Shown here: in pieces, positions 1 through 64,000 of the stretch
Numbering within the stretch: the first letter of the stretch is position 1
How the letters are laid out: each line of letters starts with the position of its first letter
Origin: Haloterrigena sp. KLK7
GTDB lineage: Archaea > Halobacteriota > Halobacteria > Halobacteriales > Natrialbaceae
DNA length: 64,000 nucleotides
Assembly: GCF_037914945.1 (NCBI RefSeq)
Contig: NZ_CP149787.1
Span: 1,426,001-1,490,000, forward strand
Direction of reading: 5' to 3'
Notes under the pieces: model-generated
What the model was told of the DNA's origin: nothing
Seen by the model: the letters and a program-made list of their open reading frames with translations, nothing else
Database searches by the model: none
Made by a program: the position numbers and the translations under genes

Positions 1-2064
1 CTCGAGGACAACGGCGCGCTGCTCGCCTCGGGCACCGTCCAGCACAGTTACGGCCACTGCTGGCGCTGTGACACGGGCATTCTCCAGATCGTCACCGACC
101 AGTGGTTCATCACGATCACCGACGTCAAGGACGAGCTCCTCGAGAACATCGAGGACAGCGAGTGGCACCCCGACTGGGCCCGCGACAACCGCTTCCGGGA
201 CTTCGTCGAGGAGGCCCCCGACTGGAACGTCTCCCGCCAGCGCTACTGGGGTATTCCGCTCCCCGTCTGGACGCCGGAGGACCGCGACGACGACGAGGAC
301 ATGATCGTCGTCGCCGATCGCGAGGAACTCGCCGAGCGCGTCGATCAGGATATCGATCCCGAGGACGTCGACCTCCACAAGGACACCGTCGACGATCTGA
401 CGATCACCGAGGGAGACACCACCTACACGCGCGTGCAGGACGTGTTCGACGTCTGGCTCGACTCCTCGGTCGCCTCCTGGGGCACGCTAAACTATCCCGC
501 GGACGACAGCCAGTTCGACGAGCTCTGGCCCGCCGACTTCATCCTCGAGGCCCACGACCAGACGCGGGGCTGGTTCTGGTCCCAGCTGGGGATGGGCACC
601 GCCGCGCTCGGCGAGAGCCCGTATCAGGAGGTGCTGATGCACGGCCACGCGCTGATGCCCGACGGCCGCGCGATGAGCAAGTCCAAGGACATCCTGATCG
701 ACCCCCACGAGGCCATCGACCGCCACGGCCGGGACGTCATGCGCATGTTCCTGCTCTCTAATAACCCGCAGGGCGACGACATGCGCTTCTCCTGGGACGG
801 GATGCAGACGATGGAGAACCACCTCCGGACGCTGTGGAACGTCTTCCGGTTCCCGCTGCCGTACATGCGGTTAGACGAGTTCGATCCGCAGGAGACGACC
901 CTCGAGGACGTCGATTCGGACCTCGAGCTGATCGACGAGTGGGTACTCGCCCGCCTCCAGTCCACGAAGGACGAGATGACCGAGGCATTCGAGGACCGAC
1001 GACAGGACCGCGCGCTCGACGCGCTCATCGAGTTCGTCGTCGAGGACGTCTCGCGCTTTTACGTCCAGGCCGTCCGCGAGCGCATGTGGGCCGAGGAGGA
1101 CAGCGGCTCGAAGCGGGCCGCCTACGCGACGATCTACCGCGTGCTCCGGGAGAGCGTCGCCCTGCTCGCGCCGTACGCGCCGTTCATCAGCGAGGAGATC
1201 TACGGGACGCTGACCGGTGACGACGGGTTCGACACCGTCCACATGGAGGACTGGCCCGAGGTCGACGAGTACTGGCAGGACGAACAGCTCGAGGACGACG
1301 TCGCCATCCTGCGGGCCATCGAGGAGGCCGGCGCGAACGCCCGCCAGCAGGCCGGCCGCAAGCTGCGCTGGCCCGTCCCGCGGGTGGTCGTCGCCGCCGA
1401 CGACCAGCGCGTCGTCGAGGCCGTCGAACGCCACACGCCGCTGCTCGAGGACCGGCTCAACGCCCGCGAGATTGAGCTCGTCTCGCCCGACGACCGCTGG
1501 GGCGAACTGCAGTACAGCGCCGAAGCGGACATGAGCGAACTCGGGCCGGCCTTCGGCGACCGCGCCGGGCAGGTCATGAACGCGCTCAACGAGGCCCGCA
1601 TCGACGAGCCGAGCCTCGAGGCGATCGAGGACGCCGTCGCGGACGTCCTCGAGGACGGCGAGGAGATCACCGACGAGATGGTCTCGTTCGTCACCCAGAC
1701 GCCCGACGGCATCGCCGGCACCGCGTTCGGACTGAACGGCGACGACCGCGGCGTCGCCTACGTCGACGCCTCGCTGACCGACGACATCGAGAGCGAGGGC
1801 TACGCCCGCGAGGTCATCCGCCGCGTCCAGGAGATGCGCAAGGACCTCGATCTCGACGTCGAGGAGCGCATCGCGCTCGACCTCGCGATCGACGACGACC
1901 GCATCGCCGACCTCGTCGCCGAGCGCGAGGACCTGATCCGCGAGGAGGTCCGCGCCGACGAGATCGGCGAGATCGACGACGGCCACCGCAAGGAGTGGGA
2001 GGTCGAGGACGTGACGATGGAGATCGGGGTCGAACCGCTGGCGGCAGCGGAAGCGTCGGACTAG
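1..2064 (+). CDS. ileS: Isoleucyl-tRNA synthetase, C-terminal part (5' end outside window)
   Basis: Charges tRNA-Ile with isoleucine in the cytoplasm. The reading frame is open from base 1, so the true start and the HIGH motif lie to the left; 687 codons are visible of a protein usually a little over 1000 residues long. The visible part contains the class I block NVSRQRYWGIPLP, the VFDVWLDSS and TRGWFWSQ segments, and the KMSKS-equivalent loop MSKSK encoded at 673-687. After that come the helical anticodon-binding domain and an acidic C-terminal domain typical of archaeal IleS. The gene ends with TAG at 2062-2064 and is followed by about 115 bases without a gene. ValS and LeuS share the fold, but the surrounding motif wording fits IleS best. 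Confidence 0.95.
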   Translation, partial: LEDNGALLASGTVQHSYGHCWRCDTGILQIVTDQWFITITDVKDELLENIEDSEWHPDWARDNRFRDFVEEAPDWNVSRQRYWGIPLPVWTPEDRDDDEDMIVVADREELAERVDQDIDPEDVDLHKDTVDDLTITEGDTTYTRVQDVFDVWLDSSVASWGTLNYPADDSQFDELWPADFILEAHDQTRGWFWSQLGMGTAALGESPYQEVLMHGHALMPDGRAMSKSKDILIDPHEAIDRHGRDVMRMFLLSNNPQGDDMRFSWDGMQTMENHLRTLWNVFRFPLPYMRLDEFDPQETTLEDVDSDLELIDEWVLARLQSTKDEMTEAFEDRRQDRALDALIEFVVEDVSRFYVQAVRERMWAEEDSGSKRAAYATIYRVLRESVALLAPYAPFISEEIYGTLTGDDGFDTVHMEDWPEVDEYWQDEQLEDDVAILRAIEEAGANARQQAGRKLRWPVPRVVVAADDQRVVEAVERHTPLLEDRLNAREIELVSPDDRWGELQYSAEADMSELGPAFGDRAGQVMNALNEARIDEPSLEAIEDAVADVLEDGEEITDEMVSFVTQTPDGIAGTAFGLNGDDRGVAYVDASLTDDIESEGYAREVIRRVQEMRKDLDLDVEERIALDLAIDDDRIADLVAEREDLIREEVRADEIGEIDDGHRKEWEVEDVTMEIGVEPLAAAEASD

Positions 2065-2180
2065 GCCGCTCACTCTTATCGACGATCTGCTTCTGATTCG
2101 TTTTCAGCCGCGTCAGTCGTATTCGGCCGACAGTGTCCGTGCCACAAAAGTCATGGTCGCTGATTTACCAGCCGTAGATA

Positions 2181-4304
2181 GTGACCTCTCGGATCCCCGT
2201 TCTCGTCATCGTTCTGCTACTGATCGGCACCGTTCCGGCCGGCGTCGCCGGCGCCAGCGGGATGCCGGCGGCGAGCGAGCCCGCGTCCGGTAGCGCTGTG
2301 GCGCTCGAGCCGGCTACCGAAGCCGCCACCACCGGCGCCCTCGAGTCGGCCGCTGCGACGAACACCGATACCGAAGCGGCCGCGACGGCCGAAGCGGACG
2401 ATATCCTCCACCGAACGGTCGAACTCCGGCACCTGCCCGAGCGACCGGACGAGTTCGAGGCCGCGTTCACGTTCGACGTGCCGGAGCCGATGAGCGGCCT
2501 GACGGTCGACCTCGAGGGGGCGGCCGACGTGCGGTCGACCGAGGGATTCGAGGCGACTGACGAGGGAACCTACCGGTGGACCGGGGACGTCGAGGAGCCG
2601 ACGATCCGAGCCCGGTTCCCGGCCGATCGGACGGGGACCGGCGACCGCGTCGGGCCGAGTCGGAGCGGCTACAGCTTCGTGGATACCGGCGAGTGGGGCG
2701 TCGTCCCCGTGCCGGGCGTCAGCCTCTCCTACCAGCGAGACGCCGACGTCAGCATCGGGATCGAGGAGACGGTGACCGTCGACGGACCGGGGGCGACCGG
2801 GAGCGATATCGCCGTCTTCGGGCCGGTGACCGAGTACGAACGGACCGCCGACGGCGAGACCGTCAGACTGGTCGTCCCGGAGGCCGCCGAGCTGCGGGAG
2901 GATCCGGACGCGATCCTCGAGACGCTCGGCGAGGCGAGCCGCGAGCTTTCGATCGCCCCGAGCGAAGCGGAGGTGTTCGTCGCCGCGGTACCGAACGACG
3001 TCGACTGGGGCTCGCGGGGCCTCCAGTACGGCGAGGCCGACGCGTGGGTCGTCGCCGACGCCCCGCTCTCCGAGGCCTCGAACGTCTGGCTCCACGAGTA
3101 CGTCCACGTCCACCAGCGCTTCGCCAACGGCGACGTCGCGGCCGACGCCGCCTGGCTCGTCGAGGGCGGCGCCGAGTACCACGCCGCGTCGCTCGCCTAC
3201 GAGCAGGGACTGATCTCGTTCAGCGAGTTCCGCGATCACCTCGAGCGCGGCGAGCGGTCGCCGTACGCCGACGGCGTCCTCGCCGAGCCGGAGAGCTGGG
3301 CCCACGAGCGGACCGACTACGCGAAGGGCGCGCTCGTCTACGGCGAACTCGACCGGCGGCTTCGGGAGGCGACCGACGGGGATCGACGCCTCGAGGACGT
3401 CGTCCGGACGCTGAACGCCAACGATGGCCAGGTGACGGCGGCCGACTTCCTGGCGGCGCTCGAGACCGCGGGCGGGACGGAGCTACGAGAGAGCGCGACA
3501 CGGTACGCGCACACGACGTCGACGCCCGAGACGTGGAGCTCCCTCGATCACCGGTCGGCGTTCGGGCAGCCCCGTACCGCGGTCACGTCGGGGCTCGGCG
3601 ACGAGCCCGTCACGGTCGACGGCCAGCGGTGGGAGCGCTGGGATCGCGGGGGGCTCTCGGGGCCCGGCGCCGAGATCGGCGCCGGCGACGTGCTGGCGGT
3701 GCCGGCCGGCGACCGCGTCGCGGTGCCGGTCGCGCTCGAGAACGTCGACGACCGCGCGGGGACCGCCGACGCGACCCTGCGGGTCGACGGCGACGTCGTC
3801 GCGATCGAACAGCGGTCGCTCGAGGCCGGTGAGACGGCGACGACGGCGCTCGCGTGGACGCCGACGAAGCCCGGGATCTACGACGTTCGCGTCGGGACCG
3901 ATCGACTGACGGTCTACGTCCGGTCGACGCCGAGTACGACCGTCACCGAACTGCGGGTCGAACCCGACAGCGTCGACCCCGGCGAGTCGGTGACGGCGAC
4001 CGCCTCGGTCGCGACCGCCGACTCCCTCCCCGCGGCCGGGCGCCTCGCGTTCCGGACCGCGTCGGGGACCGAACGCGCCGAGCCGATCGCGCTCGCGCCC
4101 GGCGAGACCGGGAGCGTCGCCACGGAGCTGACGTTCGACGACGGCGGCGACTACGAGGTTAGCGTCGGCGGGCGGTCGACGACGGTCTCCGTCGGCGGGA
4201 TCGAATCGACGGTCGAATCGATGCCCGGCTTCGGTATCGCGGCCGCGACCGTCGCGCTGGGACTCGCGGTCGCGGTCGCGGCGGTCGGTCGGCGGCGCCG
4301 CTGA
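2181..4304 (+). CDS. Secreted gluzincin-like metallopeptidase homologue with PGF-CTERM anchor
   Basis: A 707-residue exported protein starting at GTG 2181. Residues 1-25 form a Sec signal peptide, followed by an Ala/Thr/Glu-rich linker. A zinc-peptidase signature is visible: H305-E306-x-x-H309, then WLVEGGAEY supplying Glu 328, which is the HExxH plus downstream Glu arrangement of gluzincins such as M1 and M61. Residues after about 480 look like two beta-sandwich repeats (CARDB-like). The extreme C-terminus is PGF, a hydrophobic segment and an Arg cluster, which is the PGF-CTERM signal processed by archaeosortase ArtA and replaced by a lipid anchor. The protein is therefore predicted to act on the outer face of the cell. 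The substrate is unknown. Transcription appears monocistronic. Confidence 0.82.
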   Translation: MTSRIPVLVIVLLLIGTVPAGVAGASGMPAASEPASGSAVALEPATEAATTGALESAAATNTDTEAAATAEADDILHRTVELRHLPERPDEFEAAFTFDVPEPMSGLTVDLEGAADVRSTEGFEATDEGTYRWTGDVEEPTIRARFPADRTGTGDRVGPSRSGYSFVDTGEWGVVPVPGVSLSYQRDADVSIGIEETVTVDGPGATGSDIAVFGPVTEYERTADGETVRLVVPEAAELREDPDAILETLGEASRELSIAPSEAEVFVAAVPNDVDWGSRGLQYGEADAWVVADAPLSEASNVWLHEYVHVHQRFANGDVAADAAWLVEGGAEYHAASLAYEQGLISFSEFRDHLERGERSPYADGVLAEPESWAHERTDYAKGALVYGELDRRLREATDGDRRLEDVVRTLNANDGQVTAADFLAALETAGGTELRESATRYAHTTSTPETWSSLDHRSAFGQPRTAVTSGLGDEPVTVDGQRWERWDRGGLSGPGAEIGAGDVLAVPAGDRVAVPVALENVDDRAGTADATLRVDGDVVAIEQRSLEAGETATTALAWTPTKPGIYDVRVGTDRLTVYVRSTPSTTVTELRVEPDSVDPGESVTATASVATADSLPAAGRLAFRTASGTERAEPIALAPGETGSVATELTFDDGGDYEVSVGGRSTTVSVGGIESTVESMPGFGIAAATVALGLAVAVAAVGRRRR

Positions 4305-4406
4305 GCGACGGTCGTCTCTGGAACTATCGGGACGGCGTCTCGAGAGCGCACGCTCCGAGTCGCCCGAAAAGCCGTAAATCCGCGCAGCGCGATGTTTGCG
4401 TGCCGG

Positions 4407-5261
4407 TTACAGTTCGTCGGCGATCGACGGCGCGACCGAGACGGCGCTCACTTCGCGTTCGATCGTATCGGTGCCGTAAATCGCTTCGACGCCCGCGCGG
4501 CGGAGCTTCGTCACCGCGTTCCGCGCCAGCAGCGGGTGGACGCAGGTGACGAAGACGCGCCCGACGTCTCGCTCCCGGAGGACGCCGACGGCCTCGCTCA
4601 TGGTCGATCCCGTCGCGATGATGTCGTCGGTCACGACGACGTCGCGGTCGGCCACGTCGACGTCGCTGGGGGAGATTTCGACCTCGGTGCCGGAGTGGCG
4701 AGTCTTCTCGAAGTAGTCCGTCTCGCCGTCGCCGTAGGCGTCCCGGACCGTTTCGGCGAGCTCGATCGCTCCCGCGTCGGGCGAGAGGAAGACGGGGTCC
4801 GCGAGCTCGGCGGGCAGCGGATCCGCCAGCCGGCCCGACGCGTCGACGGCGGTCGCCGTCGGCTCGAAGAAGTCACAGATCGCCCCCTCGTGGGGGTTGA
4901 CGGTCACCACGCGGTCCGCTCCGGTCGAAATCGCCCGAGCGACCGCGCGCGCGGAGACCGGATGGCCCGCCTCGAAGGCCTCGTCCTGCCGGGCGTAGCC
5001 CATGTACGGCAGGACGGTGACGACGTCCTCGGCGCCGGCCTCGCGGACGGCGTCCTGGAGTTGGAGCAGTTCGAGGTGGGCGTCGCTCGAGACGGTCGAG
5101 CCGACGACGATCGCCCTGTCGTCGTCGAAGTCGGGAGCGGCCGCGAGCAGTTCGCCGTCGGGGAACCGGTCGTACTCGACGGCGGCGAGCGATACCTCGA
5201 GTTCGTCCGCGAGGGACGCGGCCAGCGTCTGCGAGGCCGAGCCGCTGACGATCGTGGTCAT
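4407..5261 (-). CDS. prs: Ribose-phosphate pyrophosphokinase
   Basis: Makes phosphoribosyl pyrophosphate from ribose 5-phosphate and ATP, feeding nucleotide, histidine and (in archaea) other PRPP-dependent pathways. The 284-residue protein is the short archaeal class. Family blocks are visible in order: YDRFPDGE near residue 30, LPYMGYARQDE with the flexible-loop region near 105, the VNPHEG segment, and the C-terminal PRPP-binding loop VVVTDDIIATGSTM. The start is ATG at 5259-5261. It lies convergent to the preceding peptidase-like gene, separated by about 100 bases. hisI, another user of the PRPP pathway, lies 10 kb away but is not linked to it. Confidence 0.96.
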   Translation of the reverse strand: MTTIVSGSASQTLAASLADELEVSLAAVEYDRFPDGELLAAAPDFDDDRAIVVGSTVSSDAHLELLQLQDAVREAGAEDVVTVLPYMGYARQDEAFEAGHPVSARAVARAISTGADRVVTVNPHEGAICDFFEPTATAVDASGRLADPLPAELADPVFLSPDAGAIELAETVRDAYGDGETDYFEKTRHSGTEVEISPSDVDVADRDVVVTDDIIATGSTMSEAVGVLRERDVGRVFVTCVHPLLARNAVTKLRRAGVEAIYGTDTIEREVSAVSVAPSIADEL

Positions 5262-5353
5262 ACTCGAGCAGACAGGGCGGGGGATAAACCCGCTTTCGTT
5301 CTCGTATCCGGCAGCGTCGGAGACCGACCGCGGCGGTAGCCGGGGACGGCCGG

Positions 5354-5854
5354 CTACTCCGATTCGTCGTCCGTCGCGCCCTCGCAGTGGCCCGCGTCGG
5401 TATTGGTCGAATGCGTCATCGTCTGGCCGTCGGTGATTCGGACGAAGATGCTGAGACAGTTCGATTCGTTCCAGTTCGCGGGGGTGATGTTCACCGGCTC
5501 GCCCCCGTTGAGACGGGCAGTCACGCGGAACTGCTCCCGGTCGGACGACCAGCTGTGCTCGAAGGAGATGGTCTCGTCGGCCCCTGGAGATCTGGTCTCC
5601 CAGTGCTGGATCTCACCGCCGTACTCGACGAGAATGTCGAAGGTGTGAGACGACTCGTCGAGGTTGTCGACGACGATTCTTCCGGAGACCTGCTCGGCGA
5701 CGGTCTCGTCGCCTTCGTCTTCGGTTCCGTTTTCGGCCTCGTTTTCGGCGCCGTTCTCGCCGCCGCTTTCGTCGCTCCCCAGACAGCCGGCGATCGCACC
5801 CGTGAGGCTGACACCGGTCGCGGTGAGGAGTCGACGGCGTTGGATCCCACTCAT
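5354..5854 (-). CDS. Putative Tat lipoprotein, acidic, unknown function
   Basis: A 166-residue protein with a twin-arginine type leader (QRRRLL) followed by a hydrophobic stretch and a lipobox IAGC, so Cys 24 is the predicted lipidated residue and the protein should sit outside the membrane. Residues 25-50 form a Glu/Asn/Gly-rich linker. The remainder (about 55-150) looks like a beta-sandwich with the pattern VDNLDESSHTFDI and contains two cysteines (NESNCLS and DAGHCEG) that could form a disulfide. I do not recognise a named family. The start ATG is at 5852-5854, and an AT-rich stretch just upstream (around 5865-5890) is a plausible promoter. Confidence 0.75.
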   Translation of the reverse strand: MSGIQRRRLLTATGVSLTGAIAGCLGSDESGGENGAENEAENGTEDEGDETVAEQVSGRIVVDNLDESSHTFDILVEYGGEIQHWETRSPGADETISFEHSWSSDREQFRVTARLNGGEPVNITPANWNESNCLSIFVRITDGQTMTHSTNTDAGHCEGATDDESE

Positions 5855-5938
5855 ATTCGAAGTTGAAAGTATCCAAAACAGATAAGTTTTCGTCAGACGG
5901 TCGAACCGTGATCGTCGACTCGGGACGTACTGGAACCG

Positions 5939-6883
5939 CTACTCGTCGGTGGGAACGGCGAGCCCCGTCACACCGCTGACGCCGATCGTCTGCGAACGCC
6001 ATCGGCCGGCCCCGTCGTCGGGCGTCGCCGCGAGGAAGGTGCCCCGTTCGGTGACGGCGTAGACCGTCCGCCCGTAGCCGATCCCGACGATCGACTCGCT
6101 CGAGCGGTCGTACTCGGTCCACGACTCGTCGGCGGCGTCGTAGCCGTAGATCGGATTCGCGTCCCCGTCTCCGGCGACCGCGTGGGCGCGAGTCAACTGC
6201 CCGCGCTCGCTGCGCGGGTCCGCGGCGACGGTCTCGAAGCTCCCCTCGAGGGCCTCCATCCAGCCGTTGCCGAGCTTGTAGAGGCCGTCGGCGGTCGCGG
6301 CCAGCGGGACGCCGGCCGCGGAGACGTCCCGCACGTCGGAGAGACCGGCGTGATCGAGTCGCCCCTCGTGGACCCGGTAGACGCCGCCGTCGGTTCCGAC
6401 GAGGTCGCCGTCGATCGCCCGCACCGCCGCGATGCCGTCGCTCTCGAGCGTCGTCCACTCGCGAGCGTCCGCATCGGTGCTTCCGGCATCGGCGCCGGCA
6501 CCAGTGCGGGTGGAAGGCGACTCGAGGCGGGCGACGTCGCCGTCGGGCCCGGCGGCGACCAGCCCGGCGCCGTCGGCGCCCACGGCGACGGCGGGACCGA
6601 AGCCGCTGTCGACGAACGTCGCGTCGCCGGTCGTCTCGTCGTCGGTCGCGTCCGCGTCCTCGCCCGCCTCGAGGTCGAGCAGGCGGACGTCCTCGTCGGT
6701 CGCGATCGCGACGACGCCGTCGGTCGCCGCGATGTCGCGGGCCGTAGAACGGTCACAGAGGCCGAACTCTCCGACGGTGTCGTCGGCGACGCGGACGCGG
6801 ACGACGCCGATCGAACTGGCGACGTAGGCCTCGAGGGCCCCTTCGCGGTCGCCGTAGACGCGCTTTTCCTCGATGGAATGCAT
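5939..6883 (-). CDS. HVO_0234-type beta-propeller protein
   Basis: A 314-residue soluble protein starting MHSIEEKRVYGDREGA. It consists of repeated short beta segments such as VVAIATDEDVRLLD, LVAAGPDGDVARLE, VYRVHEG and LAATADGLYKLGNGW, the pattern of a beta-propeller with about six blades. It matches my memory of a haloarchaea-restricted family named after HVO_0234. No signal peptide or membrane segment is seen, so it is probably cytoplasmic. An acidic, low-complexity insertion (GADAGSTDADARE) interrupts the middle. The gene is divergent from glmM, sharing the 82-base spacer 6884-6965. The function is unknown; a regulatory or scaffold role is only a guess. Confidence 0.75.
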   Translation of the reverse strand: MHSIEEKRVYGDREGALEAYVASSIGVVRVRVADDTVGEFGLCDRSTARDIAATDGVVAIATDEDVRLLDLEAGEDADATDDETTGDATFVDSGFGPAVAVGADGAGLVAAGPDGDVARLESPSTRTGAGADAGSTDADAREWTTLESDGIAAVRAIDGDLVGTDGGVYRVHEGRLDHAGLSDVRDVSAAGVPLAATADGLYKLGNGWMEALEGSFETVAADPRSERGQLTRAHAVAGDGDANPIYGYDAADESWTEYDRSSESIVGIGYGRTVYAVTERGTFLAATPDDGAGRWRSQTIGVSGVTGLAVPTDE

Positions 6884-6965
6884 ACGTCCACGGTCGGGGT
6901 CCCGCGCCGAAAGCGTTCCGTCTGCTCCGGAATCCCTTTGAGGGGACCCATACGACTAGCGCGTG

Positions 6966-8330
6966 ATGCAAGTGTTCGGATCGAGCGGAACGCGCGGCGT
7001 CGCCAACGAAGAGCTGACGCCGGCGTTCGTCCTGCGCGTCGCGAAAGCGGCCGGGACGGCGTGGGGGGTCGACCGGGTCGGTATCGCGCGCGACACGCGA
7101 TATACCGGGCGGATGCTCGCCGACGCGGCCGCGAGCGGACTCGCGAGCACGGGGACGGACGTCGATCGGCTGGGGATCCTTCCCACACCGGGCGCGCAGG
7201 CGTACGCCGAGCGGGAGGGCATTCCCGTCATGGTGATCACGGCCTCGCACAACCCGCCCCAGTACAACGGCGTCAAATTGATCGGCAGCGACGGGATCGA
7301 GCTCGCGGTCTCCGACCTCGAGGGGATCGAGGAGGTGCTGCTCGCGGAGGCGTTCGACGTCGCCTCCTGGGACGAGACCGGTCGCGTCCGGGAGGTCGAC
7401 GGCGTGAGAGGGGAGTACGTCGACGAACTGCTCGCGGCGGCCGACCGCGAGACCATCGCCGACGCCGAGCTGACGGTCGCGCTCGACCCCGGCCACGGCG
7501 CCGGCGCGCTCACCAGCCCCGAGTTCCTCCGCGAACTGGGCTGTCGCGTCGTCACCGTCAACGGTCAGCCCGACGGCCACTTCCCCGGCCGGGATCCCGA
7601 GCCCGTCCCGACCAACCTCGAGGACCTCGGGGAACTGGTCCGGGCCACCGACGCCGACGTCGGTATCGCTCACGACGGCGACGCCGACCGCGCCATCTTC
7701 TTCGACGAGACCGGCGAGTACGTCGAGGGCGACGCCACCCTCGCCGCGCTCGCCGCGGCCGAACTCGAGCCCGGCGACACGACCGTCTCGGCGGTCAACG
7801 TCTCCCAGCGGCTGGTCGACGTCGTCGGCGAGGTCGGCGCCGACCTCGAGCTGACGCCGATCGGGTCGACGAACATTATCACTCGAATCGAGGAACTCGA
7901 GGCGAAGGGCGAGCGCGTCCCGATCGCGGGCGAGGGTAACGGGGGGATCTTCTTCCCCGACTTCCGGCTCTCGCGGGACGGCGCCTTCACCGCGGCCCGA
8001 TTCCTCGAGCTCGTCGCCCGGCGGCCGGTCAGCGAGATCGTCGCCCCCTACGGCGGCTACGCCAACGTCCGCCACAACGTTGCCTACGAGTCGACGGCCG
8101 AACGCGACGCGATGCTAGACGCCGCGGCCAACCACGCCCAGTCGGCCGACGCCGACCTCAACACGCGCGACGGCTACCGACTCGATTACGGCGACGCGTG
8201 GGTGCTCGCCCGCCCCTCCGGCACCGAGCCGCTCGTCCGGATCTACGCCGAGGCCCGCAACGCCGAGCGCGCCCACGAACTGGCCGACGAGATGTTCGAG
8301 ACGCTGACCGAGGCGAAGGCCGAGGTCTGA
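6966..8330 (+). CDS. glmM: Phosphoglucosamine mutase / phosphohexomutase family
   Basis: Interconverts hexosamine or hexose 6-phosphate and 1-phosphate through a phosphoserine enzyme, supplying nucleotide sugars for surface glycans. A 454-residue protein of the alpha-D-phosphohexomutase family. The catalytic serine loop TASHNPPQYNG places the phosphorylated Ser at residue 94. The Mg-binding loop is DGDADR with Asp 237, 239 and 241, the sugar-binding loop is GEGNGGIFF, and the C-terminal phosphate loop is RPSGTEPLVRIY. I prefer the ATG at 6966 over the GTG directly before it at 6963. Assignment to GlmM rather than phosphomannomutase rests on the usual haloarchaeal annotation and cannot be settled from motifs alone. 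Confidence 0.88.
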   Translation: MQVFGSSGTRGVANEELTPAFVLRVAKAAGTAWGVDRVGIARDTRYTGRMLADAAASGLASTGTDVDRLGILPTPGAQAYAEREGIPVMVITASHNPPQYNGVKLIGSDGIELAVSDLEGIEEVLLAEAFDVASWDETGRVREVDGVRGEYVDELLAAADRETIADAELTVALDPGHGAGALTSPEFLRELGCRVVTVNGQPDGHFPGRDPEPVPTNLEDLGELVRATDADVGIAHDGDADRAIFFDETGEYVEGDATLAALAAAELEPGDTTVSAVNVSQRLVDVVGEVGADLELTPIGSTNIITRIEELEAKGERVPIAGEGNGGIFFPDFRLSRDGAFTAARFLELVARRPVSEIVAPYGGYANVRHNVAYESTAERDAMLDAAANHAQSADADLNTRDGYRLDYGDAWVLARPSGTEPLVRIYAEARNAERAHELADEMFETLTEAKAEV

Positions 8331-8411
8331 GTCGGTCGATCAGCGAGCCGGTCTCGACCCCTCCTTCCGGCTTCGTCCGAGCTGACCACACTACGTGCAG
8401 TGGCGCGTGCT

Positions 8412-8493
8412 GAGCACCAGTGAGCCGGCGGCGAACTGGTGCTCGAACGCACGCGAGGGACGAGCGAGTGACCGGCGAACGGCCACCGGCCGT
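8412..8493. repeat. Short inverted repeats in the convergent 8331-8633 spacer
   Basis: The 303-base gap between the convergent glmM and M50 protease genes holds no credible gene. It contains a perfect 10-bp inverted repeat at 8412-8421 and 8435-8444 with a 13-base loop, and a perfect 6-bp hairpin with a 3-base loop (ACC) at 8479-8493. These may serve as transcript ends for both genes, or belong to the same class of intergenic hairpins as those at 37671-37976. Confidence 0.6.
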
Positions 8494-8633
8494 GAGCCAC
8501 GGAGCGAGCGAATCGGCTGGGGAGGGCGTGGCAATTCCCCGTTGCCAGCGCGAGTAATCTGCGTACGTCCGTCAGTATCGCTCCAAACGCAGGCCGATTC
8601 AGCCGAATCGCTCAGCCCGGACGAGACGAACAC

Positions 8634-10508
8634 TCATCCGAGGAACGGACTCGAGAGCACGAGCAGGATCGCCCCCGCCACGACGGCGCTGGCGCCGACC
8701 ATCGCCGCGGTCGCCGCCCGATCGGAGCGCTCGAGTCCCGCCCTCGAGGCAATGGCCTCGACGGTCGTTCGGAGGAGTTTGCCGCCGTCGAGCGGGTAGC
8801 AGGGAATGCAGTTGAAGACGCCCACCAGCAGGCTGAGCCACCACGTCCAGAACAGGGCGTTCGCCGCGAGGAAGACGCCGCCGCCGAGGATCGAGAGCGG
8901 CCCCGTCACGGCGTAGAAGTCCGCGACCGGGCCGACGAACCCGCCGAAGTTCGCCGTCGAGAGGCCGTCGATCAGCCCGGCGAAGGGGAGGGCGAACGCC
9001 GCGAACCCGCGCGCTACGGGCGACGACCCGAGCCCGTCCGCGACCGGCTGCCCGCGGAGGACGCCGAGGTGCTGGGCGCTCGGATACGGATCGACGCCGA
9101 GGTCGGTCACCGTCGTCCCGCTCGTTCCCGGCACCAGGGAGATCCCGAGGACCGCCTCACCGTTTCGGTCGCCCAGCCCCACCTCGTACTCGCGGCGTTC
9201 GCCGTCGACGTACGCCTCGAGCGAGACGGTCTCACCGGGGGCGGCGTCCGCGAGCGTCTCGCGGAGATCGTCGCCGTCGACGATCCGCTCGCCGTCGAGG
9301 CGCGTGACGACCAGCGACCGCGGATCGCCGTCCGGGTCGGGGACGCCGGCCGCCGCGAGCGGGCCGTCGTCGTCGATCCCTGCGACGGCCGCACCGGCGA
9401 CGACCGTCGTCGAGCCGTCGTCGGTCTCGAGGGTCGCGACCGTGTGATTCTCGAGGGCCGCTCGGAACTCGCGTTCGGTGGCGACCGGGCTGTCGTTGAC
9501 CGTCGTGATCGTCTCGCCCGGCTCGAGCGCGGTCGCGTTTCCATTCCCGCCGTCGGTGCCGTCGTTTCCGTCGTCGCCGCCGTCGGCCCCGCTGTCGCTC
9601 CGCTCGCCGCCACCGGAGCTCGCCGCAGTCCCCTCGAGCGTGCCGGTAACGACGACCGATCGCTCGAGAGTCACCGTCTCGGTGCCGTCACGCCCGTCCC
9701 TGACGGAGAGGGCGACGCGCTCGTCGGTCGCGTCGAGGGCCGCGCGCAGGTCGTCGGCGTCGTCGATCGCCTCGCCGTCGACGGCGGTGACGACGTCGCC
9801 GCGCTCGAGTCCGGCCCCGTCGGCCGGCGTCCCGGCGTAGACGCCGCCGACGGCGACGCCCGGAACGGCGGCGATCGAGGTGGAGACGAGCAGGAACAGG
9901 GCGAGGAACGCGACCAGCGCCACCGCGAGGTTGTTCGTGATCCCCGCGGCGTAGATCCGGTTGCGGCCGGTCGGCGAGGCGTCGGCCTCGTCGGTCTCGT
10001 CGATACCGACGAACGCGCCGAAGGGGACGAGGGCGAGGAAGATCAGACCGGCCGACTCGACGGCGACGCCCTCGACGCGAGCGAGCAGCCCGTGGCTGAA
10101 CTCGTGGACGACGACGGCGACGGCGAGGCCGACGAGGATCGCCGGCGTCGCCGCCAGCGGCAGGAAGTCGTTGACGCCCGGAATCGCCAGCGCGTTTCGC
10201 GGCTGGTTCACCTGACTGGCGCCCCCCTGCGTCAGCGCCGCGTAGGCGGCGAACAGGACGACGGCGGTCATCGCGACGAGCGACAGCAGCGCGACGACGG
10301 TGCCGACGTCGGTCCACCGCCGCCAGAAGCGACGGTAGCGCGGGCGGGCCAGTCGGTCGAGCGCGCCGAGCCCGTTCTCCGTCTCGCAGGTGACGACCGG
10401 TCCCCAGACGCTGATCCACGGCGGGAGGAGCCCGCGGGCCTCGAGGGCCATCGCGACGACGGTGGCACTCGCGGCGGCGATCCCGATCAGAAGCAGTGTC
10501 GTCAGCAT
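8634..10508 (-). CDS. M50 family site-2-protease-like membrane metalloprotease with PDZ domains
   Basis: An intramembrane zinc protease of 624 residues when started at the ATG 10506-10508. Membrane segments flank the catalytic motif HEFSH at residues 135-139. The second active-site element of the family, PLDGG, lies at 572-576 within NCIPCYPLDGGK, providing the third zinc ligand Asp 574. Between them is a large extracytoplasmic insert (about 205-480) with at least two PDZ-like modules (GVYAGTPADGAGLERGDVV is the clearest) separated by a Gly/Asp/Asn-rich linker. The family cleaves membrane-bound substrates, for example transcription regulators; the substrate here is unknown. It probably lies downstream of the HPP gene on the same strand, 149 bases apart, so cotranscription is uncertain. 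Confidence 0.9.
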   Translation of the reverse strand: MLTTLLLIGIAAASATVVAMALEARGLLPPWISVWGPVVTCETENGLGALDRLARPRYRRFWRRWTDVGTVVALLSLVAMTAVVLFAAYAALTQGGASQVNQPRNALAIPGVNDFLPLAATPAILVGLAVAVVVHEFSHGLLARVEGVAVESAGLIFLALVPFGAFVGIDETDEADASPTGRNRIYAAGITNNLAVALVAFLALFLLVSTSIAAVPGVAVGGVYAGTPADGAGLERGDVVTAVDGEAIDDADDLRAALDATDERVALSVRDGRDGTETVTLERSVVVTGTLEGTAASSGGGERSDSGADGGDDGNDGTDGGNGNATALEPGETITTVNDSPVATEREFRAALENHTVATLETDDGSTTVVAGAAVAGIDDDGPLAAAGVPDPDGDPRSLVVTRLDGERIVDGDDLRETLADAAPGETVSLEAYVDGERREYEVGLGDRNGEAVLGISLVPGTSGTTVTDLGVDPYPSAQHLGVLRGQPVADGLGSSPVARGFAAFALPFAGLIDGLSTANFGGFVGPVADFYAVTGPLSILGGGVFLAANALFWTWWLSLLVGVFNCIPCYPLDGGKLLRTTVEAIASRAGLERSDRAATAAMVGASAVVAGAILLVLSSPFLG

Positions 10509-10657
10509 GGCCGCCGACGGACGCTTGCGGGCGTTAAGCCGGTCGCTCGCGGTTCGATTCGCTCGGTCCGCTCGTTCCCACCGGTTCGCGGCATCGTATT
10601 CGATATCGTGATAGTCCCGATACCGTATCAATATCGCGGTCGCGCGGTCGTCGCGGT

Positions 10658-11167
10658 CTACGACCGGAGCCGGTTCCCGTACCGCGCGCCGACCCGTGCG
10701 GTCGCGAGCAGGAGTTCGTGAGCGGCGACGAGCACCACGACGGTGGCGACGATGAGGACGCCCTCGAACGGCCTCGAGAGCAGGCCGAGCGAGACGATCA
10801 GCGTCGTCGCACAGGCCGGCGGGTGGCGAGTATCGGTCCAGAGCATGCCGCCCGCGGTCAGCGTCGTCGCGATGACGCCGCTCGCACCGAGGCGAAGCGC
10901 CTCGAGCGAACCGGGATCGGCCGTGGCCGTGATCGAAATCGTGACGCCGAGCAAGTGGTAGGCGAGCAGGCCGGCGGCGACGCCGATCGCGTGGCCCCCG
11001 ATCACGCGTCGCGGGGAGGTCGCCTCGCTGTCCTGGAACAACGCGAGCACGAACGCCGAGGGGCCAAGACTCGGGAAGAGCATCGGGAGGCCGGAGAGCC
11101 ACGCCATCGCGGCCGTCGTCGAGATGAGAAGTCCGGTGTGGATCGTCGTCCCCGTCCGATCGTCCAT
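10658..11167 (-). CDS. HPP family integral membrane protein
   Basis: A 169-residue protein with four to five membrane segments and the family signature HPPACATT near residue 118, which names the HPP family. Other conserved turns are FPSLGPSAFVL near residue 32 and the segment around GGHAIG near residue 58. Related proteins have been linked to nitrite transport in chloroplasts and cyanobacteria, but haloarchaeal members have no proven substrate. The start is ATG at 11165-11167. The next gene on the same strand upstream is a universal stress protein 154 bases away; the gap between them contains only a small AT-rich patch. Confidence 0.85.
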   Translation of the reverse strand: MDDRTGTTIHTGLLISTTAAMAWLSGLPMLFPSLGPSAFVLALFQDSEATSPRRVIGGHAIGVAAGLLAYHLLGVTISITATADPGSLEALRLGASGVIATTLTAGGMLWTDTRHPPACATTLIVSLGLLSRPFEGVLIVATVVVLVAAHELLLATARVGARYGNRLRS

Positions 11168-11321
11168 AGCGATCCCTTACGTCTTCGATCGAAAAACACC
11201 CGCGATTCGATAGATCACCGGTTCTCGAGTCGGCCGGCGATCGTCGTCGGACGTTCGTCCGGTTTTCGGACGGTGACCGTGCAGACGACAGATCGACGGC
11301 CGGACCGTCGAATCCGGCATT

Positions 11322-11747
11322 TCAGCGGCTACGAGAGGGAACGATCGTAACCGGCACCGACGCCTGCCGCGTGACCGCTTCGGCGACGCTGCCCAGCAGC
11401 ATCCGCGAGACGCCCGACCGGCCCTCGCTTCCCATCACGATCCCGTCGACGTCGTTGTCGCGGACGTACTCGAGGATCGCGTCCGCCGACGTGCCCTCGA
11501 CGACGGCCGTATCGACGCGGCGGTCGTGCTCGGCGGCGATGTCGCGCACGTCGGCGAGGAACTCGGGTTCGTCCGCGTCGGCCCCGCCGCTGTCGGTCAC
11601 CGGCGGCCGACCGCCGTACCCCGCCTCGAGTTCGTCGACGACGTGAATCACCGTCACCTCGTCGTTCGGGAACACCGCCAGCGCGTGCTCGAGGGCCGCG
11701 CGGGCCGTCTCGGAGTCGTCCATCGGAACGAGCAGGTGTCTGGTCAT
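11322..11747 (-). CDS. Universal stress protein (UspA family)
   Basis: A 141-residue single-domain UspA protein beginning MTRHLLVPMDDSETARAAL, with the family ATP-binding loop near the C-terminus: GSEGRSGVSRMLLGSVAEAV followed by VPVTIVP. The glycine-rich segment G-x2-G-x9-G(S) is intact, so nucleotide binding is likely. The start ATG 11745-11747 was chosen because the UspA fold begins immediately there; the open frame further upstream encodes only Arg-rich sequence unlike a real protein. Proteins of this family are cytoplasmic and often accompany transport or stress genes; here it is next to the HPP membrane protein. Expression signals are not obvious. Confidence 0.92.
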   Translation of the reverse strand: MTRHLLVPMDDSETARAALEHALAVFPNDEVTVIHVVDELEAGYGGRPPVTDSGGADADEPEFLADVRDIAAEHDRRVDTAVVEGTSADAILEYVRDNDVDGIVMGSEGRSGVSRMLLGSVAEAVTRQASVPVTIVPSRSR

Positions 11748-11956
11748 ACCGGTGGTACGACGGCCGGCGCCTTCAGTCGTCGCCTCGAGGCCACCGTCCC
11801 GACGGTCGGTCCGAGTCGCGGGTGCTCGAAGACGCGCGGAGCGAGTTCGCGATCGCGAGGGCGTCCGAGCGCCCGCGGAGCGAACGGCGTTCGAACGCCA
11901 CGGAGCGGGCAGCGTCCGCGTGCACACTTTTCCGGCGCTGTATCGACAGCGATGGC

Positions 11957-13021
11957 ATGAGCGCGGACGAGTCCGGTATCGACGAGGAGGAACGGATCGA
12001 CGAGGCGGTGAGCCGGAGCGATCTCGTTCACGAGCGGCTCCGCGAGTCGCCCGTTAAACGGTGGCTCCTGCTGGACGGGAACCGATACGTCATCACGGGG
12101 CTGTTCTCCGTGGTCGTCTTCACCGCGTGTGCGAGCATCGGCGTCGCCGGGTACGTTCCGGTCACCGATCCCGACACCGCGACGACGCTCGTCGCGGCGG
12201 TCGTCGGCGGGACCCTGCCGTTCATCACCATCGTGCTCGCGATCAACCAGCTGGTCCTCTCGCAGGAACTGGGCTGGCCGGGCGACCTCTCGGATCGGTT
12301 CGAGGAGATGGCGACCTTCCGGCGCGAGATCGAGACCCTGACCGACACGCCGGTCAGTCCGGCGGCGCCGGCCGACTTCCTGCAACTGGTCGTCGACACC
12401 GTCGTCGAACGGACAGAGCGGCTGGAGGCGGTCGCCGAGCGAATGACGGATCCGGACCGCGCCGCCGTCATCGGGGAGTTCATCGAGGCGGTCGAGACCG
12501 AGGGCGAACTCGTCTCGGCGTCGCTCGAGGACTCGGACTTCGGCACCTTCGAGACGCTGTCGGCGGTGCTCGGCCACTTCAACGGGGCGCACCTGTACGC
12601 GGCCCGGCAGATCCGGGCCCACTACGCCGACGCGCTCTCGGAGGCGGACCTCGAGACGCTCGACGACCTCGTCGAGTTGCTCGGCCAGCTGGCGATCGCT
12701 CGCCAGACGTTCAAGACGCTCTATATGCAGTACGAACTCGCGCACCTCTCGAAGGTGCTGCTGGTCGTCGGCTTCCCGACGCTTCTGGGCGGTGGGATCT
12801 TCATGATGACCTACTCGACGATCATCGAAGCGGTCGGATCGACGGGAATCCTCGTGCTCGTCGTCAGCACCGTCGTCACCTTCGTCTTCCTCCCGTTTAC
12901 CGTTCTACTGGTCTACACGTTCCGGATCGCCTCGATCGCGTCGCGAACCGCCGACTTCGGTCCGTTCGTACCCCGCGTTGACTTCGACGAAGCGGCGGAA
13001 CTCGAGGAGAGGCAGGAGTGA
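11957..13021 (+). CDS. Membrane protein with four predicted helices, unknown function
   Basis: A 354-residue protein started at ATG 11957 (MSADESGIDEEER), preceded by an acidic cytoplasmic leader. Two hydrophobic helices lie at about 50-75 (YVITGLFSVVVFTACASIGV) and 85-105. They are followed by a long soluble helical region of about 160 residues (110-265), then two more helices near 268-290 and 298-325. The layout resembles bestrophin-like or similar channel-type proteins with an extended helical bundle, but I see no diagnostic motif and do not assign a family. It is divergent from the universal stress gene across a 209-base gap. The upstream in-frame sequence before 11957 looks non-coding. 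Confidence 0.75.
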   Translation: MSADESGIDEEERIDEAVSRSDLVHERLRESPVKRWLLLDGNRYVITGLFSVVVFTACASIGVAGYVPVTDPDTATTLVAAVVGGTLPFITIVLAINQLVLSQELGWPGDLSDRFEEMATFRREIETLTDTPVSPAAPADFLQLVVDTVVERTERLEAVAERMTDPDRAAVIGEFIEAVETEGELVSASLEDSDFGTFETLSAVLGHFNGAHLYAARQIRAHYADALSEADLETLDDLVELLGQLAIARQTFKTLYMQYELAHLSKVLLVVGFPTLLGGGIFMMTYSTIIEAVGSTGILVLVVSTVVTFVFLPFTVLLVYTFRIASIASRTADFGPFVPRVDFDEAAELEERQE

Positions 13022-13080
13022 CGCGTTCGAACGGTTCCACGCGGCACTCCCTCTCTATCTGTCGAACGTTCGCACAAAAC

Positions 13081-13091
13081 ACATATATTTC
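13081..13091 (+). promoter_or_regulatory. TATA-like promoter element before 13110
   Basis: ACATATATTTC lies 19-29 bases upstream of the ATG at 13110, in a conspicuously AT-rich stretch (13075-13100) within GC-rich surroundings. The spacing predicts a leaderless or nearly leaderless transcript. Confidence 0.6.
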
Positions 13092-13109
13092 TAATAATAC
13101 TCTGTTGCC

Positions 13110-14072
13110 ATGCACCGTCGAGCGCTTATCGCGAGTCTACCTGTCGGAGCGGTACCCCTGTTCAGCGGCTGTGTCGATTGGACGACTGCCTCCCACAGGA
13201 TCTCCCTCGCTCCCGTGGATGCCGCCGAGGTCACGCACACTGCGACGAGAACGGCGGACGATTTATCCCCCTCGCCGCTCGTCGGTGACCTCGTGTCCGC
13301 CCTCCTCGACGAGGAAGCGATCACACTGGAACTCTCCGGTACCCTCGATCTGTTCGAGCACTCGTCGTTTCATCACGGACCCGTCTACTACCGAACCGAA
13401 GAGGGGGCGCCGGTCTATCGGTTCGACCGAGAGACGCTCGACGAAGGGACAGTCACCGGACCGAAATACGAGATCTCCCGAATTCACGCCCTCCCCGACG
13501 ACGTGTCGGCAACTGACGAGGGCGAAGTCCTGCCGTTCACGGACCTTCCCGAGTACGAACGGTGGCGAGTCCACGAAGCGTTCACCTTTTCGGACGGGAG
13601 ATTGATCTTCTTTACGAATCCGGTCGTTATCAGCTATCTCGAGCCCGATTGGGAGGAGAATTCGCGACTCCTCGGCGGCGTCGAGCAACGGTTCCTCGAA
13701 TTCAACGACAGGTACGTAGAATTGAAGGAACGAGAGACGGTTTCGGAACCCGTACAGCGGATTCGAGTATCGGGAGAGCGGTTCGCGGAGGACGAGGACT
13801 CGTTCGCGGAGCGGATTCTCGACGAATACGCCGTCGACGCGACGGCGATGAGCGAAGACGCGCAGCAGTTACTCGACGACGTTCGCGAGAACGGCGGTTC
13901 GCTCACCGCTTCCGACGAGGACAGCGGGTTCGAGGAGCAGCAGGAGATACTGGAAGAGTTCGAATCGAAACGCGACGAAACCGAGACGCCTCCCGGAGAG
14001 AGACCTGGGGCGTATATTCTGTACGAGGACGAATACTATCGTCTCAGTTGGAGTTCTCACGTGGCACCATAG
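13110..14072 (+). CDS. Putative lipoprotein, unknown function
   Basis: A 320-residue protein with a short positively charged leader, a hydrophobic core and a lipobox LFSGC, giving Cys 21 as the likely lipidated residue. The mature protein is soluble, mixed alpha/beta and acidic. It has a glutamate-rich helical segment at about 260-295 (DSGFEEQQEILEEFESKRDE) and an aromatic C-terminus (EDEYYRLSWSSH). I recognise no named family. Codon use is somewhat more AT-rich than in neighbouring housekeeping genes, which could suggest more recent acquisition. It is convergent with the coiled-coil gene at 14135, with about 60 bases between them. Confidence 0.75.
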   Translation: MHRRALIASLPVGAVPLFSGCVDWTTASHRISLAPVDAAEVTHTATRTADDLSPSPLVGDLVSALLDEEAITLELSGTLDLFEHSSFHHGPVYYRTEEGAPVYRFDRETLDEGTVTGPKYEISRIHALPDDVSATDEGEVLPFTDLPEYERWRVHEAFTFSDGRLIFFTNPVVISYLEPDWEENSRLLGGVEQRFLEFNDRYVELKERETVSEPVQRIRVSGERFAEDEDSFAERILDEYAVDATAMSEDAQQLLDDVRENGGSLTASDEDSGFEEQQEILEEFESKRDETETPPGERPGAYILYEDEYYRLSWSSHVAP

Positions 14073-14134
14073 CAGCAGTAGTTACTACCGAACGAAATTC
14101 GAGAACGGACGTCGGTTCCGGGGCATCGATCCGA

Positions 14135-15310
14135 TCAGATCGGGTCCTCGACCTCGAGCGCGTCCTCCAGCCGCTCGCGCTCGCGGCGCAGCGACTCGAG
14201 TTCGTCGGCGACCCGGCCGTCGGCCAGCCGCTCGCGCTCGGCGGCCGAAAGCCGTGCGACCGCCTGCGCCGCGGTCTGGAGTCGATCGTACTCGAAATCG
14301 GGATCGGTCGTCAGTCGGCGGACCGACCGCAGCTTCGCGACGACGTCTTCGCCGGCGACGCGCTCGACGAACGGGCGACACTCGCGGATCCGGTGTCGGA
14401 GCGCGCCCGCCTCGCCCGGCGGCCACGGGATCGTCAGCGGCTCGGCGTCGATCCCGTCGAGGAACGTCTGCTGGGTCGCCACCCGCCGCTTGAGTTCGTC
14501 CGCGCTCTCGACGTAGTGCTCGAGTTTCGACCGCGAGTAGTTCGCGTACTCCAGCAGTTCGGGAATCGTGTACTCGCCGGCCGGATCCTCGCGGACGTAT
14601 CTCGCGAGGTCGTCCGGCGGTCGCTCGTAGTCGACGAAGGGGTACCAGCGGCTCCGCTCGAGCAGTTCGAACACCTCGCGAGCCGACGCCTCGAGGCGGT
14701 ACTCCTCGAACGCCGCCTCGATCGCCTCGTTGTACGTCGCGATCGGCTCGCGGAGCTCCTCGACCGGCGCCTCGAGGTCGGCCTCGCCGAGTTCGACCAG
14801 CCGTTCGCGGTCCGCGATCGCGTCGTCGAGTTCGCGCCGGCGCTTCGCGGCGGCGGTTCGGGCCTCGTCGATCGACTCCCGGGCGTCCTCGCGCTCGTCG
14901 AGCAGTTCGGCGTATCGGGCCGCCGGCTCGAGGGCCTCGTGGGCCCGCTCGAAGTCCGACTCGCTGAGCCGGCGCTTGTCGAGAACGTCGAGGGCCTCCT
15001 CGAACGCCTCGCGGCCCTTCAGATCGTCGGGCAGTCCCGAGACCAGCGAGTCGAACTTCCCCTCGAGTTCGACGTAGGCCTCGAAGTTCTCCCGACCGGT
15101 GCCCGTCGCCCTGTCGACGTAGTCCTCGAGCAACGCCGTCGCGTCCCGGTAGGCCTCGGCGGCCTCGGCGACCGCCTCGCCCCCGTGGTCTTCGATGCGC
15201 CGTTCGGCCTCCTCGAAGCGGTCGCGGGCCGCCTCGAGGGCCTCGAGCGGGGACCGTCCCGCGGACCCGGTTCCGGCGGCGTCGCCGCCGCGGTGGGCGC
15301 GTTCACTCAT
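14135..15310 (-). CDS. Haloarchaeal coiled-coil protein (DUF7118-like)
   Basis: A 391-residue, highly charged, almost entirely helical protein without signal peptide or membrane segments. Long heptad-like stretches occur at about 20-200 and again near the C-terminus (AAERERLADGRVADELESLRRERERLE). The central part (about 205-260) contains a more globular patch, SRWYPFVDYERPPDDLARYV. I associate it with a haloarchaea-only uncharacterised family, from memory. It begins only 6 bases after the hisI stop on the same strand, so the two probably form an operon, although no functional link to histidine synthesis is apparent. Confidence 0.75.
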   Translation of the reverse strand: MSERAHRGGDAAGTGSAGRSPLEALEAARDRFEEAERRIEDHGGEAVAEAAEAYRDATALLEDYVDRATGTGRENFEAYVELEGKFDSLVSGLPDDLKGREAFEEALDVLDKRRLSESDFERAHEALEPAARYAELLDEREDARESIDEARTAAAKRRRELDDAIADRERLVELGEADLEAPVEELREPIATYNEAIEAAFEEYRLEASAREVFELLERSRWYPFVDYERPPDDLARYVREDPAGEYTIPELLEYANYSRSKLEHYVESADELKRRVATQQTFLDGIDAEPLTIPWPPGEAGALRHRIRECRPFVERVAGEDVVAKLRSVRRLTTDPDFEYDRLQTAAQAVARLSAAERERLADGRVADELESLRRERERLEDALEVEDPI

Positions 15311-15316
15311 GGGCGG

Positions 15317-15691
15317 TTACGCGTCGTCGTATACTTCGTCGGGGTCGTAGACCTTCTCGCCGACGTTCTCGCCCTCGATGGTGCGATAGAAACACGAGCG
15401 ATGGCCGGTGTGGCAGGCCCCGCCCTCCTGATCGACCAGGTAGAGCAGCGTGTCGGCGTCGCAGTCGACGCGCACCTCCTCTACCTCCTGGACGTGGCCG
15501 CTCGTCGCGCCCTTCTCCCACAGTTCCTCGCGGCTGCGGGAGTAGTAGTGGGCCCGGCCCGTCTCTCGCGTGCGCTCGAGGGCCTCGGGGGAGACGTAGG
15601 CGAGCATGAGCACCTCGCCGGACTCCGCGTCCTGTGCCACGGCGGGGACGAGTCCGTCCTCGCCGAAGTCGACCGAAACGTCGTCGTCCAT
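15317..15691 (-). CDS. hisI: Phosphoribosyl-AMP cyclohydrolase
   Basis: Opens the purine ring of phosphoribosyl-AMP in the third step of histidine biosynthesis. The 124-residue single-domain protein contains every family block: [31 protein letters not shown], the metal-binding DCDADTLL, and the C-terminal [11 protein letters not shown] with the zinc and Mg ligands. No phosphoribosyl-ATP pyrophosphatase (HisE) domain is fused to it, which is the usual situation in haloarchaea. It starts at ATG 15689-15691 and is followed by the coiled-coil gene after 6 bases. No other his genes are near, so the pathway is dispersed. Confidence 0.97.
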
Positions 15692-15938
15692 GTACGGGCG
15701 GTTGGTTGGAAGGGCGATAGGTCTTTTGCCGCGCCCCCGACCCGGCTCGCTCGAGGGCGTCGGCGGCGCGTTCGCGGACGACGGGCCGCTGTGGACGAGC
15801 GAGCCGAGCCGCGCGCTCGGCGGGATCGACGGACGTCCCAGCTGTCGGTGACATCACACCGGGATACGCCGGAAACGGGTTTCAGGAACGGGGCGGATTC
15901 TTACGCCGCGGGAATCGGACCGAAGCCGGCGCTCGCAG

Positions 15939-17084
15939 TCACTGGGTTCCGCGAACGCGCACCGTCTGCTGGTCCGAATCGTCGGCCGTCTCGACCCGGA
16001 CGGGGAACTGCTGGTCGGACGCGACCGGGGGCGTCTGGTAGCCCATCGTGAGCGTCGTCTGAGCGCCGGCCTCGAGCGACACCGACCGCGACTCGACGGG
16101 CGTCGGATCGCGACCGACGATGAGGTCAACGGACCCGGTTCCGGCGGCGCCGCCGGTGTTCTCGACCCGCACGGTGCCCTCGAGAGAGTCGCCCGCGTCG
16201 ACCGGGGAGTTGGTGCCGACGATCGAGACCTCGAGCGACGGCTCGGCGCCGGCGTCGCTCTCGCCGTCACCGCCGTCGCTATCGGTGTTGTTGCTCTCGT
16301 TGTCGCTGTTGCCGCTCTCGCCGTCGTCGCTCTCGTTATCGGTGTCGCCGCTACCGTCGTCGCCGCCATCGTCGTCGCTACCTCCGTCGCTGCCATCGCC
16401 GCCGGCCTCGGACTCGAGTTCGCTGAGGCAGTCCTCGGCGTGCGGGTTCGGCGTCGTCGGCGAACCCACGGCGTAATCCGTCTGCTCAGTCGTCAGCGAC
16501 GTGATCACGGTACCGACGCTGCCGTAGTCGGAAACCGTGACGACGATCTCGTCGCTTCCCTCGGAGACGCCCGCTTGGGCGCCGACCTCGAACACGACCG
16601 TGCCCGAGAAGGGCGCGGCGACGTCGTCGCCGAAGACGACGCCGTCCTCGACGATCGTATTGCCGTAGAGGCCGTCGTCGTCATAGAAGCCCGTACTCGC
16701 GAAGGCGACGTCACCGTCAGCGAACGAACCGGACACCGTCGCCCGCGTGCAGGACTCGAACGAGGTCGTTCGTTCCGACGGGACGGATTCGTCCTCGTTT
16801 TCGCCGTCCGTTTCGTTGGTGTCGTTGCCCTCGTCCGCGTCCGAGCCGTCGGAATCGTTGGACTCCGAGTCAGTCGCAGACTCGTTGTCGCTGTCGTTCC
16901 GATTCCCGTCGGCGCCGGGGTCGCTCGAGTGACTCGCATCCGCAGAGTCGTTCGCGTCGAGACTCGCGTCGCCGGCGTCGTCGCTATCGGCCCCGTCGTT
17001 CCCGTCATCGGTTCCGTTACCGGTGAGACAACCCGCTACGCCGACAGAGACACTCGTCGCCGCGATGAATTTCCGACGATTCAT
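15939..17084 (-). CDS. Lipoprotein with acidic repeats and C-terminal CARDB-like domain
   Basis: A 381-residue exported protein when started at ATG 17082-17084 (MNRRKFIAAT). It has a Tat-like RRKF leader and lipobox VAGC. Residues 25-100 are a long Asp/Ser/Asn/Gly linker typical of haloarchaeal surface proteins. A central domain (about 110-220) carries two cysteines, at FESCTRAT and HAEDCLSE. After a second acidic linker comes a CARDB-like beta-sandwich (about 285-380) with the hallmark VRVENTGGAAGTGSVDLIVG. It is probably anchored outside the cell membrane; its ligand is unknown. The in-frame ATG at 17111 is less likely because it would precede the Tat motif with extra residues. Confidence 0.82.
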   Translation of the reverse strand: MNRRKFIAATSVSVGVAGCLTGNGTDDGNDGADSDDAGDASLDANDSADASHSSDPGADGNRNDSDNESATDSESNDSDGSDADEGNDTNETDGENEDESVPSERTTSFESCTRATVSGSFADGDVAFASTGFYDDDGLYGNTIVEDGVVFGDDVAAPFSGTVVFEVGAQAGVSEGSDEIVVTVSDYGSVGTVITSLTTEQTDYAVGSPTTPNPHAEDCLSELESEAGGDGSDGGSDDDGGDDGSGDTDNESDDGESGNSDNESNNTDSDGGDGESDAGAEPSLEVSIVGTNSPVDAGDSLEGTVRVENTGGAAGTGSVDLIVGRDPTPVESRSVSLEAGAQTTLTMGYQTPPVASDQQFPVRVETADDSDQQTVRVRGTQ

Positions 17085-17441
17085 ATCGAGAAGCGCAATA
17101 TCCCGGCTCATAAAAATGTATGCTACCCGTCATATCCGATTACAGTCGCTGTTCAGTGAGAGTCTCGAGACAGTGATTCGGGATCGGCCACCGGGGAAAG
17201 GGTCGTGATATCGTGTGTCACGAATGTCATGATCGTTCGCCGACCGCGTCCGAAAGAAAGACAGTCGAATACGCCGAGCGGCCGGCCGACCTCTCAGCCG
17301 ATGTGAGTCGGTCGACGGGCCGGGTCCGAATCGACCGCGGCGTAGCGAGGATCGGTACTGGGTGGCGGCTGATCGGTGCCGCGGACGGTGCTTGCAAACG
17401 TCAGCGCGTCGGATATCCCCCTCGAGGCCCGACTATCGACG
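17085..17441. other. Spacer between divergent genes; promoter on the lipoprotein side
   Basis: These 357 bases hold no convincing gene. On the minus strand, an AT-rich block at about 17100-17118 (CATTTTTATG when read on that strand) lies 16-34 bases before the lipoprotein start and is a likely TATA element. The remainder is ordinary GC-rich intergenic DNA. A short in-frame open region before 17442 lacks protein-like composition. Confidence 0.45.
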
Positions 17442-17570
17442 ATGAGTTCACAGAGACATCTCGAGACGCCAGTCACCTGCCGCGTCTGCGGAACGGAAAA
17501 CGACCACCACTACACGTACTGCCGAAACTGTCTCCAGACGCTTCCCGCGAGACCGGACGCGAACCGCTGA
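17442..17570 (+). CDS. Small double-CxxC zinc-ribbon protein
   Basis: A 42-residue protein starting at ATG 17442 (MSSQRHLETPVTCRVCGTEN). Two CxxC knuckles, CRVC and CRNC, are separated by 12 residues that include HHYTY, the arrangement of a minimal zinc ribbon. Short proteins with this pattern are common in haloarchaea and are often overlooked; some affect gene regulation or adaptation, but no role can be deduced here. It is convergent with serA. The longer frame beginning at 17376 also reads through, but the domain starts at the internal ATG. Confidence 0.65.
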   Translation: MSSQRHLETPVTCRVCGTENDHHYTYCRNCLQTLPARPDANR

Positions 17571-17690
17571 GCGACGACGGCGGCCGTCGGATAGCGCAGT
17601 CCCGGGACTCTCCTGCGATTCGGTGTTCCGTCCGCGCTCGCAGCCGCTGCGGTCGCGCCGAACCGCGAGCGAACGGCAGGTCGAACCCGC

Positions 17691-19277
17691 TCAGGCCTGG
17701 CCGTTCAGCGTGATATAGTTGAGACCGATGATCCGCTCGTCGGCCTCGAGCTCCTCGCGGGCGGCGTCGGGGATCTCGCTGTCGACGTTGTAGACGGTCA
17801 GCGCCTCGCCGCCGATGGTCTCGCGGGCGTTGAACATGCCGGCGATGTTGACGCCGTGGTCGCCCATGACCGAGCCGATGAGGCCGATGACGCCGGGTTC
17901 GTCGGTGTTGCGCGTGACGACCATCTTGCCGTGGGGGATGGCGTCGACGCGGTAGCCGTCGACGCGGACGATCCGCGGGTCGTCACCGGCGAAGAGGGTG
18001 CCGTCGACGGAGACCTCGTCCTCGTCGTTGCCGACGGTCACGGAGATCAGGCTCTGGAAGTCCTCTGCCTGACGGCTCTTGGACTCGGTAACGTCGACGC
18101 CGCGGTCCTCGGCGACCTGCGGGGCGTTGACGGCGTTGACCTGCCACTCGAGCGGTTCGAAGACGCCCTTCAGGGCGCTGGCGGTGACGAACTCGACGTC
18201 CTCGTCGGCGATCTCGCCCTCGTAGACGACCTCGATGTCCTCGATGCGGCCCTCGAGCAGTTGGGCGGCGATCTTGCCCGCCGTCTCGGCGATGTCGATG
18301 TAGGGCTCGAGACGGGGGAACGCGCTCTCGTCGATCGAGGGCGCGTTCAGGGCGTTCGCGACGGGTTCCCCGACCAGTGCGGCGTTGACCTGCTCCGCGG
18401 TAGAGGTGGCGACGTTCTCCTGTGCGGCCTCCGTCGAGGCGCCGAGGTGGGGCGTGACGATGATCTCGTCGTGCTCGAGCAGCGGCGAATCGGCCGACAG
18501 GGGTTCCTCGGCGAAGACGTCGAGCGCGGCGCCGGCGACGGTGCCGTCCTCGACCTTCGCCGCGAGCGCGTCCTCCTGGACGATGCCGCCGCGGCCGACG
18601 TTGACGAGGTAGCCGTCCTCGAGCAGGTCGAGTTCCTCTTCGCCGATCATTCCCTCGGTCTCGGGGGTCAGCGGCGTGTGGATCGTCAGGAAGTCGGCCC
18701 GCGCGAGGCAGTCCTCGAAGTCGACGAGTTCGGCGCCGAGTCGGTCGGCGCGCTCCTCGGAGATGTAGGGGTCGAAGGCGACGATGTCCATGCCCAGCGA
18801 GTCGAGCTTCTTGGCGACCTCCTGGCCGACCCGGCCGAGGCCGACGACGCCCAGCGTCTTGCCGTCGAGTTCGGCGCCGAGGTAGTCGCTTTTCGCCCAC
18901 TCGCCGTTCTTCAGGCGGATGTGGGCCTGCGGGATCGAGCGCGCGACCGCGAACGTCATCGCGACGGTGTGTTCGGCCGCCGCGCGGACGTTCCCTTCCG
19001 GAGCGTTCGCGACGATGACCCCCTCGTCGGTGGCGGCGTCGATGTCGATGTTGTCGACGCCGATACCCGCGCGGCCGACGATCGCGAGCTCCTCGGCGGC
19101 CTCGAGCACCTCGGCGGTGACTTCGGTTCCCGAACGGACGATCATGCCGTTGGCGTCCGATACCGCCTCGAGGAGGGCCTCTCCCTCGAGCTCGTAGCCT
19201 GTCTCGACCTCGTGGCCGGCGTCCCGAAGCACATCCAGACCCGCATCGGCGATCGGGTCTGTCACCAGTACTTTCAT
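17691..19277 (-). CDS. serA: D-3-phosphoglycerate dehydrogenase
   Basis: Catalyses the first step of serine biosynthesis from 3-phosphoglycerate using NAD. The 528-residue protein has the long SerA layout: a catalytic domain, a Rossmann domain with GVVGLGRVGQEVAKKL near residue 145, the substrate/NAD blocks NVGRGGIVQEDAL and VTPHLGAST, then an intervening ASB domain and a C-terminal ACT domain that normally binds serine for feedback control (EPGVIGLIGSVMGDHGVNIAGM). The start ATG 19275-19277 gives MKVLVTDPIADAG, the expected N-terminus; upstream codons look non-coding. A serB-like phosphatase lies about 2.3 kb away on the other strand. Confidence 0.96.
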   Translation of the reverse strand: MKVLVTDPIADAGLDVLRDAGHEVETGYELEGEALLEAVSDANGMIVRSGTEVTAEVLEAAEELAIVGRAGIGVDNIDIDAATDEGVIVANAPEGNVRAAAEHTVAMTFAVARSIPQAHIRLKNGEWAKSDYLGAELDGKTLGVVGLGRVGQEVAKKLDSLGMDIVAFDPYISEERADRLGAELVDFEDCLARADFLTIHTPLTPETEGMIGEEELDLLEDGYLVNVGRGGIVQEDALAAKVEDGTVAGAALDVFAEEPLSADSPLLEHDEIIVTPHLGASTEAAQENVATSTAEQVNAALVGEPVANALNAPSIDESAFPRLEPYIDIAETAGKIAAQLLEGRIEDIEVVYEGEIADEDVEFVTASALKGVFEPLEWQVNAVNAPQVAEDRGVDVTESKSRQAEDFQSLISVTVGNDEDEVSVDGTLFAGDDPRIVRVDGYRVDAIPHGKMVVTRNTDEPGVIGLIGSVMGDHGVNIAGMFNARETIGGEALTVYNVDSEIPDAAREELEADERIIGLNYITLNGQA

Positions 19278-19468
19278 GCGCGAGACAATCGCGCGCAGCG
19301 GGTAAACGCTTCCGTTGTCGTCGGCGGTGGCAAGATTTGTCTCGACCGGCCTACAGGTCGTCGGTTCCGGCGGCGTCGACCCGAACCGAAACGACCGGCC
19401 GTCCCACCGTCGGCTCCGACGATGTTCGAACGAACAACTATATGTGCGACTCGTGTCACATCTCACCA

Positions 19469-20251
19469 ATGGCACGACTCGAGCGACTGCGGGTCTACCC
19501 GGTCAAGGGACTCGACGGTATCGACCTCGAGGCCGCCGACGTCATCGAGGGCGGTACCCTCGCGCACGACCGAGAGTTCGCCCTGTTCGACGCGGACGGC
19601 GAGGTACTCAACGGCAAGCGAACGGATCGCGTCCACGACCTGGGGACCGATTTCGATCCGGAGGCCGCGACCCTCGAGGTCGACGCCCCCGACGACGAGC
19701 GCGTCCGCTTCGACCTCGACACCGAGGCGGACCGCGACCGCGCCGAGGCGTGGTTCGGTGACTTCTTCGACGCGGACCTGACCCTCGAGCGCGACCGGAC
19801 GCTCGGCTACGTCGACCGCCGCGAGATGGGACCGTCGGTGATCAGCACCGCCACGCTCGAGACGGTCGCGGACTGGTTCGACGACGAGGGCATGACCGTC
19901 GAGGGGGCCCGGCGACGGCTGCGGGCGAACATCGAAATCGGCGGCGTCGAGCCGTTCTGGGAGGATCGGTTCGTCGGCGAGGGCGCCCCCGCGTTCGAGG
20001 TCGACGGCGTCCGGTTCGAGGGCGTCACGCCCTGCGGTCGCTGCGTCGTCCCCCAGCGCGACCCCGAGACCGGAGACCCGATCGAGGAGTTCCAGCAGCG
20101 GTTCGTCCGGAAGCGCGAGGAAACCTTCCCCGACTGGGCCGACGAAGAGGCGTTCGACCACTACTACACGGTGATGCTCATCTCACGAGTTGCGGAGGCC
20201 GACCGCGGCGCGACGCTTCGCGTCGGTGACGACGTCAGCGTCGACGAGTAA
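19469..20251 (+). CDS. MOSC domain protein (MOSC N-terminal beta-barrel plus MOSC)
   Basis: A 260-residue protein starting MARLERLRVYPVKGLDG, the typical opening of the MOSC N-terminal domain, followed by a C-terminal MOSC domain with the conserved cysteine block TPCGRCVVPQRDP near residue 190. MOSC proteins such as the mARC and YcbX groups bind molybdenum cofactor and reduce N-hydroxylated compounds; that activity is inferred from the family. An in-frame ATG at 19442 would add nine residues with two cysteines. I prefer 19469 because the domain starts there, and the AACAACTATATG stretch at 19432-19443 may be promoter or leader sequence. It is divergent from serA across 191 bases. Confidence 0.85.
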   Translation: MARLERLRVYPVKGLDGIDLEAADVIEGGTLAHDREFALFDADGEVLNGKRTDRVHDLGTDFDPEAATLEVDAPDDERVRFDLDTEADRDRAEAWFGDFFDADLTLERDRTLGYVDRREMGPSVISTATLETVADWFDDEGMTVEGARRRLRANIEIGGVEPFWEDRFVGEGAPAFEVDGVRFEGVTPCGRCVVPQRDPETGDPIEEFQQRFVRKREETFPDWADEEAFDHYYTVMLISRVAEADRGATLRVGDDVSVDE

Positions 20252-20298
20252 GGCAACCGCGGTGGCCGATACGGGCGGCGCCGTCCGATCGCGAGTCG

Positions 20299-20426
20299 CT
20301 ACCCCGCCGGCTCGGCGTCGGGCGTATCGGCGGGGAGCTCGAGGGCGTCGGCGACCCCCGTCACGTCCGTGATCGGACCGAGATACCGGTCGGGCGCCTC
20401 GCGATCGACGGCCGTCCGGCCCGCGA
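20299..20426 (-). other. Possible coding remnant or frameshifted tail after the EamA gene
   Basis: Between the transporter stop and the MOSC gene, the minus strand has about 43 codons open to TAG at 20299-20301. They read IAGRTAVDREAPDRYLG and continue with acidic, protein-like composition and GC-rich third positions. No start codon precedes them in frame near the transporter stop. It could be a decayed gene or chance GC-rich reading. Confidence 0.25.
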
Positions 20427-21329
20427 TCAGAGCGTGATCAGCACGGCGCCGGCGACGATCAGCGCCGCGCCCGCGACGACACCCCTCGTCACCCGCTCGA
20501 CGTCTCGCAGGAGGACGGCGGCGAACAGCAGGGTGAAAAAGGGCGCGGTCGCGACCAGCGGATCGACGAGCGCGATCCGGCCGCCTTCGAGGCCGAGTGC
20601 GGCCATCAGGGAGAGCATCGCGACCGTGGTCAGGAGGCCGCTACCGGCGAAGTAGCGATACGATTCCCGCGGCCGCTCGAGCGCGTCGCGGCCGCCGACG
20701 GCGACGGCGTAGGCCGCCAGCGCGACCAGTCCGGCGGTCTCGTTGAGCGCTACCGCCTCGAGCGCCGACAGCGGGGACTCGAGCATGCCGTACCGGCGCG
20801 CGACGTTCGCGACGGCGAAGGTCGCGGCGGCGGCGATCGGCCACAACAGGTCCCGGGGCGCCCAGCCGGTCAGATCGCCGCCCCTCGAGACGGTCAGCAG
20901 GGCGAGACCGGCCACGAGAACGACGATTCCGACGCCGGTCACCGGGCCGAGCGGTTCGTCCAGCCAGACCAGCGCGATGAGGGTCGCGAACAGCGGGCGG
21001 GTACTGAGGATCGCGCTGTTGAGGCTCGCCCCCACCCTGTCGACGCCGACGAAGATCGCGATCCGGCCGACGGCAGTGCCGACGACGCCCGCGAAGGCGA
21101 ACACGGCCGCCGTCTCGAGGGTCAGGGCCGAAAACGCCGCGCGGCCGTAGAGTGCAGCGATGACCAGCCAGTAAATCGTCGAGTCGACGAGGGCGACGAC
21201 CAGCGACGCCTGCACGGAGCCGCCGCCGGCGGCCATCCCGCGCTTATCGAAGATCGGCGTGAATCCCCAGAGGACCGCCGGCACGAGGGCGAGCGCGAGG
21301 ACCGCCGGCGTCGTTCCCGCGCCCGTCAT
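20427..21329 (-). CDS. DMT superfamily (EamA) permease
   Basis: A 300-residue integral membrane protein with about ten hydrophobic helices arranged as two similar halves, each the length of an EamA domain (about 10-140 and 155-298). The first half shows the RPLFATLIALVWLDEPLG signature and the second the matching TAPFFTLLFAAVLLRDVE, both of which are typical of drug/metabolite transporters. It probably exports a small metabolite; the substrate cannot be deduced. The gene begins at ATG 21327-21329 and is followed on the same strand only by an unexplained open stretch. It lies between the MOSC gene and a serB-like gene, both on the opposite strand. Confidence 0.88.
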   Translation of the reverse strand: MTGAGTTPAVLALALVPAVLWGFTPIFDKRGMAAGGGSVQASLVVALVDSTIYWLVIAALYGRAAFSALTLETAAVFAFAGVVGTAVGRIAIFVGVDRVGASLNSAILSTRPLFATLIALVWLDEPLGPVTGVGIVVLVAGLALLTVSRGGDLTGWAPRDLLWPIAAAATFAVANVARRYGMLESPLSALEAVALNETAGLVALAAYAVAVGGRDALERPRESYRYFAGSGLLTTVAMLSLMAALGLEGGRIALVDPLVATAPFFTLLFAAVLLRDVERVTRGVVAGAALIVAGAVLITL

Positions 21330-21547
21330 CGCGTCGTCTCACCCCCGCGCGTCCGAGCACTCATCGACGGTCCTCGTCGGGGACGGAGGGTCAACGTTGC
21401 GGAGGCGGTTCGATTCCCCGGCTCTCGGCGTCGATAGCGGGCGCCGTCAGTCGGGTCAGTCGGTCTCGTCTATCGTCGCGATACCGGAACCACCGGCGCG
21501 ACGCGAAACCTGAACTGGTTTATCCGGGGCCGCACAATCAGCGGGCG

Positions 21548-22198
21548 ATGACAGTCGTCGCTTTCGACTTCGACGGGACGCTTTCGGACTCCGAGATGAC
21601 CGTGTTGCTGGGCGACCGCCGCGACGTCGCCGACGAGATGGCCGAGATCACCGAGCGCTCGATGAACGACGAGATCGACTACGCCGAGAGCCTGCGCAAG
21701 CGCGCGGCGCTGCTCGAGAGCCTGCCGAAAACGGAGGCCGATGCCGCCTTCGATCAGGTCGAGCTCCGGGAGGGCGCGGCCGACCTCATCGCCGAGTTGA
21801 ACGACGCCGGCGTGACCACCGCGATCCTCACCGGCGGCTTCGAACGCGGCGTCGCCGCCGCCCTCGAGCGCGAAGGCGCTTCCGTCGACCACATCGTCTC
21901 GAACCGGCTACCGATGCAGGGAGACGAGCTCACGGGCGCCGTCGAGGGACCGCTCATCGAGGGCACCAAGGACGACGCGCTCGAGGACCTCGCCGACGAC
22001 GTCGGCGTCGATCTCGCCGACACCGTCGCGGTCGGCGACGGCGCCAACGACCTGCCGATGCTGAAAGTGGCCGGCCTCGCGATCGGCTTCGAGCCGAAGC
22101 CGGCCGTCGAGCCCCACTGCGACGTCGTCGTGTCCTCGATGGCCGACGCCCGCGAGATCCTCCTCGAGGAAGGCGTCCTCCCGGAGACCGACGAGTAA
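21548..22198 (+). CDS. serB: HAD-superfamily phosphatase, SerB-like
   Basis: A 216-residue haloacid dehalogenase-type phosphatase. Motif I is FDFDGTLSDSE with the nucleophile Asp near residue 7, motif II is ILTGGFERG, and motif III/IV is the C-terminal GDGANDLPML. The order and the helical cap between them match phosphoserine phosphatase, which completes serine synthesis. The presence of serA 2.3 kb away supports this. Other small HAD phosphatases share these motifs, so substrate assignment is moderately sure. The start is ATG 21548, directly after a modest AT-rich stretch (CTGGTTTATCC at 21513-21523) that probably provides the promoter. A T-tract follows the stop. Confidence 0.85.
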   Translation: MTVVAFDFDGTLSDSEMTVLLGDRRDVADEMAEITERSMNDEIDYAESLRKRAALLESLPKTEADAAFDQVELREGAADLIAELNDAGVTTAILTGGFERGVAAALEREGASVDHIVSNRLPMQGDELTGAVEGPLIEGTKDDALEDLADDVGVDLADTVAVGDGANDLPMLKVAGLAIGFEPKPAVEPHCDVVVSSMADAREILLEEGVLPETDE

Positions 22199-22203
22199 CG
22201 GGG

Positions 22204-22208
22204 TTTTT
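22204..22208 (+). terminator. T5 tract after the serB-like stop
   Basis: Five consecutive T residues begin six bases after the TAA of the serB-like gene, within GGGGTTTTTCTCC. Archaeal intrinsic termination commonly uses such U-tracts without a hairpin, so this is a plausible transcript end. Confidence 0.4.
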
Positions 22209-22416
22209 CTCCGCTTCGTGCGATACCGTTCGAACGGTTACGCGTCATTACGGAGTCGTACTACCGAGGTATTGCGGCCGACGCGAGCGAATTCATCACT
22301 ATCGATCATTGAGGCTTCACGTAGTGGCCTGAAATTCTCCTAACCGTGAAATACCGGCGTAAGAGCCGATTTCCGGACCGAGAAGGTTATTAACTCATGA
22401 GCGAGTAAGTAGTTGT

Positions 22417-22824
22417 ATGATGTGGCAAGACTTCATCTTCATGATCGGTAGCAGCCTTTCGATCGTCTTCCTGGCGCCGACGCTCCGCGACGCCAGCGCA
22501 CGCGTTCCCCTCGGAACGAGTCTCCCCTCGATGGTGATCGGCGTCGTCTACGGAATGACCTTCCTCTCGCTCGGGATGGGGTTCTCCGCGATCGGCTCGC
22601 TCGCGGCCGGAACGATGTGGGCCCTGATCGCGATGGTTCGCTCGCCGATCGGCATGAGCATCACGGGTCGACTCTTCCGGCTCGAGAGTCCCGTCCTCTT
22701 CGCGAGCGATCTCCGTCGCTGGCTCACCGGCTCCTCGTCGTCGATCGACGCCGACCAGTTCGTCTCGTCCGGCGCCGACGCCGACCACCAGTACCGATCG
22801 GCGGCCGACGGCTCCGCGGACTAA
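22417..22824 (+). CDS. Small membrane protein, MMWQD family (copy 1)
   Basis: A 135-residue protein starting MMWQDFIFMIGSSLSIVFLA, with three hydrophobic helices in the first 85 residues and a charged C-terminal tail. A second member of the same family lies at 48440-48802 on the other strand. The two share MMWQD, LAPTxRD, VPLGxSxPSM, the GMxFSAxGS block and TMWxLIA. The conserved TxRDxxAxVPLG turn between the first helices suggests a functional cytoplasmic or external loop. The helix pattern recalls PQ-loop-like small membrane proteins, but I do not claim membership. No function is known to me. A TATA-like AAGGTTATTAAC lies about 25-35 bases upstream. Confidence 0.78.
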   Translation: MMWQDFIFMIGSSLSIVFLAPTLRDASARVPLGTSLPSMVIGVVYGMTFLSLGMGFSAIGSLAAGTMWALIAMVRSPIGMSITGRLFRLESPVLFASDLRRWLTGSSSSIDADQFVSSGADADHQYRSAADGSAD

Positions 22825-22939
22825 CTCTCTTCTCGGTTGTCGCGACTCCGTTCGAGTAGCTCGGCGTCGAGCGGTCCGAAAGCGAAAATAGCGTCGATCG
22901 AACTGCGCCTCGCCGGCCGAAATCGGCCGTGACCCGACC

Positions 22940-23749
22940 CTACAGCCGGTCGACTTTCGCCATCAGCTTCTCGAGGGCGTCCTCTCGCTGGGCGGCGACG
23001 CCGCCGAGCGCACCGAGGACGACCGGCACGGCGATGCCGGCGTAGAGGATCGCGTCAGTGACCGACGGCCCGAACTCGACCTCGGAGGTCACGTGCCCGT
23101 CCGAGCCGAGGTACTCACCGGCTTCGAGTCCGGGAACGGCACCGCTGCTGAACTCGCCTCCCACGAGCGCCTCGATCGCGGGCGCCTCGGAGAAGGTGTG
23201 CGACGTCACGAGCGCGGCCAGCAGCGCGAACGCGAAGTACGGGAGGGCGACGGTCACGCCGGCTTTCGCCGCCTCGACGGCGTCGTCGGCCGCCGTGTGT
23301 CGGGCGACCGCGTAGCCGGCGGCGGCGATCCCGCCGATCGTCACGAGAAACAGGAACAGCGTCGACATCGAGAACGCACCGGTCACGTACGCGGCACCGT
23401 GGTTCGGAACACCGCCGAGGCGCGCGATTTCGCCTTCGGCCTCGAACCCGGTCCCGAACGTGCTGAGATAGCTCCAGCCCGCGGCCTTCCACGAGGCGAT
23501 CAGCTCCGAGACCACGAGCGAGGCGTCACCCTCCGCGCCGACCGTGCGGGCGGCGGGCGTGGACTGAGCCGTCGCGATGGCCGTCAGGAAGAGGTGAGAG
23601 AGATACGTGGCGAGCAGCGCGAGCGCCCCGAACACCGCCCCCTGTTTGATCGGGAGATCGCTCCCGGTGTGCTGTCCGGCTGCCGGTCGCTGTGCCGGCT
23701 GGTCGTCCGTCCGTTCGTCTTCGTACTCGAGTTGACTCTCGTTTGCCAT
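22940..23749 (-). CDS. Haloarchaeal multi-pass membrane protein, unknown function
   Basis: A 269-residue protein with a hydrophilic acidic N-terminus (about 1-35, rich in Asp, Glu and Gln). It has predicted membrane helices at roughly 36-60, 128-150, 165-185 and 232-252, with a sizeable outer loop between the first two. Its alternating soluble and hydrophobic parts resemble uncharacterised haloarchaeal families. No catalytic or transport motif is visible. The ATG is at 23747-23749, and upstream bases 23755-23800 are AT-rich (ACATTATAAGTTACG at about 23771-23785), giving a likely promoter on this strand. It is convergent with the MMWQD gene and divergent from nothing obvious. Confidence 0.72.
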   Translation of the reverse strand: MANESQLEYEDERTDDQPAQRPAAGQHTGSDLPIKQGAVFGALALLATYLSHLFLTAIATAQSTPAARTVGAEGDASLVVSELIASWKAAGWSYLSTFGTGFEAEGEIARLGGVPNHGAAYVTGAFSMSTLFLFLVTIGGIAAAGYAVARHTAADDAVEAAKAGVTVALPYFAFALLAALVTSHTFSEAPAIEALVGGEFSSGAVPGLEAGEYLGSDGHVTSEVEFGPSVTDAILYAGIAVPVVLGALGGVAAQREDALEKLMAKVDRL

Positions 23750-23869
23750 CGATGACAGATCAAACAGGGATACATTATAAGTTACGACATAGTATTTACA
23801 GAGAGGAAGTCTCGAGTGGCACTCAGCCGCGTGTACTCGCGAGTCGATCGACCGGGTCCGGAGAAGGTA

Positions 23870-25081
23870 TCACTCAGAGAAGAGGCTCGTGTGGACCGGT
23901 GCGAACGACTCGGACTCGACGGGTTCGTCGGCGGCGTCGGTGTCGGTGATCGCCCGACCGGAGAGACCGGTCTCGAGCAGATCCGACAGCGGCGGCCCGA
24001 CCTTCTCGGGTTCGACGAGGAAGGCGTCGTGGCCGTGGTCGGACTCGACGACGTGATGAGCGACGTCGACGTCCGCCTCGCGGGCGGCCTCGGCCAGCGC
24101 CTCGGCCTGCTCGGCGGTGAAGTGCCAGTCGCCGGTAAACGAGAGGACGAGGAGTTCGCCCTCGAAGGCCGCCAGCGCGTCGGCGTCGGACTCGTACCCC
24201 GCCGAGAGGTCGAAGTCGTCCATCGCACGGGTCATGTAGAGGTAGCTGTTGGCATCGAAGCGGTCGACGAACTTGTCGGCCTGATAGTCCAGATAGGACT
24301 CGACCTCCCGGTAGGGGAAGAAGGCGGCCGCGGGGTCCGGCGGCTCCTCGCGGACGGCCTCGCGGCCCGCCGATCGGCGGCCGAACTTCCGGGCCATCGA
24401 GGGTTTCGAGAGGTACATGATGTGACCGATCTGGCGCGCGCGTGCGAGCCCGTCCGTGGGCTCCGGACCGCCGTAGTAGTGGCCGCCGTTCCAGTTGGGG
24501 TCGCTGGTGATCGCCCGCCGGGCGACCGTATCGAGCGCGAGACACTGCGGATCGAGTCGGGCGGCGGTGGCGACGGCGCCCGCCCGCTCGACGTCGTCGG
24601 GATAGCGGCGGAGCCAGTCCAAGACGTTCATGCCGCCGACGCTGCCCCCGACGACGGCGTGGAGGCGGCCGACGCCGAGTTCGTCCAGCAGCTGCCGCTG
24701 GGCGCGCGTCCAGTCGCCGACCGTTACGGGCGGGAAGTCGGTTCCGTAGGGCTCGCCCGTCTCGGGGTTCTCGCTGGCCGGCCCCGTCGTGCCGTAACAG
24801 GAACCGGGCGCGTTCGCACAGACCACGAAGTACTCGCTGGTGTCGATGGCCTTCCCGGGGCCGACGACGTCGCCCCACCAGGCCCGCGCCTGACCGGCGG
24901 TGTCACCGCCCGAGTCGGGCCGCCGAGCGACGTGTGAACTCCCGGTCAGCGCGTGACAGACCAGCACCGCGTTGTCGCCCGTGAACTCGCCGTAGGTCTC
25001 GTAGGCCACCTCGAGGCTCGGAATCGTCTCCCCCGAGAGGAACTGGAACTCGCCGAGGTCGGTCGTGTCCTTGGTCGTCAT
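23870..25081 (-). CDS. metX: Homoserine O-acetyltransferase
   Basis: Activates homoserine for methionine synthesis by transferring an acyl group. The 403-residue alpha/beta-hydrolase-fold enzyme has the nucleophile elbow GGSVGG with Ser 147. Downstream it has the acid in SFTGDWHF and the histidine in [10 protein letters not shown], the MetX catalytic triad layout. Family blocks CHALTGSSH and [11 protein letters not shown] are also present. I choose ATG 25079-25081 rather than the GTG nine bases before it. Whether the acyl donor is acetyl- or succinyl-CoA cannot be read safely from motifs alone. The partner metY is 2 kb upstream on the same strand, separated by an unrelated permease gene. Confidence 0.92.
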
Positions 25082-25364
25082 CGGTACCACCCCATCGGCG
25101 TCGGGCCCCGTGGTCGAGAGTCGCGACCGCTCGAGGCGACGGTCGCTCGATAGGAAGAGTCGAGAGATCGATTCCGGCTAGTCATACGTGAGGTGCATAG
25201 CTTTCCTCGAGTGTATAACCGAGAGTTACGGTAATTTCTGCAGGGATCGGGTAGCGGGCGGCGATATGGGGAGACTGAGGGCTACCAGAATTGAGCCAGA
25301 GAAGAAACGGCCGAACCGAAACAGTGCGTCGTGTGCCGAACACGCTCATCGTCTCGCCGGCGCG

Positions 25365-26966
25365 CTATCGAACATCGACGGTATGGTTCTCGAGGAAGGA
25401 AACCGAGTACCACGCCGAACCAGTCGTCGCGGCGATCGCAGACAACGACGCCCAGCCGGAAGCGAGGGCGACGAGTCGACGAGCGGAGAGACCAGTGAGA
25501 TCGACGAGCACCTCGAGCAGCGTCGGCGAGAGCACGACGAGGATCGGCACCGCGACCGCGACGTAGACGAGACCGTACGTCACGAACGCGAGCGGTGACG
25601 GAACGATCACTGTCGTCTTCCGCGTGACGTGGGATTCCTCGAACTTGGGAAACAGGAGGCCACAGGCCGTAGCGACGCTCGCTGCCATCACTCCAAACCC
25701 GATACAGAGGAGCGCGTACCCGACAAGTTGCGCTAACCCGGTTCCGGTGGCGAGGCCGGAGAGTACCAACAGTGAGAGAAAAATCGGAACGCCAGGAAGA
25801 CACCCTGCCAACACGTTTGCAGTGAACACCAGCCGGTTCCTGGGAACCGAGATGAGCGTCAGCGGACGTGCAGACTGTTCGTCGCCGAGAACGTTCAACG
25901 ACAGCACACCGCCCATCGCCCACGGACCGTATAAGACGATGAGAAGGGGAACGTACGAGGGGACGGACCCGGTTTCGACGATCGTTTTAACGGGGAAATA
26001 GAGCCCCATCAACGGATACAGTACGTACCACATTTTGAGTGGTCTTCGGATTGCTCGGGTCCATTTCGTGACGAGGATCGTCGAAAGCGGCGTCGTAATC
26101 GATGTCGACCTGATCGACGAACTATCGGTACTCGTCCCGGTCGCCGAATCGGATCGGGGGGTATCTCTGAACGTCGAGACCGCGGACAGCCAGCTGAAAG
26201 AGAGCAGGAAAACGGGGAGAAAGGCCAGTGTTCCTCCTGCAGTGGCGACTGCTCGCCGAAGCGATCCGCCCTGAGAGAGCCAGAATAGGTCCGCGTACCA
26301 GCCGAGCGGCGACCCGCCGACCAGTTCACCTGCTCTGCTGACGGACGTTTGCGATACGCCCGATGCGATCAGAACGAGTAGCATCACCATCGCGACGACG
26401 GACAGTTCACTCGAACTGGTATGCGGTCGAACGAATTCTCGTACGAGAGCTCGGACCGCTCCCGCGACGAGAATTGCCAACAGCGCACTCGAGACGACGG
26501 TCAGCAAAACGCTTCCCGTCGCCGCCGGAACGAGCACGAGCGACCGGAGTCCGAATCCGAACCCGATCGCTCCGGACGCAGCGGGAACGAAGACGGACAG
26601 TATCGGGACGGTAGATCGTGCGAAGAACGTTCCCAAAACGGCATCAGAAAACGGTACCGAAGTGACGAGACCGGTATCTACGACAAACAGATCCGGCGTC
26701 CGGACGACCCACAGCGAAACGAACAGAAAGACGGTCACCCAGAGGAGTCCGACGAACTGTCGGGTTCCGTCTACGAGCGAAAGCGAGCTGGCATCGGCGT
26801 ATCGTCCGATTCCATACGCAGTCAGACAACAAAATACCGCGGCCACGATCCACGCAACTGTCTCGAGAAGCAGGCCGAGAGAGCCTCGTTTCCCGCTTGC
26901 TCTGCGTCGAAACCGCCGTCGAAGTTCGGTTCGAGTGACTAGGAGAACTCGATCCGGGGTGATCAT
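25365..26966 (-). CDS. Orphan ABC-2-like membrane permease, AT-richer than its neighbours
   Basis: A 533-residue integral membrane protein starting at ATG 26964-26966 (MITPDRVLLVTRTELRRRFRRR). The positively charged N-terminal amphipathic segment followed by about twelve hydrophobic helices in two halves resembles ABC-2-type exporter subunits, but no ATP-binding partner gene is adjacent. A soluble Ser/Thr-rich loop at about 265-300 separates the halves. The gene sits between metY and metX and has visibly lower GC and less biased codons than both, which suggests insertion by transfer. Its 5' side has an AT-rich spacer (26967-27069) that likely holds its promoter. The substrate is unknown. Confidence 0.7.
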   Translation of the reverse strand: MITPDRVLLVTRTELRRRFRRRASGKRGSLGLLLETVAWIVAAVFCCLTAYGIGRYADASSLSLVDGTRQFVGLLWVTVFLFVSLWVVRTPDLFVVDTGLVTSVPFSDAVLGTFFARSTVPILSVFVPAASGAIGFGFGLRSLVLVPAATGSVLLTVVSSALLAILVAGAVRALVREFVRPHTSSSELSVVAMVMLLVLIASGVSQTSVSRAGELVGGSPLGWYADLFWLSQGGSLRRAVATAGGTLAFLPVFLLSFSWLSAVSTFRDTPRSDSATGTSTDSSSIRSTSITTPLSTILVTKWTRAIRRPLKMWYVLYPLMGLYFPVKTIVETGSVPSYVPLLIVLYGPWAMGGVLSLNVLGDEQSARPLTLISVPRNRLVFTANVLAGCLPGVPIFLSLLVLSGLATGTGLAQLVGYALLCIGFGVMAASVATACGLLFPKFEESHVTRKTTVIVPSPLAFVTYGLVYVAVAVPILVVLSPTLLEVLVDLTGLSARRLVALASGWASLSAIAATTGSAWYSVSFLENHTVDVR

Positions 26967-27069
26967 TAGTATCGAACACCTTATTCTAAACACATTTAAC
27001 TTTCTATGATAGATATCAGATCGTATCCGATTTAGCGGCCGAAAAGAACTGGTCCGGAACTTCCGGACG

Positions 27070-28398
27070 TCACTCGGCAGCGTCGTCAGCTGCCGCGATC
27101 GCCTGCTCGAGGTCGGCCAGAATATCTTCGGGATCCTCGATCCCGACGGACATTCGGATCAGGTCGTCGGTCACGCCGGCCTCCTCCCGCTCCTCGGGGG
27201 TCAGCTGGCCGTGGGTCGTGCTCGCGGGGTGAATCACGAGCGTCTTCGCGTCGCCGATGTTGGCGAGGAACTGGGCCACCTCGACGTTCTCGCAGAAGGC
27301 CTTGCCGGCCTCGAAGCCGCCCTCGAGACCGAACGCGACCATGCCGCCGAAGTCCGCGAGGTACGTTCGGGCGTTGTCGTGGGTCGGGTGGGTCTCGAGA
27401 CCCGGATGGGTCACCCAGGCCACGTCCTCGTGGTCGGCGAGGTACTCCGCGACGACCTGCGCGTTCTCGCAGTGCTTCTCGACGCGGAGCGGCATCGACT
27501 CGAGGCCCTGCAGAGTCTGCCACGCGTCGAACGGCGACTGCTGGTTCCCCAGACTGCGCAGCGAGCGGTAGCGCGCGGTGGCGGCGAACGGCGCCTCGGG
27601 GAAGTCCCGCGAGAAGTCGACGTCGTGGTAGGCGTGGTTCGGGCCCGCGATCTCGTCGTAGCCGTGCTCGCCCCACGGGAACGACCCGCCGTCGACGAGG
27701 ACGCCGCCGACGGTCGTGCCCGAACCGTGGAGCCACTTGGTCGTCGACTCCCAGACGACGTCGGCCCCGTGCTCGAGCGGGCGACAGAGCGCCGGCGTCG
27801 CGAAGGTGTTGTCCACGACGAGCGGCACGCCGTTGTCGTGGGCGATCTCGGCGACCCGCTCGAAATCGGGCGTCACGAGCGAGGGGTTGCCGATCGTCTC
27901 GACGTGGACGAACGCGGTGTCCTCGTCGATGGCGTCGTCGTACTCGTCGTACTCGAGGGTGGGGACGAACGTCGTCTCGATGTCCCGTCGGGAGGCGGTC
28001 TTGGAGAAGTAGGCGGTCGTCCCGCCGTAGGTGTCGGTCGAGCAGACCACGTTGTCGCCCGCCTCGGCGAGGATCAGCGTCGCCGAGTCCAGGGCGGCCA
28101 TCCCGCTTGCCGTCGCGACCGCGTCCGCGCCGCCCTCGAGCGAGGCCAGGCGCTTCTCGAGGGTGCGGACGGTCGGGTTCGCGATGCGCGAGTAGATGTA
28201 GCCGTCGTCCTCGAGGGCGTAGCGGTCGGCGGCGGTGTCGGCGTCGTCGAAGACGTAGGAGGTCGTCTGGAAGATCGGCGGGGCCATCGCTCCCGTCTCC
28301 GGGTCGGGCGATTGGCCGGCGTGGACGCTTCGTGTCCCGAGACCGCGCTCGGGACGCTCCGATTCGTCGGCGGTCCCGTCGCTCGCGTCGTCGCTCAT
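27070..28398 (-). CDS. metY: O-acetylhomoserine sulfhydrylase / Cys-Met metabolism PLP enzyme
   Basis: Joins acetylhomoserine with sulfide (or cysteine) in methionine synthesis, using pyridoxal phosphate. The 442-residue protein belongs to the Cys/Met metabolism PLP family: it has YSRIANPTVRTLEKRLASLEG, DNTFATPALCRPLEHGAD, and the lysine loop STTKWLHGSGTTVGGV carrying the Schiff-base Lys. The length and the insertion in the C-terminal half fit the O-acetylhomoserine aminocarboxypropyltransferase group rather than the shorter cystathionine gamma-synthases. Nearby metX supplies the substrate. The ATG is at 28396-28398, and a perfect palindrome lies five bases upstream. Confidence 0.9.
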   Translation of the reverse strand: MSDDASDGTADESERPERGLGTRSVHAGQSPDPETGAMAPPIFQTTSYVFDDADTAADRYALEDDGYIYSRIANPTVRTLEKRLASLEGGADAVATASGMAALDSATLILAEAGDNVVCSTDTYGGTTAYFSKTASRRDIETTFVPTLEYDEYDDAIDEDTAFVHVETIGNPSLVTPDFERVAEIAHDNGVPLVVDNTFATPALCRPLEHGADVVWESTTKWLHGSGTTVGGVLVDGGSFPWGEHGYDEIAGPNHAYHDVDFSRDFPEAPFAATARYRSLRSLGNQQSPFDAWQTLQGLESMPLRVEKHCENAQVVAEYLADHEDVAWVTHPGLETHPTHDNARTYLADFGGMVAFGLEGGFEAGKAFCENVEVAQFLANIGDAKTLVIHPASTTHGQLTPEEREEAGVTDDLIRMSVGIEDPEDILADLEQAIAAADDAAE

Positions 28399-28403
28399 GT
28401 TTC

Positions 28404-28413
28404 GTATGCATAC
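28404..28413. promoter_or_regulatory. Perfect 10-bp palindrome upstream of metY
   Basis: GTATGCATAC is a perfect palindrome six bases before the metY start codon, in an AT-rich stretch. A related ATACGTGAGGTGCATA segment lies about 100 bases upstream of metX (around 25185-25200), so a shared regulator is possible. The position relative to the promoter is unproven. Confidence 0.3.
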
Positions 28414-28544
28414 TACTGCAGAGCCATATGCGTCTCAGTAACGGCAAAAACCGCAGCCGATTCAGTGGTATTCACACACAGACGGAACGATCACCGCTCG
28501 TTCGGCCGGTCTCTTTAAGACCACATCGCAGCGTAGAGACCTGC

Positions 28545-29360
28545 ATGAAGGGAACGCAGGACCGATTCAACGGCGACGCGAGGGTTCTGCATCAACGCGC
28601 CGTCAGAACGCCGCTTCCGAACGAGGAGGCCGAGCGGCTGTTCCACGAGAACATGATGAACGTCGCCGCGGCTCGCGAGCGCAAGGCGGACCTGCTCGCC
28701 GATCCCGACGTCCCCCTGCTCGAGGCCTACGAGCGGGAACTCGAGCGAGTCGCGGGGAGCTTCGAGCGTCGGCTCCGGCGGATCGCCGGTGACGACTACC
28801 GAGCGGTCGCCACGGCGTACAACCGCGGCGAGCGCGACGATCGGATCGGGGCGATCGCCGCGTACTACTTCGAGGGGCTGTGGCGGATCCAGCAGCGGAC
28901 GACCGTGACGGACATGCTCTTCTCGCCGCTCATCCTCCGCTACCCCGACAGCTTCACGGTGAACGTTCGGTTCACCAGCGGCTACACGACGCCGAAGTCG
29001 ATCCGCTACGAGTCACCGGAACACTCCTCGGAGGAGTTGACGGACGATCACGCCGAGACGTACTACGAGGAGAGCCTGTACTCGCAGCGTCAGGCCGCGG
29101 AGTACGTCAGGGAAACGGCGGAGGTCATCCGCGAGGAGTTCCCCGACCCCGCTGAGACGAGCTTCGAGGAGCGCAAGTACGGGGGCATCGTCTCGGCGGG
29201 CGGCCGGCGCGGCTCGGTGTTCTCCGCGATGCTCGACTCCGTCGAGCCGGATCCGGACCGCTTTTCGGAGTCGATCGCCGAGCCGAGGCTCGTCGAAGCG
29301 GGTCCGGAGGCGAAGCAGACGGAGCGGGAACTCGGTCTCGACGAGGAACTCGTCTACTGA
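28545..29360 (+). CDS. Conserved haloarchaeal protein, unknown function
   Basis: A 271-residue soluble, charged protein started at ATG 28545 (MKGTQDRFNGDARVLHQRAV). The first half is helical with many Arg and Glu residues. The middle has a beta-rich segment, LRYPDSFTVNVRFTSGYTTPKSIRYE, and the C-terminal third carries GGIVSAGGRRGSVFSAMLDS. I see no signal peptide, membrane helix or catalytic signature, and do not recognise a family. A CTCTTTAAGA element at 28510-28519, about 26-35 bases before the start, is a good TATA candidate. The gene is divergent from metY. Reading in the same frame upstream of 28545 is Arg-rich and not protein-like. Confidence 0.72.
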   Translation: MKGTQDRFNGDARVLHQRAVRTPLPNEEAERLFHENMMNVAAARERKADLLADPDVPLLEAYERELERVAGSFERRLRRIAGDDYRAVATAYNRGERDDRIGAIAAYYFEGLWRIQQRTTVTDMLFSPLILRYPDSFTVNVRFTSGYTTPKSIRYESPEHSSEELTDDHAETYYEESLYSQRQAAEYVRETAEVIREEFPDPAETSFEERKYGGIVSAGGRRGSVFSAMLDSVEPDPDRFSESIAEPRLVEAGPEAKQTERELGLDEELVY

Positions 29361-29464
29361 CTGGGCGGACGGTCCGGTACGGAACCGGCGGCGAGCGCTC
29401 GAGTGACGGCCGCGTTATCCTTGCAGGGCTAACAACTACCCGGGCACGCGACGGAGCGTCGGCC

Positions 29465-29803
29465 GTGCAGACAGTCTTCCACCTGATCGCCGACGACCCG
29501 AAACAGCAGCAGACCGCGCTCACCATCGCCAAGAACCTCACGGAGGACGACTCCGTCGAAATCGACGACGTCGCCGTCGTCGCACAGGCCGACGGCATCG
29601 AACCGCTGACGATCGGCGGCGACGGCAGCGACGCGGTCGAGGAACTGCTCGAGACGGGCGTCGCGGTCAAGGCCTGCAGCAACACCCTCGATCTGAAGGA
29701 CCTCGCGGAGTCCGACCTCGTCGACGGCGTCGAGACCGTCCCCTCCGGGGGCGGAGAGCTGACTCGGCTGCAGGACGAGGGATACGCCTACATTCGCCCG
29801 TAG
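29465..29803 (+). CDS. DsrE/DsrF-like small protein
   Basis: A 112-residue single-domain protein beginning at GTG 29465 (read as MQTVFHLIADDPKQQQTAL). The alternating beta-alpha pattern, with VFHLIADDP, IDDVAVVAQADGIEPL and the cysteine-bearing VAVKACSNTLDLKDL, fits the DsrE/DsrF family. Family members often take part in sulfur transfer, the active cysteine corresponding here to Cys in KACSNT. With one conserved cysteine retained, sulfur relay is possible but unproven. It is convergent with the methyltransferase gene, the short gap containing a 6-bp GC hairpin near 29810. The methionine genes a few kilobases away also involve sulfur, but no operon link exists. Confidence 0.78.
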   Translation: MQTVFHLIADDPKQQQTALTIAKNLTEDDSVEIDDVAVVAQADGIEPLTIGGDGSDAVEELLETGVAVKACSNTLDLKDLAESDLVDGVETVPSGGGELTRLQDEGYAYIRP

Positions 29804-29848
29804 TCGTCGCCGCGCGGTTCGCGGCTCGTCGTTCGGCTGCGCCGAGCG

Positions 29849-30529
29849 TCACCGGGGAACGGTGGCGTCCATCAGATAGTAGTCGTGGCGGGGCTCTCGC
29901 CCCCACAGCGTCGGCTCCGTTAGCGGTTCGTGTTCGACGTCCCGAAGGCCTTCCCCGGCGAGCACCTCGCGCAGTTCGTCCGGCGGGCGGCCGTCGTACA
30001 GCGGGAGGTCGTCGTGGATCGCTTCGTACTCGTCCCACGGTTCGTCGTGGTCCCAGTACCCCTCGATGAGGAGAATCCGGCCGCCCGGCTCGACGACGCG
30101 CTGCCACTCTCGAATCGCCGCCTCGGGGTTCGGGAGCGTCCAGACGAGGTGCCGAGCTGTGACCAGCTCGACGGTGTCGTCCGGAACGGGGAGCGCCTCC
30201 GCGTCTCCGCGGTGAAAACCGATCGACTGGTCCGTCTCCCGAGCTTTCTCCCGGGCGCGCTCGAGCATCGCCGGCGCGAAATCGACGCCCGTGACGGCGT
30301 GGCCGAGTTCCGCCAGTAACAGCGAGACGACTCCCGTTCCACAGCCCACGTCGAGGACGCGACGCGGTTCGTCGCCGATCCGCTCGCGCAGAACCTCGAG
30401 CCAGCGATCGCGCTGTTCGTCGGTGTGAATTCCGTGCTGGGGCTCCTCGTCGAACGTCGCTGCGCGACCGTCCCAGTGCTGCCGGACGAGGCCCTTCACG
30501 GTTCCGTCGTCCTGTGGTGACGGCGTCAC
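29849..30529 (-). CDS. Class I SAM-dependent methyltransferase
   Basis: A 226-residue methyltransferase when started at GTG 30527-30529 (reading MTPSPQDDG). The SAM-binding motif I is VLDVGCGTGVVSLLLAELG. It is followed by GVDFAPAMLERAREKA (motif II acidic residue), the GDAEALPVPD loop, and VVEPGGRILLIEGYW. This is the ubiquinone/menaquinone-type Methyltransf_11 pattern. The substrate could be a small molecule or lipid; nothing nearby decides. An alternative GTG at 30497-30499 would remove ten residues without touching the domain. The long open frame upstream of 30529 is Arg-rich and non-coding. The gene is downstream of a lipoprotein gene on the same strand. Confidence 0.88.
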   Translation of the reverse strand: MTPSPQDDGTVKGLVRQHWDGRAATFDEEPQHGIHTDEQRDRWLEVLRERIGDEPRRVLDVGCGTGVVSLLLAELGHAVTGVDFAPAMLERAREKARETDQSIGFHRGDAEALPVPDDTVELVTARHLVWTLPNPEAAIREWQRVVEPGGRILLIEGYWDHDEPWDEYEAIHDDLPLYDGRPPDELREVLAGEGLRDVEHEPLTEPTLWGREPRHDYYLMDATVPR

Positions 30530-30657
30530 GAACGAATACCCTCCATCCCGTCGAACGTGTGTCCAATTCGACGTAATCCTGTGGGTTCGATCAGTTCGAA
30601 CGCGACACGAATCGGTTCGCGCGATCCTCGAGTCGCCGCGCCGTTCCCGTCGAGCGC

Positions 30658-31314
30658 TCAGTCGTGCTCGAGGGCCTCGAGCAACGTCCGGACGTTCCCT
30701 GATTCGGTTTCGAAGCCCCGGACCTGCGGGAAGACGGCGACGCCGACCGCGAAGTCGTCCCCGTGGGCGACGGGTTCGCTGACCTGCAGGAAGACGTCGA
30801 GAGTCGTCCCGACGTCGATCAGTCGGGCCTGAGCGCGGTAGCGAGCCAGCGTCGTCTCGGTTCCCAGTATCGAAACCGACTCCGCGCCGACGCGCTCGAC
30901 GGCCTCGAGTTCGTCGTATCGGTTCTGGATCAGCGCGACGAGTTCGTCCGTCGAGTACTCGCCGACGGGATTGAACGTCTTCCCGAGCACCGACACCTGC
31001 GGCGTCGTGAGCACGGAGACGACCGACGCCTGCAACCGTCCCAGGCCGAGCGCGTCCAGCGCGAGCGCGCGGTCGTACTCGGCGTACCAGTTGCGGGCCT
31101 CGATCGTCCGCTCGAGGCCGAATCGACCGACGGTCCGTTCGACGACGACCTCCTCGACGGTGTGTTCGGCGTAACCGGTCTCCTCGAGGGCCGCTCGAGC
31201 GACCGTCGCCCGGTCCGACGAGAGCGAATCGGCGACGAAATCCGTACAGCCGGCGAGCGCGCTCGCTCCGGCGGTCGCCCCCGCTGCGAGGAGTCCGCGG
31301 CGCGCGAGAGTCAT
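30658..31314 (-). CDS. DUF6517-like haloarchaeal lipoprotein
   Basis: A 218-residue lipoprotein with a leader (LARRGLLAAGATAGAS) and a lipobox ALAGC. The leader is Tat-type because it holds twin Arg at residues 5-6. The mature part is about 190 residues of alternating beta strands and helices, including the aligned block SVLGKTFNPVGEYSTDELV. I associate it with a haloarchaeal family of unknown function (DUF6517), from memory. It is likely anchored to the outer membrane face. It starts at ATG 31312-31314, divergent from the MFS transporter, so the 116-base gap 31315-31430 must hold both promoters. Confidence 0.78.
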   Translation of the reverse strand: MTLARRGLLAAGATAGASALAGCTDFVADSLSSDRATVARAALEETGYAEHTVEEVVVERTVGRFGLERTIEARNWYAEYDRALALDALGLGRLQASVVSVLTTPQVSVLGKTFNPVGEYSTDELVALIQNRYDELEAVERVGAESVSILGTETTLARYRAQARLIDVGTTLDVFLQVSEPVAHGDDFAVGVAVFPQVRGFETESGNVRTLLEALEHD

Positions 31315-31430
31315 CGGAGAAGACAGGTCGGCAGCGAACGAAAGTACATCGGTTCAATACGCCAGTCCGTATCCCGACACCGTTCGCCGAGACCGACGGC
31401 CTTGATAGCCAGCAGTGAGAAGGGAGAGAC

Positions 31431-32663
31431 GTGCACTCGAGCGATAGGGAACGGGTTCTGCTCGCGGCCGTCGTCTTCGCCGTGCTGTTCTCACAGCTGT
31501 TGCTCTATCCGGGCGTATCGACCCTCGTCGACGCGCTGGGAGCCGACGCGGCGACGTCGGCGTTCGCGGCGACCGCCCTCGACGCCAGCATGTGGTTCCT
31601 CGTCGCCGAGTTCGCGGGCTACGTCGCCTTCGTGGGCGTCTGGGGCGCCGCGAGCGATATCACGGGGCGTCGCACGCCCTTTATCGTCGCCGGCGCGCTC
31701 GCCGGCGCCGCCAGCTACGCCGCCCTCGCCGCCGTTCCCGCGATCGGCGCGATCCCGTTCGAGGGCGTCCTCGTCATGCGGTTCGTTCAGGGGTCGCTGA
31801 CCATCGGGGCGTTCTCGCTGACGATGACCATGCTGATGGACCTCGAGGGGGGCCACGGGCGGAACATGGGCGCGGCGGGGATCGCCATCGGCCTCGGCGC
31901 CGCGCTCGGCGCACCGATCGGCGGCCAACTCTCCGAAGTCGACCCGCTCGCGCCGCTGCTCGGCGCCGCCGGGTTGCTCGTCGTCGTCGGCCTCCTGGTC
32001 ACGCGGGTCGCGGACCGCTCGCCCGACAGCCGGCGGGCCGCCCGCGCGCTCCTCGAGGGCGTTCGGAAGCGACCGACGCTGTCGATCCCCTTCGCCTTCG
32101 GCTTCATCGACCGAATGACGGCGGGGTTCTTCGCGCTCGTCGGCACGCTCTACTTCCAGGACGCCTTCGACGTCGGACCCGCCGCGACCGGACTGCTGTT
32201 GGCGTGCTTTTTCGCCCCCTTCGCGCTGTTGCAGTACCCGATGGGGGCGCTCTCGGACCGGATCGGTCGAACGATACCGATCGTCGTCGGTTCGGTGTGT
32301 TACGGGGTCGGGATCCTCGCGGTCGGGGCCGCGCCGTCGATCGCGACCGCGGCGATCGGTATGGTCGGCGTCGGCGTCCTCGGCGCGCTGGTCTCGCCGG
32401 CGACGATGGCGCTGGTCACCGACATCGCCGCCGAGAGCGAGCGCGGGCTCGCGATGGCCGGCTTCAACGTCGCCGGCAGCCTCGGCTTCCTCGGCGGCTT
32501 CCTGATCGGCGGCACCGTCGCCAGCGACTACGGCTACGGCCTGGCTTTCCTCGCCATCGGCGGCCTCGAGATCGCCATCGCGCTGCTGGCCGTACCGGTG
32601 TTCCTGCGCCTGTCGATCGGCGGTCGCGACGGCTTCGCAACCGAAGACCGTGGACTCCTCTGA
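31431..32663 (+). CDS. Major facilitator superfamily transporter
   Basis: A 410-residue membrane protein started at GTG 31431, with about twelve hydrophobic helices. The loop between helices 2 and 3 shows GAASDITGRRTPFIVAG, and the equivalent loop in the second half is GALSDRIGRTIPIVVG; both are the MFS signature G-x-x-x-D-x-x-G-R-R/T. The family usually exports drugs or exchanges metabolites; helix 5 contains the glycine-rich GLGAALGAPIGGQL of exporters, which favours efflux. No regulator adjoins it. It is divergent from the lipoprotein gene and followed by a 265-base spacer before the copper protein genes. Confidence 0.9.
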   Translation: MHSSDRERVLLAAVVFAVLFSQLLLYPGVSTLVDALGADAATSAFAATALDASMWFLVAEFAGYVAFVGVWGAASDITGRRTPFIVAGALAGAASYAALAAVPAIGAIPFEGVLVMRFVQGSLTIGAFSLTMTMLMDLEGGHGRNMGAAGIAIGLGAALGAPIGGQLSEVDPLAPLLGAAGLLVVVGLLVTRVADRSPDSRRAARALLEGVRKRPTLSIPFAFGFIDRMTAGFFALVGTLYFQDAFDVGPAATGLLLACFFAPFALLQYPMGALSDRIGRTIPIVVGSVCYGVGILAVGAAPSIATAAIGMVGVGVLGALVSPATMALVTDIAAESERGLAMAGFNVAGSLGFLGGFLIGGTVASDYGYGLAFLAIGGLEIAIALLAVPVFLRLSIGGRDGFATEDRGLL

Positions 32664-32894
32664 GCCGCTCTCTCACCAGACACGGTAGATCGCGCGATTC
32701 GTTCGACCCAGCTGTCAGTAAGGAAATAATACACTCGAACGAGAGGGTCCGTAGGCCGATCACGCTCGAGCAATCGTCGATCTCTGTAATGGTCTTTGAG
32801 ACGCTCTCGAGGCTTCTCTGACTATCATATCCTGGGGACCTACCAGAACGCTGAATGGTGTGTGAACACATGACAGTGTCACGATAGAGGGTAT

Positions 32895-32905
32895 CAATTT
32901 TTATG
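32895..32905 (+). promoter_or_regulatory. TATA-like element for the blue-copper gene at 32929
   Basis: CAATTTTTATG is centred about 29 bases before the ATG at 32929, in a strongly AT-rich window. The spacing predicts a leaderless transcript. The rest of the 32664-32928 spacer shows no gene. Confidence 0.65.
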
Positions 32906-32928
32906 TACTCAATCCTAATCCCGTAGTG

Positions 32929-33522
32929 ATGGCACGAGATAACCCAATCTCACGGCGGACAGCGTTGAAGCTCACAGGCGCGACGGCAGCGGCCACGATG
33001 GTCGCCGGCTGTGGCGGTGGCGGCGGTAACGGCGGCGAGAACGGCGGCGGTAACGGCGGCGGCAGCGACGGGTACGAAATCGACCCCGGTACGACGATCG
33101 AACTCGACGCCCAGACGACCGAGTGGACCGGTATCGCTCCGAGCGACATCGAGGGCGAGTCGAACCCGACGCTCATCCTCCAGGCCGGCGAAGACTACGA
33201 GATCGGCTGGACGCAGGGCGACGGCTCGTCACACAACATCGAGATTTGGGACGACAGCGACAGTGTCGTCGACGATCTCTCGACGGAGGAAGTCTCCGAG
33301 GAGGAGCCCAGCGACCAGATGCTCCAGTTCACCGCCAGCGAGGAGATGACCCAGTACGTCTGCCAGCCCCACTCGGCTAACATGAACGGCGACCTGCAGG
33401 TCGAAGGCAGCAACGGCGGCGGCAACGGCAACGAGTCTGAGAACGGTAACGAGTCTGAAAACGGCAACGAGTCCGCGAACGGTAACGAGTCCGGCAACGA
33501 GTCCGACAACGAATCCGAGTAA
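32929..33522 (+). CDS. Type 1 blue-copper (halocyanin-like) lipoprotein
   Basis: A 197-residue protein with a Tat leader (SRRTALKLTG) and lipobox VAGC, then a Gly/Asn linker of about 20 residues. The cupredoxin domain (about 50-155) has the copper ligands in family order: His in SSHNIEIW, then the C-terminal loop C-Q-P-H-x3-M (CQPHSANM) supplying Cys, His and Met. It should carry electrons outside the membrane. The last 40 residues are an NGNESE-type repeat linker. I start at ATG 32929 rather than the GTG three bases earlier. The next gene is a two-domain relative, so this pair arose by duplication. Confidence 0.92.
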   Translation: MARDNPISRRTALKLTGATAAATMVAGCGGGGGNGGENGGGNGGGSDGYEIDPGTTIELDAQTTEWTGIAPSDIEGESNPTLILQAGEDYEIGWTQGDGSSHNIEIWDDSDSVVDDLSTEEVSEEEPSDQMLQFTASEEMTQYVCQPHSANMNGDLQVEGSNGGGNGNESENGNESENGNESANGNESGNESDNESE

Positions 33523-33723
33523 TAACGACTGACGCGGCGTTCGCCGCAGTTCGCCGCCGAACAGGGCTACGCTCTGTCCACGATCTGTCGGTTTCGGTTT
33601 TCCCGTTTTATAGCTCATTGCCGACGAGTGACGACCGTCTCGATCGAAGCGCGAGCAGTAGGCGGTTCGGAAACGCCGAGAAGAGTATCGACGAGCGGAT
33701 CGTACGATGTGATCGATAGAAAG

Positions 33724-33733
33724 AATTTTTATT
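33724..33733 (+). promoter_or_regulatory. TATA-like element for the two-domain copper gene
   Basis: AATTTTTATT lies 20-29 bases before the ATG at 33753, closely resembling the element before 32929. The two genes therefore appear to have separate but similar promoters. Confidence 0.65.
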
Positions 33734-33752
33734 CAATGATAGTAGTGATACT

Positions 33753-34712
33753 ATGACTCATTCCGACCGGATGACTCGCCGGGCCGTCGTTCGAGCCGTC
33801 GGGCTCGCAACAGCGAGCGCCGCACTCGCCGGCTGTATCGACGAGAGCAGCGTCAACGACCCGAACGAGTCGACCGACGGGGACTCGCAACCGTCCGACG
33901 AGCAGGGGTCGGAACCGAACGATACCGGCGACGAGGACCGATCGAACGGCGACGACGAGTCGGCCGACGACGCCGGCGAGGAGCAGATTCCGGCGCCACC
34001 AGAGCTCGAACTCCGTGGCGAACGCGATGGCTGGCGGGTGCTCGCGCCGGACGGACTCGAGGGCGACGTGAACCCGGACCTCCTGCTCGAGGCGGGACGG
34101 ACGTACCGAATCGGGTGGACCGAGGGCGACGGGCTCGGACACAACATCGAAATCCGCGACACCGACGGCAACGTCGTCGACGATCTCTCGACGCCCGTGA
34201 CCCAGGACCCCGACGGGGAGCAGTGGCTCGAGTTCGAGGCGACCGAGGAGATGGCCGCCTACGTGTGCACTCCCCACGAGAGCACTATGCGCGGCGAACT
34301 CTCCGTCGAGACGCCCGTCGACCGAGGGTCGGATTCGTCCGACGGGGAGGAGCCAGCGCAGGACCGCGAGTTCCGGATCGAACCGGAGACGACGATCGAA
34401 CTGTACGCGAGGACCGCCGACTGGAGGGGCATCGCTCCAGCGGCGCTCGAGGACGTGGCGAACCCGACGCTCGTCCTCGAGGCGGGCGAACGGTACGAAC
34501 TCGGCTGGACAGACGGTGACGGCGCCGAACACAACATCCGAATTCTGGACACCGACGGAAACGTGATCGACGACCTCAGGACCGATCTGACTAGCGATCC
34601 CGGTGACGAGCAGGTTCTCGCGTTCGAAGCCAGCGAGGAGATGGCCATCTATACCTGTGAACCGCACCGGAGCCACATGCAGGGCGATATCCGCATCGAC
34701 GCGACCGAATAG
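33753..34712 (+). CDS. Two-domain blue-copper lipoprotein
   Basis: A 319-residue Tat lipoprotein (RMTRRAVVRAVG leader, lipobox LAGC), an acidic Asp/Ser/Glu linker, then two cupredoxin domains in tandem, about 80-185 and 205-318. Each domain keeps a complete ligand set: GHNIEIRD with CTPHESTM in the first, and EHNIRILD with CEPHRSHM in the second (His, then Cys, His, Met). It should bind two type 1 copper ions outside the cell membrane, allowing electron transfer within one polypeptide. The domains resemble each other and the single domain of the preceding gene, indicating successive duplication. The redox partner is unknown; no oxidase genes adjoin. Confidence 0.92.
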   Translation: MTHSDRMTRRAVVRAVGLATASAALAGCIDESSVNDPNESTDGDSQPSDEQGSEPNDTGDEDRSNGDDESADDAGEEQIPAPPELELRGERDGWRVLAPDGLEGDVNPDLLLEAGRTYRIGWTEGDGLGHNIEIRDTDGNVVDDLSTPVTQDPDGEQWLEFEATEEMAAYVCTPHESTMRGELSVETPVDRGSDSSDGEEPAQDREFRIEPETTIELYARTADWRGIAPAALEDVANPTLVLEAGERYELGWTDGDGAEHNIRILDTDGNVIDDLRTDLTSDPGDEQVLAFEASEEMAIYTCEPHRSHMQGDIRIDATE

Positions 34713-34834
34713 CGGACTAACGGAGAGGAGACGCTCGTCGCGGATGCGGTCGCCGAACGACCGCTCCGTCTCCGGCGTGGCATCAAAAGTACCATACCAT
34801 CGCACGACGCAGTAGGCCGTACTCAGGTGATTCC

Positions 34835-35947
34835 GTGACAGAGAAACGCGAATACGGAGACGACTATCCCGACAAGACGCTGTACATCCCGGGTCCGACC
34901 GAGGTACGCGAGGACGTCATCGAGGAGATGAGCCAGCCGATGTTCGGCCACCGGATGGACCGCATGACGGACCTCTACACGACCATCGTCGAGGACACGA
35001 AGGAGTTCCTCGGCACCGACAACGAGGTCATCATCCTCACCGGCTCGGGGACCGAGTTCATGGAGAGCTCGATCCTCAACCTCGTCGACGAGAACGTCCT
35101 CGTCACTACCTGTGGCAGTTTCAGCGAACGGCAGGCCAACGTCGCAGAACGGCTGGGTAAAACCGTCGACACCCTCGAGTACGAGTGGGGACAGGCGGTC
35201 AAGCCCGAGGACGTCCGCGAACGGCTCGAGGAGAGCGACACCGACTACGACGTCGTCACCTGCGTCATGAACGAGTCCTCGACGGGCGTCCGGAACCCCA
35301 TCGAGGAGATCGGCGACGTCGTCGCCGAGTTCGAGGACACGTACTTCGTCGTCGACGCCGTCTCCGCGCTGGGCGGCGACCTCGTCGAGATCGACGACCA
35401 CAATATTGACGTCATCTTCACGTCGGTCCAGAAGGCCTTCGCGATGCCACCCGGATTAGCGGTCTGCGTCGTCAGCGACGACGCCTACGAGCGCGAACTC
35501 GAGAGCGACTCCGCGTCGTGGTACGGCGGCTTCCAGCGCTCGCTGGATTACTACGATCGGAAGGGCCAGACCCACTCCACGCCGGCGATTCCGGTCATGC
35601 TCGCGTACCGCAAACAGATGAAACACATGCTCGAGGAGGGCCACGAGGCCCGGGACGAGCGCCACCGCGAGATGGCCGAGTACACCCGCGAGTGGGCTCG
35701 CGAGCACTTCGACATGTTCCCCGAGGAGGGCTACGAGTCCCAGACGGTCTCCTGCATCGAGAACACGCAGGGGATCGACGTCGCCGAGACCATCGACGCC
35801 GTGAGCGAGGAGTACGACTTCGTCTTCTCGAACGGCTACGGCTCGGCGCTCGGCGAGGAGACGTTCCGCATCGGGCACATGGGCGAACACGACCTCGAGT
35901 CGATTAAGGAGCTAACCGACGCCATCGAGGACGTCGCCGATCTCTGA
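34835..35947 (+). CDS. Class V PLP aminotransferase (alanine-glyoxylate/serine-pyruvate type)
   Basis: A 370-residue pyridoxal-phosphate enzyme started at GTG 34835. It opens with the diagnostic IPGPTEVREDVIEEMSQPM and GHR of small-subunit-hydrogenase-type class V aminotransferases. The middle contains MNESSTGVRNPIEE and VVDAVSALGGDLVEID, with the internal-aldimine lysine in FTSVQKAFAMPPGLAV. The C-terminal small domain ends with FRIGHMGEH, another family hallmark. Likely reactions are transamination between alanine or serine and glyoxylate or pyruvate; a phosphoserine-type role cannot be excluded. The ACCATACCATCG region before the start may be part of the promoter. Confidence 0.9.
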   Translation: MTEKREYGDDYPDKTLYIPGPTEVREDVIEEMSQPMFGHRMDRMTDLYTTIVEDTKEFLGTDNEVIILTGSGTEFMESSILNLVDENVLVTTCGSFSERQANVAERLGKTVDTLEYEWGQAVKPEDVRERLEESDTDYDVVTCVMNESSTGVRNPIEEIGDVVAEFEDTYFVVDAVSALGGDLVEIDDHNIDVIFTSVQKAFAMPPGLAVCVVSDDAYERELESDSASWYGGFQRSLDYYDRKGQTHSTPAIPVMLAYRKQMKHMLEEGHEARDERHREMAEYTREWAREHFDMFPEEGYESQTVSCIENTQGIDVAETIDAVSEEYDFVFSNGYGSALGEETFRIGHMGEHDLESIKELTDAIEDVADL

Positions 35948-36066
35948 GCTGCCGCTCGGATTCCGATTCCAGCGCGACCGCTCGGGATAGTCCGACGGTG
36001 ATGACGTCTCGAGGGTCGAGCGGGCGGCTGGAGGCGTCGGCGACACCCGGGGTGACTCGCCGTCGG

Positions 36067-37416
36067 CTACGAAAACAGCCCCCAGAGCCACTCGAGGAAG
36101 CCCGCGACGAGGTCCACGAACCGCTCGAGTAGCGACCGAAGCCCGCCGACGGGACCGCTGCTCCAGTCCGCACCCTCCGTCGCGCGCTCGTCGCCGAGCG
36201 CCGCCGGGGCGTTCACGAGCCCGTCTCCTTCCGCGCAGGTTCCGAGCACCGTCTCCGCCGTCTCGCCGAGGATCTTCCGAACCGGATCGGTCGGTCCCGG
36301 GCCGTCCTCCTCGCGAGTCTCCCAGACCAGCGCCGCGACGCCGGTGACGAACGGACACGCCATACTCGTCCCGCTCGCCTCGGCGTACTCGTTGTCGACG
36401 GTGCTCGAGGTGACGTTCGTCCCCGGCGCCAGCAGATCGACGGCCGATCCGACGCTGCTGTAGGACGCCAGCCGGTCGTTCTCGTCCATCGCAGTGACCG
36501 CGACGACGTTCTCGTGAGTCGCCGGATAGGTCATCGTCTCCGCCTCACAGGAGTCGCTCCCGTCGTTCCCCTTGTTCCCGGCCGCACAGAGCAGGAGGTG
36601 TCCCGCCGAATGCGCGGCGTCAATCGCCCTGCCGAGCGTGGAACTCTCGGCCTCGCCGCCGAGGCTCATCGAGATGATCTCGACGTCGTTGGACATACAC
36701 CAGTCGATTCCGGCGATCAGCTCGCTGTACCGGCCGGAGCCGTCGTCGCCGAGCACCTTCACGGCGTACAGGTTCGCCTCGGGAGCGACGCCGACGACGC
36801 CGCGATCGTTGTCCGACGCACCGGCGATCCCGGCGACGTGGGTCCCGTGGCCGTGGCGGTCCTCGTAGTCGCCGGCCGTCCCGTCGTTCGTGAAGTTCCG
36901 ACCGCCGGCGACCGACAGACTGCAGTGATCCGATTGGATTCCCGTGTCCAGAATCCCCACGTCGACGCCCGACCCGGACGGACCGACGTCGTGGGCGCCG
37001 ATGCGTTCCAGCCCCCAGGACGGTCGCTGGTCGGGATGGGTAGAACAGTCCGAGCCGCCGGGGGGATCGAAGATGCCCGGCAGGGACGGCGACCAGTCCC
37101 CGGGAATTCCCGTCTCGTCGTCGTCTTCGACGGACGCCACGCGGCGGTCGCGCCGCAGCTCGTCCAGTCCGCTCGAGGGCACCTTCGCGACCACGAAGTC
37201 GAAGTTGTCGTACTCGAGGACCGTCGTGCCGCCGACGGCCTCGACCACGTCGAGGAGTTCGCCGAGTTCGTCGAGCAGTCCCGTTTCGGGGTGGACGAAC
37301 ACTCGCTCGGTGTCGGTGCCGATGCCGGATTCCGCGGCTGACGCCGGCACTCCGAACAGTCCGGCCGCGGCGCCGGCCCCGATACCGCCGAGTAACCGCC
37401 GCCGACTGAGTTTCAT
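36067..37416 (-). CDS. Secreted subtilisin-family serine protease (halolysin-like)
   Basis: A 449-residue Tat-exported protease (KLSRRRLLGGIG leader, then AXA-like cleavage near residue 28). Residues about 31-105 resemble an I9 propeptide inhibitor. The peptidase S8 domain carries Asp 157 (ILDTGIQ), His 193 (HGHGTHVAG) and Ser 351 (SGTSMACP), with oxyanion Asn 281 (AAGNKGN), so it should be active. Several cysteines may form disulfides. Unlike classical halolysins it lacks a long C-terminal extension and ends with a short amphipathic, Trp-rich helix (FVDLVAGFLEWLWGLFS) that may touch the membrane. I chose ATG 37414-37416 because the Tat leader starts there. Confidence 0.93.
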   Translation of the reverse strand: MKLSRRRLLGGIGAGAAAGLFGVPASAAESGIGTDTERVFVHPETGLLDELGELLDVVEAVGGTTVLEYDNFDFVVAKVPSSGLDELRRDRRVASVEDDDETGIPGDWSPSLPGIFDPPGGSDCSTHPDQRPSWGLERIGAHDVGPSGSGVDVGILDTGIQSDHCSLSVAGGRNFTNDGTAGDYEDRHGHGTHVAGIAGASDNDRGVVGVAPEANLYAVKVLGDDGSGRYSELIAGIDWCMSNDVEIISMSLGGEAESSTLGRAIDAAHSAGHLLLCAAGNKGNDGSDSCEAETMTYPATHENVVAVTAMDENDRLASYSSVGSAVDLLAPGTNVTSSTVDNEYAEASGTSMACPFVTGVAALVWETREEDGPGPTDPVRKILGETAETVLGTCAEGDGLVNAPAALGDERATEGADWSSGPVGGLRSLLERFVDLVAGFLEWLWGLFS

Positions 37417-37670
37417 GCGCGGGTGGATGCACAAAGGCAAAATAAGTCTTCTGTATTGAATGACAGTCAGTAGAAATGATGGGTCGCGCTCTCGAGCCGC
37501 TTGACTGGACACCCTCGAGAACGCGTTTTCTGCGGCGGTGAACCTCGTTCGTACCGTCGGCGAGTGAGCGGTTCGGAGAACCCGAACGGTGCGCGGTTCT
37601 TGCCCCTACGGGACTCCGAACCGCGGAGAAGCGAACGGGGAACGAAGTGATCCGTGAGCACCGCCGTTCA

Positions 37671-37976
37671 CCGCGAGCGCCGACGGCGCTCGCGGGCCGA
37701 CGACTGACCCGGAGTGAACGAGAGCGCGGCGCAACGCGCCGCGAGTCGAGTGAACGCAGGGGAAGGAGGAGTGTCCTCGTGAGCGAAAGCGAACGAGGGC
37801 TCGGAAGACGCGAAGCGTCTTCCGATGCTTTTCATCAACGTTTTGCCGAGGGCGCGGCGAAGCCGCGCCCGTGGTTCGAAAGGCGCAAAGCGCCTTTCGT
37901 CATCAAGCGAGACCTTCGGTCTCGCGGACCTCGCGAATCTCCGATTCGCTCAGTACGAGAGAGCGAAGCTCTCTCG
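37671..37976. repeat. Array of eight perfect short hairpins with 3-base loops
   Basis: The 581-base gap 37417-37997 holds no credible gene. Within it I read eight perfect inverted repeats, each with a 3-base loop: 37671-37695 (11 bp, loop GAC), 37725-37743 (8 bp, AAC), 37802-37824 (10 bp, GAA), 37850-37870 (9 bp, GAA), 37877-37899 (10 bp, AAA), 37907-37925 (8 bp, TTC), 37933-37949 (7 bp, TCC) and 37956-37976 (9 bp, GAA). Stem sequences all differ. The last ends 21 bases from the eIF1A stop. This may be a structured transcript tail, protein-binding sites, or products of a hairpin-forming mutational process. Confidence 0.85.
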
Positions 37977-37997
37977 AACGACAGAGCAAAAGGTTGG

Positions 37998-38288
37998 TTA
38001 TTGGATATGGCCTTCCTCGCGCAGCTGGTCGGCCTCGCTCTTCTCGTAGCGCCAGGTGATGTCGGCCTTCTCGTCCTGCCAGTCCCAGGGTTCGACGAGG
38101 ACGACGTCGTCCTCGCGGATCCAGATGCGCTTTTGCATCTTACCGGGAATGCGCGCGGTGCGCTCCTGACCGTCGGCACAGCGTACTTTCACCCGATTCG
38201 CTCCGAGCATGTCCGTGACGGTCGCGAAGACCTCGTCGTCCTCGGGCATCCGGAGGTTCTTCCGACCGCCGTTACCGTCGTCGCTCAT
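37998..38288 (-). CDS. eif1A: Translation initiation factor aIF1A
   Basis: Binds the ribosomal A site and helps position initiator tRNA and mRNA. The 96-residue protein is a single OB-fold S1-like domain: [23 protein letters not shown], then the family signature [36 protein letters not shown] short acidic and basic N-terminal tail ([13 protein letters not shown]) and a charged C-terminal tail are usual for the archaeal factor. The start is ATG 38286-38288. It is transcribed alone; immediately downstream lies an unusual row of hairpins, and it is divergent from a small membrane protein gene across 123 bases. Confidence 0.97.
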
Positions 38289-38411
38289 GGGCGAGCGTTC
38301 GGAGCCTAGCGGTTTAATCGTTTATCAACGCGAGGAGCGGACCCGACGCCGACGGCGACTCGAAACCGGAAAACCACGCCGTTTATTTCCTTCGGCTAGG
38401 CAGTGCTAGGT

Positions 38412-38591
38412 ATGCTGAAGAATCTCGACGCGTTCGGTATCATCGGGCTCCTGATTCTGCTCGGCGGGATCGGACTCATCGCATATGCGAACCCGCTGAT
38501 CGCGCTCGGTATCGCGCTCGTGGTCGCCGGACTCGGACTGGTCGTCAAGTCCCTGATCTCGGGGATGCTCCAGAACTTCGGGATGTTCTGA
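38412..38591 (+). CDS. Small two-helix membrane protein (DUF7470-like)
   Basis: A 59-residue protein started at ATG 38412 (MLKNLDAFGIIGLLILLGGI), consisting almost wholly of two hydrophobic helices joined by ANPLIALG, with the pattern LVVAGLGLVVKSLI in the second. It matches in outline a haloarchaeal small membrane family of unknown function. The GTG nine bases upstream is a less likely start. CGTTTATTTCC at 38381-38391 is a plausible TATA region. The protein may be a subunit or modulator; nothing decides. Confidence 0.65.
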   Translation: MLKNLDAFGIIGLLILLGGIGLIAYANPLIALGIALVVAGLGLVVKSLISGMLQNFGMF

Positions 38592-38690
38592 TCGGCCGAT
38601 CGCCAGCCGGTGAGCGCGGCGTCGACGGCGGCATACCACCGTTGCGAGTGCGCTCCGAAACGTTTTGGCGATCCGTCGACGTGTTCGCGT

Positions 38691-38945
38691 ATGGGCTACT
38701 CACTGCACTACTACGATCTCGTCTTGCTGTGTATCGCCGCGAGCCTCGGCCTCGGCGCGGGGATCGGCTACGCGACTGCGATCGAGATCGAGACCTCGAT
38801 CGCCGTCCTCGGCCTCGTCGCGATCGGCTTCATCGTACACGCGCTGTTCGTCAACGGGCCAGTCGATCAGCCCGAGGAACTGACCGAGGAAGTCGAACTC
38901 GAGGAGGTACCGCAGGTGCTGTCGCCGGTGGACTCGCCGGAGTAG
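38691..38945 (+). CDS. Small membrane protein with acidic tail
   Basis: An 84-residue protein started at ATG 38691 (MGYSLHYYDLVLLCIAASLG). Two helices fill residues 8-27 and 37-55, followed by a very acidic C-terminal tail (EELTEEVELEEVPQ). The function is unknown. Its TAG at 38943-38945 directly abuts the stop codon of the convergent DUF460 gene, with no intervening base. AACGTTTTGGCG around 38660 may serve as a promoter element, but the evidence is weak. Confidence 0.7.
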   Translation: MGYSLHYYDLVLLCIAASLGLGAGIGYATAIEIETSIAVLGLVAIGFIVHALFVNGPVDQPEELTEEVELEEVPQVLSPVDSPE

Positions 38946-40922
38946 TCAGACCTCGTTGTCGCCGGCGCGGTGTTCGCTGATGAGTTGATCGACCATCGAC
39001 GCCTTTCGATCGCGCCGGCGTTCCTCGGCGCGGTCGTGCCAGTCGTCGATGACGGCCTCGACGTCGTCCTCGCGGGCGACGGCGAGTTCGTCGACCTCCT
39101 GCATGGCGACGTCGTCGGCGGGGCCGACCGGGATCTCCTCCTCGAAGAGGATCTCGTCGGCGATCTCCGAGAGCCCGCCGTCCTTCAGGATGACGCGTGG
39201 TTCGAACCCCGCGAGCAGTTCGGCCGTCGATCGGCCCGCACCGCTGGCGTCGCGAAGGTAGACGACGTCGTCGGAAGCGATCCCGTACTGGTCGTCGGCC
39301 TCGCGGATCGCGCCCTTGGTGAACTTCTCGACGACCTTGACCGGGACCAGCCCCTCCTTCTTCGCGGAGACGTCGCTGAAGTTCGAGTGGTCGAGCTTCC
39401 AGAGGGCCTTCATCCGCTCGACCTTCGACTCGAGTTCGTCGACCTCCTCCCGGGCCGCGTCGCGCTCGCTCTCCAAGCGATCGGCCTTCCGCTCCAAGCG
39501 GCTGACCTCGCGGTCCTTGCGGACCTGCGTGCGCTCCTCGCGGCGCTTGAGGGTGAGTTCCGACTCGAGTTCCTCGATGCGCTCGTCGCGCTCCTCGACG
39601 CGGCCCTCGAGGGTCTCGACGTGGTCCTGGAGGCGTTCGACCTGTCGCTCGAGCTGTTTGATCCGCTTTTCCTCCTCGGTGAGTTCGCGGGGTTCGTGTT
39701 CGGTCGACTCCTCTTCGCCGCCGGTATCGTCGTCGTTCAGGTCCGTGAGAACGGCCTCGACGCTCTCCTCGCCGGCGACGACGCGGGCAGTGACCTCGCC
39801 GCGGTCGATCCCCGGCGGGAGTTTGTCGGCGATGCGGTCGAACTGATCCTCGTGGGCGTCGACGGCGTACAGCGCCGCGGCCATCGCGTCGCGCTGGTGG
39901 TCGTTATCGTAGGGTTCCTCGCGCGTGCGGTGCTGTTTCTCGTCGACCGGGAGATCGCTGTCGGGGGCCCAGCCCGCGGCGTCGAAGCTCCGGCGGAACT
40001 TCTCGACCGTCTCGGGCATCGGCGTCACGTCCGCGGCGACGATGATCGGCCGGCCCCGCTCGACGATCCACTCGATCACGTCGGCGGTGTCGCTGGTGCG
40101 AGAGCTCCAGACGTCCAACACCTCGCCCTCGAGCGAGACGATGGCGACCGCGGTCGTCGTCCCGGGGTCGATGCCGACGATGACGTGGTCGCGGCGCTTG
40201 ACGAGCGGCCTGAACTCGATGCCGTCGCGGCGCTCGCGCTCGATTTCGACGCGGACGTCGCCCGATCGATTGCGCGAGACGGGGATGTCCTGCGGACGGG
40301 CCTCGACGGTGAAGACCGCGTTGGCGAAGCCGCCGTAGGCCTCCCGGACGTCCCGCTCGTACTCGAGGTTGGCGTCCTCGAGTTCGGACTCGACCTCGCG
40401 GGCCCGTTTCCTGACCGAGCCGTGGATGCGGCGGGTGTAGCGATCCTCGCTCCAGCCGCCGCTGCCGGTCGAGCGCCCCCTCGAGACCTTGACCGTCGTG
40501 GTGTCCGTGAACGCGGAGACCTCGTGGCCGACGTTGTGGGCGGCCAGCCGGGCCGCGGCCTCGGCCTCCTGCATGGGATCCTTCCCGTAAGGGATGCCGT
40601 GGCGTTTCGCGACCCTGGAGAGCGGTTCGGGCTGTTCGGCGCCGGTCACCTGGACGAGCTTCGTCCCGGCGGGCAGGGAGCCCAGAAAGTGGATGAGCTG
40701 GTCTTTGTCGGCGGCCAGCTCGTACATATTGTCCGTCGCGACGATCGCCGGCTCCTCGTCGTCGATCAGTCGCCGGAGCTTGCGGTGGGTGACGACGTCT
40801 CGAGTGACGTCCTCGCCGTCGTAGACCGCCAGCGCGTACGACGGGGCGTCCCCGCGCACGTCGCCGCTCTGGATGTCGACTCCGAAGACGACCGCATCGA
40901 GCGCACTCGTTCGCGTACTCAC
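38946..40922 (-). CDS. DUF460 protein with RNase H-like fold and coiled coil
   Basis: A 658-residue protein started at GTG 40920-40922 (reading MSTRTSALDAVVFGVDIQSG). Two RNase H-like segments are visible: VVFGVDIQSGDVRG near the start and VIVGIDPGTTTAVAIVSLEG at about 245, the latter with the RuvC/YqgF-type DPGTT core followed by an acidic site near VAADVTPMP and HQRDAMAAALYA. Residues about 415-540 form a long coiled coil, and a C-terminal domain follows. Archaeal DUF460 proteins are widespread but have no settled role; nuclease or nucleic-acid-processing activity is inferred from the fold. The upstream side contains a hairpin cluster. Confidence 0.83.
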   Translation of the reverse strand: MSTRTSALDAVVFGVDIQSGDVRGDAPSYALAVYDGEDVTRDVVTHRKLRRLIDDEEPAIVATDNMYELAADKDQLIHFLGSLPAGTKLVQVTGAEQPEPLSRVAKRHGIPYGKDPMQEAEAAARLAAHNVGHEVSAFTDTTTVKVSRGRSTGSGGWSEDRYTRRIHGSVRKRAREVESELEDANLEYERDVREAYGGFANAVFTVEARPQDIPVSRNRSGDVRVEIERERRDGIEFRPLVKRRDHVIVGIDPGTTTAVAIVSLEGEVLDVWSSRTSDTADVIEWIVERGRPIIVAADVTPMPETVEKFRRSFDAAGWAPDSDLPVDEKQHRTREEPYDNDHQRDAMAAALYAVDAHEDQFDRIADKLPPGIDRGEVTARVVAGEESVEAVLTDLNDDDTGGEEESTEHEPRELTEEEKRIKQLERQVERLQDHVETLEGRVEERDERIEELESELTLKRREERTQVRKDREVSRLERKADRLESERDAAREEVDELESKVERMKALWKLDHSNFSDVSAKKEGLVPVKVVEKFTKGAIREADDQYGIASDDVVYLRDASGAGRSTAELLAGFEPRVILKDGGLSEIADEILFEEEIPVGPADDVAMQEVDELAVAREDDVEAVIDDWHDRAEERRRDRKASMVDQLISEHRAGDNEV

Positions 40923-41084
40923 AGCGGGCCATAGGGGCGAGTCGAGTATAAATCCGGCGCGGGTTCGCACGATGTCGTCGAGGTACGTATTGAACGTAGA
41001 CTGGATGGAGGCGATGGTGAAACGAAGTGTCCTGCTACCGTGGCAACGGGGACTCACCACGCCCTCCCCAGCCGGTTTCTGCTC

Positions 41085-41262
41085 ACGGGCGCGGAGCGCC
41101 CGTTCGCACGGTCCGCGGAACCGTTGGTTCCGCGCTACGCTCGTTCACGACGTTCACTCGCTCATCCACAGTCAGAGCAAGCTCTGACAAGTCTTCGCGA
41201 GTTTCACGAGCGAAGACTTCGCACGAGTTCGGACTGCGGTTCGTCGATGACTCACCGCAGTC
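41085..41262. repeat. Second cluster of short perfect hairpins
   Basis: The 454-base gap 40923-41376, between rnz and the DUF460 gene, holds no gene. It contains perfect inverted repeats at 41085-41103 (8 bp, loop GGA), 41114-41134 (9 bp, loop GTT), 41171-41188 (8 bp, 2-base loop), 41189-41219 (10 bp, 11-base loop) and 41232-41262 (9 bp, 13-base loop). They are of the same style as the array near eIF1A, and again lie beyond the stop codon of the upstream minus-strand gene. Confidence 0.75.
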
Positions 41263-41376
41263 AAGCGTGCGCCACCGCACGCCGGTTGTGACGGCTCGAG
41301 CGCTCTGTAGACTTCTGTCTCGATCGGCGACGGATAGTCGAGCCGCTCGGAAACGGAGCCCGAGGTTCGATCCGAG

Positions 41377-42321
41377 CTATTCCGATTCGCCGTCCGGATA
41401 CGGAATCTCGAGTTCGTCGCCGTCGTCGGGGACGAAAACGCTCCCGGCGTCGCCCGCGAAGACCTCGCGGGCCTGTGCCTCGTGGTCGTCGGTGTGACCC
41501 GCGTAGCGCGAGGAGAGGTGCATCAGCGCGAGCCGATCCGCGCCGGCCCGGGTGGCGATCTCGGCGGCCTGGCGGGCCGTCGAGTGGGCCGTCTCGGCGG
41601 CGCGGTCGGCCCGATCGTCGGCGAACGTGGCGTCGTGGATCAGCAGATCGGGCTCGTCGGCGGCCTCGACCGTCGCCGCCGCGGGGCGGGTGTCGCCGGT
41701 GTACACGATCGACCGGCCGGGACGGGGGTCGCCGACGACCTGCTCGGGTTCGACGACGGTCCCGTCCTCGAGTTCGACCGGCTCGCCCTCGTGGAGTTTC
41801 GAGAACTTCGGTCCCACCGGTACCCCCAACTCTTCGGCGCGCTCGCGGTCGAATCGGCCCTTGCGGTCGTCCTCGACGAGGGCGTAGCCGACCGAGCGGG
41901 CGTCGTGGTCGGTCGCGAACGCGCGGACCTCGTACTCGTCGGCGCGGTAGGCCACGTCGCCGTCGCCGACCTCGTTGATCCGGACGGGAAACGAGGGGCG
42001 GTTTCCGAGGGCGTTCACCAGCCCCTTCAGCTGGCGGCGCGTCCCGTGGGGCGCGTGGATCGCCAGCGGCTCCTCGCGGTCGTTGAAGTCCATCGTCTGG
42101 AGCAGCCCGGGAATCCCGAGGACGTGGTCGCCGTGGAGGTGCGTGACGAACAGGTGCGAGACCGAAAACCCCGTCCCGAAGCGCATCATCTGGCGCTGGG
42201 TCCCCTCGCCGGCGTCGAACAGCAGCTCCTCGCCCTCTCGAGCGACGAAGATCGCGCTCGGGTTCCGCTCGGTCGTCGGGATCGCTCCGGCCGTCCCCAG
42301 AAACGTCACGCGCAGTGGCAT
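41377..42321 (-). CDS. rnz: Ribonuclease Z (tRNA 3' processing)
   Basis: Cuts the 3' trailer from tRNA precursors. The 314-residue metallo-beta-lactamase-fold protein starts MPLRVTFLGTAGAIPTTERN, exactly as the short RNase Z family does, and contains the metal motif FVTHLHGDHVLGIPGLL, the later ligands in YTGDTRP and IHDATFADD, and LMHLSSRY as the final histidine block. The flexible-arm region (about 145-190) is present. The start is ATG 42319-42321. It is divergent from the surface protein at 42662 and followed by the hairpin cluster, which may be its transcript tail. Confidence 0.96.
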   Translation of the reverse strand: MPLRVTFLGTAGAIPTTERNPSAIFVAREGEELLFDAGEGTQRQMMRFGTGFSVSHLFVTHLHGDHVLGIPGLLQTMDFNDREEPLAIHAPHGTRRQLKGLVNALGNRPSFPVRINEVGDGDVAYRADEYEVRAFATDHDARSVGYALVEDDRKGRFDRERAEELGVPVGPKFSKLHEGEPVELEDGTVVEPEQVVGDPRPGRSIVYTGDTRPAAATVEAADEPDLLIHDATFADDRADRAAETAHSTARQAAEIATRAGADRLALMHLSSRYAGHTDDHEAQAREVFAGDAGSVFVPDDGDELEIPYPDGESE

Positions 42322-42661
42322 CAGTGGCTCCTCCGGCTGCCGGCACTAAACCCCCTTCGGATGGCCACTGGGGCCGTCTCCGCCTCGAGAGGGCATCGAG
42401 CCGCGGGGACTGACTCGAGAGCGATTCCGGCGGTTCGGGAGCGGTCGACGGTTCGGAGTGCCGGCGCGCTCGAGTCGGTATCGCGTCCGCGCGTTCGGTC
42501 CGAGTGCCCTCGCAACCGGCCGAGCCACGGGACGGAGCCGGGCGTGAACGGTTTCGAACGATTTCGACTCGCGCGAAGGCGGCGAAACCGCTCCACGCCG
42601 TGCGAACGGACTCGGTATTTTACGTCCGTCGAGCCCCTACCCACGGACGATACCACCCCCA
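42322..42661 (+). promoter_or_regulatory. 340-base spacer with promoter for the gene at 42662
   Basis: No gene is visible here. GGTATTTTACG at 42614-42624 lies about 38-48 bases before the ATG at 42662 and is the best TATA candidate, giving a leader of 10-20 bases. An 8-bp inverted repeat (CGGTTTCG with CGAAACCG) occurs around 42550-42590. The promoter of rnz must also lie at the left end, but is not obvious. Confidence 0.4.
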
Positions 42662-43783
42662 ATGAGTTCAGGACTGACGTTCGGTACGATCAAGCGGGTC
42701 GGCGCGATCCTGCTCGCGATCGCGATCGTACTCGCGGCGGGGATCGTCATCTTCCAGGCCCCCGCGATATTCGGCGTCGAGGAGAATCCCGACGCGTCGA
42801 TCACGTTCGACGACCAGCGCGGCGACGGGGAATCGGTCACCGTCGACGAGGTCAGCCTCTCTGACGGCGGCTTCGTCGTCGTGGCCGGGAGCGACGGCGA
42901 GACGGTGGCCGTCTCCGACTACCTCGAGGCGGGGACCCACGAGAACGTGACCGTCGAGCGCGGCGAGGACGCCCAGACCGAACTCGTCGGTCAGCTCACC
43001 GCGACGGTCCACCGCGACAGCGACGGCGACGAGAGCTACGACTACGGCGACAGCGACGGCGAAGACGATCAGCCCTACCTCGCGGACGGCTACCCGGTCT
43101 CGGACACCGCGACGGTGACCGGCGACACCGAGGACGCGCTCGACGACTCCTTCAGGGTCGAGTCCCTCAGCGCGCCCGACTCGGCGACGACCAACGAGAC
43201 GATCGAGGTCAGCGCCGAGATCGCCAATCCGAGCGATCTGGGGAGCCAGCAGAGCGTCGAACTGCGACTCGACGGCGCCGTCCTCGAGCAGCAGGCCCTG
43301 GAGCTGGGGGCCGGAGAGACCGGCGAGGTCACCTTCGAGATCAACACGACCGGCCTCGCGGCAGGCAACCGAACCGTCGGCGTCTACACCGAGGGCGACG
43401 GGGAGCTCAGCGAGATCGAACTCACGTTCCACACGACGCCCGGGATCGACATCGTCGAGGCGAGCGACGACGCGATCACAGCGGACGTCGCGACGCCCCG
43501 GGAGGGATTCGTCGCCGTCCGGGACGCGAACGACACCGTCGTCGGGACCAGCGACGGATTCGGACCCGGCGAACACGGGAACGTCACCGTCGAATTCGAC
43601 GAGAACGCGACCGTCGAGGACGACGACGAGCTGACCGCGCTCGTCGCGACGGGCGACCCGAGCGCCCCCGAGAACGCGACGCCGCTCGAGTACGAGGGCG
43701 AGCGCATCGAGACGACGTTCACGCTCGCCGACGTCGCGGGTGGGAACGGTGCGGGCAACGAGAGCGAGACCGACGGCGAGTAA
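42662..43783 (+). CDS. Membrane-anchored protein with DUF7282-like and CARDB-like domains
   Basis: A 373-residue protein started at ATG 42662. One membrane helix (about 12-35, GAILLAIAIVLAAGIVIFQ) anchors it, with the remainder outside. A first beta-rich domain (about 44-155) reads ITFDDQRGDGESVTVDEVSLSDGGFVVV, typical of the DUF7282 repeat, and a similar but diverged copy returns near 260-350 (FVAVRDANDTVVGTSDGFGPGEHGNVTV). Between them (about 165-250) lies a CARDB-like module with ANPSDLGSQQSVELRLDG. The protein ends in an acidic Asn/Glu tail. Several N-x-S/T glycosylation sequons are present. The role is unknown, probably adhesion or surface structure. It precedes the RFC gene by 59 bases. 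Confidence 0.8.
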   Translation: MSSGLTFGTIKRVGAILLAIAIVLAAGIVIFQAPAIFGVEENPDASITFDDQRGDGESVTVDEVSLSDGGFVVVAGSDGETVAVSDYLEAGTHENVTVERGEDAQTELVGQLTATVHRDSDGDESYDYGDSDGEDDQPYLADGYPVSDTATVTGDTEDALDDSFRVESLSAPDSATTNETIEVSAEIANPSDLGSQQSVELRLDGAVLEQQALELGAGETGEVTFEINTTGLAAGNRTVGVYTEGDGELSEIELTFHTTPGIDIVEASDDAITADVATPREGFVAVRDANDTVVGTSDGFGPGEHGNVTVEFDENATVEDDDELTALVATGDPSAPENATPLEYEGERIETTFTLADVAGGNGAGNESETDGE

Positions 43784-43842
43784 CGAGAAGCGGCGGCGAC
43801 GGACCGACCGATTCTTACCCCGGCCGGCCCTACGGACGGCCG

Positions 43843-44847
43843 ATGGACGCGCCGCTGTGGACTGACACCCACGCCCCCGAGCTGGCCGAGTTGCCCCAGG
43901 ACGACGCCCGCGAGTACCTCCAGCGGGCCGTCGACGAGCCGATCAACCTCCTCCTGCAGGGCCCGCCCGGCAGCGGGAAGACGGCGGCGGCGCGCGCGCT
44001 CGCCCGCGAGGCGCACGCTGACCCGGACAACGACCTGATCGAGATCAACGTCGCCGACTTCTTCGGGCGCACGAAGACCGAGATCAAGAACGACCCGCGG
44101 TTCGCCCAGTTCCTGGTCGGCCGGTCGTCGATGTCCAAGCGGGACATGATCAACCACGTCCTCAAGGAGTCGGCGAGTTACGCCTCCGTCTCCGGCGACT
44201 ACAAGACGGTCCTGCTGGACAACGCCGAGGACGTCCGCGAGGACTTCCAGCAGGCGCTGCGCCGGATCATGGAGCAACACCACCGGACGACGCAGTTTAT
44301 CATCGCCACCCGCCAGCCCACGAAGCTCATTCCGCCGATCCGCTCGCGGTGTTTCCCCGTTCCCGTCCGCGCGCCCACGAGCGAGGAGACCGTCGCCGTC
44401 TTAGAGCGAATCGTCGAGGCCGAGGGCGTCGAGTACGACGCGGACGGCCTCGAGTTCGTCGCCGGCTACGCGAACGGCAACCTCCGGCAGGCGATCCTGG
44501 CGGCCCAGACCACCGTCGAGGACGAGGGCGAACTGACGATGCAGGCGGCCTACGAGACCATCGGCGAGGTCGGCCTCGAGGACGAGGTCGAGGGGATGTT
44601 AGACGACGCCGAGGCCGGCGACTTCACGGACGCCCGCAAGACCCTCGACGACCTGCTGGTCGACGAGGGGTTAGACGGCGGCGAGGTGCTCGACTCGATC
44701 CTCGGTGTCGCTCGCAAGCGATACCAGGGCGAGCGGCTGGCCCGCATCCACCGGCTGGCCGCCGATATCGAGTTCGAGATGCAGGAGGGCTCGAGCGACC
44801 GGATCCACGTCTCCCACCTGCTCGCCGAACTGGGTCGAGACGCATAG
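43843..44847 (+). CDS. rfcC: Replication factor C small subunit (RfcC-type clamp loader ATPase)
   Basis: A subunit of the clamp loader that opens PCNA at primer ends. The 334-residue AAA+ protein has Walker A GPPGSGKT (residues about 40-47) and a Walker B-like VLLDNAEDV near 126. The arginine-finger motif SRC is in PPIRSRCFPVPV, and a C-terminal helical collar follows. Walker B shows DNAED instead of the DEAD-like box usual in archaeal RFC small subunits, which fits the divergent second small subunit that haloarchaea carry. The symbol is assigned from this pattern. The start is ATG 43843. A T5 tract at 44866-44870 after the stop may terminate the transcript. Confidence 0.85.
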   Translation: MDAPLWTDTHAPELAELPQDDAREYLQRAVDEPINLLLQGPPGSGKTAAARALAREAHADPDNDLIEINVADFFGRTKTEIKNDPRFAQFLVGRSSMSKRDMINHVLKESASYASVSGDYKTVLLDNAEDVREDFQQALRRIMEQHHRTTQFIIATRQPTKLIPPIRSRCFPVPVRAPTSEETVAVLERIVEAEGVEYDADGLEFVAGYANGNLRQAILAAQTTVEDEGELTMQAAYETIGEVGLEDEVEGMLDDAEAGDFTDARKTLDDLLVDEGLDGGEVLDSILGVARKRYQGERLARIHRLAADIEFEMQEGSSDRIHVSHLLAELGRDA

Positions 44848-44894
44848 TTGCCCGTTTCTGCAAGCTTTTTCGGGTCCCCCTCTCGAGTACTGCT

Positions 44895-45350
44895 ATGCCC
44901 ACCGTACTCGACACGTACATCAAGAACCGATATCGGGTGCAGCCGAACCACGCGAACAACAACGAGACGCTCCACGGCGGCAACCTCATGAAGTGGCTCG
45001 ACGAGATCGGCGCGATGTCGGCGATGCGATTCGCCGGCGAGACCTGCGTCACCGCCCGGGTGAACGAACTCGACTTCGAGCGCCCGATCGGGATCGGCGA
45101 CACCGCGATGGTCGAGGCCTTCGTCTACGACGCGGGTCGTCGGAGCGTCCACGTCGGACTGCGCGCCTGGCGCGAGGAGCCCAGAACCGGCGAGACCGAG
45201 CGGACGACCGAGTCGTCGTTCACCTTCGTCGCGATCGACGAGGACGGATCACCGGTGCCCGTCCCGGAGCTAACGGTCGACTCCGAACGAGGCCGAGAAC
45301 TCCGGGATCGAATGCTCGAGGCCGATAGGACCGCTAACGGCGACGACTGA
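44895..45350 (+). CDS. Acyl-CoA thioesterase (hotdog fold)
   Basis: Hydrolyses acyl-CoA to free acid and CoA. The 151-residue single hotdog domain starts at ATG 44895 and shows the family core NNNETLHGGNLMKWLDEIGAMSAMRF, in which the aligned Asn/His and Asp residues are catalytic in the BfiT/YciA-type group. It continues with VTARVNELDFERPIGIGDTAMVEAFV and the strand TTESSFTFVAID. The chain-length preference is not deducible. It stands only 47 bases behind the RFC gene on the same strand and its stop TGA directly abuts the stop codon of the convergent CorC-type gene. Confidence 0.9.
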   Translation: MPTVLDTYIKNRYRVQPNHANNNETLHGGNLMKWLDEIGAMSAMRFAGETCVTARVNELDFERPIGIGDTAMVEAFVYDAGRRSVHVGLRAWREEPRTGETERTTESSFTFVAIDEDGSPVPVPELTVDSERGRELRDRMLEADRTANGDD

Positions 45351-46754
45351 CTACTCCGAGGGGACCGACTCCTCGTCGGACTCCGCTTCCTCCGACGCTT
45401 CCTCGAGGGGTTCGGGCGGCTGCTCGAGTTTCCGCAGCCTGGCCTTCATGATGCGGGTGTTCTCGACGGTCTCGACGGTGATGCGGACGCCGTCGTAGGT
45501 GATCTCCTCGCCCTCCTCGACGAGCCGGCCCGCGCGGTTGAAGATGAAGCCGGCGATGGTCTCGAACTCCTCGCCCTCGGGGAGGTCGATCTCGAGGGCC
45601 TCGTTGACGTCCTCGATGTTGACCTCGCCGCGGACGATGACGGTGCGGTCGTCGAGCTGTTCGATCGGTTCGTCCTCGCCGGACTTGAGGATCTCGCCGA
45701 CGATCTCCTCGATCATGTCCTCGACGGTCACCAGCCCCTCGGTGGTGCCGAACTCGTCGATGACGATCGCCATGTGCATCCGGTTTTCCCGCATCTCGGT
45801 CAGCAGTTCGTCGACGTTCTTCGACTCGGGGACGTGCAGCGTCGGCTGGATGAGGTCCTCCAGGGCCAGGTTCTCGGCCTCGGTCTCCCCGTAGTTCAGA
45901 TCGCGAACGAGATCGCGGATGTGAACGACGCCGAGGACGTTGTCGAGACTGCCCTCGTAGACCGGCACGCGGGCGTGGCCGCTCTGGATACAGGTCTCGA
46001 TGGCCTCGTCGATCTCGGCGTCCTTGGGGACCGCGGTCATGTCCAATCGGGGCGTCATGACCTCCTTGACGATGGTGTTGTTGAAGCGGAAGATCCGCTG
46101 GAGCATCTCGTGTTCCTCCTCCTCCAAGACGCCCTCGCGTTCGCCGGACTCGATCATCTCCTGGATCTCGTCGCGGGTGACGTACGGCGACTCGATCGCA
46201 CCGGTCGAGCCGATGAGCCTGTTGACCTGTCGGGTGAGGTAGTCGAAGAGAATGATCAACGGAAACAACAGGTACTCCGTCGCCTTCAGCGGCCTCGAGA
46301 TGCGGATCGACCACGACGCGGCGTTCTCGACGGCGTAGGACTTGGGAACGCTCTCGCCGAACAGGAGGACGAGCGCGGTGATCCCGAACGTCGCCAGCAA
46401 CACGCCGACCAGTCCGCCGAAGTGCAGCGACAGGATCGCCGTCGCGATCGAGGACATCGCGATGTTGACGATGTTGTTGCCGACGAGAATCGTCACGAGA
46501 AGGCGGTGGGGATCGTCCTTGAGTGACTTGACCAGTTCGGCGCCCGGGACGCCCTCCTCGACCATCCCCTCGAGGCGGTGTTTCGGCAGGTTGAACATCG
46601 CGATCTCCGAGGAGGAGAAGAACGCAGAGAATCCGATAAGCAGGAGTACGGCGATGCTGCCGAGAATCGTCACCGTCGACTCGTCGAACTCGAGACCCAC
46701 GACTGGCACCTCGTAGGCGGCGGCTACGACCGCGGACGGCAGAGATAACGCCAT
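45351..46754 (-). CDS. CNNM/CorC-type membrane protein with CBS pair
   Basis: A 467-residue protein. The first part (about 20-210) is a DUF21/CNNM transmembrane domain with four helices and the conserved FSSSEIAMFNLPKHRLE. Two CBS domains follow (about 230-350; the block TPRLDMTAVPKD opens the pair and FGTTEGLVTVEDMIEEIVGEI closes it). The C-terminal CorC_HlyC domain (about 365-445) contains VRGEVNIEDVNEALEIDLP. Members take part in Mg or other divalent-cation homeostasis; the hemolysin name is historical. The start is ATG 46752-46754, divergent from the glutaredoxin gene, with a spacer of 111 bases. Its stop abuts the thioesterase stop. Confidence 0.93.
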   Translation of the reverse strand: MALSLPSAVVAAAYEVPVVGLEFDESTVTILGSIAVLLLIGFSAFFSSSEIAMFNLPKHRLEGMVEEGVPGAELVKSLKDDPHRLLVTILVGNNIVNIAMSSIATAILSLHFGGLVGVLLATFGITALVLLFGESVPKSYAVENAASWSIRISRPLKATEYLLFPLIILFDYLTRQVNRLIGSTGAIESPYVTRDEIQEMIESGEREGVLEEEEHEMLQRIFRFNNTIVKEVMTPRLDMTAVPKDAEIDEAIETCIQSGHARVPVYEGSLDNVLGVVHIRDLVRDLNYGETEAENLALEDLIQPTLHVPESKNVDELLTEMRENRMHMAIVIDEFGTTEGLVTVEDMIEEIVGEILKSGEDEPIEQLDDRTVIVRGEVNIEDVNEALEIDLPEGEEFETIAGFIFNRAGRLVEEGEEITYDGVRITVETVENTRIMKARLRKLEQPPEPLEEASEEAESDEESVPSE

Positions 46755-46865
46755 TGATGTGGAGGCTTGTAGCCGGATCGGTTAACCGTTTACCATCTCG
46801 GCAGGTAGCGGGTCCGCCTCGCCGCCGACGACACGTTTACCCGCTCGTTTCCCCAACGAACGAGT

Positions 46866-47171
46866 ATGGAAGCGTCCGCCACCCCGGCCAGCGACGCACC
46901 GATCACGTTCTACCGGCTACAGGCGTGTCCCTACTGCGAACGCGTCGCTCGGCTGCTCAACGAGTACGATCTGGAGTACCGATCGCGGTTCGTCGAACCG
47001 ATGCACTCGCGGCGCGACGTCGTCAAACGGGTCGCCGGCGTCCGCACCGTTCCCGTCGTAGTCGACGAGAACACGGGCGTCACGATGGCCGAGAGCGCCA
47101 ACATCGTCGACTACCTCGAGTCGACCTACGGCGACGGCGCCGACGCGGCCGCGACCGGAGGTGACGACTGA
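46866..47171 (+). CDS. Glutaredoxin / GST N-terminal domain-like protein
   Basis: A 101-residue thioredoxin-fold protein with a CPYC dithiol active site in FYRLQACPYCERVARLLNEYDLEY. A cis-proline segment RTVPVVVDENTGVTMAESANIVDYLE follows, which together define the glutaredoxin/GST-N family. It can catalyse thiol-disulfide exchange in the cytoplasm; haloarchaea use gamma-glutamylcysteine instead of glutathione, so that is the probable partner (family knowledge). The start is ATG 46866. Its stop codon overlaps the start codon of the following redoxin gene by one base (TGATG), so the two are probably translated in a coupled manner and act together. Confidence 0.9.
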   Translation: MEASATPASDAPITFYRLQACPYCERVARLLNEYDLEYRSRFVEPMHSRRDVVKRVAGVRTVPVVVDENTGVTMAESANIVDYLESTYGDGADAAATGGDD

Positions 47172-47683
47172 TGCCGGACTTCGAGGTCACCGACCTCGGC
47201 CCCGCGGACCACCTCGAGGCGGGCGACGAGGCGCCCGATATCACGCGCCCGCTGGTCACCGACGAGTTCTGGGAGGACCGGAGCCTCTCCGAGGTCGCCG
47301 CCGACGAGGGACGAACGGTCCTCGTCTGCACGCCGATGATCGGCTCCTTCGCCGCGAAGTACATCTACGACGAGCTCGACGAGCGGGACTGGTTCGACCG
47401 CGCCGACCGGATCGTCGGTCTCACCGCGTCGACGCCGTACGCGGTCTCGTCGTTCCTCGACGAGAACGACCTCCCGCTTCCCGTCTTCGCCGATCCGGCC
47501 AACGACGTCGCCGACTCGCTCGGCGTCGTCAACGATCTGGACGGCATGGCGGGGATCACCGAACCGCGCGTCGCCGTCTTCGGACTCGAGTCCGACCTGA
47601 CGATCGACGGCGCCTGGGTCGCCACCGAGTGGCCCGAGTTCCCGCCGTACGACGACCTCGAGTCGGAACTGGGCCTCGAGTGA
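47171..47683 (+). CDS. Peroxiredoxin-fold protein lacking the peroxidatic cysteine
   Basis: A 170-residue AhpC/TSA-like protein that begins in the stop codon of the glutaredoxin gene (TGATG at 47169-47173). The fold features are visible: EAPDITRPLVTDEFW, then VLVCTPMIGSFAAKYIYDEL, and VGLTASTPYAVSSFLDENDLPLPVFAD. In ordinary peroxiredoxins the catalytic Cys sits seven residues after the proline of the P-x(3)-[ST]-x(2)-C loop. Here that site in TPMIGSFAA is alanine, and the only nearby Cys precedes the proline. It is therefore unlikely to be a normal peroxidase, and may instead bind or regulate the coupled glutaredoxin. It could also use the shifted Cys. Confidence 0.83.
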   Translation: MPDFEVTDLGPADHLEAGDEAPDITRPLVTDEFWEDRSLSEVAADEGRTVLVCTPMIGSFAAKYIYDELDERDWFDRADRIVGLTASTPYAVSSFLDENDLPLPVFADPANDVADSLGVVNDLDGMAGITEPRVAVFGLESDLTIDGAWVATEWPEFPPYDDLESELGLE

Positions 47684-47708
47684 GTCGGCTCGCGGAACGG
47701 GAACCGTT

Positions 47709-47726
47709 TCCGCTCCGAGGAGCGGA
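47709..47726. repeat. Perfect short hairpin between redoxin and TsaC-type genes
   Basis: TCCGCTCC and GGAGCGGA form a perfect 8-bp inverted repeat around two bases, in the 93-base spacer after the redoxin stop. A near-perfect 7-bp repeat precedes it around 47693-47711. They resemble the other intergenic hairpins of this window. Confidence 0.6.
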
Positions 47727-47776
47727 GCGGACGGCGTGACGCTACGTTTTTGTCGCCGACGCGGCGAGAGACGGGT

Positions 47777-48385
47777 ATGGACGAGGACGCTCTCGAGCGC
47801 GCCGCGGAAGCGGTCCGCGCGGGCGAACTGGTGGTGTATCCGACTGAGACGGTCTACGGGCTCGGCGCAGACGCGCTCGATCCCGACGCCGTCGAACGGG
47901 TCTTCGAAGCCAAGGGACGGGATCGCTCGAAACCGGTCTCGTTCGCCGTGCCGACCTTCGAGACGGCCGTCGAGGAGGGGTACGTCCGCTCGAGCGAGCG
48001 CGAGCGTGCGTTCGCCGACGAGTTCCTGCCGGGCCCCGTGACGCTGCTCTGTCGGCGGCGAGAGCCGCTGCCCGACGTTCTCACGGCCGGTCGCGACCGG
48101 GTCGGCGTCCGGGTCCCCGACTGCGAGCCGGCGCTCCGCTTTCTCGAGGCCGCCGACCGGCCGGTCACCGCCACGAGCGCCAACGTCAGCGGGGAGCCCA
48201 GTGCTCGGCGAATCGAGGACATCGGCCGACAGGTACTGGACGAAGCGGTCGTCCTCGAGGCCGACGACCTGTACGCGTCGATCGACGAGACGGTCCCGAG
48301 CACTGTCGTCGACCTCGAGTCGGAGACGATCCACCGCCGCGGGGCGCTGGCCGACGAGATCGAGGCGTGGCTCGAGGCGCACTGA
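47777..48385 (+). CDS. Threonylcarbamoyl-AMP synthase, TsaC/YrdC type
   Basis: Makes threonylcarbamoyl-AMP for the universal t6A37 modification of tRNAs. The 202-residue protein is a single YrdC domain: VYPTETVYGLGADALD, RDRSKPVSFAVPT, FLPGPVTLL, VGVRVPD and TATSANVSGEPSA are all in order, with the conserved KxR-SxN-type ligands for ATP and bicarbonate. It lacks the C-terminal Sua5 domain seen in longer archaeal homologues, so it is TsaC-like in layout. I chose ATG 47777 (MDEDALERAAEAV) because the domain starts shortly after; an in-frame upstream ATG at 47750 would add nine residues. Upstream TACGTTTTTGTCG may be its TATA region. Confidence 0.92.
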   Translation: MDEDALERAAEAVRAGELVVYPTETVYGLGADALDPDAVERVFEAKGRDRSKPVSFAVPTFETAVEEGYVRSSERERAFADEFLPGPVTLLCRRREPLPDVLTAGRDRVGVRVPDCEPALRFLEAADRPVTATSANVSGEPSARRIEDIGRQVLDEAVVLEADDLYASIDETVPSTVVDLESETIHRRGALADEIEAWLEAH

Positions 48386-48439
48386 ACAGGAGTCGAAGTC
48401 GAATCGGGGACGAAACGGCGAAAACGGCGAAAACGAGGG

Positions 48440-48802
48440 TCAGTCGGCCGCTTGCTCTGCGTCGGTCGCCGCGGACGGTCCGGCACCGAGCGCGTCGGTC
48501 ACGGACCGCCGGGCGCGGCCGGGCAGTGACGCGACGAACCGGGCGATCGTTTTCGGTCCGCTGACGGGACCGGGCGAGCGGTAACAGGCGATCAACGACC
48601 ACATGGTCGCGACGCCGAACGATCCGAGCGCGGAGAAGGTCATCCCCATCGTCGCGTAGGTAATCGAGTAGACGGTCCCGACCGTCATCGACGGGACGCT
48701 CGAGCCCAGCGGGACCTGTGCGGCCGGGTCCCGGATCGTCGGGGCGAGGACGGCGATCGAGAAGACGCTTCCGGCGAGGAAGACGAGGTCTTGCCACATC
48801 AT
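48440..48802 (-). CDS. Small membrane protein, MMWQD family (copy 2)
   Basis: A 120-residue relative of the protein at 22417. It starts at ATG 48800-48802 (MMWQDLVFLAGSVFSIAVLA), with three helices in the first 80 residues and a divergent charged tail. Shared blocks are MMWQD, GSxxSIxxLAPTxRD, VPLGxSxPSM, VYxxTxxxxGMxFSAxGS and TMWxLIA, while the C-terminal tails are unrelated. Two copies in 26 kb on opposite strands suggest a family with multiple members per genome. It is convergent with the TsaC-type gene. AT-rich bases at about 48820-48860 are a plausible promoter, since it is shared with the divergent spacer. Confidence 0.78.
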   Translation of the reverse strand: MMWQDLVFLAGSVFSIAVLAPTIRDPAAQVPLGSSVPSMTVGTVYSITYATMGMTFSALGSFGVATMWSLIACYRSPGPVSGPKTIARFVASLPGRARRSVTDALGAGPSAATDAEQAAD

Positions 48803-48917
48803 CGTAGAACACACTACTCGGTTACGAGTAAAAGTCTCTCGGTATCACTCCCACAGGATCGCTTATACGTCTGAATTCGTGACTTACAAGCCGTTGTGCC
48901 CGATATCAGGTTCCGAC

Positions 48918-49613
48918 TCATCCCGAGCCGAATCCGGGCAACAGCGAGCGCAGGGTTCGGGTCCGGACGCCACATTGGGCGGCGAACTCGCAGGACTCGC
49001 ACTTCGAGCGGTTCGTCGTGCGGGCCGGCGGGCCGTCGAGATCCCACACCGTCCGGAGCGCGCGTCGATATCGCGCTTTCCGCCGCGTCGTCAGGTCGAT
49101 CGAGCGAATCACGCCGTAGGCGGGGTACTCGAGCCACGCGCGGTCGACCGACTGCTGGTGCTCCCAGGCCAGCGCCTTCGCGGCCGCGACGGCGTGGACC
49201 GATTGGGGCTCCCAAACGCCGTCCGACGGCGGTTCGCCGGACGAGACCAGTACCGGCTCGAGGGGGTCCGCGAGGACCTTGTGAACGATCCCGCGGCAGT
49301 GGCGGCCGGTCGCGAGGACGTCCCGCTCGTCGGGTTCACAGAGGCGGTCCCACTGTTCGCGCGCCGCGAGTCGCTCGCGGGTCGCGGCCAACCGCTCGCG
49401 GTAGCTGACCGGTGGGACGGCGATCGGTTCGCCCTCGAGCGCGCCCGCCGGCGACTCGAGCAGTTCCGCGTAGCGGGTCGAGAGCGCTCGAACGGACTCG
49501 ACTCGATCCGGCGGCTCGCGGTCGACGTCGTCGCGCGTCCGCTGGTAGTAACACTTTCGCGGACAGTACGCGGCCGTTCGCAGGTCGCTGAAGGAAACGT
49601 GGGCTCGAGACAC
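48918..49613 (-). CDS. Lone Cas4-like (PD-(D/E)XK/RecB-type) protein with altered nuclease motif
   Basis: A 231-residue protein with the cysteine layout of Cas4 iron-sulfur nucleases: SDLRTAAYCPRKCYY near residue 10-23 and CESCEFAAQC at 205-214, so four cysteines could hold a 4Fe-4S cluster. The central region should hold the RecB-like motif, usually G-x-x-D followed by E-x-K. The aligned places read GIVHKV (His instead of Asp) and LVSSG (instead of E-x-K), so catalysis may be lost or differ. The later EHQQSVDRAWLEYPAYG resembles motif QxxxY. There is no CRISPR array or other cas gene here. The start ATG is 49611-49613. Confidence 0.75.
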   Translation of the reverse strand: MSRAHVSFSDLRTAAYCPRKCYYQRTRDDVDREPPDRVESVRALSTRYAELLESPAGALEGEPIAVPPVSYRERLAATRERLAAREQWDRLCEPDERDVLATGRHCRGIVHKVLADPLEPVLVSSGEPPSDGVWEPQSVHAVAAAKALAWEHQQSVDRAWLEYPAYGVIRSIDLTTRRKARYRRALRTVWDLDGPPARTTNRSKCESCEFAAQCGVRTRTLRSLLPGFGSG

Positions 49614-49702
49614 GGGCGGTCTGGCCGCCCCTTCTCGTAAAAAGTCTCGGACGGGAGTGGAATCCTCTCGAGTGGAAATGGAGGCGTTATCTCGAGGGAA
49701 AC

Positions 49703-49765
49703 CACAGCGTTCGCTGTGCGGTAGGGAAAGCGGTTGTACCGAACGCGAGCGGAGCGAGCGTTCGG
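49703..49765. repeat. Hairpins and T-tracts in the spacer before the Cas4-like gene
   Basis: The 227-base spacer 49614-49840 has no gene. It contains a perfect 7-bp repeat with a 2-base loop at 49703-49718 (CACAGCG/CGCTGTG) and a perfect 8-bp repeat at 49739-49746/49758-49765. It also holds T6 tracts at 49768-49773 and 49782-49787, and a GAGCGAGCGAAGCGAGCGAGG run. It lies beyond the stop of the minus-strand gene at 49841. Confidence 0.65.
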
Positions 49766-49840
49766 CCTTTTTTCATCGAAGTTTTTTGGCTGGGTTCGAG
49801 CGAGCGAAGCGAGCGAGGACCCCGTTAAAAAAGTTCGTCT

Positions 49841-50431
49841 CTAGAACTCTACGTCCGTCTCCATTCCCTCGGTCGCGTCCTCGAGGCCGTCCTCGCGGAC
49901 GTCGGTGGTCATGCGCTCGGAGAGGTCGGCGTCGGCGAGGACGCTGTCGAACTCGTCGCGGTAGCGGTCGTTGGCGGCGCGGGACTCGTCCTCGGCCGCG
50001 GCGACGCGGCGGTAGCGGCGGATCTGTGGCTCGCTGACGTCGTACTCGTCGGCGAGGGTGGCGTCGTCCTCCTCGCGGTCGCGGATCGCCGCGAGGTCGA
50101 CCTCGTCGGCGTCGTCCTCGCCCACGAGGTGCAGCGACATGCGGGCCTCGAAGACCGTCTCCTCGTCGACGTCGAGATCGGCGGCGATGTCGGCGTCGCT
50201 GTCGCCGTCGTAGAAGCCTCGCGCGACCTCGATGAGCTCGTCGTCGGACAGCGACACGTCGAACCCGTAGCGCTCGCGCATCTGCTGGACGACGCTCTCG
50301 AGACGCTCTTCGTCGGACCGCTCGTCGCGATCGAGCGATCCGCGGGTGTTCTCCTGCGATTCGGTGACGGTTTCCTCGCCGTCGGTGACGTCGGTGAAGA
50401 TATCGCGGAGTTCCTCGGTTTTATCGTTCAT
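49841..50431 (-). CDS. Conserved acidic haloarchaeal protein (Cmi4-like)
   Basis: A 196-residue soluble protein, strongly acidic and helical, starting MNDKTEELRDIFTDVTDGEE. It has two helix-turn-helix-looking repeats: LSDDELIEVARGFYDGDSDADIAADLDV at about 58-85, and DATLADEYDVSEPQIRRYRRVAAAED at about 120-145. Both resemble sigma-type HTH segments that recognise cis sequences, so a DNA-binding role is plausible. From memory it resembles proteins called conditioned-medium-induced protein 4 in haloarchaea, but I am not sure. GCTATTTAAGC at 50453-50463, about 25 bases upstream on this strand, is a likely TATA element, so it is leaderless. Confidence 0.8.
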   Translation of the reverse strand: MNDKTEELRDIFTDVTDGEETVTESQENTRGSLDRDERSDEERLESVVQQMRERYGFDVSLSDDELIEVARGFYDGDSDADIAADLDVDEETVFEARMSLHLVGEDDADEVDLAAIRDREEDDATLADEYDVSEPQIRRYRRVAAAEDESRAANDRYRDEFDSVLADADLSERMTTDVREDGLEDATEGMETDVEF

Positions 50432-50610
50432 GGATGGACACTCCCGACGGGCGGCTATTTAAGCCTGTTGCCAGATAGCGTTGGGGCTGAGAATAGACAT
50501 CGTGAATTATTATAAACTAGATGTGCGTGGTGAATTTTCGCAAGACGGCAGTAGGGTATGGTCTGCGGGCCGTGACAAGAATTAAGTCATAGCCTCCCAC
50601 GTCATTGTAC

Positions 50611-52812
50611 ATGAACACCATAGCACAGTCGGAGGTGAGCAGGGAGACCTACCTGGGAATCGGCGGCGTGGAATACGTGCTGTTCTATTTCCTGGTCGCG
50701 GTAACGCTCGCCGTCTTCGCCTACGGCGTCTACCGGCGGTTCAGTCGGTACACCGAGGGCGACGGCGATCCGTTCGCTCGGCTCAACGAACTACCGAGTC
50801 GTATCGTCAGCGCGGCGAAGATCGTCATCTCGAACGAGAAACAGTTCAACAGGGATCTCTACGGCGGCCTGATGCACTCGTTTATCCTCTGGGGGTTCCT
50901 GACGCTGTTGATCGCGACGTCGATCATCGCCGCCGAACAGTACGGAACCGAACTGCTGCTCGGGTTGACGTTCTGGGAGGGCGACTTCTATCTCACCTAC
51001 CAGTTCATCGTCGACGCGATGGGACTGCTGTTCGTCGTCGGGATCGGAATGGCGCTCTATCGGCGCTACTGGGTCCAGAATCACCGTCTCTGGGGCCGAC
51101 ACACCTCTAACGAGGACGATATCTTCATCTGGACGCTGTTCGGTCTCGGCGTCGGCGGCTTCCTGCTCGAGGGCTTTCGCATCTACATCAGCGGAATGCC
51201 GGACCACGAGGTCGTCAGTTTCGTCGGCTACGGGCTGGCGACGGCCTTCGACGCGGTCGGTCTACCGACGACCGGAGCAGCGACCGGCGCGGGGTACACT
51301 GCCGTCGCCAACCTCGGCTTCAACGCCGAGACGCTCCACTGGCTGACGTGGTGGTCTCACTCGCTGCTCGCGCTCTTCTTCATCGCGTGGATCCCCCACG
51401 CCGGCAAGCCGTTCCACATGCTCTCGTCGTTCGCGAACGTCGTCACGCGCGACGAGAAGGCCGGGCGGCGCCTTCCCAACGTTCCGTCTGATCTGGACGC
51501 GACCAACGCCGAGTCCATCGACGACTTCACCTGGAAGGAGATCCTCGACCAGGACGCCTGTACCAAGTGCGGTCGCTGTTCGTCGGTCTGCCCCGCGAAG
51601 GCCTCCAACCGCCCGCTGGACCCGCGCGACGTCATCCTCGACCTCCGCAAGTATCGGGAGGACCTCGAGGCCGGCGGCGAGGAGCGGCCGATCATCGCCG
51701 ATGGCGGGACGAGCGTGATCGACACGGAGACGATGGAGTCCTGCATGGCCTGCATGGCCTGTATGGACGCCTGTCCCGTCGAGATCGAGCACCTCCAGTC
51801 CTTCACTCGGCTCAACCGCCAGATGACAGATCAGGGCGACGTGGCCCCCAGCATGCAGGACGTCTTCCAGAACGTCATGCAGAACGGCAACACGTTCGGC
51901 GACTCGCCGCGCAACCGCGGTGACTGGAGCGAGGAACTCGAGTTCGACGTCCCCGACGCCCGCGAGGAGGAAGTCGACTACCTCTGGTACGTCGGCGACT
52001 TCCCGAGCTACGACGAGCGCAACAAGCAGGTCGCCCGCTCGCTGGCGACGATTCTGAAGGAGGCGGACGTCAGCTTCGGCATCCTCTTCGACGACGAGAA
52101 GTACGACGGCAACGACATCCGCCGCGTCGGCGAGGAACTGCTCTACGTCGAACTGGCCGGCCACCACGTCGAGACCTGGGAGGACTGCGAGTTCGACAAA
52201 ATCGTCTGTACGGATCCCCACTCCTACAACACGTTCGAGAACGAGTATCCGGAGCTCAACTTCGACGAGTTCGCCGACGATCCGATGATGCCCTTCGAGT
52301 ACGACGAGCAGTGGAACGCGGACGGCGAGATCGAGGTCTACCACTGGACCCAGGCCGTCGAAGAGTTAGTCCGTGAGGGCAAACTGAATCTGAACGGCAC
52401 CGAACTCGACTACACGGTCACCTACCACGACCCCTGCCATCTCGGCCGGTACAACGACGAGTACGAGGCCCCGCGCGAACTCATCCGCGCCACGGGCTGT
52501 GAACTCGACGAGATGCCCCGCAACCGCGACAACTCCTTCTGTTGTGGCGGTGGCGGCGGCGGCCTCTGGATGGACTTCGAGGAAGAGCCAAAGCCCAGCG
52601 AGGAACGGATTCGGGAGGCTCTCGAGGACACCGACAGCGGCCCCGGCGTCGAGAAGTTCGTCGTCGCCTGTCCGATGTGCATGACGATGTACGAGGACGG
52701 CCGCAAGACCGGCGGCTACGAGGACGAGATCGAGATCGTCGACGTCGCCGAACTCATCGTCGAAGCGATCGGCAAGGAGGAGGAAGCGAACCTCGAGGTC
52801 GCGGCCGACTGA
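50611..52812 (+). CDS. Membrane-bound Fe-S oxidoreductase, heterodisulfide-reductase-like
   Basis: A 733-residue fusion protein started at ATG 50611. Residues 1-270 form five or six membrane helices of the nitrate-reductase gamma type, probably with heme-binding histidines. Two ferredoxin clusters follow: C317, C320, C323, C327 (CTKCGRCSSVCP) and C378, C381, C384, C388 (CMACMACMDAC). The C-terminal half has two cysteine-rich CCG modules of the HdrB/GlpC type: DPCHLGRY near 608, CCGGGG at 644-649 and CPMCMTMY near 687. It probably passes electrons between quinone and a soluble partner. AGAATTAAGTC at 50578-50588 is a TATA candidate, about 23-33 bases upstream. No partner gene is adjacent. Confidence 0.92.
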   Translation: MNTIAQSEVSRETYLGIGGVEYVLFYFLVAVTLAVFAYGVYRRFSRYTEGDGDPFARLNELPSRIVSAAKIVISNEKQFNRDLYGGLMHSFILWGFLTLLIATSIIAAEQYGTELLLGLTFWEGDFYLTYQFIVDAMGLLFVVGIGMALYRRYWVQNHRLWGRHTSNEDDIFIWTLFGLGVGGFLLEGFRIYISGMPDHEVVSFVGYGLATAFDAVGLPTTGAATGAGYTAVANLGFNAETLHWLTWWSHSLLALFFIAWIPHAGKPFHMLSSFANVVTRDEKAGRRLPNVPSDLDATNAESIDDFTWKEILDQDACTKCGRCSSVCPAKASNRPLDPRDVILDLRKYREDLEAGGEERPIIADGGTSVIDTETMESCMACMACMDACPVEIEHLQSFTRLNRQMTDQGDVAPSMQDVFQNVMQNGNTFGDSPRNRGDWSEELEFDVPDAREEEVDYLWYVGDFPSYDERNKQVARSLATILKEADVSFGILFDDEKYDGNDIRRVGEELLYVELAGHHVETWEDCEFDKIVCTDPHSYNTFENEYPELNFDEFADDPMMPFEYDEQWNADGEIEVYHWTQAVEELVREGKLNLNGTELDYTVTYHDPCHLGRYNDEYEAPRELIRATGCELDEMPRNRDNSFCCGGGGGGLWMDFEEEPKPSEERIREALEDTDSGPGVEKFVVACPMCMTMYEDGRKTGGYEDEIEIVDVAELIVEAIGKEEEANLEVAAD

Positions 52813-52996
52813 TCAGTTCATCCGGTTCCGGTTCGGTGAACTGTCCGCCGTAATCGCGTTCGAACGTGTTTCCGATTCTCTCGAGACCCAATTCGATGCC
52901 GGCGTGAGACGCGTCTCCGCCTACGGTTCGCCTCGCGGAAAACGGTTACTCGAGAGACGAGAGAGGACGGAATCCGAGAGCTCCGAGACGGAAGAG

Positions 52997-53740
52997 CTAG
53001 TCAGAACGGCCGACTCGAGCGGCCTCCCGAGACTCGGCCTCCGTCTCGGCCGCGACCTCGCCCGCTCGAACCTCGCAGACGAACTCGAGGAAGTTGTCGA
53101 AGACGAGTTTCGCCTCGCAGGCCCGTTGATAGTTCTCCTCAGTGATCTCGTCGAGGACCGACTGGCGGCGGTCGTCGGAGAGGTCCTTGCGGTGGACGAG
53201 TTCGCGGGCGGTCTTGGTGTCGTACTCGGGGTGGAACTGGACGCCGAAGACCCGGTCCTTGCGGAAGCCGTGGTTGGAGTAGTGATTCTCGGCGAGGGGC
53301 TCGGCGCCGGGGGGAAGTTCCGAAACCTCGTCGGAGTGGCTGGTGAAGGCGGTGAACTCCTCGTCGATGTCGTCGAAGAGGCGCGAGTTCCCGTCGTGTT
53401 CGATCTCGCTGTAGCCGACTTCGTAGGCGCCCATGTCCTCGACGGTGCCGCCGAGGACGTCCGCCAGGAGCTGGTGGCCCCAACAGACGCCGAGGAACGG
53501 AATTCCACGGTCGATCGCCTCGCCGACCCACTCCTTGATCGGTTGCATCCACTCCTCGTCCCAGTACACCGACGACCGCGACCCCGTGACGACGGCGCCG
53601 TCGTAGTCGAACTCGTCCGGCACCTCGCCCTCGGTAGCGTCGAACTCCGCGAGCGAAGCGTCGAGTTCGCGCCGGAAGTTCCGCGTCGTGTTCTCGTCCC
53701 GATGAGCCGCGTTCAGGACGGCAATACGAAGCTGTTCCAT
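52997..53740 (-). CDS. Class I glutamine amidotransferase (GATase1)
   Basis: A 247-residue protein started at ATG 53738-53740 (MEQLRIAVLNAAHRDENTTR). The nucleophile elbow is FLGVCWGHQLLA with Cys 86, and the other two triad residues are in VFGVQFHPEYDT (His 170, Glu 172). It is a GMP-synthase-like class I amidotransferase without a partner domain, similar to enzymes acting on gamma-glutamyl amides or as stand-alone hydrolases. The substrate is unknown. An Ala/Glu-rich tail follows. The longer frame upstream is Arg-rich and not coding. The shortened adenylate-forming enzyme is the next gene upstream on this strand, 135 bases away. Confidence 0.9.
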   Translation of the reverse strand: MEQLRIAVLNAAHRDENTTRNFRRELDASLAEFDATEGEVPDEFDYDGAVVTGSRSSVYWDEEWMQPIKEWVGEAIDRGIPFLGVCWGHQLLADVLGGTVEDMGAYEVGYSEIEHDGNSRLFDDIDEEFTAFTSHSDEVSELPPGAEPLAENHYSNHGFRKDRVFGVQFHPEYDTKTARELVHRKDLSDDRRQSVLDEITEENYQRACEAKLVFDNFLEFVCEVRAGEVAAETEAESREAARVGRSD

Positions 53741-53874
53741 CGTCCCGTATTGGCGACTCAGGGAAGATATGCCTTCTGTCCCGGACCGGGGTTGCCGCAA
53801 CCGCTGACGGCTAGCCCGTCCCGATCTCGAGCGAGAGCACCGAAATCCGGGGACGAAGGATGGGAGGTCGGCAG

Positions 53875-55218
53875 TCACTGCGGCCGATAAGCGCCGTCCT
53901 CGTCGCGCCGGTACCGATCGCCCGTTTCGAACCGGCCGTCGGTGAACCGACCACGGTCGCCGGACTCACCGTAGTCGTCGCTTTGTTCCTCGGCCGACGC
54001 GTACCAGTTCCCGTCGTCGGTTCCGGCAGCGTTTACGTAGCCGTCGGCCACGACCGGGCCAGACAGTTCGAGTCGGCCCTCGGCCGCGCCCTCGAGGACG
54101 GTCCCCGACTCGTCGACCAGTCGCGCGCGGCAGTCGGGGACGGGCGTGCCGACGTCGTCCGCCTCGGCGTCCGCGTCGAACGACTGGCAGAACGCCGTCG
54201 GACACTCGAGGCGGCCGTCCGCGCGTGCGACCGGGACGTTGCGGTCGCGGTAGGCCCCGAGCGCGTCGTCCTCGATCGCTCCCTCGACGATCACGCGCTC
54301 GAGCGAGTCGACCGCGTCGTCGAACCCCGACTCGGCGGCGAGGTCGCGGATCGCCGTCTCGCGACCTGCGAGCAGCGTCGCGTTCTCCTCGGCGATCGCG
54401 GTCAGCGTATCGCCGGGATCGAACGCCCGATCGAGCAGCAGGGTGCCGCCGACGTACAGCACCGACAGCGCGACGCGGACGAGCCCGTCGGGACTCGAGA
54501 GCGGCGGCGTCAACGGAACGACGTCGTCGCTCGAGAGCCCCCACGCGACGAGCGACGAGACGCAGTTCCACTCGAGCGCGGAGGCCGAGTAGCCGACGAG
54601 CGGTCGGCCGTCGTCGCCGTGGAGGAGCGCGAGCGGGGCGTCGGACTCGGAACCGCGGTCGCGCTCGTCCGGGTCGGTGACGGCGTCCCGGTCGGCCTCG
54701 GCGAGCTCCTCGAGGGTCACCGACCGGTCGAAGGGGATCGAGCGCACGAGGTCGCGCTGGGCCGCCTCGGAGACGACCAGATCGGGTTCGATCGCGTCGA
54801 ACGGGCGCTCGACGGACGCGGGCGTCAACCGGTGGGAGATCGGGAAGAAAGTGGCGTCGAGCCGCCGACAGGCGAACAGGAGCGCGAGCGACGCGACGCG
54901 GTTGCGCGTGAGGAGACAGACGACGTCGCCGGCCCCGACCCCCAGCGCGGAGAGGTGTTCGGCCGTCCGCGTCGCCATCGCCGAGAGTTCGCCGTAAGAG
55001 ACGCGGTTCTCGTGGATCGTCTCCGCGGGGGCGTACAGCCGCTCCTCGGAGACGTCGACGACCGCCGTCCGTTCCGGAAACCGTTCGGCCCGACGTACCA
55101 GCGAGAGCGTCACGAACGGGACTGCCACCCCCGCGTCCGTAGTAGCTGGGGGGTCAATCGCAAGCACGTGAGCGCGTTCATCGAGCGTGTCCGCGTGGCA
55201 ATCTAGCTCGATGCGCAA
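53875..55218 (-). CDS. Shortened, diverged AMP-binding (acyl-CoA synthetase-like) protein
   Basis: A 447-residue protein of the adenylate-forming superfamily: VSYGELSAMATRTAEHLSALGVGAGDVVCLLTRNR and FPISHRLTPASVERPF are the standard N-domain blocks, and LELSGPVVADGYVNAAG with FETGDRYRRDEDGAYRP the later ones. Two features are unusual. The phosphate-binding TSGTTGxPK loop reads LLHGDDGRPLVGYS, losing the Ser/Thr/Gly-rich core and lysine. Also the protein ends right after the RxxGD motif, lacking the roughly 100-residue C-terminal lid domain with its catalytic lysine. It therefore may not make adenylates. It starts at ATG 55216-55218; the N-terminus before residue 30 is uncertain. Confidence 0.83.
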   Translation of the reverse strand: MRIELDCHADTLDERAHVLAIDPPATTDAGVAVPFVTLSLVRRAERFPERTAVVDVSEERLYAPAETIHENRVSYGELSAMATRTAEHLSALGVGAGDVVCLLTRNRVASLALLFACRRLDATFFPISHRLTPASVERPFDAIEPDLVVSEAAQRDLVRSIPFDRSVTLEELAEADRDAVTDPDERDRGSESDAPLALLHGDDGRPLVGYSASALEWNCVSSLVAWGLSSDDVVPLTPPLSSPDGLVRVALSVLYVGGTLLLDRAFDPGDTLTAIAEENATLLAGRETAIRDLAAESGFDDAVDSLERVIVEGAIEDDALGAYRDRNVPVARADGRLECPTAFCQSFDADAEADDVGTPVPDCRARLVDESGTVLEGAAEGRLELSGPVVADGYVNAAGTDDGNWYASAEEQSDDYGESGDRGRFTDGRFETGDRYRRDEDGAYRPQ

Positions 55219-55284
55219 CTGAACCGGTATGAGTTTACGGCAATAGTGGGCACCCCGGAAATAGCACCAATCAAATTATTCTCA

Positions 55285-55295
55285 GATTATAAATG
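55285..55295 (+). promoter_or_regulatory. TATA-like element for the gene at 55319
   Basis: GATTATAAATG lies 24-34 bases before the ATG at 55319 in an AT-rich block (55255-55318), predicting a leaderless transcript. Confidence 0.65.
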
Positions 55296-55318
55296 CAGCC
55301 CGATATAAAGAGGGTTAT

Positions 55319-56044
55319 ATGCCGTTAGAAAATGGCGAAATCAACACCAGTCGCCGGCGCCTCCTCGAGACAGCCGGTCGGGTTCTCGCAGGGGGATTCG
55401 CCCTCGGCGCCATTTCATCGAGTACGAGCGCCGATTCTGGTGCCGATTCTGACGCCGATTTAGCGTTGGAATCGGATTTCGAGGCACTGTCTCACTACAT
55501 GGGGAGTACTACCGGAACCAAGCACGTGAGCTACGACGCATACGTATACAGACCGATGCAGGATACCGAACTCGGGCGTAGCGGGACTCGAGTCGTAACG
55601 GTCGAAATAGAAATCGGCCCCGACGGGCCACCGCTTCGCGATGCCAGAATCGAAATCGACGGTATGAACGGAGCGTTTTTCGAAACGACGTGGCCGGGAA
55701 ACTGGCTTCCGGTCGGGACGTCGTCCGGGACTGTCGACATCGATAGCGGAACTGGCTCAACTAGTCTCTCGTTTTCATTGAATACTCGGTTGACGAAGAG
55801 CGCGTCCGCGGACGATAAAAGCGAACGCAGTAGCGATACCTATCGTCAACAGTACACCTTCGACTCAGTATCAGAGCATCGCTCCGTTGCTATCGGTGGG
55901 TTGACCGCTTTCGATACGTACGGCGTCGAAGACGGCGAGCAGTTACTCGACGGAGAATGGGAAGTAGTCGTCGGAGACAGTATCAACCGTACCAGCATCT
56001 CAGACGAGTTCTCCCGGATATACTATTCGGGGAATTTGGAGTGA
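55319..56044 (+). CDS. Tat-exported protein, unknown function
   Basis: A 241-residue protein with a Tat leader (SRRRLLETAGRVLAGGFALGAIS) near residue 11-35 and no lipobox cysteine, so it should be released or loosely attached outside the cell. A short Ala/Ser/Asp linker follows. The mature part (about 55-240) is beta-rich with YDAYVYRPMQD, TVEIEIGPDGPPLRDARIEIDGMNGAFF and TSLSFSLNTRLTKSA, and ends in RIYYSGNLE. I recognise no family. Codon use is more AT-rich than in neighbours, possibly reflecting recent acquisition. It is convergent with the hydrolase gene, separated by 84 bases. Confidence 0.72.
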   Translation: MPLENGEINTSRRRLLETAGRVLAGGFALGAISSSTSADSGADSDADLALESDFEALSHYMGSTTGTKHVSYDAYVYRPMQDTELGRSGTRVVTVEIEIGPDGPPLRDARIEIDGMNGAFFETTWPGNWLPVGTSSGTVDIDSGTGSTSLSFSLNTRLTKSASADDKSERSSDTYRQQYTFDSVSEHRSVAIGGLTAFDTYGVEDGEQLLDGEWEVVVGDSINRTSISDEFSRIYYSGNLE

Positions 56045-56128
56045 GAATCCGGCCTCGATTCCCAGTCGGTCGCCCTCTCGAGAACGATCGATAATTGCCG
56101 GCGACCGTTCGATCCCGAATCGGGCGTC

Positions 56129-56914
56129 CTATTCGTCGTCGGTGTGGGCCTCGAGAAAGCCGAGCACCCGATCGTTGACGTCCCGCGAGCGCTCGATAAA
56201 CGCCAGGTGGCCGGCATCCTCGAGCTCGGTGAACTCACCGCGGGGCAATCCGTCTGCCAACGTCCGCCCCGCCGACGGGGACACCAGTTCGTCCGCGCCG
56301 CCGTGGAAGACCAGCGTCGGCTGGGTCACCTCGACGAGCCACTCGGTCGCGTCGAATCCCTCGAGGGCCGCGACCTGTGCCTCCCAACCCGCCCGGTCGG
56401 CGTCGCCGTCGGCCCGCCAGTCGACGATCCCCTCGCGCACGTCGGCGGGCTGGCTCTCGAGGAACTCGGCTGAGAGGCCCGCCTCGAGCGAATCGGCCAG
56501 CGCCTCGCGGTCGTCCGGCGGCGCGAACAGCGGTTCGAGGTCGAACTGCGCTCCTCGGGGCGCGGTGCCAAACAGCGTCAGCGTCGCGACGCGACTCGAG
56601 GTCCGGGCGGCCTCGAGGGCGATGGCCCCGCCGAGCCCGCAGCCGACGAGGTGTGCCTTCCGGATCTCGCACTCCGAGAGGACCGCCTCGAGGTCGTCCG
56701 CGAGCGTCTCGAGCGTATATGGGCCGGGCGGTGCGTCCGAGCGACCGGTACCCCGGAGATCCCAGACGACGGCCTCGTAGGGGCCGGCGACGGCGGCGTG
56801 TTGCCAGCCCCAGAGCCAGCCGCCGAGGCCGGCTTCGGGGACGAAGACCACTGGGTCGCCCTCGCCGGCGCGGTCGTAGTACAGCGAGACGCTCCCGTTC
56901 GATGCGATGGGCAT
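56129..56914 (-). CDS. Alpha/beta-hydrolase with cysteine at the nucleophile position
   Basis: A 261-residue alpha/beta-hydrolase fold protein beginning MPIASNGSVSLYYDRAGEGD. The oxyanion-side DLRGTGRSDAPPG is present, and the acid and base lie in FHGGADELVSP and LEDAGHLAFIE. The nucleophile elbow, usually G-x-S-x-G, reads VGCGLGGA with Cys 92 in place of Ser, as in dienelactone hydrolases and a few other members. Activity is therefore probable but with a thiol nucleophile. The substrate is unknown. It starts at ATG 56912-56914, and its spacer to the toxin-like gene (56915-57102) is very AT-rich on the right side. Confidence 0.87.
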   Translation of the reverse strand: MPIASNGSVSLYYDRAGEGDPVVFVPEAGLGGWLWGWQHAAVAGPYEAVVWDLRGTGRSDAPPGPYTLETLADDLEAVLSECEIRKAHLVGCGLGGAIALEAARTSSRVATLTLFGTAPRGAQFDLEPLFAPPDDREALADSLEAGLSAEFLESQPADVREGIVDWRADGDADRAGWEAQVAALEGFDATEWLVEVTQPTLVFHGGADELVSPSAGRTLADGLPRGEFTELEDAGHLAFIERSRDVNDRVLGFLEAHTDDE

Positions 56915-57070
56915 ACGGAACGTGTGGCAGCCGAGAAAGGCGACGGTTTCGATTCCGTGCGGTCCTCAGCGATGGCAGCCGGTACTATTCGTAGAAGTTA
57001 TAAATTATTCATTATTTTCATCGTTGAACACCCTACCCCCATTATAACTTGATGTCCTATATTAAGGGAA

Positions 57071-57080
57071 ATTATAAATA
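57071..57080 (+). promoter_or_regulatory. TATA-like element for the large toxin-like gene
   Basis: ATTATAAATA lies 23-32 bases before the ATG at 57103, inside an AT-rich stretch from about 56990. A second similar element, AGTTATAAATTA near 56994-57005, could be an alternative. A leaderless transcript is likely. Confidence 0.65.
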
Positions 57081-57102
57081 CAGTAAATATTATATCTCTG
57101 GT

Positions 57103-60100
57103 ATGGGGTTCGAAAAAGAACGATTGGGTGCAGTATTCTTCGCCGTACTACTGGCGACCTCGCTGGTCGCTATGCCCGCACTCGCGAGCGGACCGAGTGC
57201 GAGTGCGGCGGACGAGCAACGGTCTCCGTTCGCAGTCCAGCCCGGTAACGCTCCCGGGCCTAACGATGGATCGCTCGGTCAGAAGGGCGGTGGACCACCG
57301 GGTCAAGACGGACCGCCGGGACACGACCGCGGCGATGCAAACGTCGCGGTTCCGAATCTCGAGGAGAACACGACGCTCGAGACGATCCTCGCTGCGACTG
57401 AGCGCCTCGAGGAGCTCGATATCGAGGACGACGACGCCGCGACGGCGGCGGCGAACGATACCGTCGCAGCGATCAATGCTTCGCTGCACGAGTACCGTCG
57501 GGTCCGATACGCTGATTCGCAGGCAGCCTTCAAACACTTGGCTGACGCACAGCAGGCGCTCGCGACACTGCGGAGCGAAGTCGTTGAGGACGACGAAGCG
57601 GTCGTCGATGCGATTAGCGAAGAACTGTACACGGCGGGCAACGCGAGCGCTCGCCTCGCCGTCTCCGATGCGACCACTGTCGTCGCCGAAAACGAAGGCG
57701 AGTTCCGCAATCACGGACAGCGACAGAAGGTTGAGAGTGCACTCGGAAACGCCATCAATGCCCTCGAACGGGCCGATAGGACCGTTTCGCGGGATACCTC
57801 TGGGAAGGGAAAGAAACGAGGCAAGTCCGCTGACCGATCGATCGGTCCGGACGACCGCGCGAAAGCGCTGTCGCACCTCGAAAACGCCTGGAAGCAGACG
57901 GAGCGAGTGTTCGACACGGTCGAAGCAAACACCGAACCCTCGCTGTCGCTGACGCAGGGGCGCCCATTCGAACGAAACGGGACGGTCCAAGTGTCGCTTC
58001 AGGCAATCCTGACTGACGTTCGTCCCTATAACTACGACAACGCCACGGTGACGGTCGATGGAAACGCCGACGTCGATCCCGTTTCGTTCACTACCAGCGA
58101 AAAAGCGGGAACGACTGCGATCGGGTCGACGCTCGTCGATCTGGGGTCCAACCCCGAAAATGTGACCGTTACCGTGGCGGCGACGGCGGACCACGACGCC
58201 GACCGAACGGTCGAAGCGACCCACGAGATTCGTATTACGGAGGACGATATCGTGTGGGAACGGCCCGCCCCCGACGAATACCAGACCGTTGAAGCCATCG
58301 ACGAATCCTCTGGCGTTTCAGTCGCCGTCGGCGGGGACGGCCTCCACGAGACCGACATCTCGGTTTCCGACGAGACGCCCGCGACCGATAGCGCGTACCG
58401 TGCCGGACCGATGGTACGCATCGAGAACGCGACGCCGATCGACGAGGCGACCGTCGAGATTCCTCTCGACGGCGAGGCGCTCGAGCGCGAGGGGAATCTC
58501 TCGATCGTCACGTGGGATCCCCACAGCGACGAGCCGTGGACGCCGGTCGAGACCGAGATCGACCGCGACGCCGGCGTCGCGACCGCCGACGTCGACCACT
58601 TCTCCTTTTTCTCGGTGTTCTGGATCGACGACTGGGAGGATCGGACGAGCGATACGATCACCCTCGACGACGAACACCTCGACGACGGCGTCGGAAACGG
58701 CACCGAGATCGAAAAAGCCGATTTCGTCTTCGTGCTCGACGAGAGCGGCAGTATGAGCGGTGCGCCGATCGACTACGCCGAAGACGCCGCCAAGCGCTTC
58801 GTCGGCGCGCTCACCACCGACGAACGCGCCGGGCTGGTCGGCTACGACTCGAGTGCGAGCCTCGATCAATCGCTGACGACCGACCGCGACGCGCTCAACC
58901 GCAGCCTCGAGCGACTGGACGCCGGCGGCGGTACCCACACCGAAGCCGGCCTCCGCGTCGGCCTCGATCACCTCGAGAGCGCAGGCTGGGAGAACCGCTC
59001 GGACGTGATGATCCTATTGTCTGACGGAAAGTCAAACAGCGACTCCTATCCGCTATCGGTTGCCGAAGACGCCGCCGACGCCGGCGTCGAGATCAGTACG
59101 ATCGGCCTCGGGAACAGCATCGACGAGAACGAACTCCGCGAGATCGCGGCCATCACCGGCGGCGACTTCCACCACGTCGAACGGGAGGAAGACCTCCCCG
59201 AGACGTTCAAGCGCGTCGCCGAAAATCAGACCGGCGTCGACCTGCAGGATACCAACGGCGACGGGATTCCCGATCTCGTCGCTGAGATGGATCTCTCGAT
59301 GCCGACCGGCGAACCCGGCGTCGTCGGCGAACCGCTGAACCTCGATCCGATTGCTCTAGATACCAGCGGCGACGGCATCCGCGACAACGAGACCGTCGAC
59401 ATCAACTATCGCGTCTACGAGGAGAACAACGAGACGAAGCTCACCGCACAGGTCACCTACGCCGAGCATCATCCGGCACGGATCGATACGACTGGCGACG
59501 GATTGACGGATCGCGAACAACTCGAGGGCTGGGAGATCGAGGTCGTCGACAATTGGAAGGACGCGAAGGCTCTCGAAGAAGCACTTCACGAGAAGGACAA
59601 TCCAGACCTCGATCCGTACTTTACACCGAAGACTGCATCAGCCGATCCGTTAGTTAGCGACACTACTGGAAACGGTCTCACCGATGCCGAGCAGGTTACA
59701 CTCGGAACGGATCCCGCTGCAGTCGATACGACGGGTGACGGTCTCTCGGACGCGTACGCCAGCGAATCGTTCCAAGAGGATCCAACGGTCTTTACCACCA
59801 CACCGCCGCGGATCACGGCACTTGACGCCGACGAGGAAACCATCACGGAATGGCGAACGAAAGATGTGCTTTGGTGGACGGTCTCGTACCCCGTTTACAC
59901 CTACGAGTACGAGTTCGAGTACACGATCGAAGACGAGGCGGGTCTCTCCCGGAGCGAGTTGACGAAAGACGGCCGGAGCTGGGACACTAACTACTATAGC
60001 GGTATCGAGGAAGTTGACGAATACACGCGCTTTACGTCGGCGTACGAAGGGTTCATCGCCGATTCGCTACGCGGTGCCGAGGTCTACATCGAAGTTGCCG

Positions 60101-61305
60101 ACGTCCACGGAAACGAAGACAAGGTTCGCGCGTTCCAGAAGAATGCGTTCTATACCGACCTCGCCGAGGAGTACGCCACCGGCTCGCTGTCGGCCGGGAC
60201 GACGGGAACGCTCTCCGGGTTCACACACGGGGCATCGGAAACGGCGGATCTCCTCGTCTTGGTGTTCACCCGGCCCCACGACACATACGAGTCGTTACAG
60301 GAGGTTCGAGACGCGCTCGGGGAGACGACGGTCAGAGAAATCGTCGAAGGCCTCCCCGAGAGCGTCAGGGAGCAGCAACGTCAGGAGAATCCCTTTAACC
60401 CCCACACGCAGACGGCCAAACACGACGCGTTCGCTGACGGCTGGTACGCCGGCTACAGCCTGCACTTCGCCGCTTCGATGGCATACGGCGGCTCCGTGAC
60501 CAAAGCGGCCAGAAACCCCGACGAACTCATCGACGCGCTCCGGCAGGCGCGTCGCGGCGTCGGCGACCTCTCGGTGGGGCTGCGATCGGGATCGAAGACT
60601 GGGATGGTCAAGCAGGTAGCTGCAGACGGTGGACGGGTGACCGACGACCTCGTTTCGGGGCTTTCGTCGGCTCAGGCGGCCCAAAAGGTCAGGGAGCTGG
60701 TCGACGATATCCCGCCAGGGAAGTACGACGACCTCAGCCGTTCCCACGAACAGCTGGGCACGTTCCTCAACAGACACGGCGAGGACGGCGTCACGGTGAT
60801 CAACCGCCTCGATTCGGGCGACGCCCACCAGTTGCTGTCGGCCTCGCCCGACGACGAACTGGTCACGACTATCGTTCGCACGACGAACGACCACGCCATC
60901 GATCCGAACGCGCTGATGCGGGTCGCCGAGCGGGGCCAGGACGTGCGGCATGTGGAGAAAACCCTGAACAACAAGGCGACCGGTCGATGGTCACCCGGTG
61001 GGCCCGGTGACTCGGCAGCGAACTTTAATCGTCATCACAGCGATCACGCCAGCGAGTGGAGCCCGACGTTGAGTAAGGATGAGTACCGGACTAAGGCGAC
61101 GAATCTTGCAAACCAAGATTCGAATGTCGAGCTGTACTATCAATTTGACAAGCAGAATATGGCAGTATACGATCGGGCATCGAACGAACTCGTAACAAAG
61201 AACGCAAATGGCGAAATCCAGACGTACTTTAAGCCTCGACCACCGAGAGAGTACGTCGATGATCGAGTGGATGCCGATCAGGCGATCAGGATGGATCTGG
61301 GGTGA
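57103..61305 (+). CDS. Secreted VWA/calcium-repeat protein with predicted RNase toxin tip
   Basis: A 1400-residue protein started at ATG 57103; the ATG at 57049 would put hydrophilic residues before the signal peptide. Domains in order: a Sec signal peptide (1 to about 30), helical region (85-270), beta modules (270-530), and a von Willebrand A domain (540-725) with intact MIDAS D546-x-S-x-S. Five calcium-type repeats follow at about 716, 753, 795, 853 and 875 (DxxGDGxxD, DxxGNGxxD), then a linker of about 400 residues. The tip (about 1308-1400) reads NFNRHHSDHASEW, LSKDEYRTKATNL and QTYFKP. I compare it with BECR-fold RNase tips of bacterial CdiA proteins (family knowledge). A secreted polymorphic toxin is inferred. 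Confidence 0.85.
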   Translation: MGFEKERLGAVFFAVLLATSLVAMPALASGPSASAADEQRSPFAVQPGNAPGPNDGSLGQKGGGPPGQDGPPGHDRGDANVAVPNLEENTTLETILAATERLEELDIEDDDAATAAANDTVAAINASLHEYRRVRYADSQAAFKHLADAQQALATLRSEVVEDDEAVVDAISEELYTAGNASARLAVSDATTVVAENEGEFRNHGQRQKVESALGNAINALERADRTVSRDTSGKGKKRGKSADRSIGPDDRAKALSHLENAWKQTERVFDTVEANTEPSLSLTQGRPFERNGTVQVSLQAILTDVRPYNYDNATVTVDGNADVDPVSFTTSEKAGTTAIGSTLVDLGSNPENVTVTVAATADHDADRTVEATHEIRITEDDIVWERPAPDEYQTVEAIDESSGVSVAVGGDGLHETDISVSDETPATDSAYRAGPMVRIENATPIDEATVEIPLDGEALEREGNLSIVTWDPHSDEPWTPVETEIDRDAGVATADVDHFSFFSVFWIDDWEDRTSDTITLDDEHLDDGVGNGTEIEKADFVFVLDESGSMSGAPIDYAEDAAKRFVGALTTDERAGLVGYDSSASLDQSLTTDRDALNRSLERLDAGGGTHTEAGLRVGLDHLESAGWENRSDVMILLSDGKSNSDSYPLSVAEDAADAGVEISTIGLGNSIDENELREIAAITGGDFHHVEREEDLPETFKRVAENQTGVDLQDTNGDGIPDLVAEMDLSMPTGEPGVVGEPLNLDPIALDTSGDGIRDNETVDINYRVYEENNETKLTAQVTYAEHHPARIDTTGDGLTDREQLEGWEIEVVDNWKDAKALEEALHEKDNPDLDPYFTPKTASADPLVSDTTGNGLTDAEQVTLGTDPAAVDTTGDGLSDAYASESFQEDPTVFTTTPPRITALDADEETITEWRTKDVLWWTVSYPVYTYEYEFEYTIEDEAGLSRSELTKDGRSWDTNYYSGIEEVDEYTRFTSAYEGFIADSLRGAEVYIEVADVHGNEDKVRAFQKNAFYTDLAEEYATGSLSAGTTGTLSGFTHGASETADLLVLVFTRPHDTYESLQEVRDALGETTVREIVEGLPESVREQQRQENPFNPHTQTAKHDAFADGWYAGYSLHFAASMAYGGSVTKAARNPDELIDALRQARRGVGDLSVGLRSGSKTGMVKQVAADGGRVTDDLVSGLSSAQAAQKVRELVDDIPPGKYDDLSRSHEQLGTFLNRHGEDGVTVINRLDSGDAHQLLSASPDDELVTTIVRTTNDHAIDPNALMRVAERGQDVRHVEKTLNNKATGRWSPGGPGDSAANFNRHHSDHASEWSPTLSKDEYRTKATNLANQDSNVELYYQFDKQNMAVYDRASNELVTKNANGEIQTYFKPRPPREYVDDRVDADQAIRMDLG

Positions 61306-61310
61306 TCACG

Positions 61311-61928
61311 ATGGCGATTGATCCCTCACAAGAACGGACAAAACGGTACTTGAGATCCTATCGTGACCAACTGGACCGGTTCAGCGCTATCGAGGACTAC
61401 TCTCAGCTTCCACCGGCCGAAGAGCCGAGCCTCTCGGCAGCCCTCGTCGCGGACACGGAGGTGAAGGGGTTACTACGAGCGCTTCGCGAGACGGACGTGG
61501 ATATGTTAGAGTTGGAATCCGAGTACGCTACGTGTCGGGAAGAGATGGAGGAACTCCTGCGTTCACCTGACGTGCGACGATACGCGGTCGCCGAACTCGA
61601 GTATTTACTCGAATCGTTCCCGGCAAAGGTGAGCCACTTCTTAGAACTCGAACCGCTCCAGATGGAAGTCGAACAACATCTCGGATGGCGAGACAGCATC
61701 GAAGCGCTGCTCACCGAACTCGATACCACCGAATCGATCGACGTCCACGAACAGCGAATCCGTCTCGAAACGCTGGATGAGGTGTTGCGGGTGCGGTACG
61801 AGGAGGGCATCGAGACGATCCGATCCGAGTGCCCCACGGTCCAGCGTCCCTACTATCCGGAGTCGTTCTGGTGGCGACATCCGTCGAAGGTCGACGAAGA
61901 ACTCGATTCGTCGTTGAACGGAGCCTGA
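61311..61928 (+). CDS. Probable immunity protein, array copy 1 (intact)
   Basis: A 205-residue soluble, acidic, helical protein started at ATG 61311, five bases after the toxin stop; a GTG at 61302 overlapping that stop by three bases would add three residues. Either way it is closely coupled to the toxin gene, the usual place for a cognate immunity gene. It ends in YPESFWWRHPSKVDEEL. Copies at 61990 and 62755 share this ending, the middle pattern around AVAELEYLLESFPAKVSHFLELE, and LDEVLRVRYEEGIE. A 20-base stretch at 61863-61882 is identical to 62523-62542 in copy 2. I know no named family. It presumably binds the tip RNase in the cytoplasm. Confidence 0.75.
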   Translation: MAIDPSQERTKRYLRSYRDQLDRFSAIEDYSQLPPAEEPSLSAALVADTEVKGLLRALRETDVDMLELESEYATCREEMEELLRSPDVRRYAVAELEYLLESFPAKVSHFLELEPLQMEVEQHLGWRDSIEALLTELDTTESIDVHEQRIRLETLDEVLRVRYEEGIETIRSECPTVQRPYYPESFWWRHPSKVDEELDSSLNGA

Positions 61929-61989
61929 GCGACAAGGTGGGAGACTCGACCGTCTGGAGATCACCGCGGGAAAATTGCAATACCCGATC

Positions 61990-62579
61990 ATGCCACATCA
62001 CGAATTAGTCGAACGGCACGCCGATTCACTCGGCGAGAGCGTCTCAGCAGTCCGGGACGCGTCCGTCGAGGATCTAGATCCGTTCAATCGACACGCGCTC
62101 AGCGGGATGCTTTCGCTGTCGGGAGAATCGAATTCCTCCTCTCGAACGAGGAAACACGAAACGAGGTCGATACGACGGTCACCAGTGAATATCGATCACT
62201 CAAAGCCGAGATCGACGAACTGCGCTCGAGCGACTGGTTCCAAGAGCAGGCCAGTAGCGAGCTCGAGACACGTATCGATCACTTTGAGAACATGGTCGAG
62301 AATATCGAAACGAACGACTCGCTTCCAGACCCGTTCGACAACATGATCTGGAGCCGAGATTCCCTCGAGTTCGGTCTCGACGAGTTGGACTCCGTGCGAG
62401 ACGTCGACGCGCACCGGTCCCGTCTCGAGGACATCGACGAGCGATTTCGCCGGGCGTACGAAACGCACGTCGACGATATTCTCGAACGGGCGCCTCACAT
62501 CGAGCGGTCCTGGTACCCCGACTCGTTCTGGTGGCGACATCCATCGTGGGTCGCGAACGAACGAGACTCGGTCGAATAA
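61990..62579 (+). pseudogene. Immunity-like array copy 2, single-base frameshift
   Basis: The N-terminal part is readable from ATG 61990 (MPHHELVERHADSLGESVS) to about 62102. From about 62103 the family sequence continues in another frame (RDAFAVGRIEFLLSNEE), which implies loss of one base. It then runs to TAA 62577-62579 through SELETRIDHFENMVENIE, DIDERFRRAYETHVDDIL and YPDSFWWRHPSWVA. Both parts align with copy 3 in order, for example PFNRHALS-RDAFAVGRIEFLLS against PYDSPISRIILYDAKADFLLD. It is therefore a decayed gene, unless a sequencing error or a real programmed shift explains it. The product, if any, would be the C-terminal 95 residues from ATG 62292. Confidence 0.75.
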
Positions 62580-62754
62580 ACGAGATCTTCTCTTTCCGAC
62601 TCTCGGTATCTTCACTGTATTCTTGCAGGAAGCGATACTATCTCGAGTCGCGATTTGACGAGACTATGACGACGGCTCGACCGATCCGGATCGAATATAA
62701 CGATAGGTGACTACGTTTACAATCGGGCTTCCGACGGTCAAATGACGAAACTGG

Positions 62755-63345
62755 ATGGAGGAACGTAACGTGACCACATTATCACAACAACTCGAGAGGA
62801 CCCTGAATCGGTACGAGACGGCACTGGCTGAATTGCGAGAGACCGATCACCTCGAGGAGATCACGCCGTACGATTCACCGATCAGCAGGATCATTCTGTA
62901 CGATGCGAAAGCTGACTTTCTGCTGGACGAAATTCCGTCAGAGACCGTTGAGAGCGGCACAATCGACCGGTACGAACGGTTGAGTACGGAAACGCAATCC
63001 GTGCTGGACACCGCCGAATATCGAGAGAAAGCGCGCTCCGAACTGCGGACCCGAATAGACCACTTCCCGAAAACGGTGTGTTACTTCCACGAACTCGATC
63101 CGGTACCGAACGAAGTCGAACTCGCCGTGAACCGTCGTGACGCGATCGAGATGTACCTGGACAAATTAGCGGACTACTACGACCTTTCCGAACAACAGAT
63201 TCGAATTGATACGTTAGACGATGTGTTCCGGTGCCGGTACGAGATGTACATCGATGATGTCCAGGATTACGTGGTAGAGTTGCCGTACTACCCTGATTCG
63301 TACTGGTGGCGTCACCCGTCGGCAGTCGCCGCCGAACTCGAGTGA
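62755..63345 (+). CDS. Probable immunity protein, array copy 3 (intact)
   Basis: A 196-residue member of the same family as copy 1, started at ATG 62755 (MEERNVTTLSQQLERTLNRY). It is acidic and helical without signal peptide or membrane helix. Shared features are SELRTRIDHFPKTVCYFHELDP in the middle, the LDDVFRCRYEMYIDDVQ block and the ending YPDSYWWRHPSAVAAELE. It has its own upstream spacer of 175 bases with AT-rich patches (62690-62720), so it may be transcribed independently of the toxin. No matching toxin tip is present nearby, so it resembles an orphan immunity gene kept against other strains. The assignment rests on position and family membership. Confidence 0.75.
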   Translation: MEERNVTTLSQQLERTLNRYETALAELRETDHLEEITPYDSPISRIILYDAKADFLLDEIPSETVESGTIDRYERLSTETQSVLDTAEYREKARSELRTRIDHFPKTVCYFHELDPVPNEVELAVNRRDAIEMYLDKLADYYDLSEQQIRIDTLDDVFRCRYEMYIDDVQDYVVELPYYPDSYWWRHPSAVAAELE

Positions 63346-63395
63346 GATTGTGCTATACGCGAGAAAGCGCTCTCGACCCGGATCGACGAACCGGG

Positions 63396-63713
63396 GAGGA
63401 GCCGTCGATCGTCATAGAATCGACGGCACTCATCGAGGAATCCCTCCGAGCGGCAAGGGAGTTTCACGAGCTGGTGATCGACGAAAACGAGCGGCTCGCC
63501 GACGAGCTGATCGAGTTCGAGCGATATCGACGCGCTACTGAACGGATTGCGGCTGATCTGACGGTGGGGCGATCGTCGTAATCTCCCGAACCACCGAATA
63601 CGCGTACCGGGGAATTGACGACGACATAGTCCGGATCGCTCGTCGATGCGTTCCGCCGGGACACAGCCGAATACATCGAAACGGTGACCGACGAGAAGAA
63701 TAGGAGAGCCGAA
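63396..63713 (+). pseudogene. Remnant of a fourth immunity-like copy
   Basis: Two fragments in different frames resemble the family. From about 63396 the sequence EEPSIVIESTALIEESL, continuing to ERIAADL before TAA 63579-63581, follows the pattern of the copy-1 and copy-2 middle region. From 63631 a second frame reads SLVDAFRRDTAEYIETV, matching LDDVFRCRYEMYIDDV of copy 3. The WWRHPS ending is missing and the 3' side runs into alaS on the other strand. No start codon is obvious. It is probably a decayed copy. Confidence 0.5.
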
Positions 63714-63719
63714 CAGCGA

Positions 63720-64000
63720 TCAGACGTCCTGAATCTGCCGCAACACGTCCGGTGCGTCCTCGAGCGCCGCGTCTAAGTCCTCGACGTTGGGACCGCCGCC
63801 CTGCGCGAAGTCCGGCGGGCCGCCGCCGCCGCCGCCGACGCGGCCGGCGAGTTCGCCGACGACCTCGCCGGCGTTGACGCTCGAGTCGTCGGGCACCGCG
63901 ACGACGAACTGAGCCCCGCTCTGGCCGCTGCCGAGGACGGCGATCTTCCCCTCCTCGACGAGGGCGTTCGCGGTCGCGCGGAGTTCGTCCATATCGGCGT
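63720..64000 (-). CDS. alaS: Alanyl-tRNA synthetase, C-terminal end (rest outside window)
   Basis: The gene enters from the right edge and ends with TGA at 63720-63722. About 93 codons are visible. They read [43 protein letters not shown], which is the DHHA1-type C-terminal domain of AlaS with its characteristic glycine loop and PDFAQGG. The preceding [18 protein letters not shown] also fits. It charges tRNA-Ala, with the C-terminal part helping tRNA binding and editing. It is convergent with the immunity-like array, so the island ends here, in the spacer before a core gene. Confidence 0.9.

Follow-up and report, generated by a model that had tools for sequence, protein, structure and literature searches.

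What kind of sequence is the array of eight perfect hairpins that follows the stop codon of the aIF1A gene in Haloterrigena sp. KLK7? The initial annotation of the window (the whole stretch of 64,000 nucleotides that was analysed) had placed these hairpins at 37671–37976, with stems of 7–11 bp and 3-base loops (GAC, AAC, GAA, GAA, AAA, TTC, TCC, and GAA), beginning 21 bases past the aIF1A stop. Our reading agreed with all of this; the first hairpin can alternatively be drawn with a 12 bp stem and a 1-base loop. The block was rejected as a coding sequence, as it held only overlapping mechanical ORFs, and its folding was 8.5 s.d. lower than that of shuffled sequences when treated as DNA and 7.9 s.d. 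lower as RNA. The aIF1A proteins are 97–99% identical across the genus and its nearest relatives, and the parts of the region behind the gene are collected in Table 1. The T-tract listed there is the probable end of the aIF1A transcript, judging from its sequence, as a T-stretch is the main terminator motif described in Haloferax volcanii (PMC7237163).

Table 1. Features of the region behind aIF1A, in positions of the window.
Feature	Position	Strand	Remarks
aIF1A gene, 96 aa	37998..38288	-	ORF; array located past its stop codon
TTTT tract within CCTTTTGCTCTG	37988..37991	-	7–10 bases past the aIF1A stop; conserved in orthologues
Composite element, 110 bp, TCGTT[HP1]TACTGA[HP2]GAGGTCC[HP3]TTGATGA[HP4]AACCA	37872..37981	-	Missing at this site in G001–G004
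HP1, CGAGAGAGC-TTC (sense)	37956..37976		Outer hairpin a of the 110-bp element
HP2, GCGAATC-GGA	37933..37949		First hairpin of the two-hairpin unit nested in the HP1–HP4 linker
HP3, GCGAGACC-GAA	37907..37925		Second hairpin of the nested unit
HP4, CGAAAGGCGC-TTT	37877..37899		Outer hairpin b of the 110-bp element
HP5, GGGCGCGGC-TTC	37850..37870		Receiving palindrome, flanked by TTTTGC and GCAAAA
TCGGCAAAAC	37840..37849	-	Right side of the receiving palindrome; conserved in orthologues
Hairpin TCGGAAGACGC-TTC	37801..37825		In a block common to G002, missing from other congeners
Imperfect ninth hairpin	37775..37798		Inside the same G002-shared block as the preceding hairpin
Hairpin CGCGGCGC-GTT	37725..37743		Common to G001 and G002
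Hairpin CCGCGAGCGCC-GTC	37671..37695		Stem also in G001, G002, G004, and G005; loop varies
74-bp segment, GGTGC..GCACC ends	37588..37661		By alignment, present in this species only, among six

Two further observations concern the surroundings of the array. The next minus-strand gene after aIF1A starts at 37416 and encodes, by sequence, a putative subtilase-type protease. Ahead of this gene, a perfect palindrome (TCGACTGA-CTG-TCAGTCGA), seen at positions 2178–2196 of locus L002 and in the orthologues, is kept in four congeners and degenerate in the window; it looks like an operator outside the repeat family. Besides, many gene-end arrays in Natrialbaceae are followed by a block rich in pyrimidines (CACTCCTCCTTCC) and then by TCAGTCGTCGGCCCGCTCGCTC..CGCGGTGA, seen in the window at 37696–37775.

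That so many hairpins arose by chance had been called very unlikely, and a census of 864 kb of the same genome, in which genes were called with our own codon model, bore this out. Noncoding DNA contained 100 perfect triloop stems with a minimum length of 7 bp versus 18.2 in dinucleotide shuffles (5.5-fold), compared with a 1.5-fold excess in coding DNA, and loops of 4–15 bases exceeded the shuffles by 1.2–2.3-fold. One third of the noncoding triloops in this census were TTC or GAA. Triloop density across this genome was 0.25 per kb in divergent gaps, 0.90 in tandem ones, and 1.08 in convergent ones.

Differences among the stems had been taken to rule out simple duplication, which is misleading: the stems do differ inside the block, yet elsewhere they are found again between the same linkers and in the same order, so the block is largely built from dispersed repeats. 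BLAST with the region gave 52 matches within this genome, and 30 of 31 genomes had matches. For the genus set, the majority of copies closely follow a stop codon and are oriented like the gene; across the order, the unit is not constant in its orientation relative to genes and is also found inside tnpB ends. Stems recurred exactly across the order: the CGAGAGAGC stem of HP1 was recovered in 35 of 61 genomes, and the CGAAAGGCGC stem with its partner in 19 of the 61, with varying loops in both cases and nil or almost nil in the reversed-pattern controls.

Side-by-side reading of the copies gave the full sense-strand architecture, CTTTTGCTCTG TCGTT[HP1]TGACTGA[HP2]GAGGTCC[HP3]TTGATGA[HP4]AACCAC[HP5]TCGGCAAAA, sometimes extended by four further hairpins with linkers GACTGG, TTGCA, and GACCTC, as well as a short form without HP2 and HP3, TCGTT[HP1]TGATGA[HP4]AACCAC. 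The basic unit is a gene-free element of about 55–60 bp, TCGTT[HPa]TGATGA[HPb]AACCA, with two perfect triloop hairpins separated by a short fixed linker; its linkers are conserved, its stems rewritten but complementary, and its loops inverted. The ends are short and partly complementary (4 of 5 bases match as inverted repeats), and outer-end complementarity showed a modest excess (0.19 versus 0.11 in shuffles). Nine further distinct copies of the 110-bp composite were found, of 109–113 bp and with identical ends, eight of them preceded by CTG and followed by CG. Adjacent triloop pairs fell into several linker classes, i.e., TCATCA/TGATGA (50 pairs), GAGGTCC, GACCTC, TTGCA, NACCATGCGA, GCC, and TGAA, and these can be nested: the GAGGTCC unit interrupts the linker of the first class (TGATGA), and the TTGCA unit interrupts the GACCTC linker. 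A reading of TGATGA/CTGA as C/D boxes was dropped because TGATCA and other linkers replace them. At loci L299 and L309, which belong to other families of the order, two-hairpin units adjoin tRNA-like sequences.

Pairing inside the unit was analysed with the pattern TGATGACGA-N10..20-TCGAACCAC, which fixes the linkers around the HP4 position and leaves the interior free. Among 195 Halobacteriales genomes, 132 contained it, with 0 for the reversed control. Among the 150 interiors listed, 127 were perfectly self-complementary (120 with 3-base and 7 with 2-base loops), and the interiors comprised 28 different stems. Of the pairs, 97.1% formed, versus 77.1% after exchanging right arms among sites of the same length, all of these being descriptive counts, as the genomes are related and their sequences not independent. 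Turnover was seen between genomes G000 and G005 (92% median protein identity), which had the stem core in common at no more than 10 of about 53 hairpins from orthologous gaps, and HP5 was also present at the aIF1A site of congeners with different stem sequences.

Sites with and without the element were then compared. At the aIF1A 3′ end, HP1 to HP4 were entirely missing in four congeners (G001–G004), two of which (G003 and G004) showed the empty form CTCTG|CGGG where the window has CTCTG|TCGTT..AACCA|CGGG (bars mark the junctions). The same was found at a tnpB site, empty in L330 (CCACAGG|CGTTGATTCGG) and filled in L206 (CCACAGG|TCGTT..AACCA|CGTTGATTCGG) between flanks 98% identical, and at a PATE-like palindrome, CCTCGGGG|CGTGACCCCGAGG, empty in L118 and filled in L304. 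In addition, the tnpB end of L333 carried a unit between GCCGA and TCGGC that was absent from L335 and L337, two gene ends within this genome also offered a filled and insert-free comparison, and at least two further linker classes had insert-free homologues at tnpB ends (L316, L317). The junctions at tnpB, palindrome, and gene ends corresponded to a G|C step, and no target duplication was seen at any of these three kinds of junction. For the CCTCGGGGTC palindrome, the exact empty pattern had no match in 195 genomes, and BLAST of the joined flanks recovered a looser empty form. An automatic screen for empty sites returned 96 candidates, some of them chance matches in coding DNA, so that this figure is not a count of sites.

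As these pairs represent species or paralogous sites and not strains, single insertions are undated and loss is possible at each site. Still, insertion would be more likely than repeated precise loss as the direction of each event, because one and the same unit, bounded by the same ends, turns up in settings that are unrelated. The 74-bp segment of Table 1 is probably another insertion; blocks resembling it occur in two Natrinema loci, L102 and L109. Among the tnpB ends examined, 1 of 25 carried a clear unit. The possibility that the unit originated as the omega-RNA part of IS605 was dropped, because most tnpB ends, including those of close homologues, are without it. The 3′ ends of haloarchaeal tnpB genes are a hot spot for small inserts with two hairpins, which belong to several families (L206, L284, L316, L317, L322, L333), and some of these inserts share a single step, CCACAGG|CGTTGATT.

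Hairpins kept by selection on RNA and hairpins of DNA can be told apart by the way in which their pairs break. RNA selection predicts stem changes through G.U on the sense strand, whereas on DNA, G.U and A.C are equivalent. Broken pairs in 281 oriented hairpins were G.U in 19 cases and A.C in 16, and order-wide, 7 and 6, respectively. The loops of 244 perfect hairpins were GNA in 99 and TNC in 105; GAA (70) and TTC (73), exact reverse complements of each other, were both abundant and the six one- or two-step intermediates between them totalled 8, which fits inversion of the loop and not stepwise change. A comparison of two Natrinema aIF1A sites (L102 and L107) gave such a pair directly, with a GAA loop in one and a TTC loop in the other within nearly identical flanks. 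The symmetry is not perfect everywhere, since in the sample from the whole order the second hairpin favours TNC loops (68 versus 29). Taken as a whole, the near equality of A.C and G.U and the nearly strand-symmetric loops point to the level of DNA, and the DNA-level sites considered in the initial annotation hold up.

In light of this, it is unlikely that the hairpins serve the aIF1A mRNA as a structured terminator or untranslated 3′ tail with stems maintained by RNA selection, a transcript tail having also been suggested. Genus-set copies do lie behind stop codons in sense orientation, their stems covary, and hairpins are able to terminate transcription in Haloferax volcanii (PMC7237163). 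However, neither a G.U excess nor a favoured sense loop was found, strand symmetry disfavours such a tail, the TTTT tract precedes the hairpins, and across the order the unit lacks a fixed gene orientation and is present in tnpB ends as well. Searches with Rfam covariance models gave no match in the window region, and one chance-level match across seven loci.

A different origin, by mutation only, would need no mobile unit: template switching across tiny loops would continually make such hairpins wherever DNA is unconstrained. Small inversions of hairpin loops are known in chloroplast DNA, and the whole-stem changes that leave pairing perfect and the inverted loops between otherwise nearly identical sites are what such a process would give. 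What makes it very unlikely as the full explanation is that one set of linkers and ends, in one order, recurs at unrelated sites and in different genera, together with the clean insert-free sites and the scarcity of hairpins between divergent genes. Template switching, named in the initial annotation as a possible source of such arrays, may keep stems perfect and flip loops, but it cannot alone produce clean empty and filled sites of a defined element. Spread of a bacterial-type REP/BIME system by a REP-associated Y1 (HUH) transposase would account for repeats that are palindromic, intergenic, mosaic, and biased to 3′ ends in the genus set; we hold it to be highly improbable, because there is no single high-copy sequence, no constant GTAG foot, and the stems change freely. 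Moreover, IS200-type Y1 transposases were present in 115 of 195 genomes, and the Y1 family (PF01797) was absent among the matches for several copy-rich genomes (e.g., G159, G129, and G134), so a RAYT-like partner is not supported.

We consider it probable, instead, that small mobile repeats of non-coding DNA have piled up at this gene 3′ end to give the array. Each basic element would insert at a G|C step, either within a palindrome that is already there or next to it, would leave the target unduplicated, and could take another such element into its own linker, two units making up the 110-bp composite seen here. Its hairpins would form in DNA, with loops mostly of the type C-GNA-G on one strand, a class of unusually stable DNA mini-hairpins, and the element may move or be copied through a folded single strand at the palindrome. 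Copying from strand to strand would keep the stems perfect and flip the loops. The 3′ ends of genes may collect such elements because insertion past the terminator would do little harm, and harmless accumulation there is the simplest view of any role in the host. More tentatively, and with some doubt on our part, these repeats could represent a class of mobile DNA defined by its fold and not by its stem sequence, i.e., a pair of ultra-stable DNA hairpins whose linkers are fixed and which insert into palindromes and nest, while copying from strand to strand constantly rewrites the stems, matches them again, and so flips the loops.

Several known systems resemble these elements in part. The predominance of C-GAA-G and C-GGA-G loops, on either strand, recalls d(GCGAAGC), an extraordinarily stable DNA mini-hairpin (PMC10527192), although that stability is a chemical property of short oligonucleotides and not a genetic element. 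With bacterial REP/BIME sequences they share a palindromic mosaic organization and a bias to gene 3′ ends, differing from them in the two-hairpin unit with fixed linkers and in having neither a linked Y1 transposase nor a single stem sequence; the RepRanger work has no haloarchaeal coverage, and the main text of a survey of GTAG/CGTC-tagged REPs names no haloarchaea. A link to PATEs and to the IS200/IS605 (IS1341) ends of haloarchaea is that the units are found within tnpB 3′ ends and PATE-like palindromes; they are inserts there, and related tnpB genes are without them. No two-hairpin unit was found in plasmid PL47.

The closest likeness is to the SMR-A small mobile repeats of Haloquadratum walsbyi (HqIRS42, HqIRS43, and HqIRS55), gene-free sequences of about 110 bp without target duplication, which comprise several unrelated families and sit inside the palindromes close to the ends of IS605-type elements and PATEs (PMC3119063). 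Our elements likewise lack coding capacity, belong to several families, insert at G|C junctions without target duplication into tnpB ends (L206, L284, L333) and a PATE-like palindrome (L304), and have a similar size (109–113 bp for the ten composites, that of the window measuring 110 bp, with a basic unit of 55–60 bp). In contrast, SMR-A were described from one species, with prominent terminal inverted repeats and high sequence conservation (PMC3119063), whereas the present units occur order-wide, are also stacked at ordinary gene ends, have weak terminal repeats (TCGTT/AACCA), and are characterised by their linkers and their fold, the stems being rewritten freely and the loops flipping. Since size, target, and lack of duplication match, and the terminal repeats are weak, we call them kin of the SMR-A type, filed as a variant and not as members, in a comparison made by description and not by sequence. 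Small mobile repeats of haloarchaea had been reported in one species, with a mobilisation termed “enigmatic” (PMC3119063); here, elements of this kind are followed through the order, with a defined two-hairpin anatomy, the exact points of insertion, sites that lack the insert, and a test of strand symmetry, which make the mechanism testable, both for an enzyme that would recognise folded DNA at the G|C of a palindrome and for the upkeep of perfect stems. It is also a caution that hairpins in the intergenic DNA of haloarchaea may covary without being RNA.
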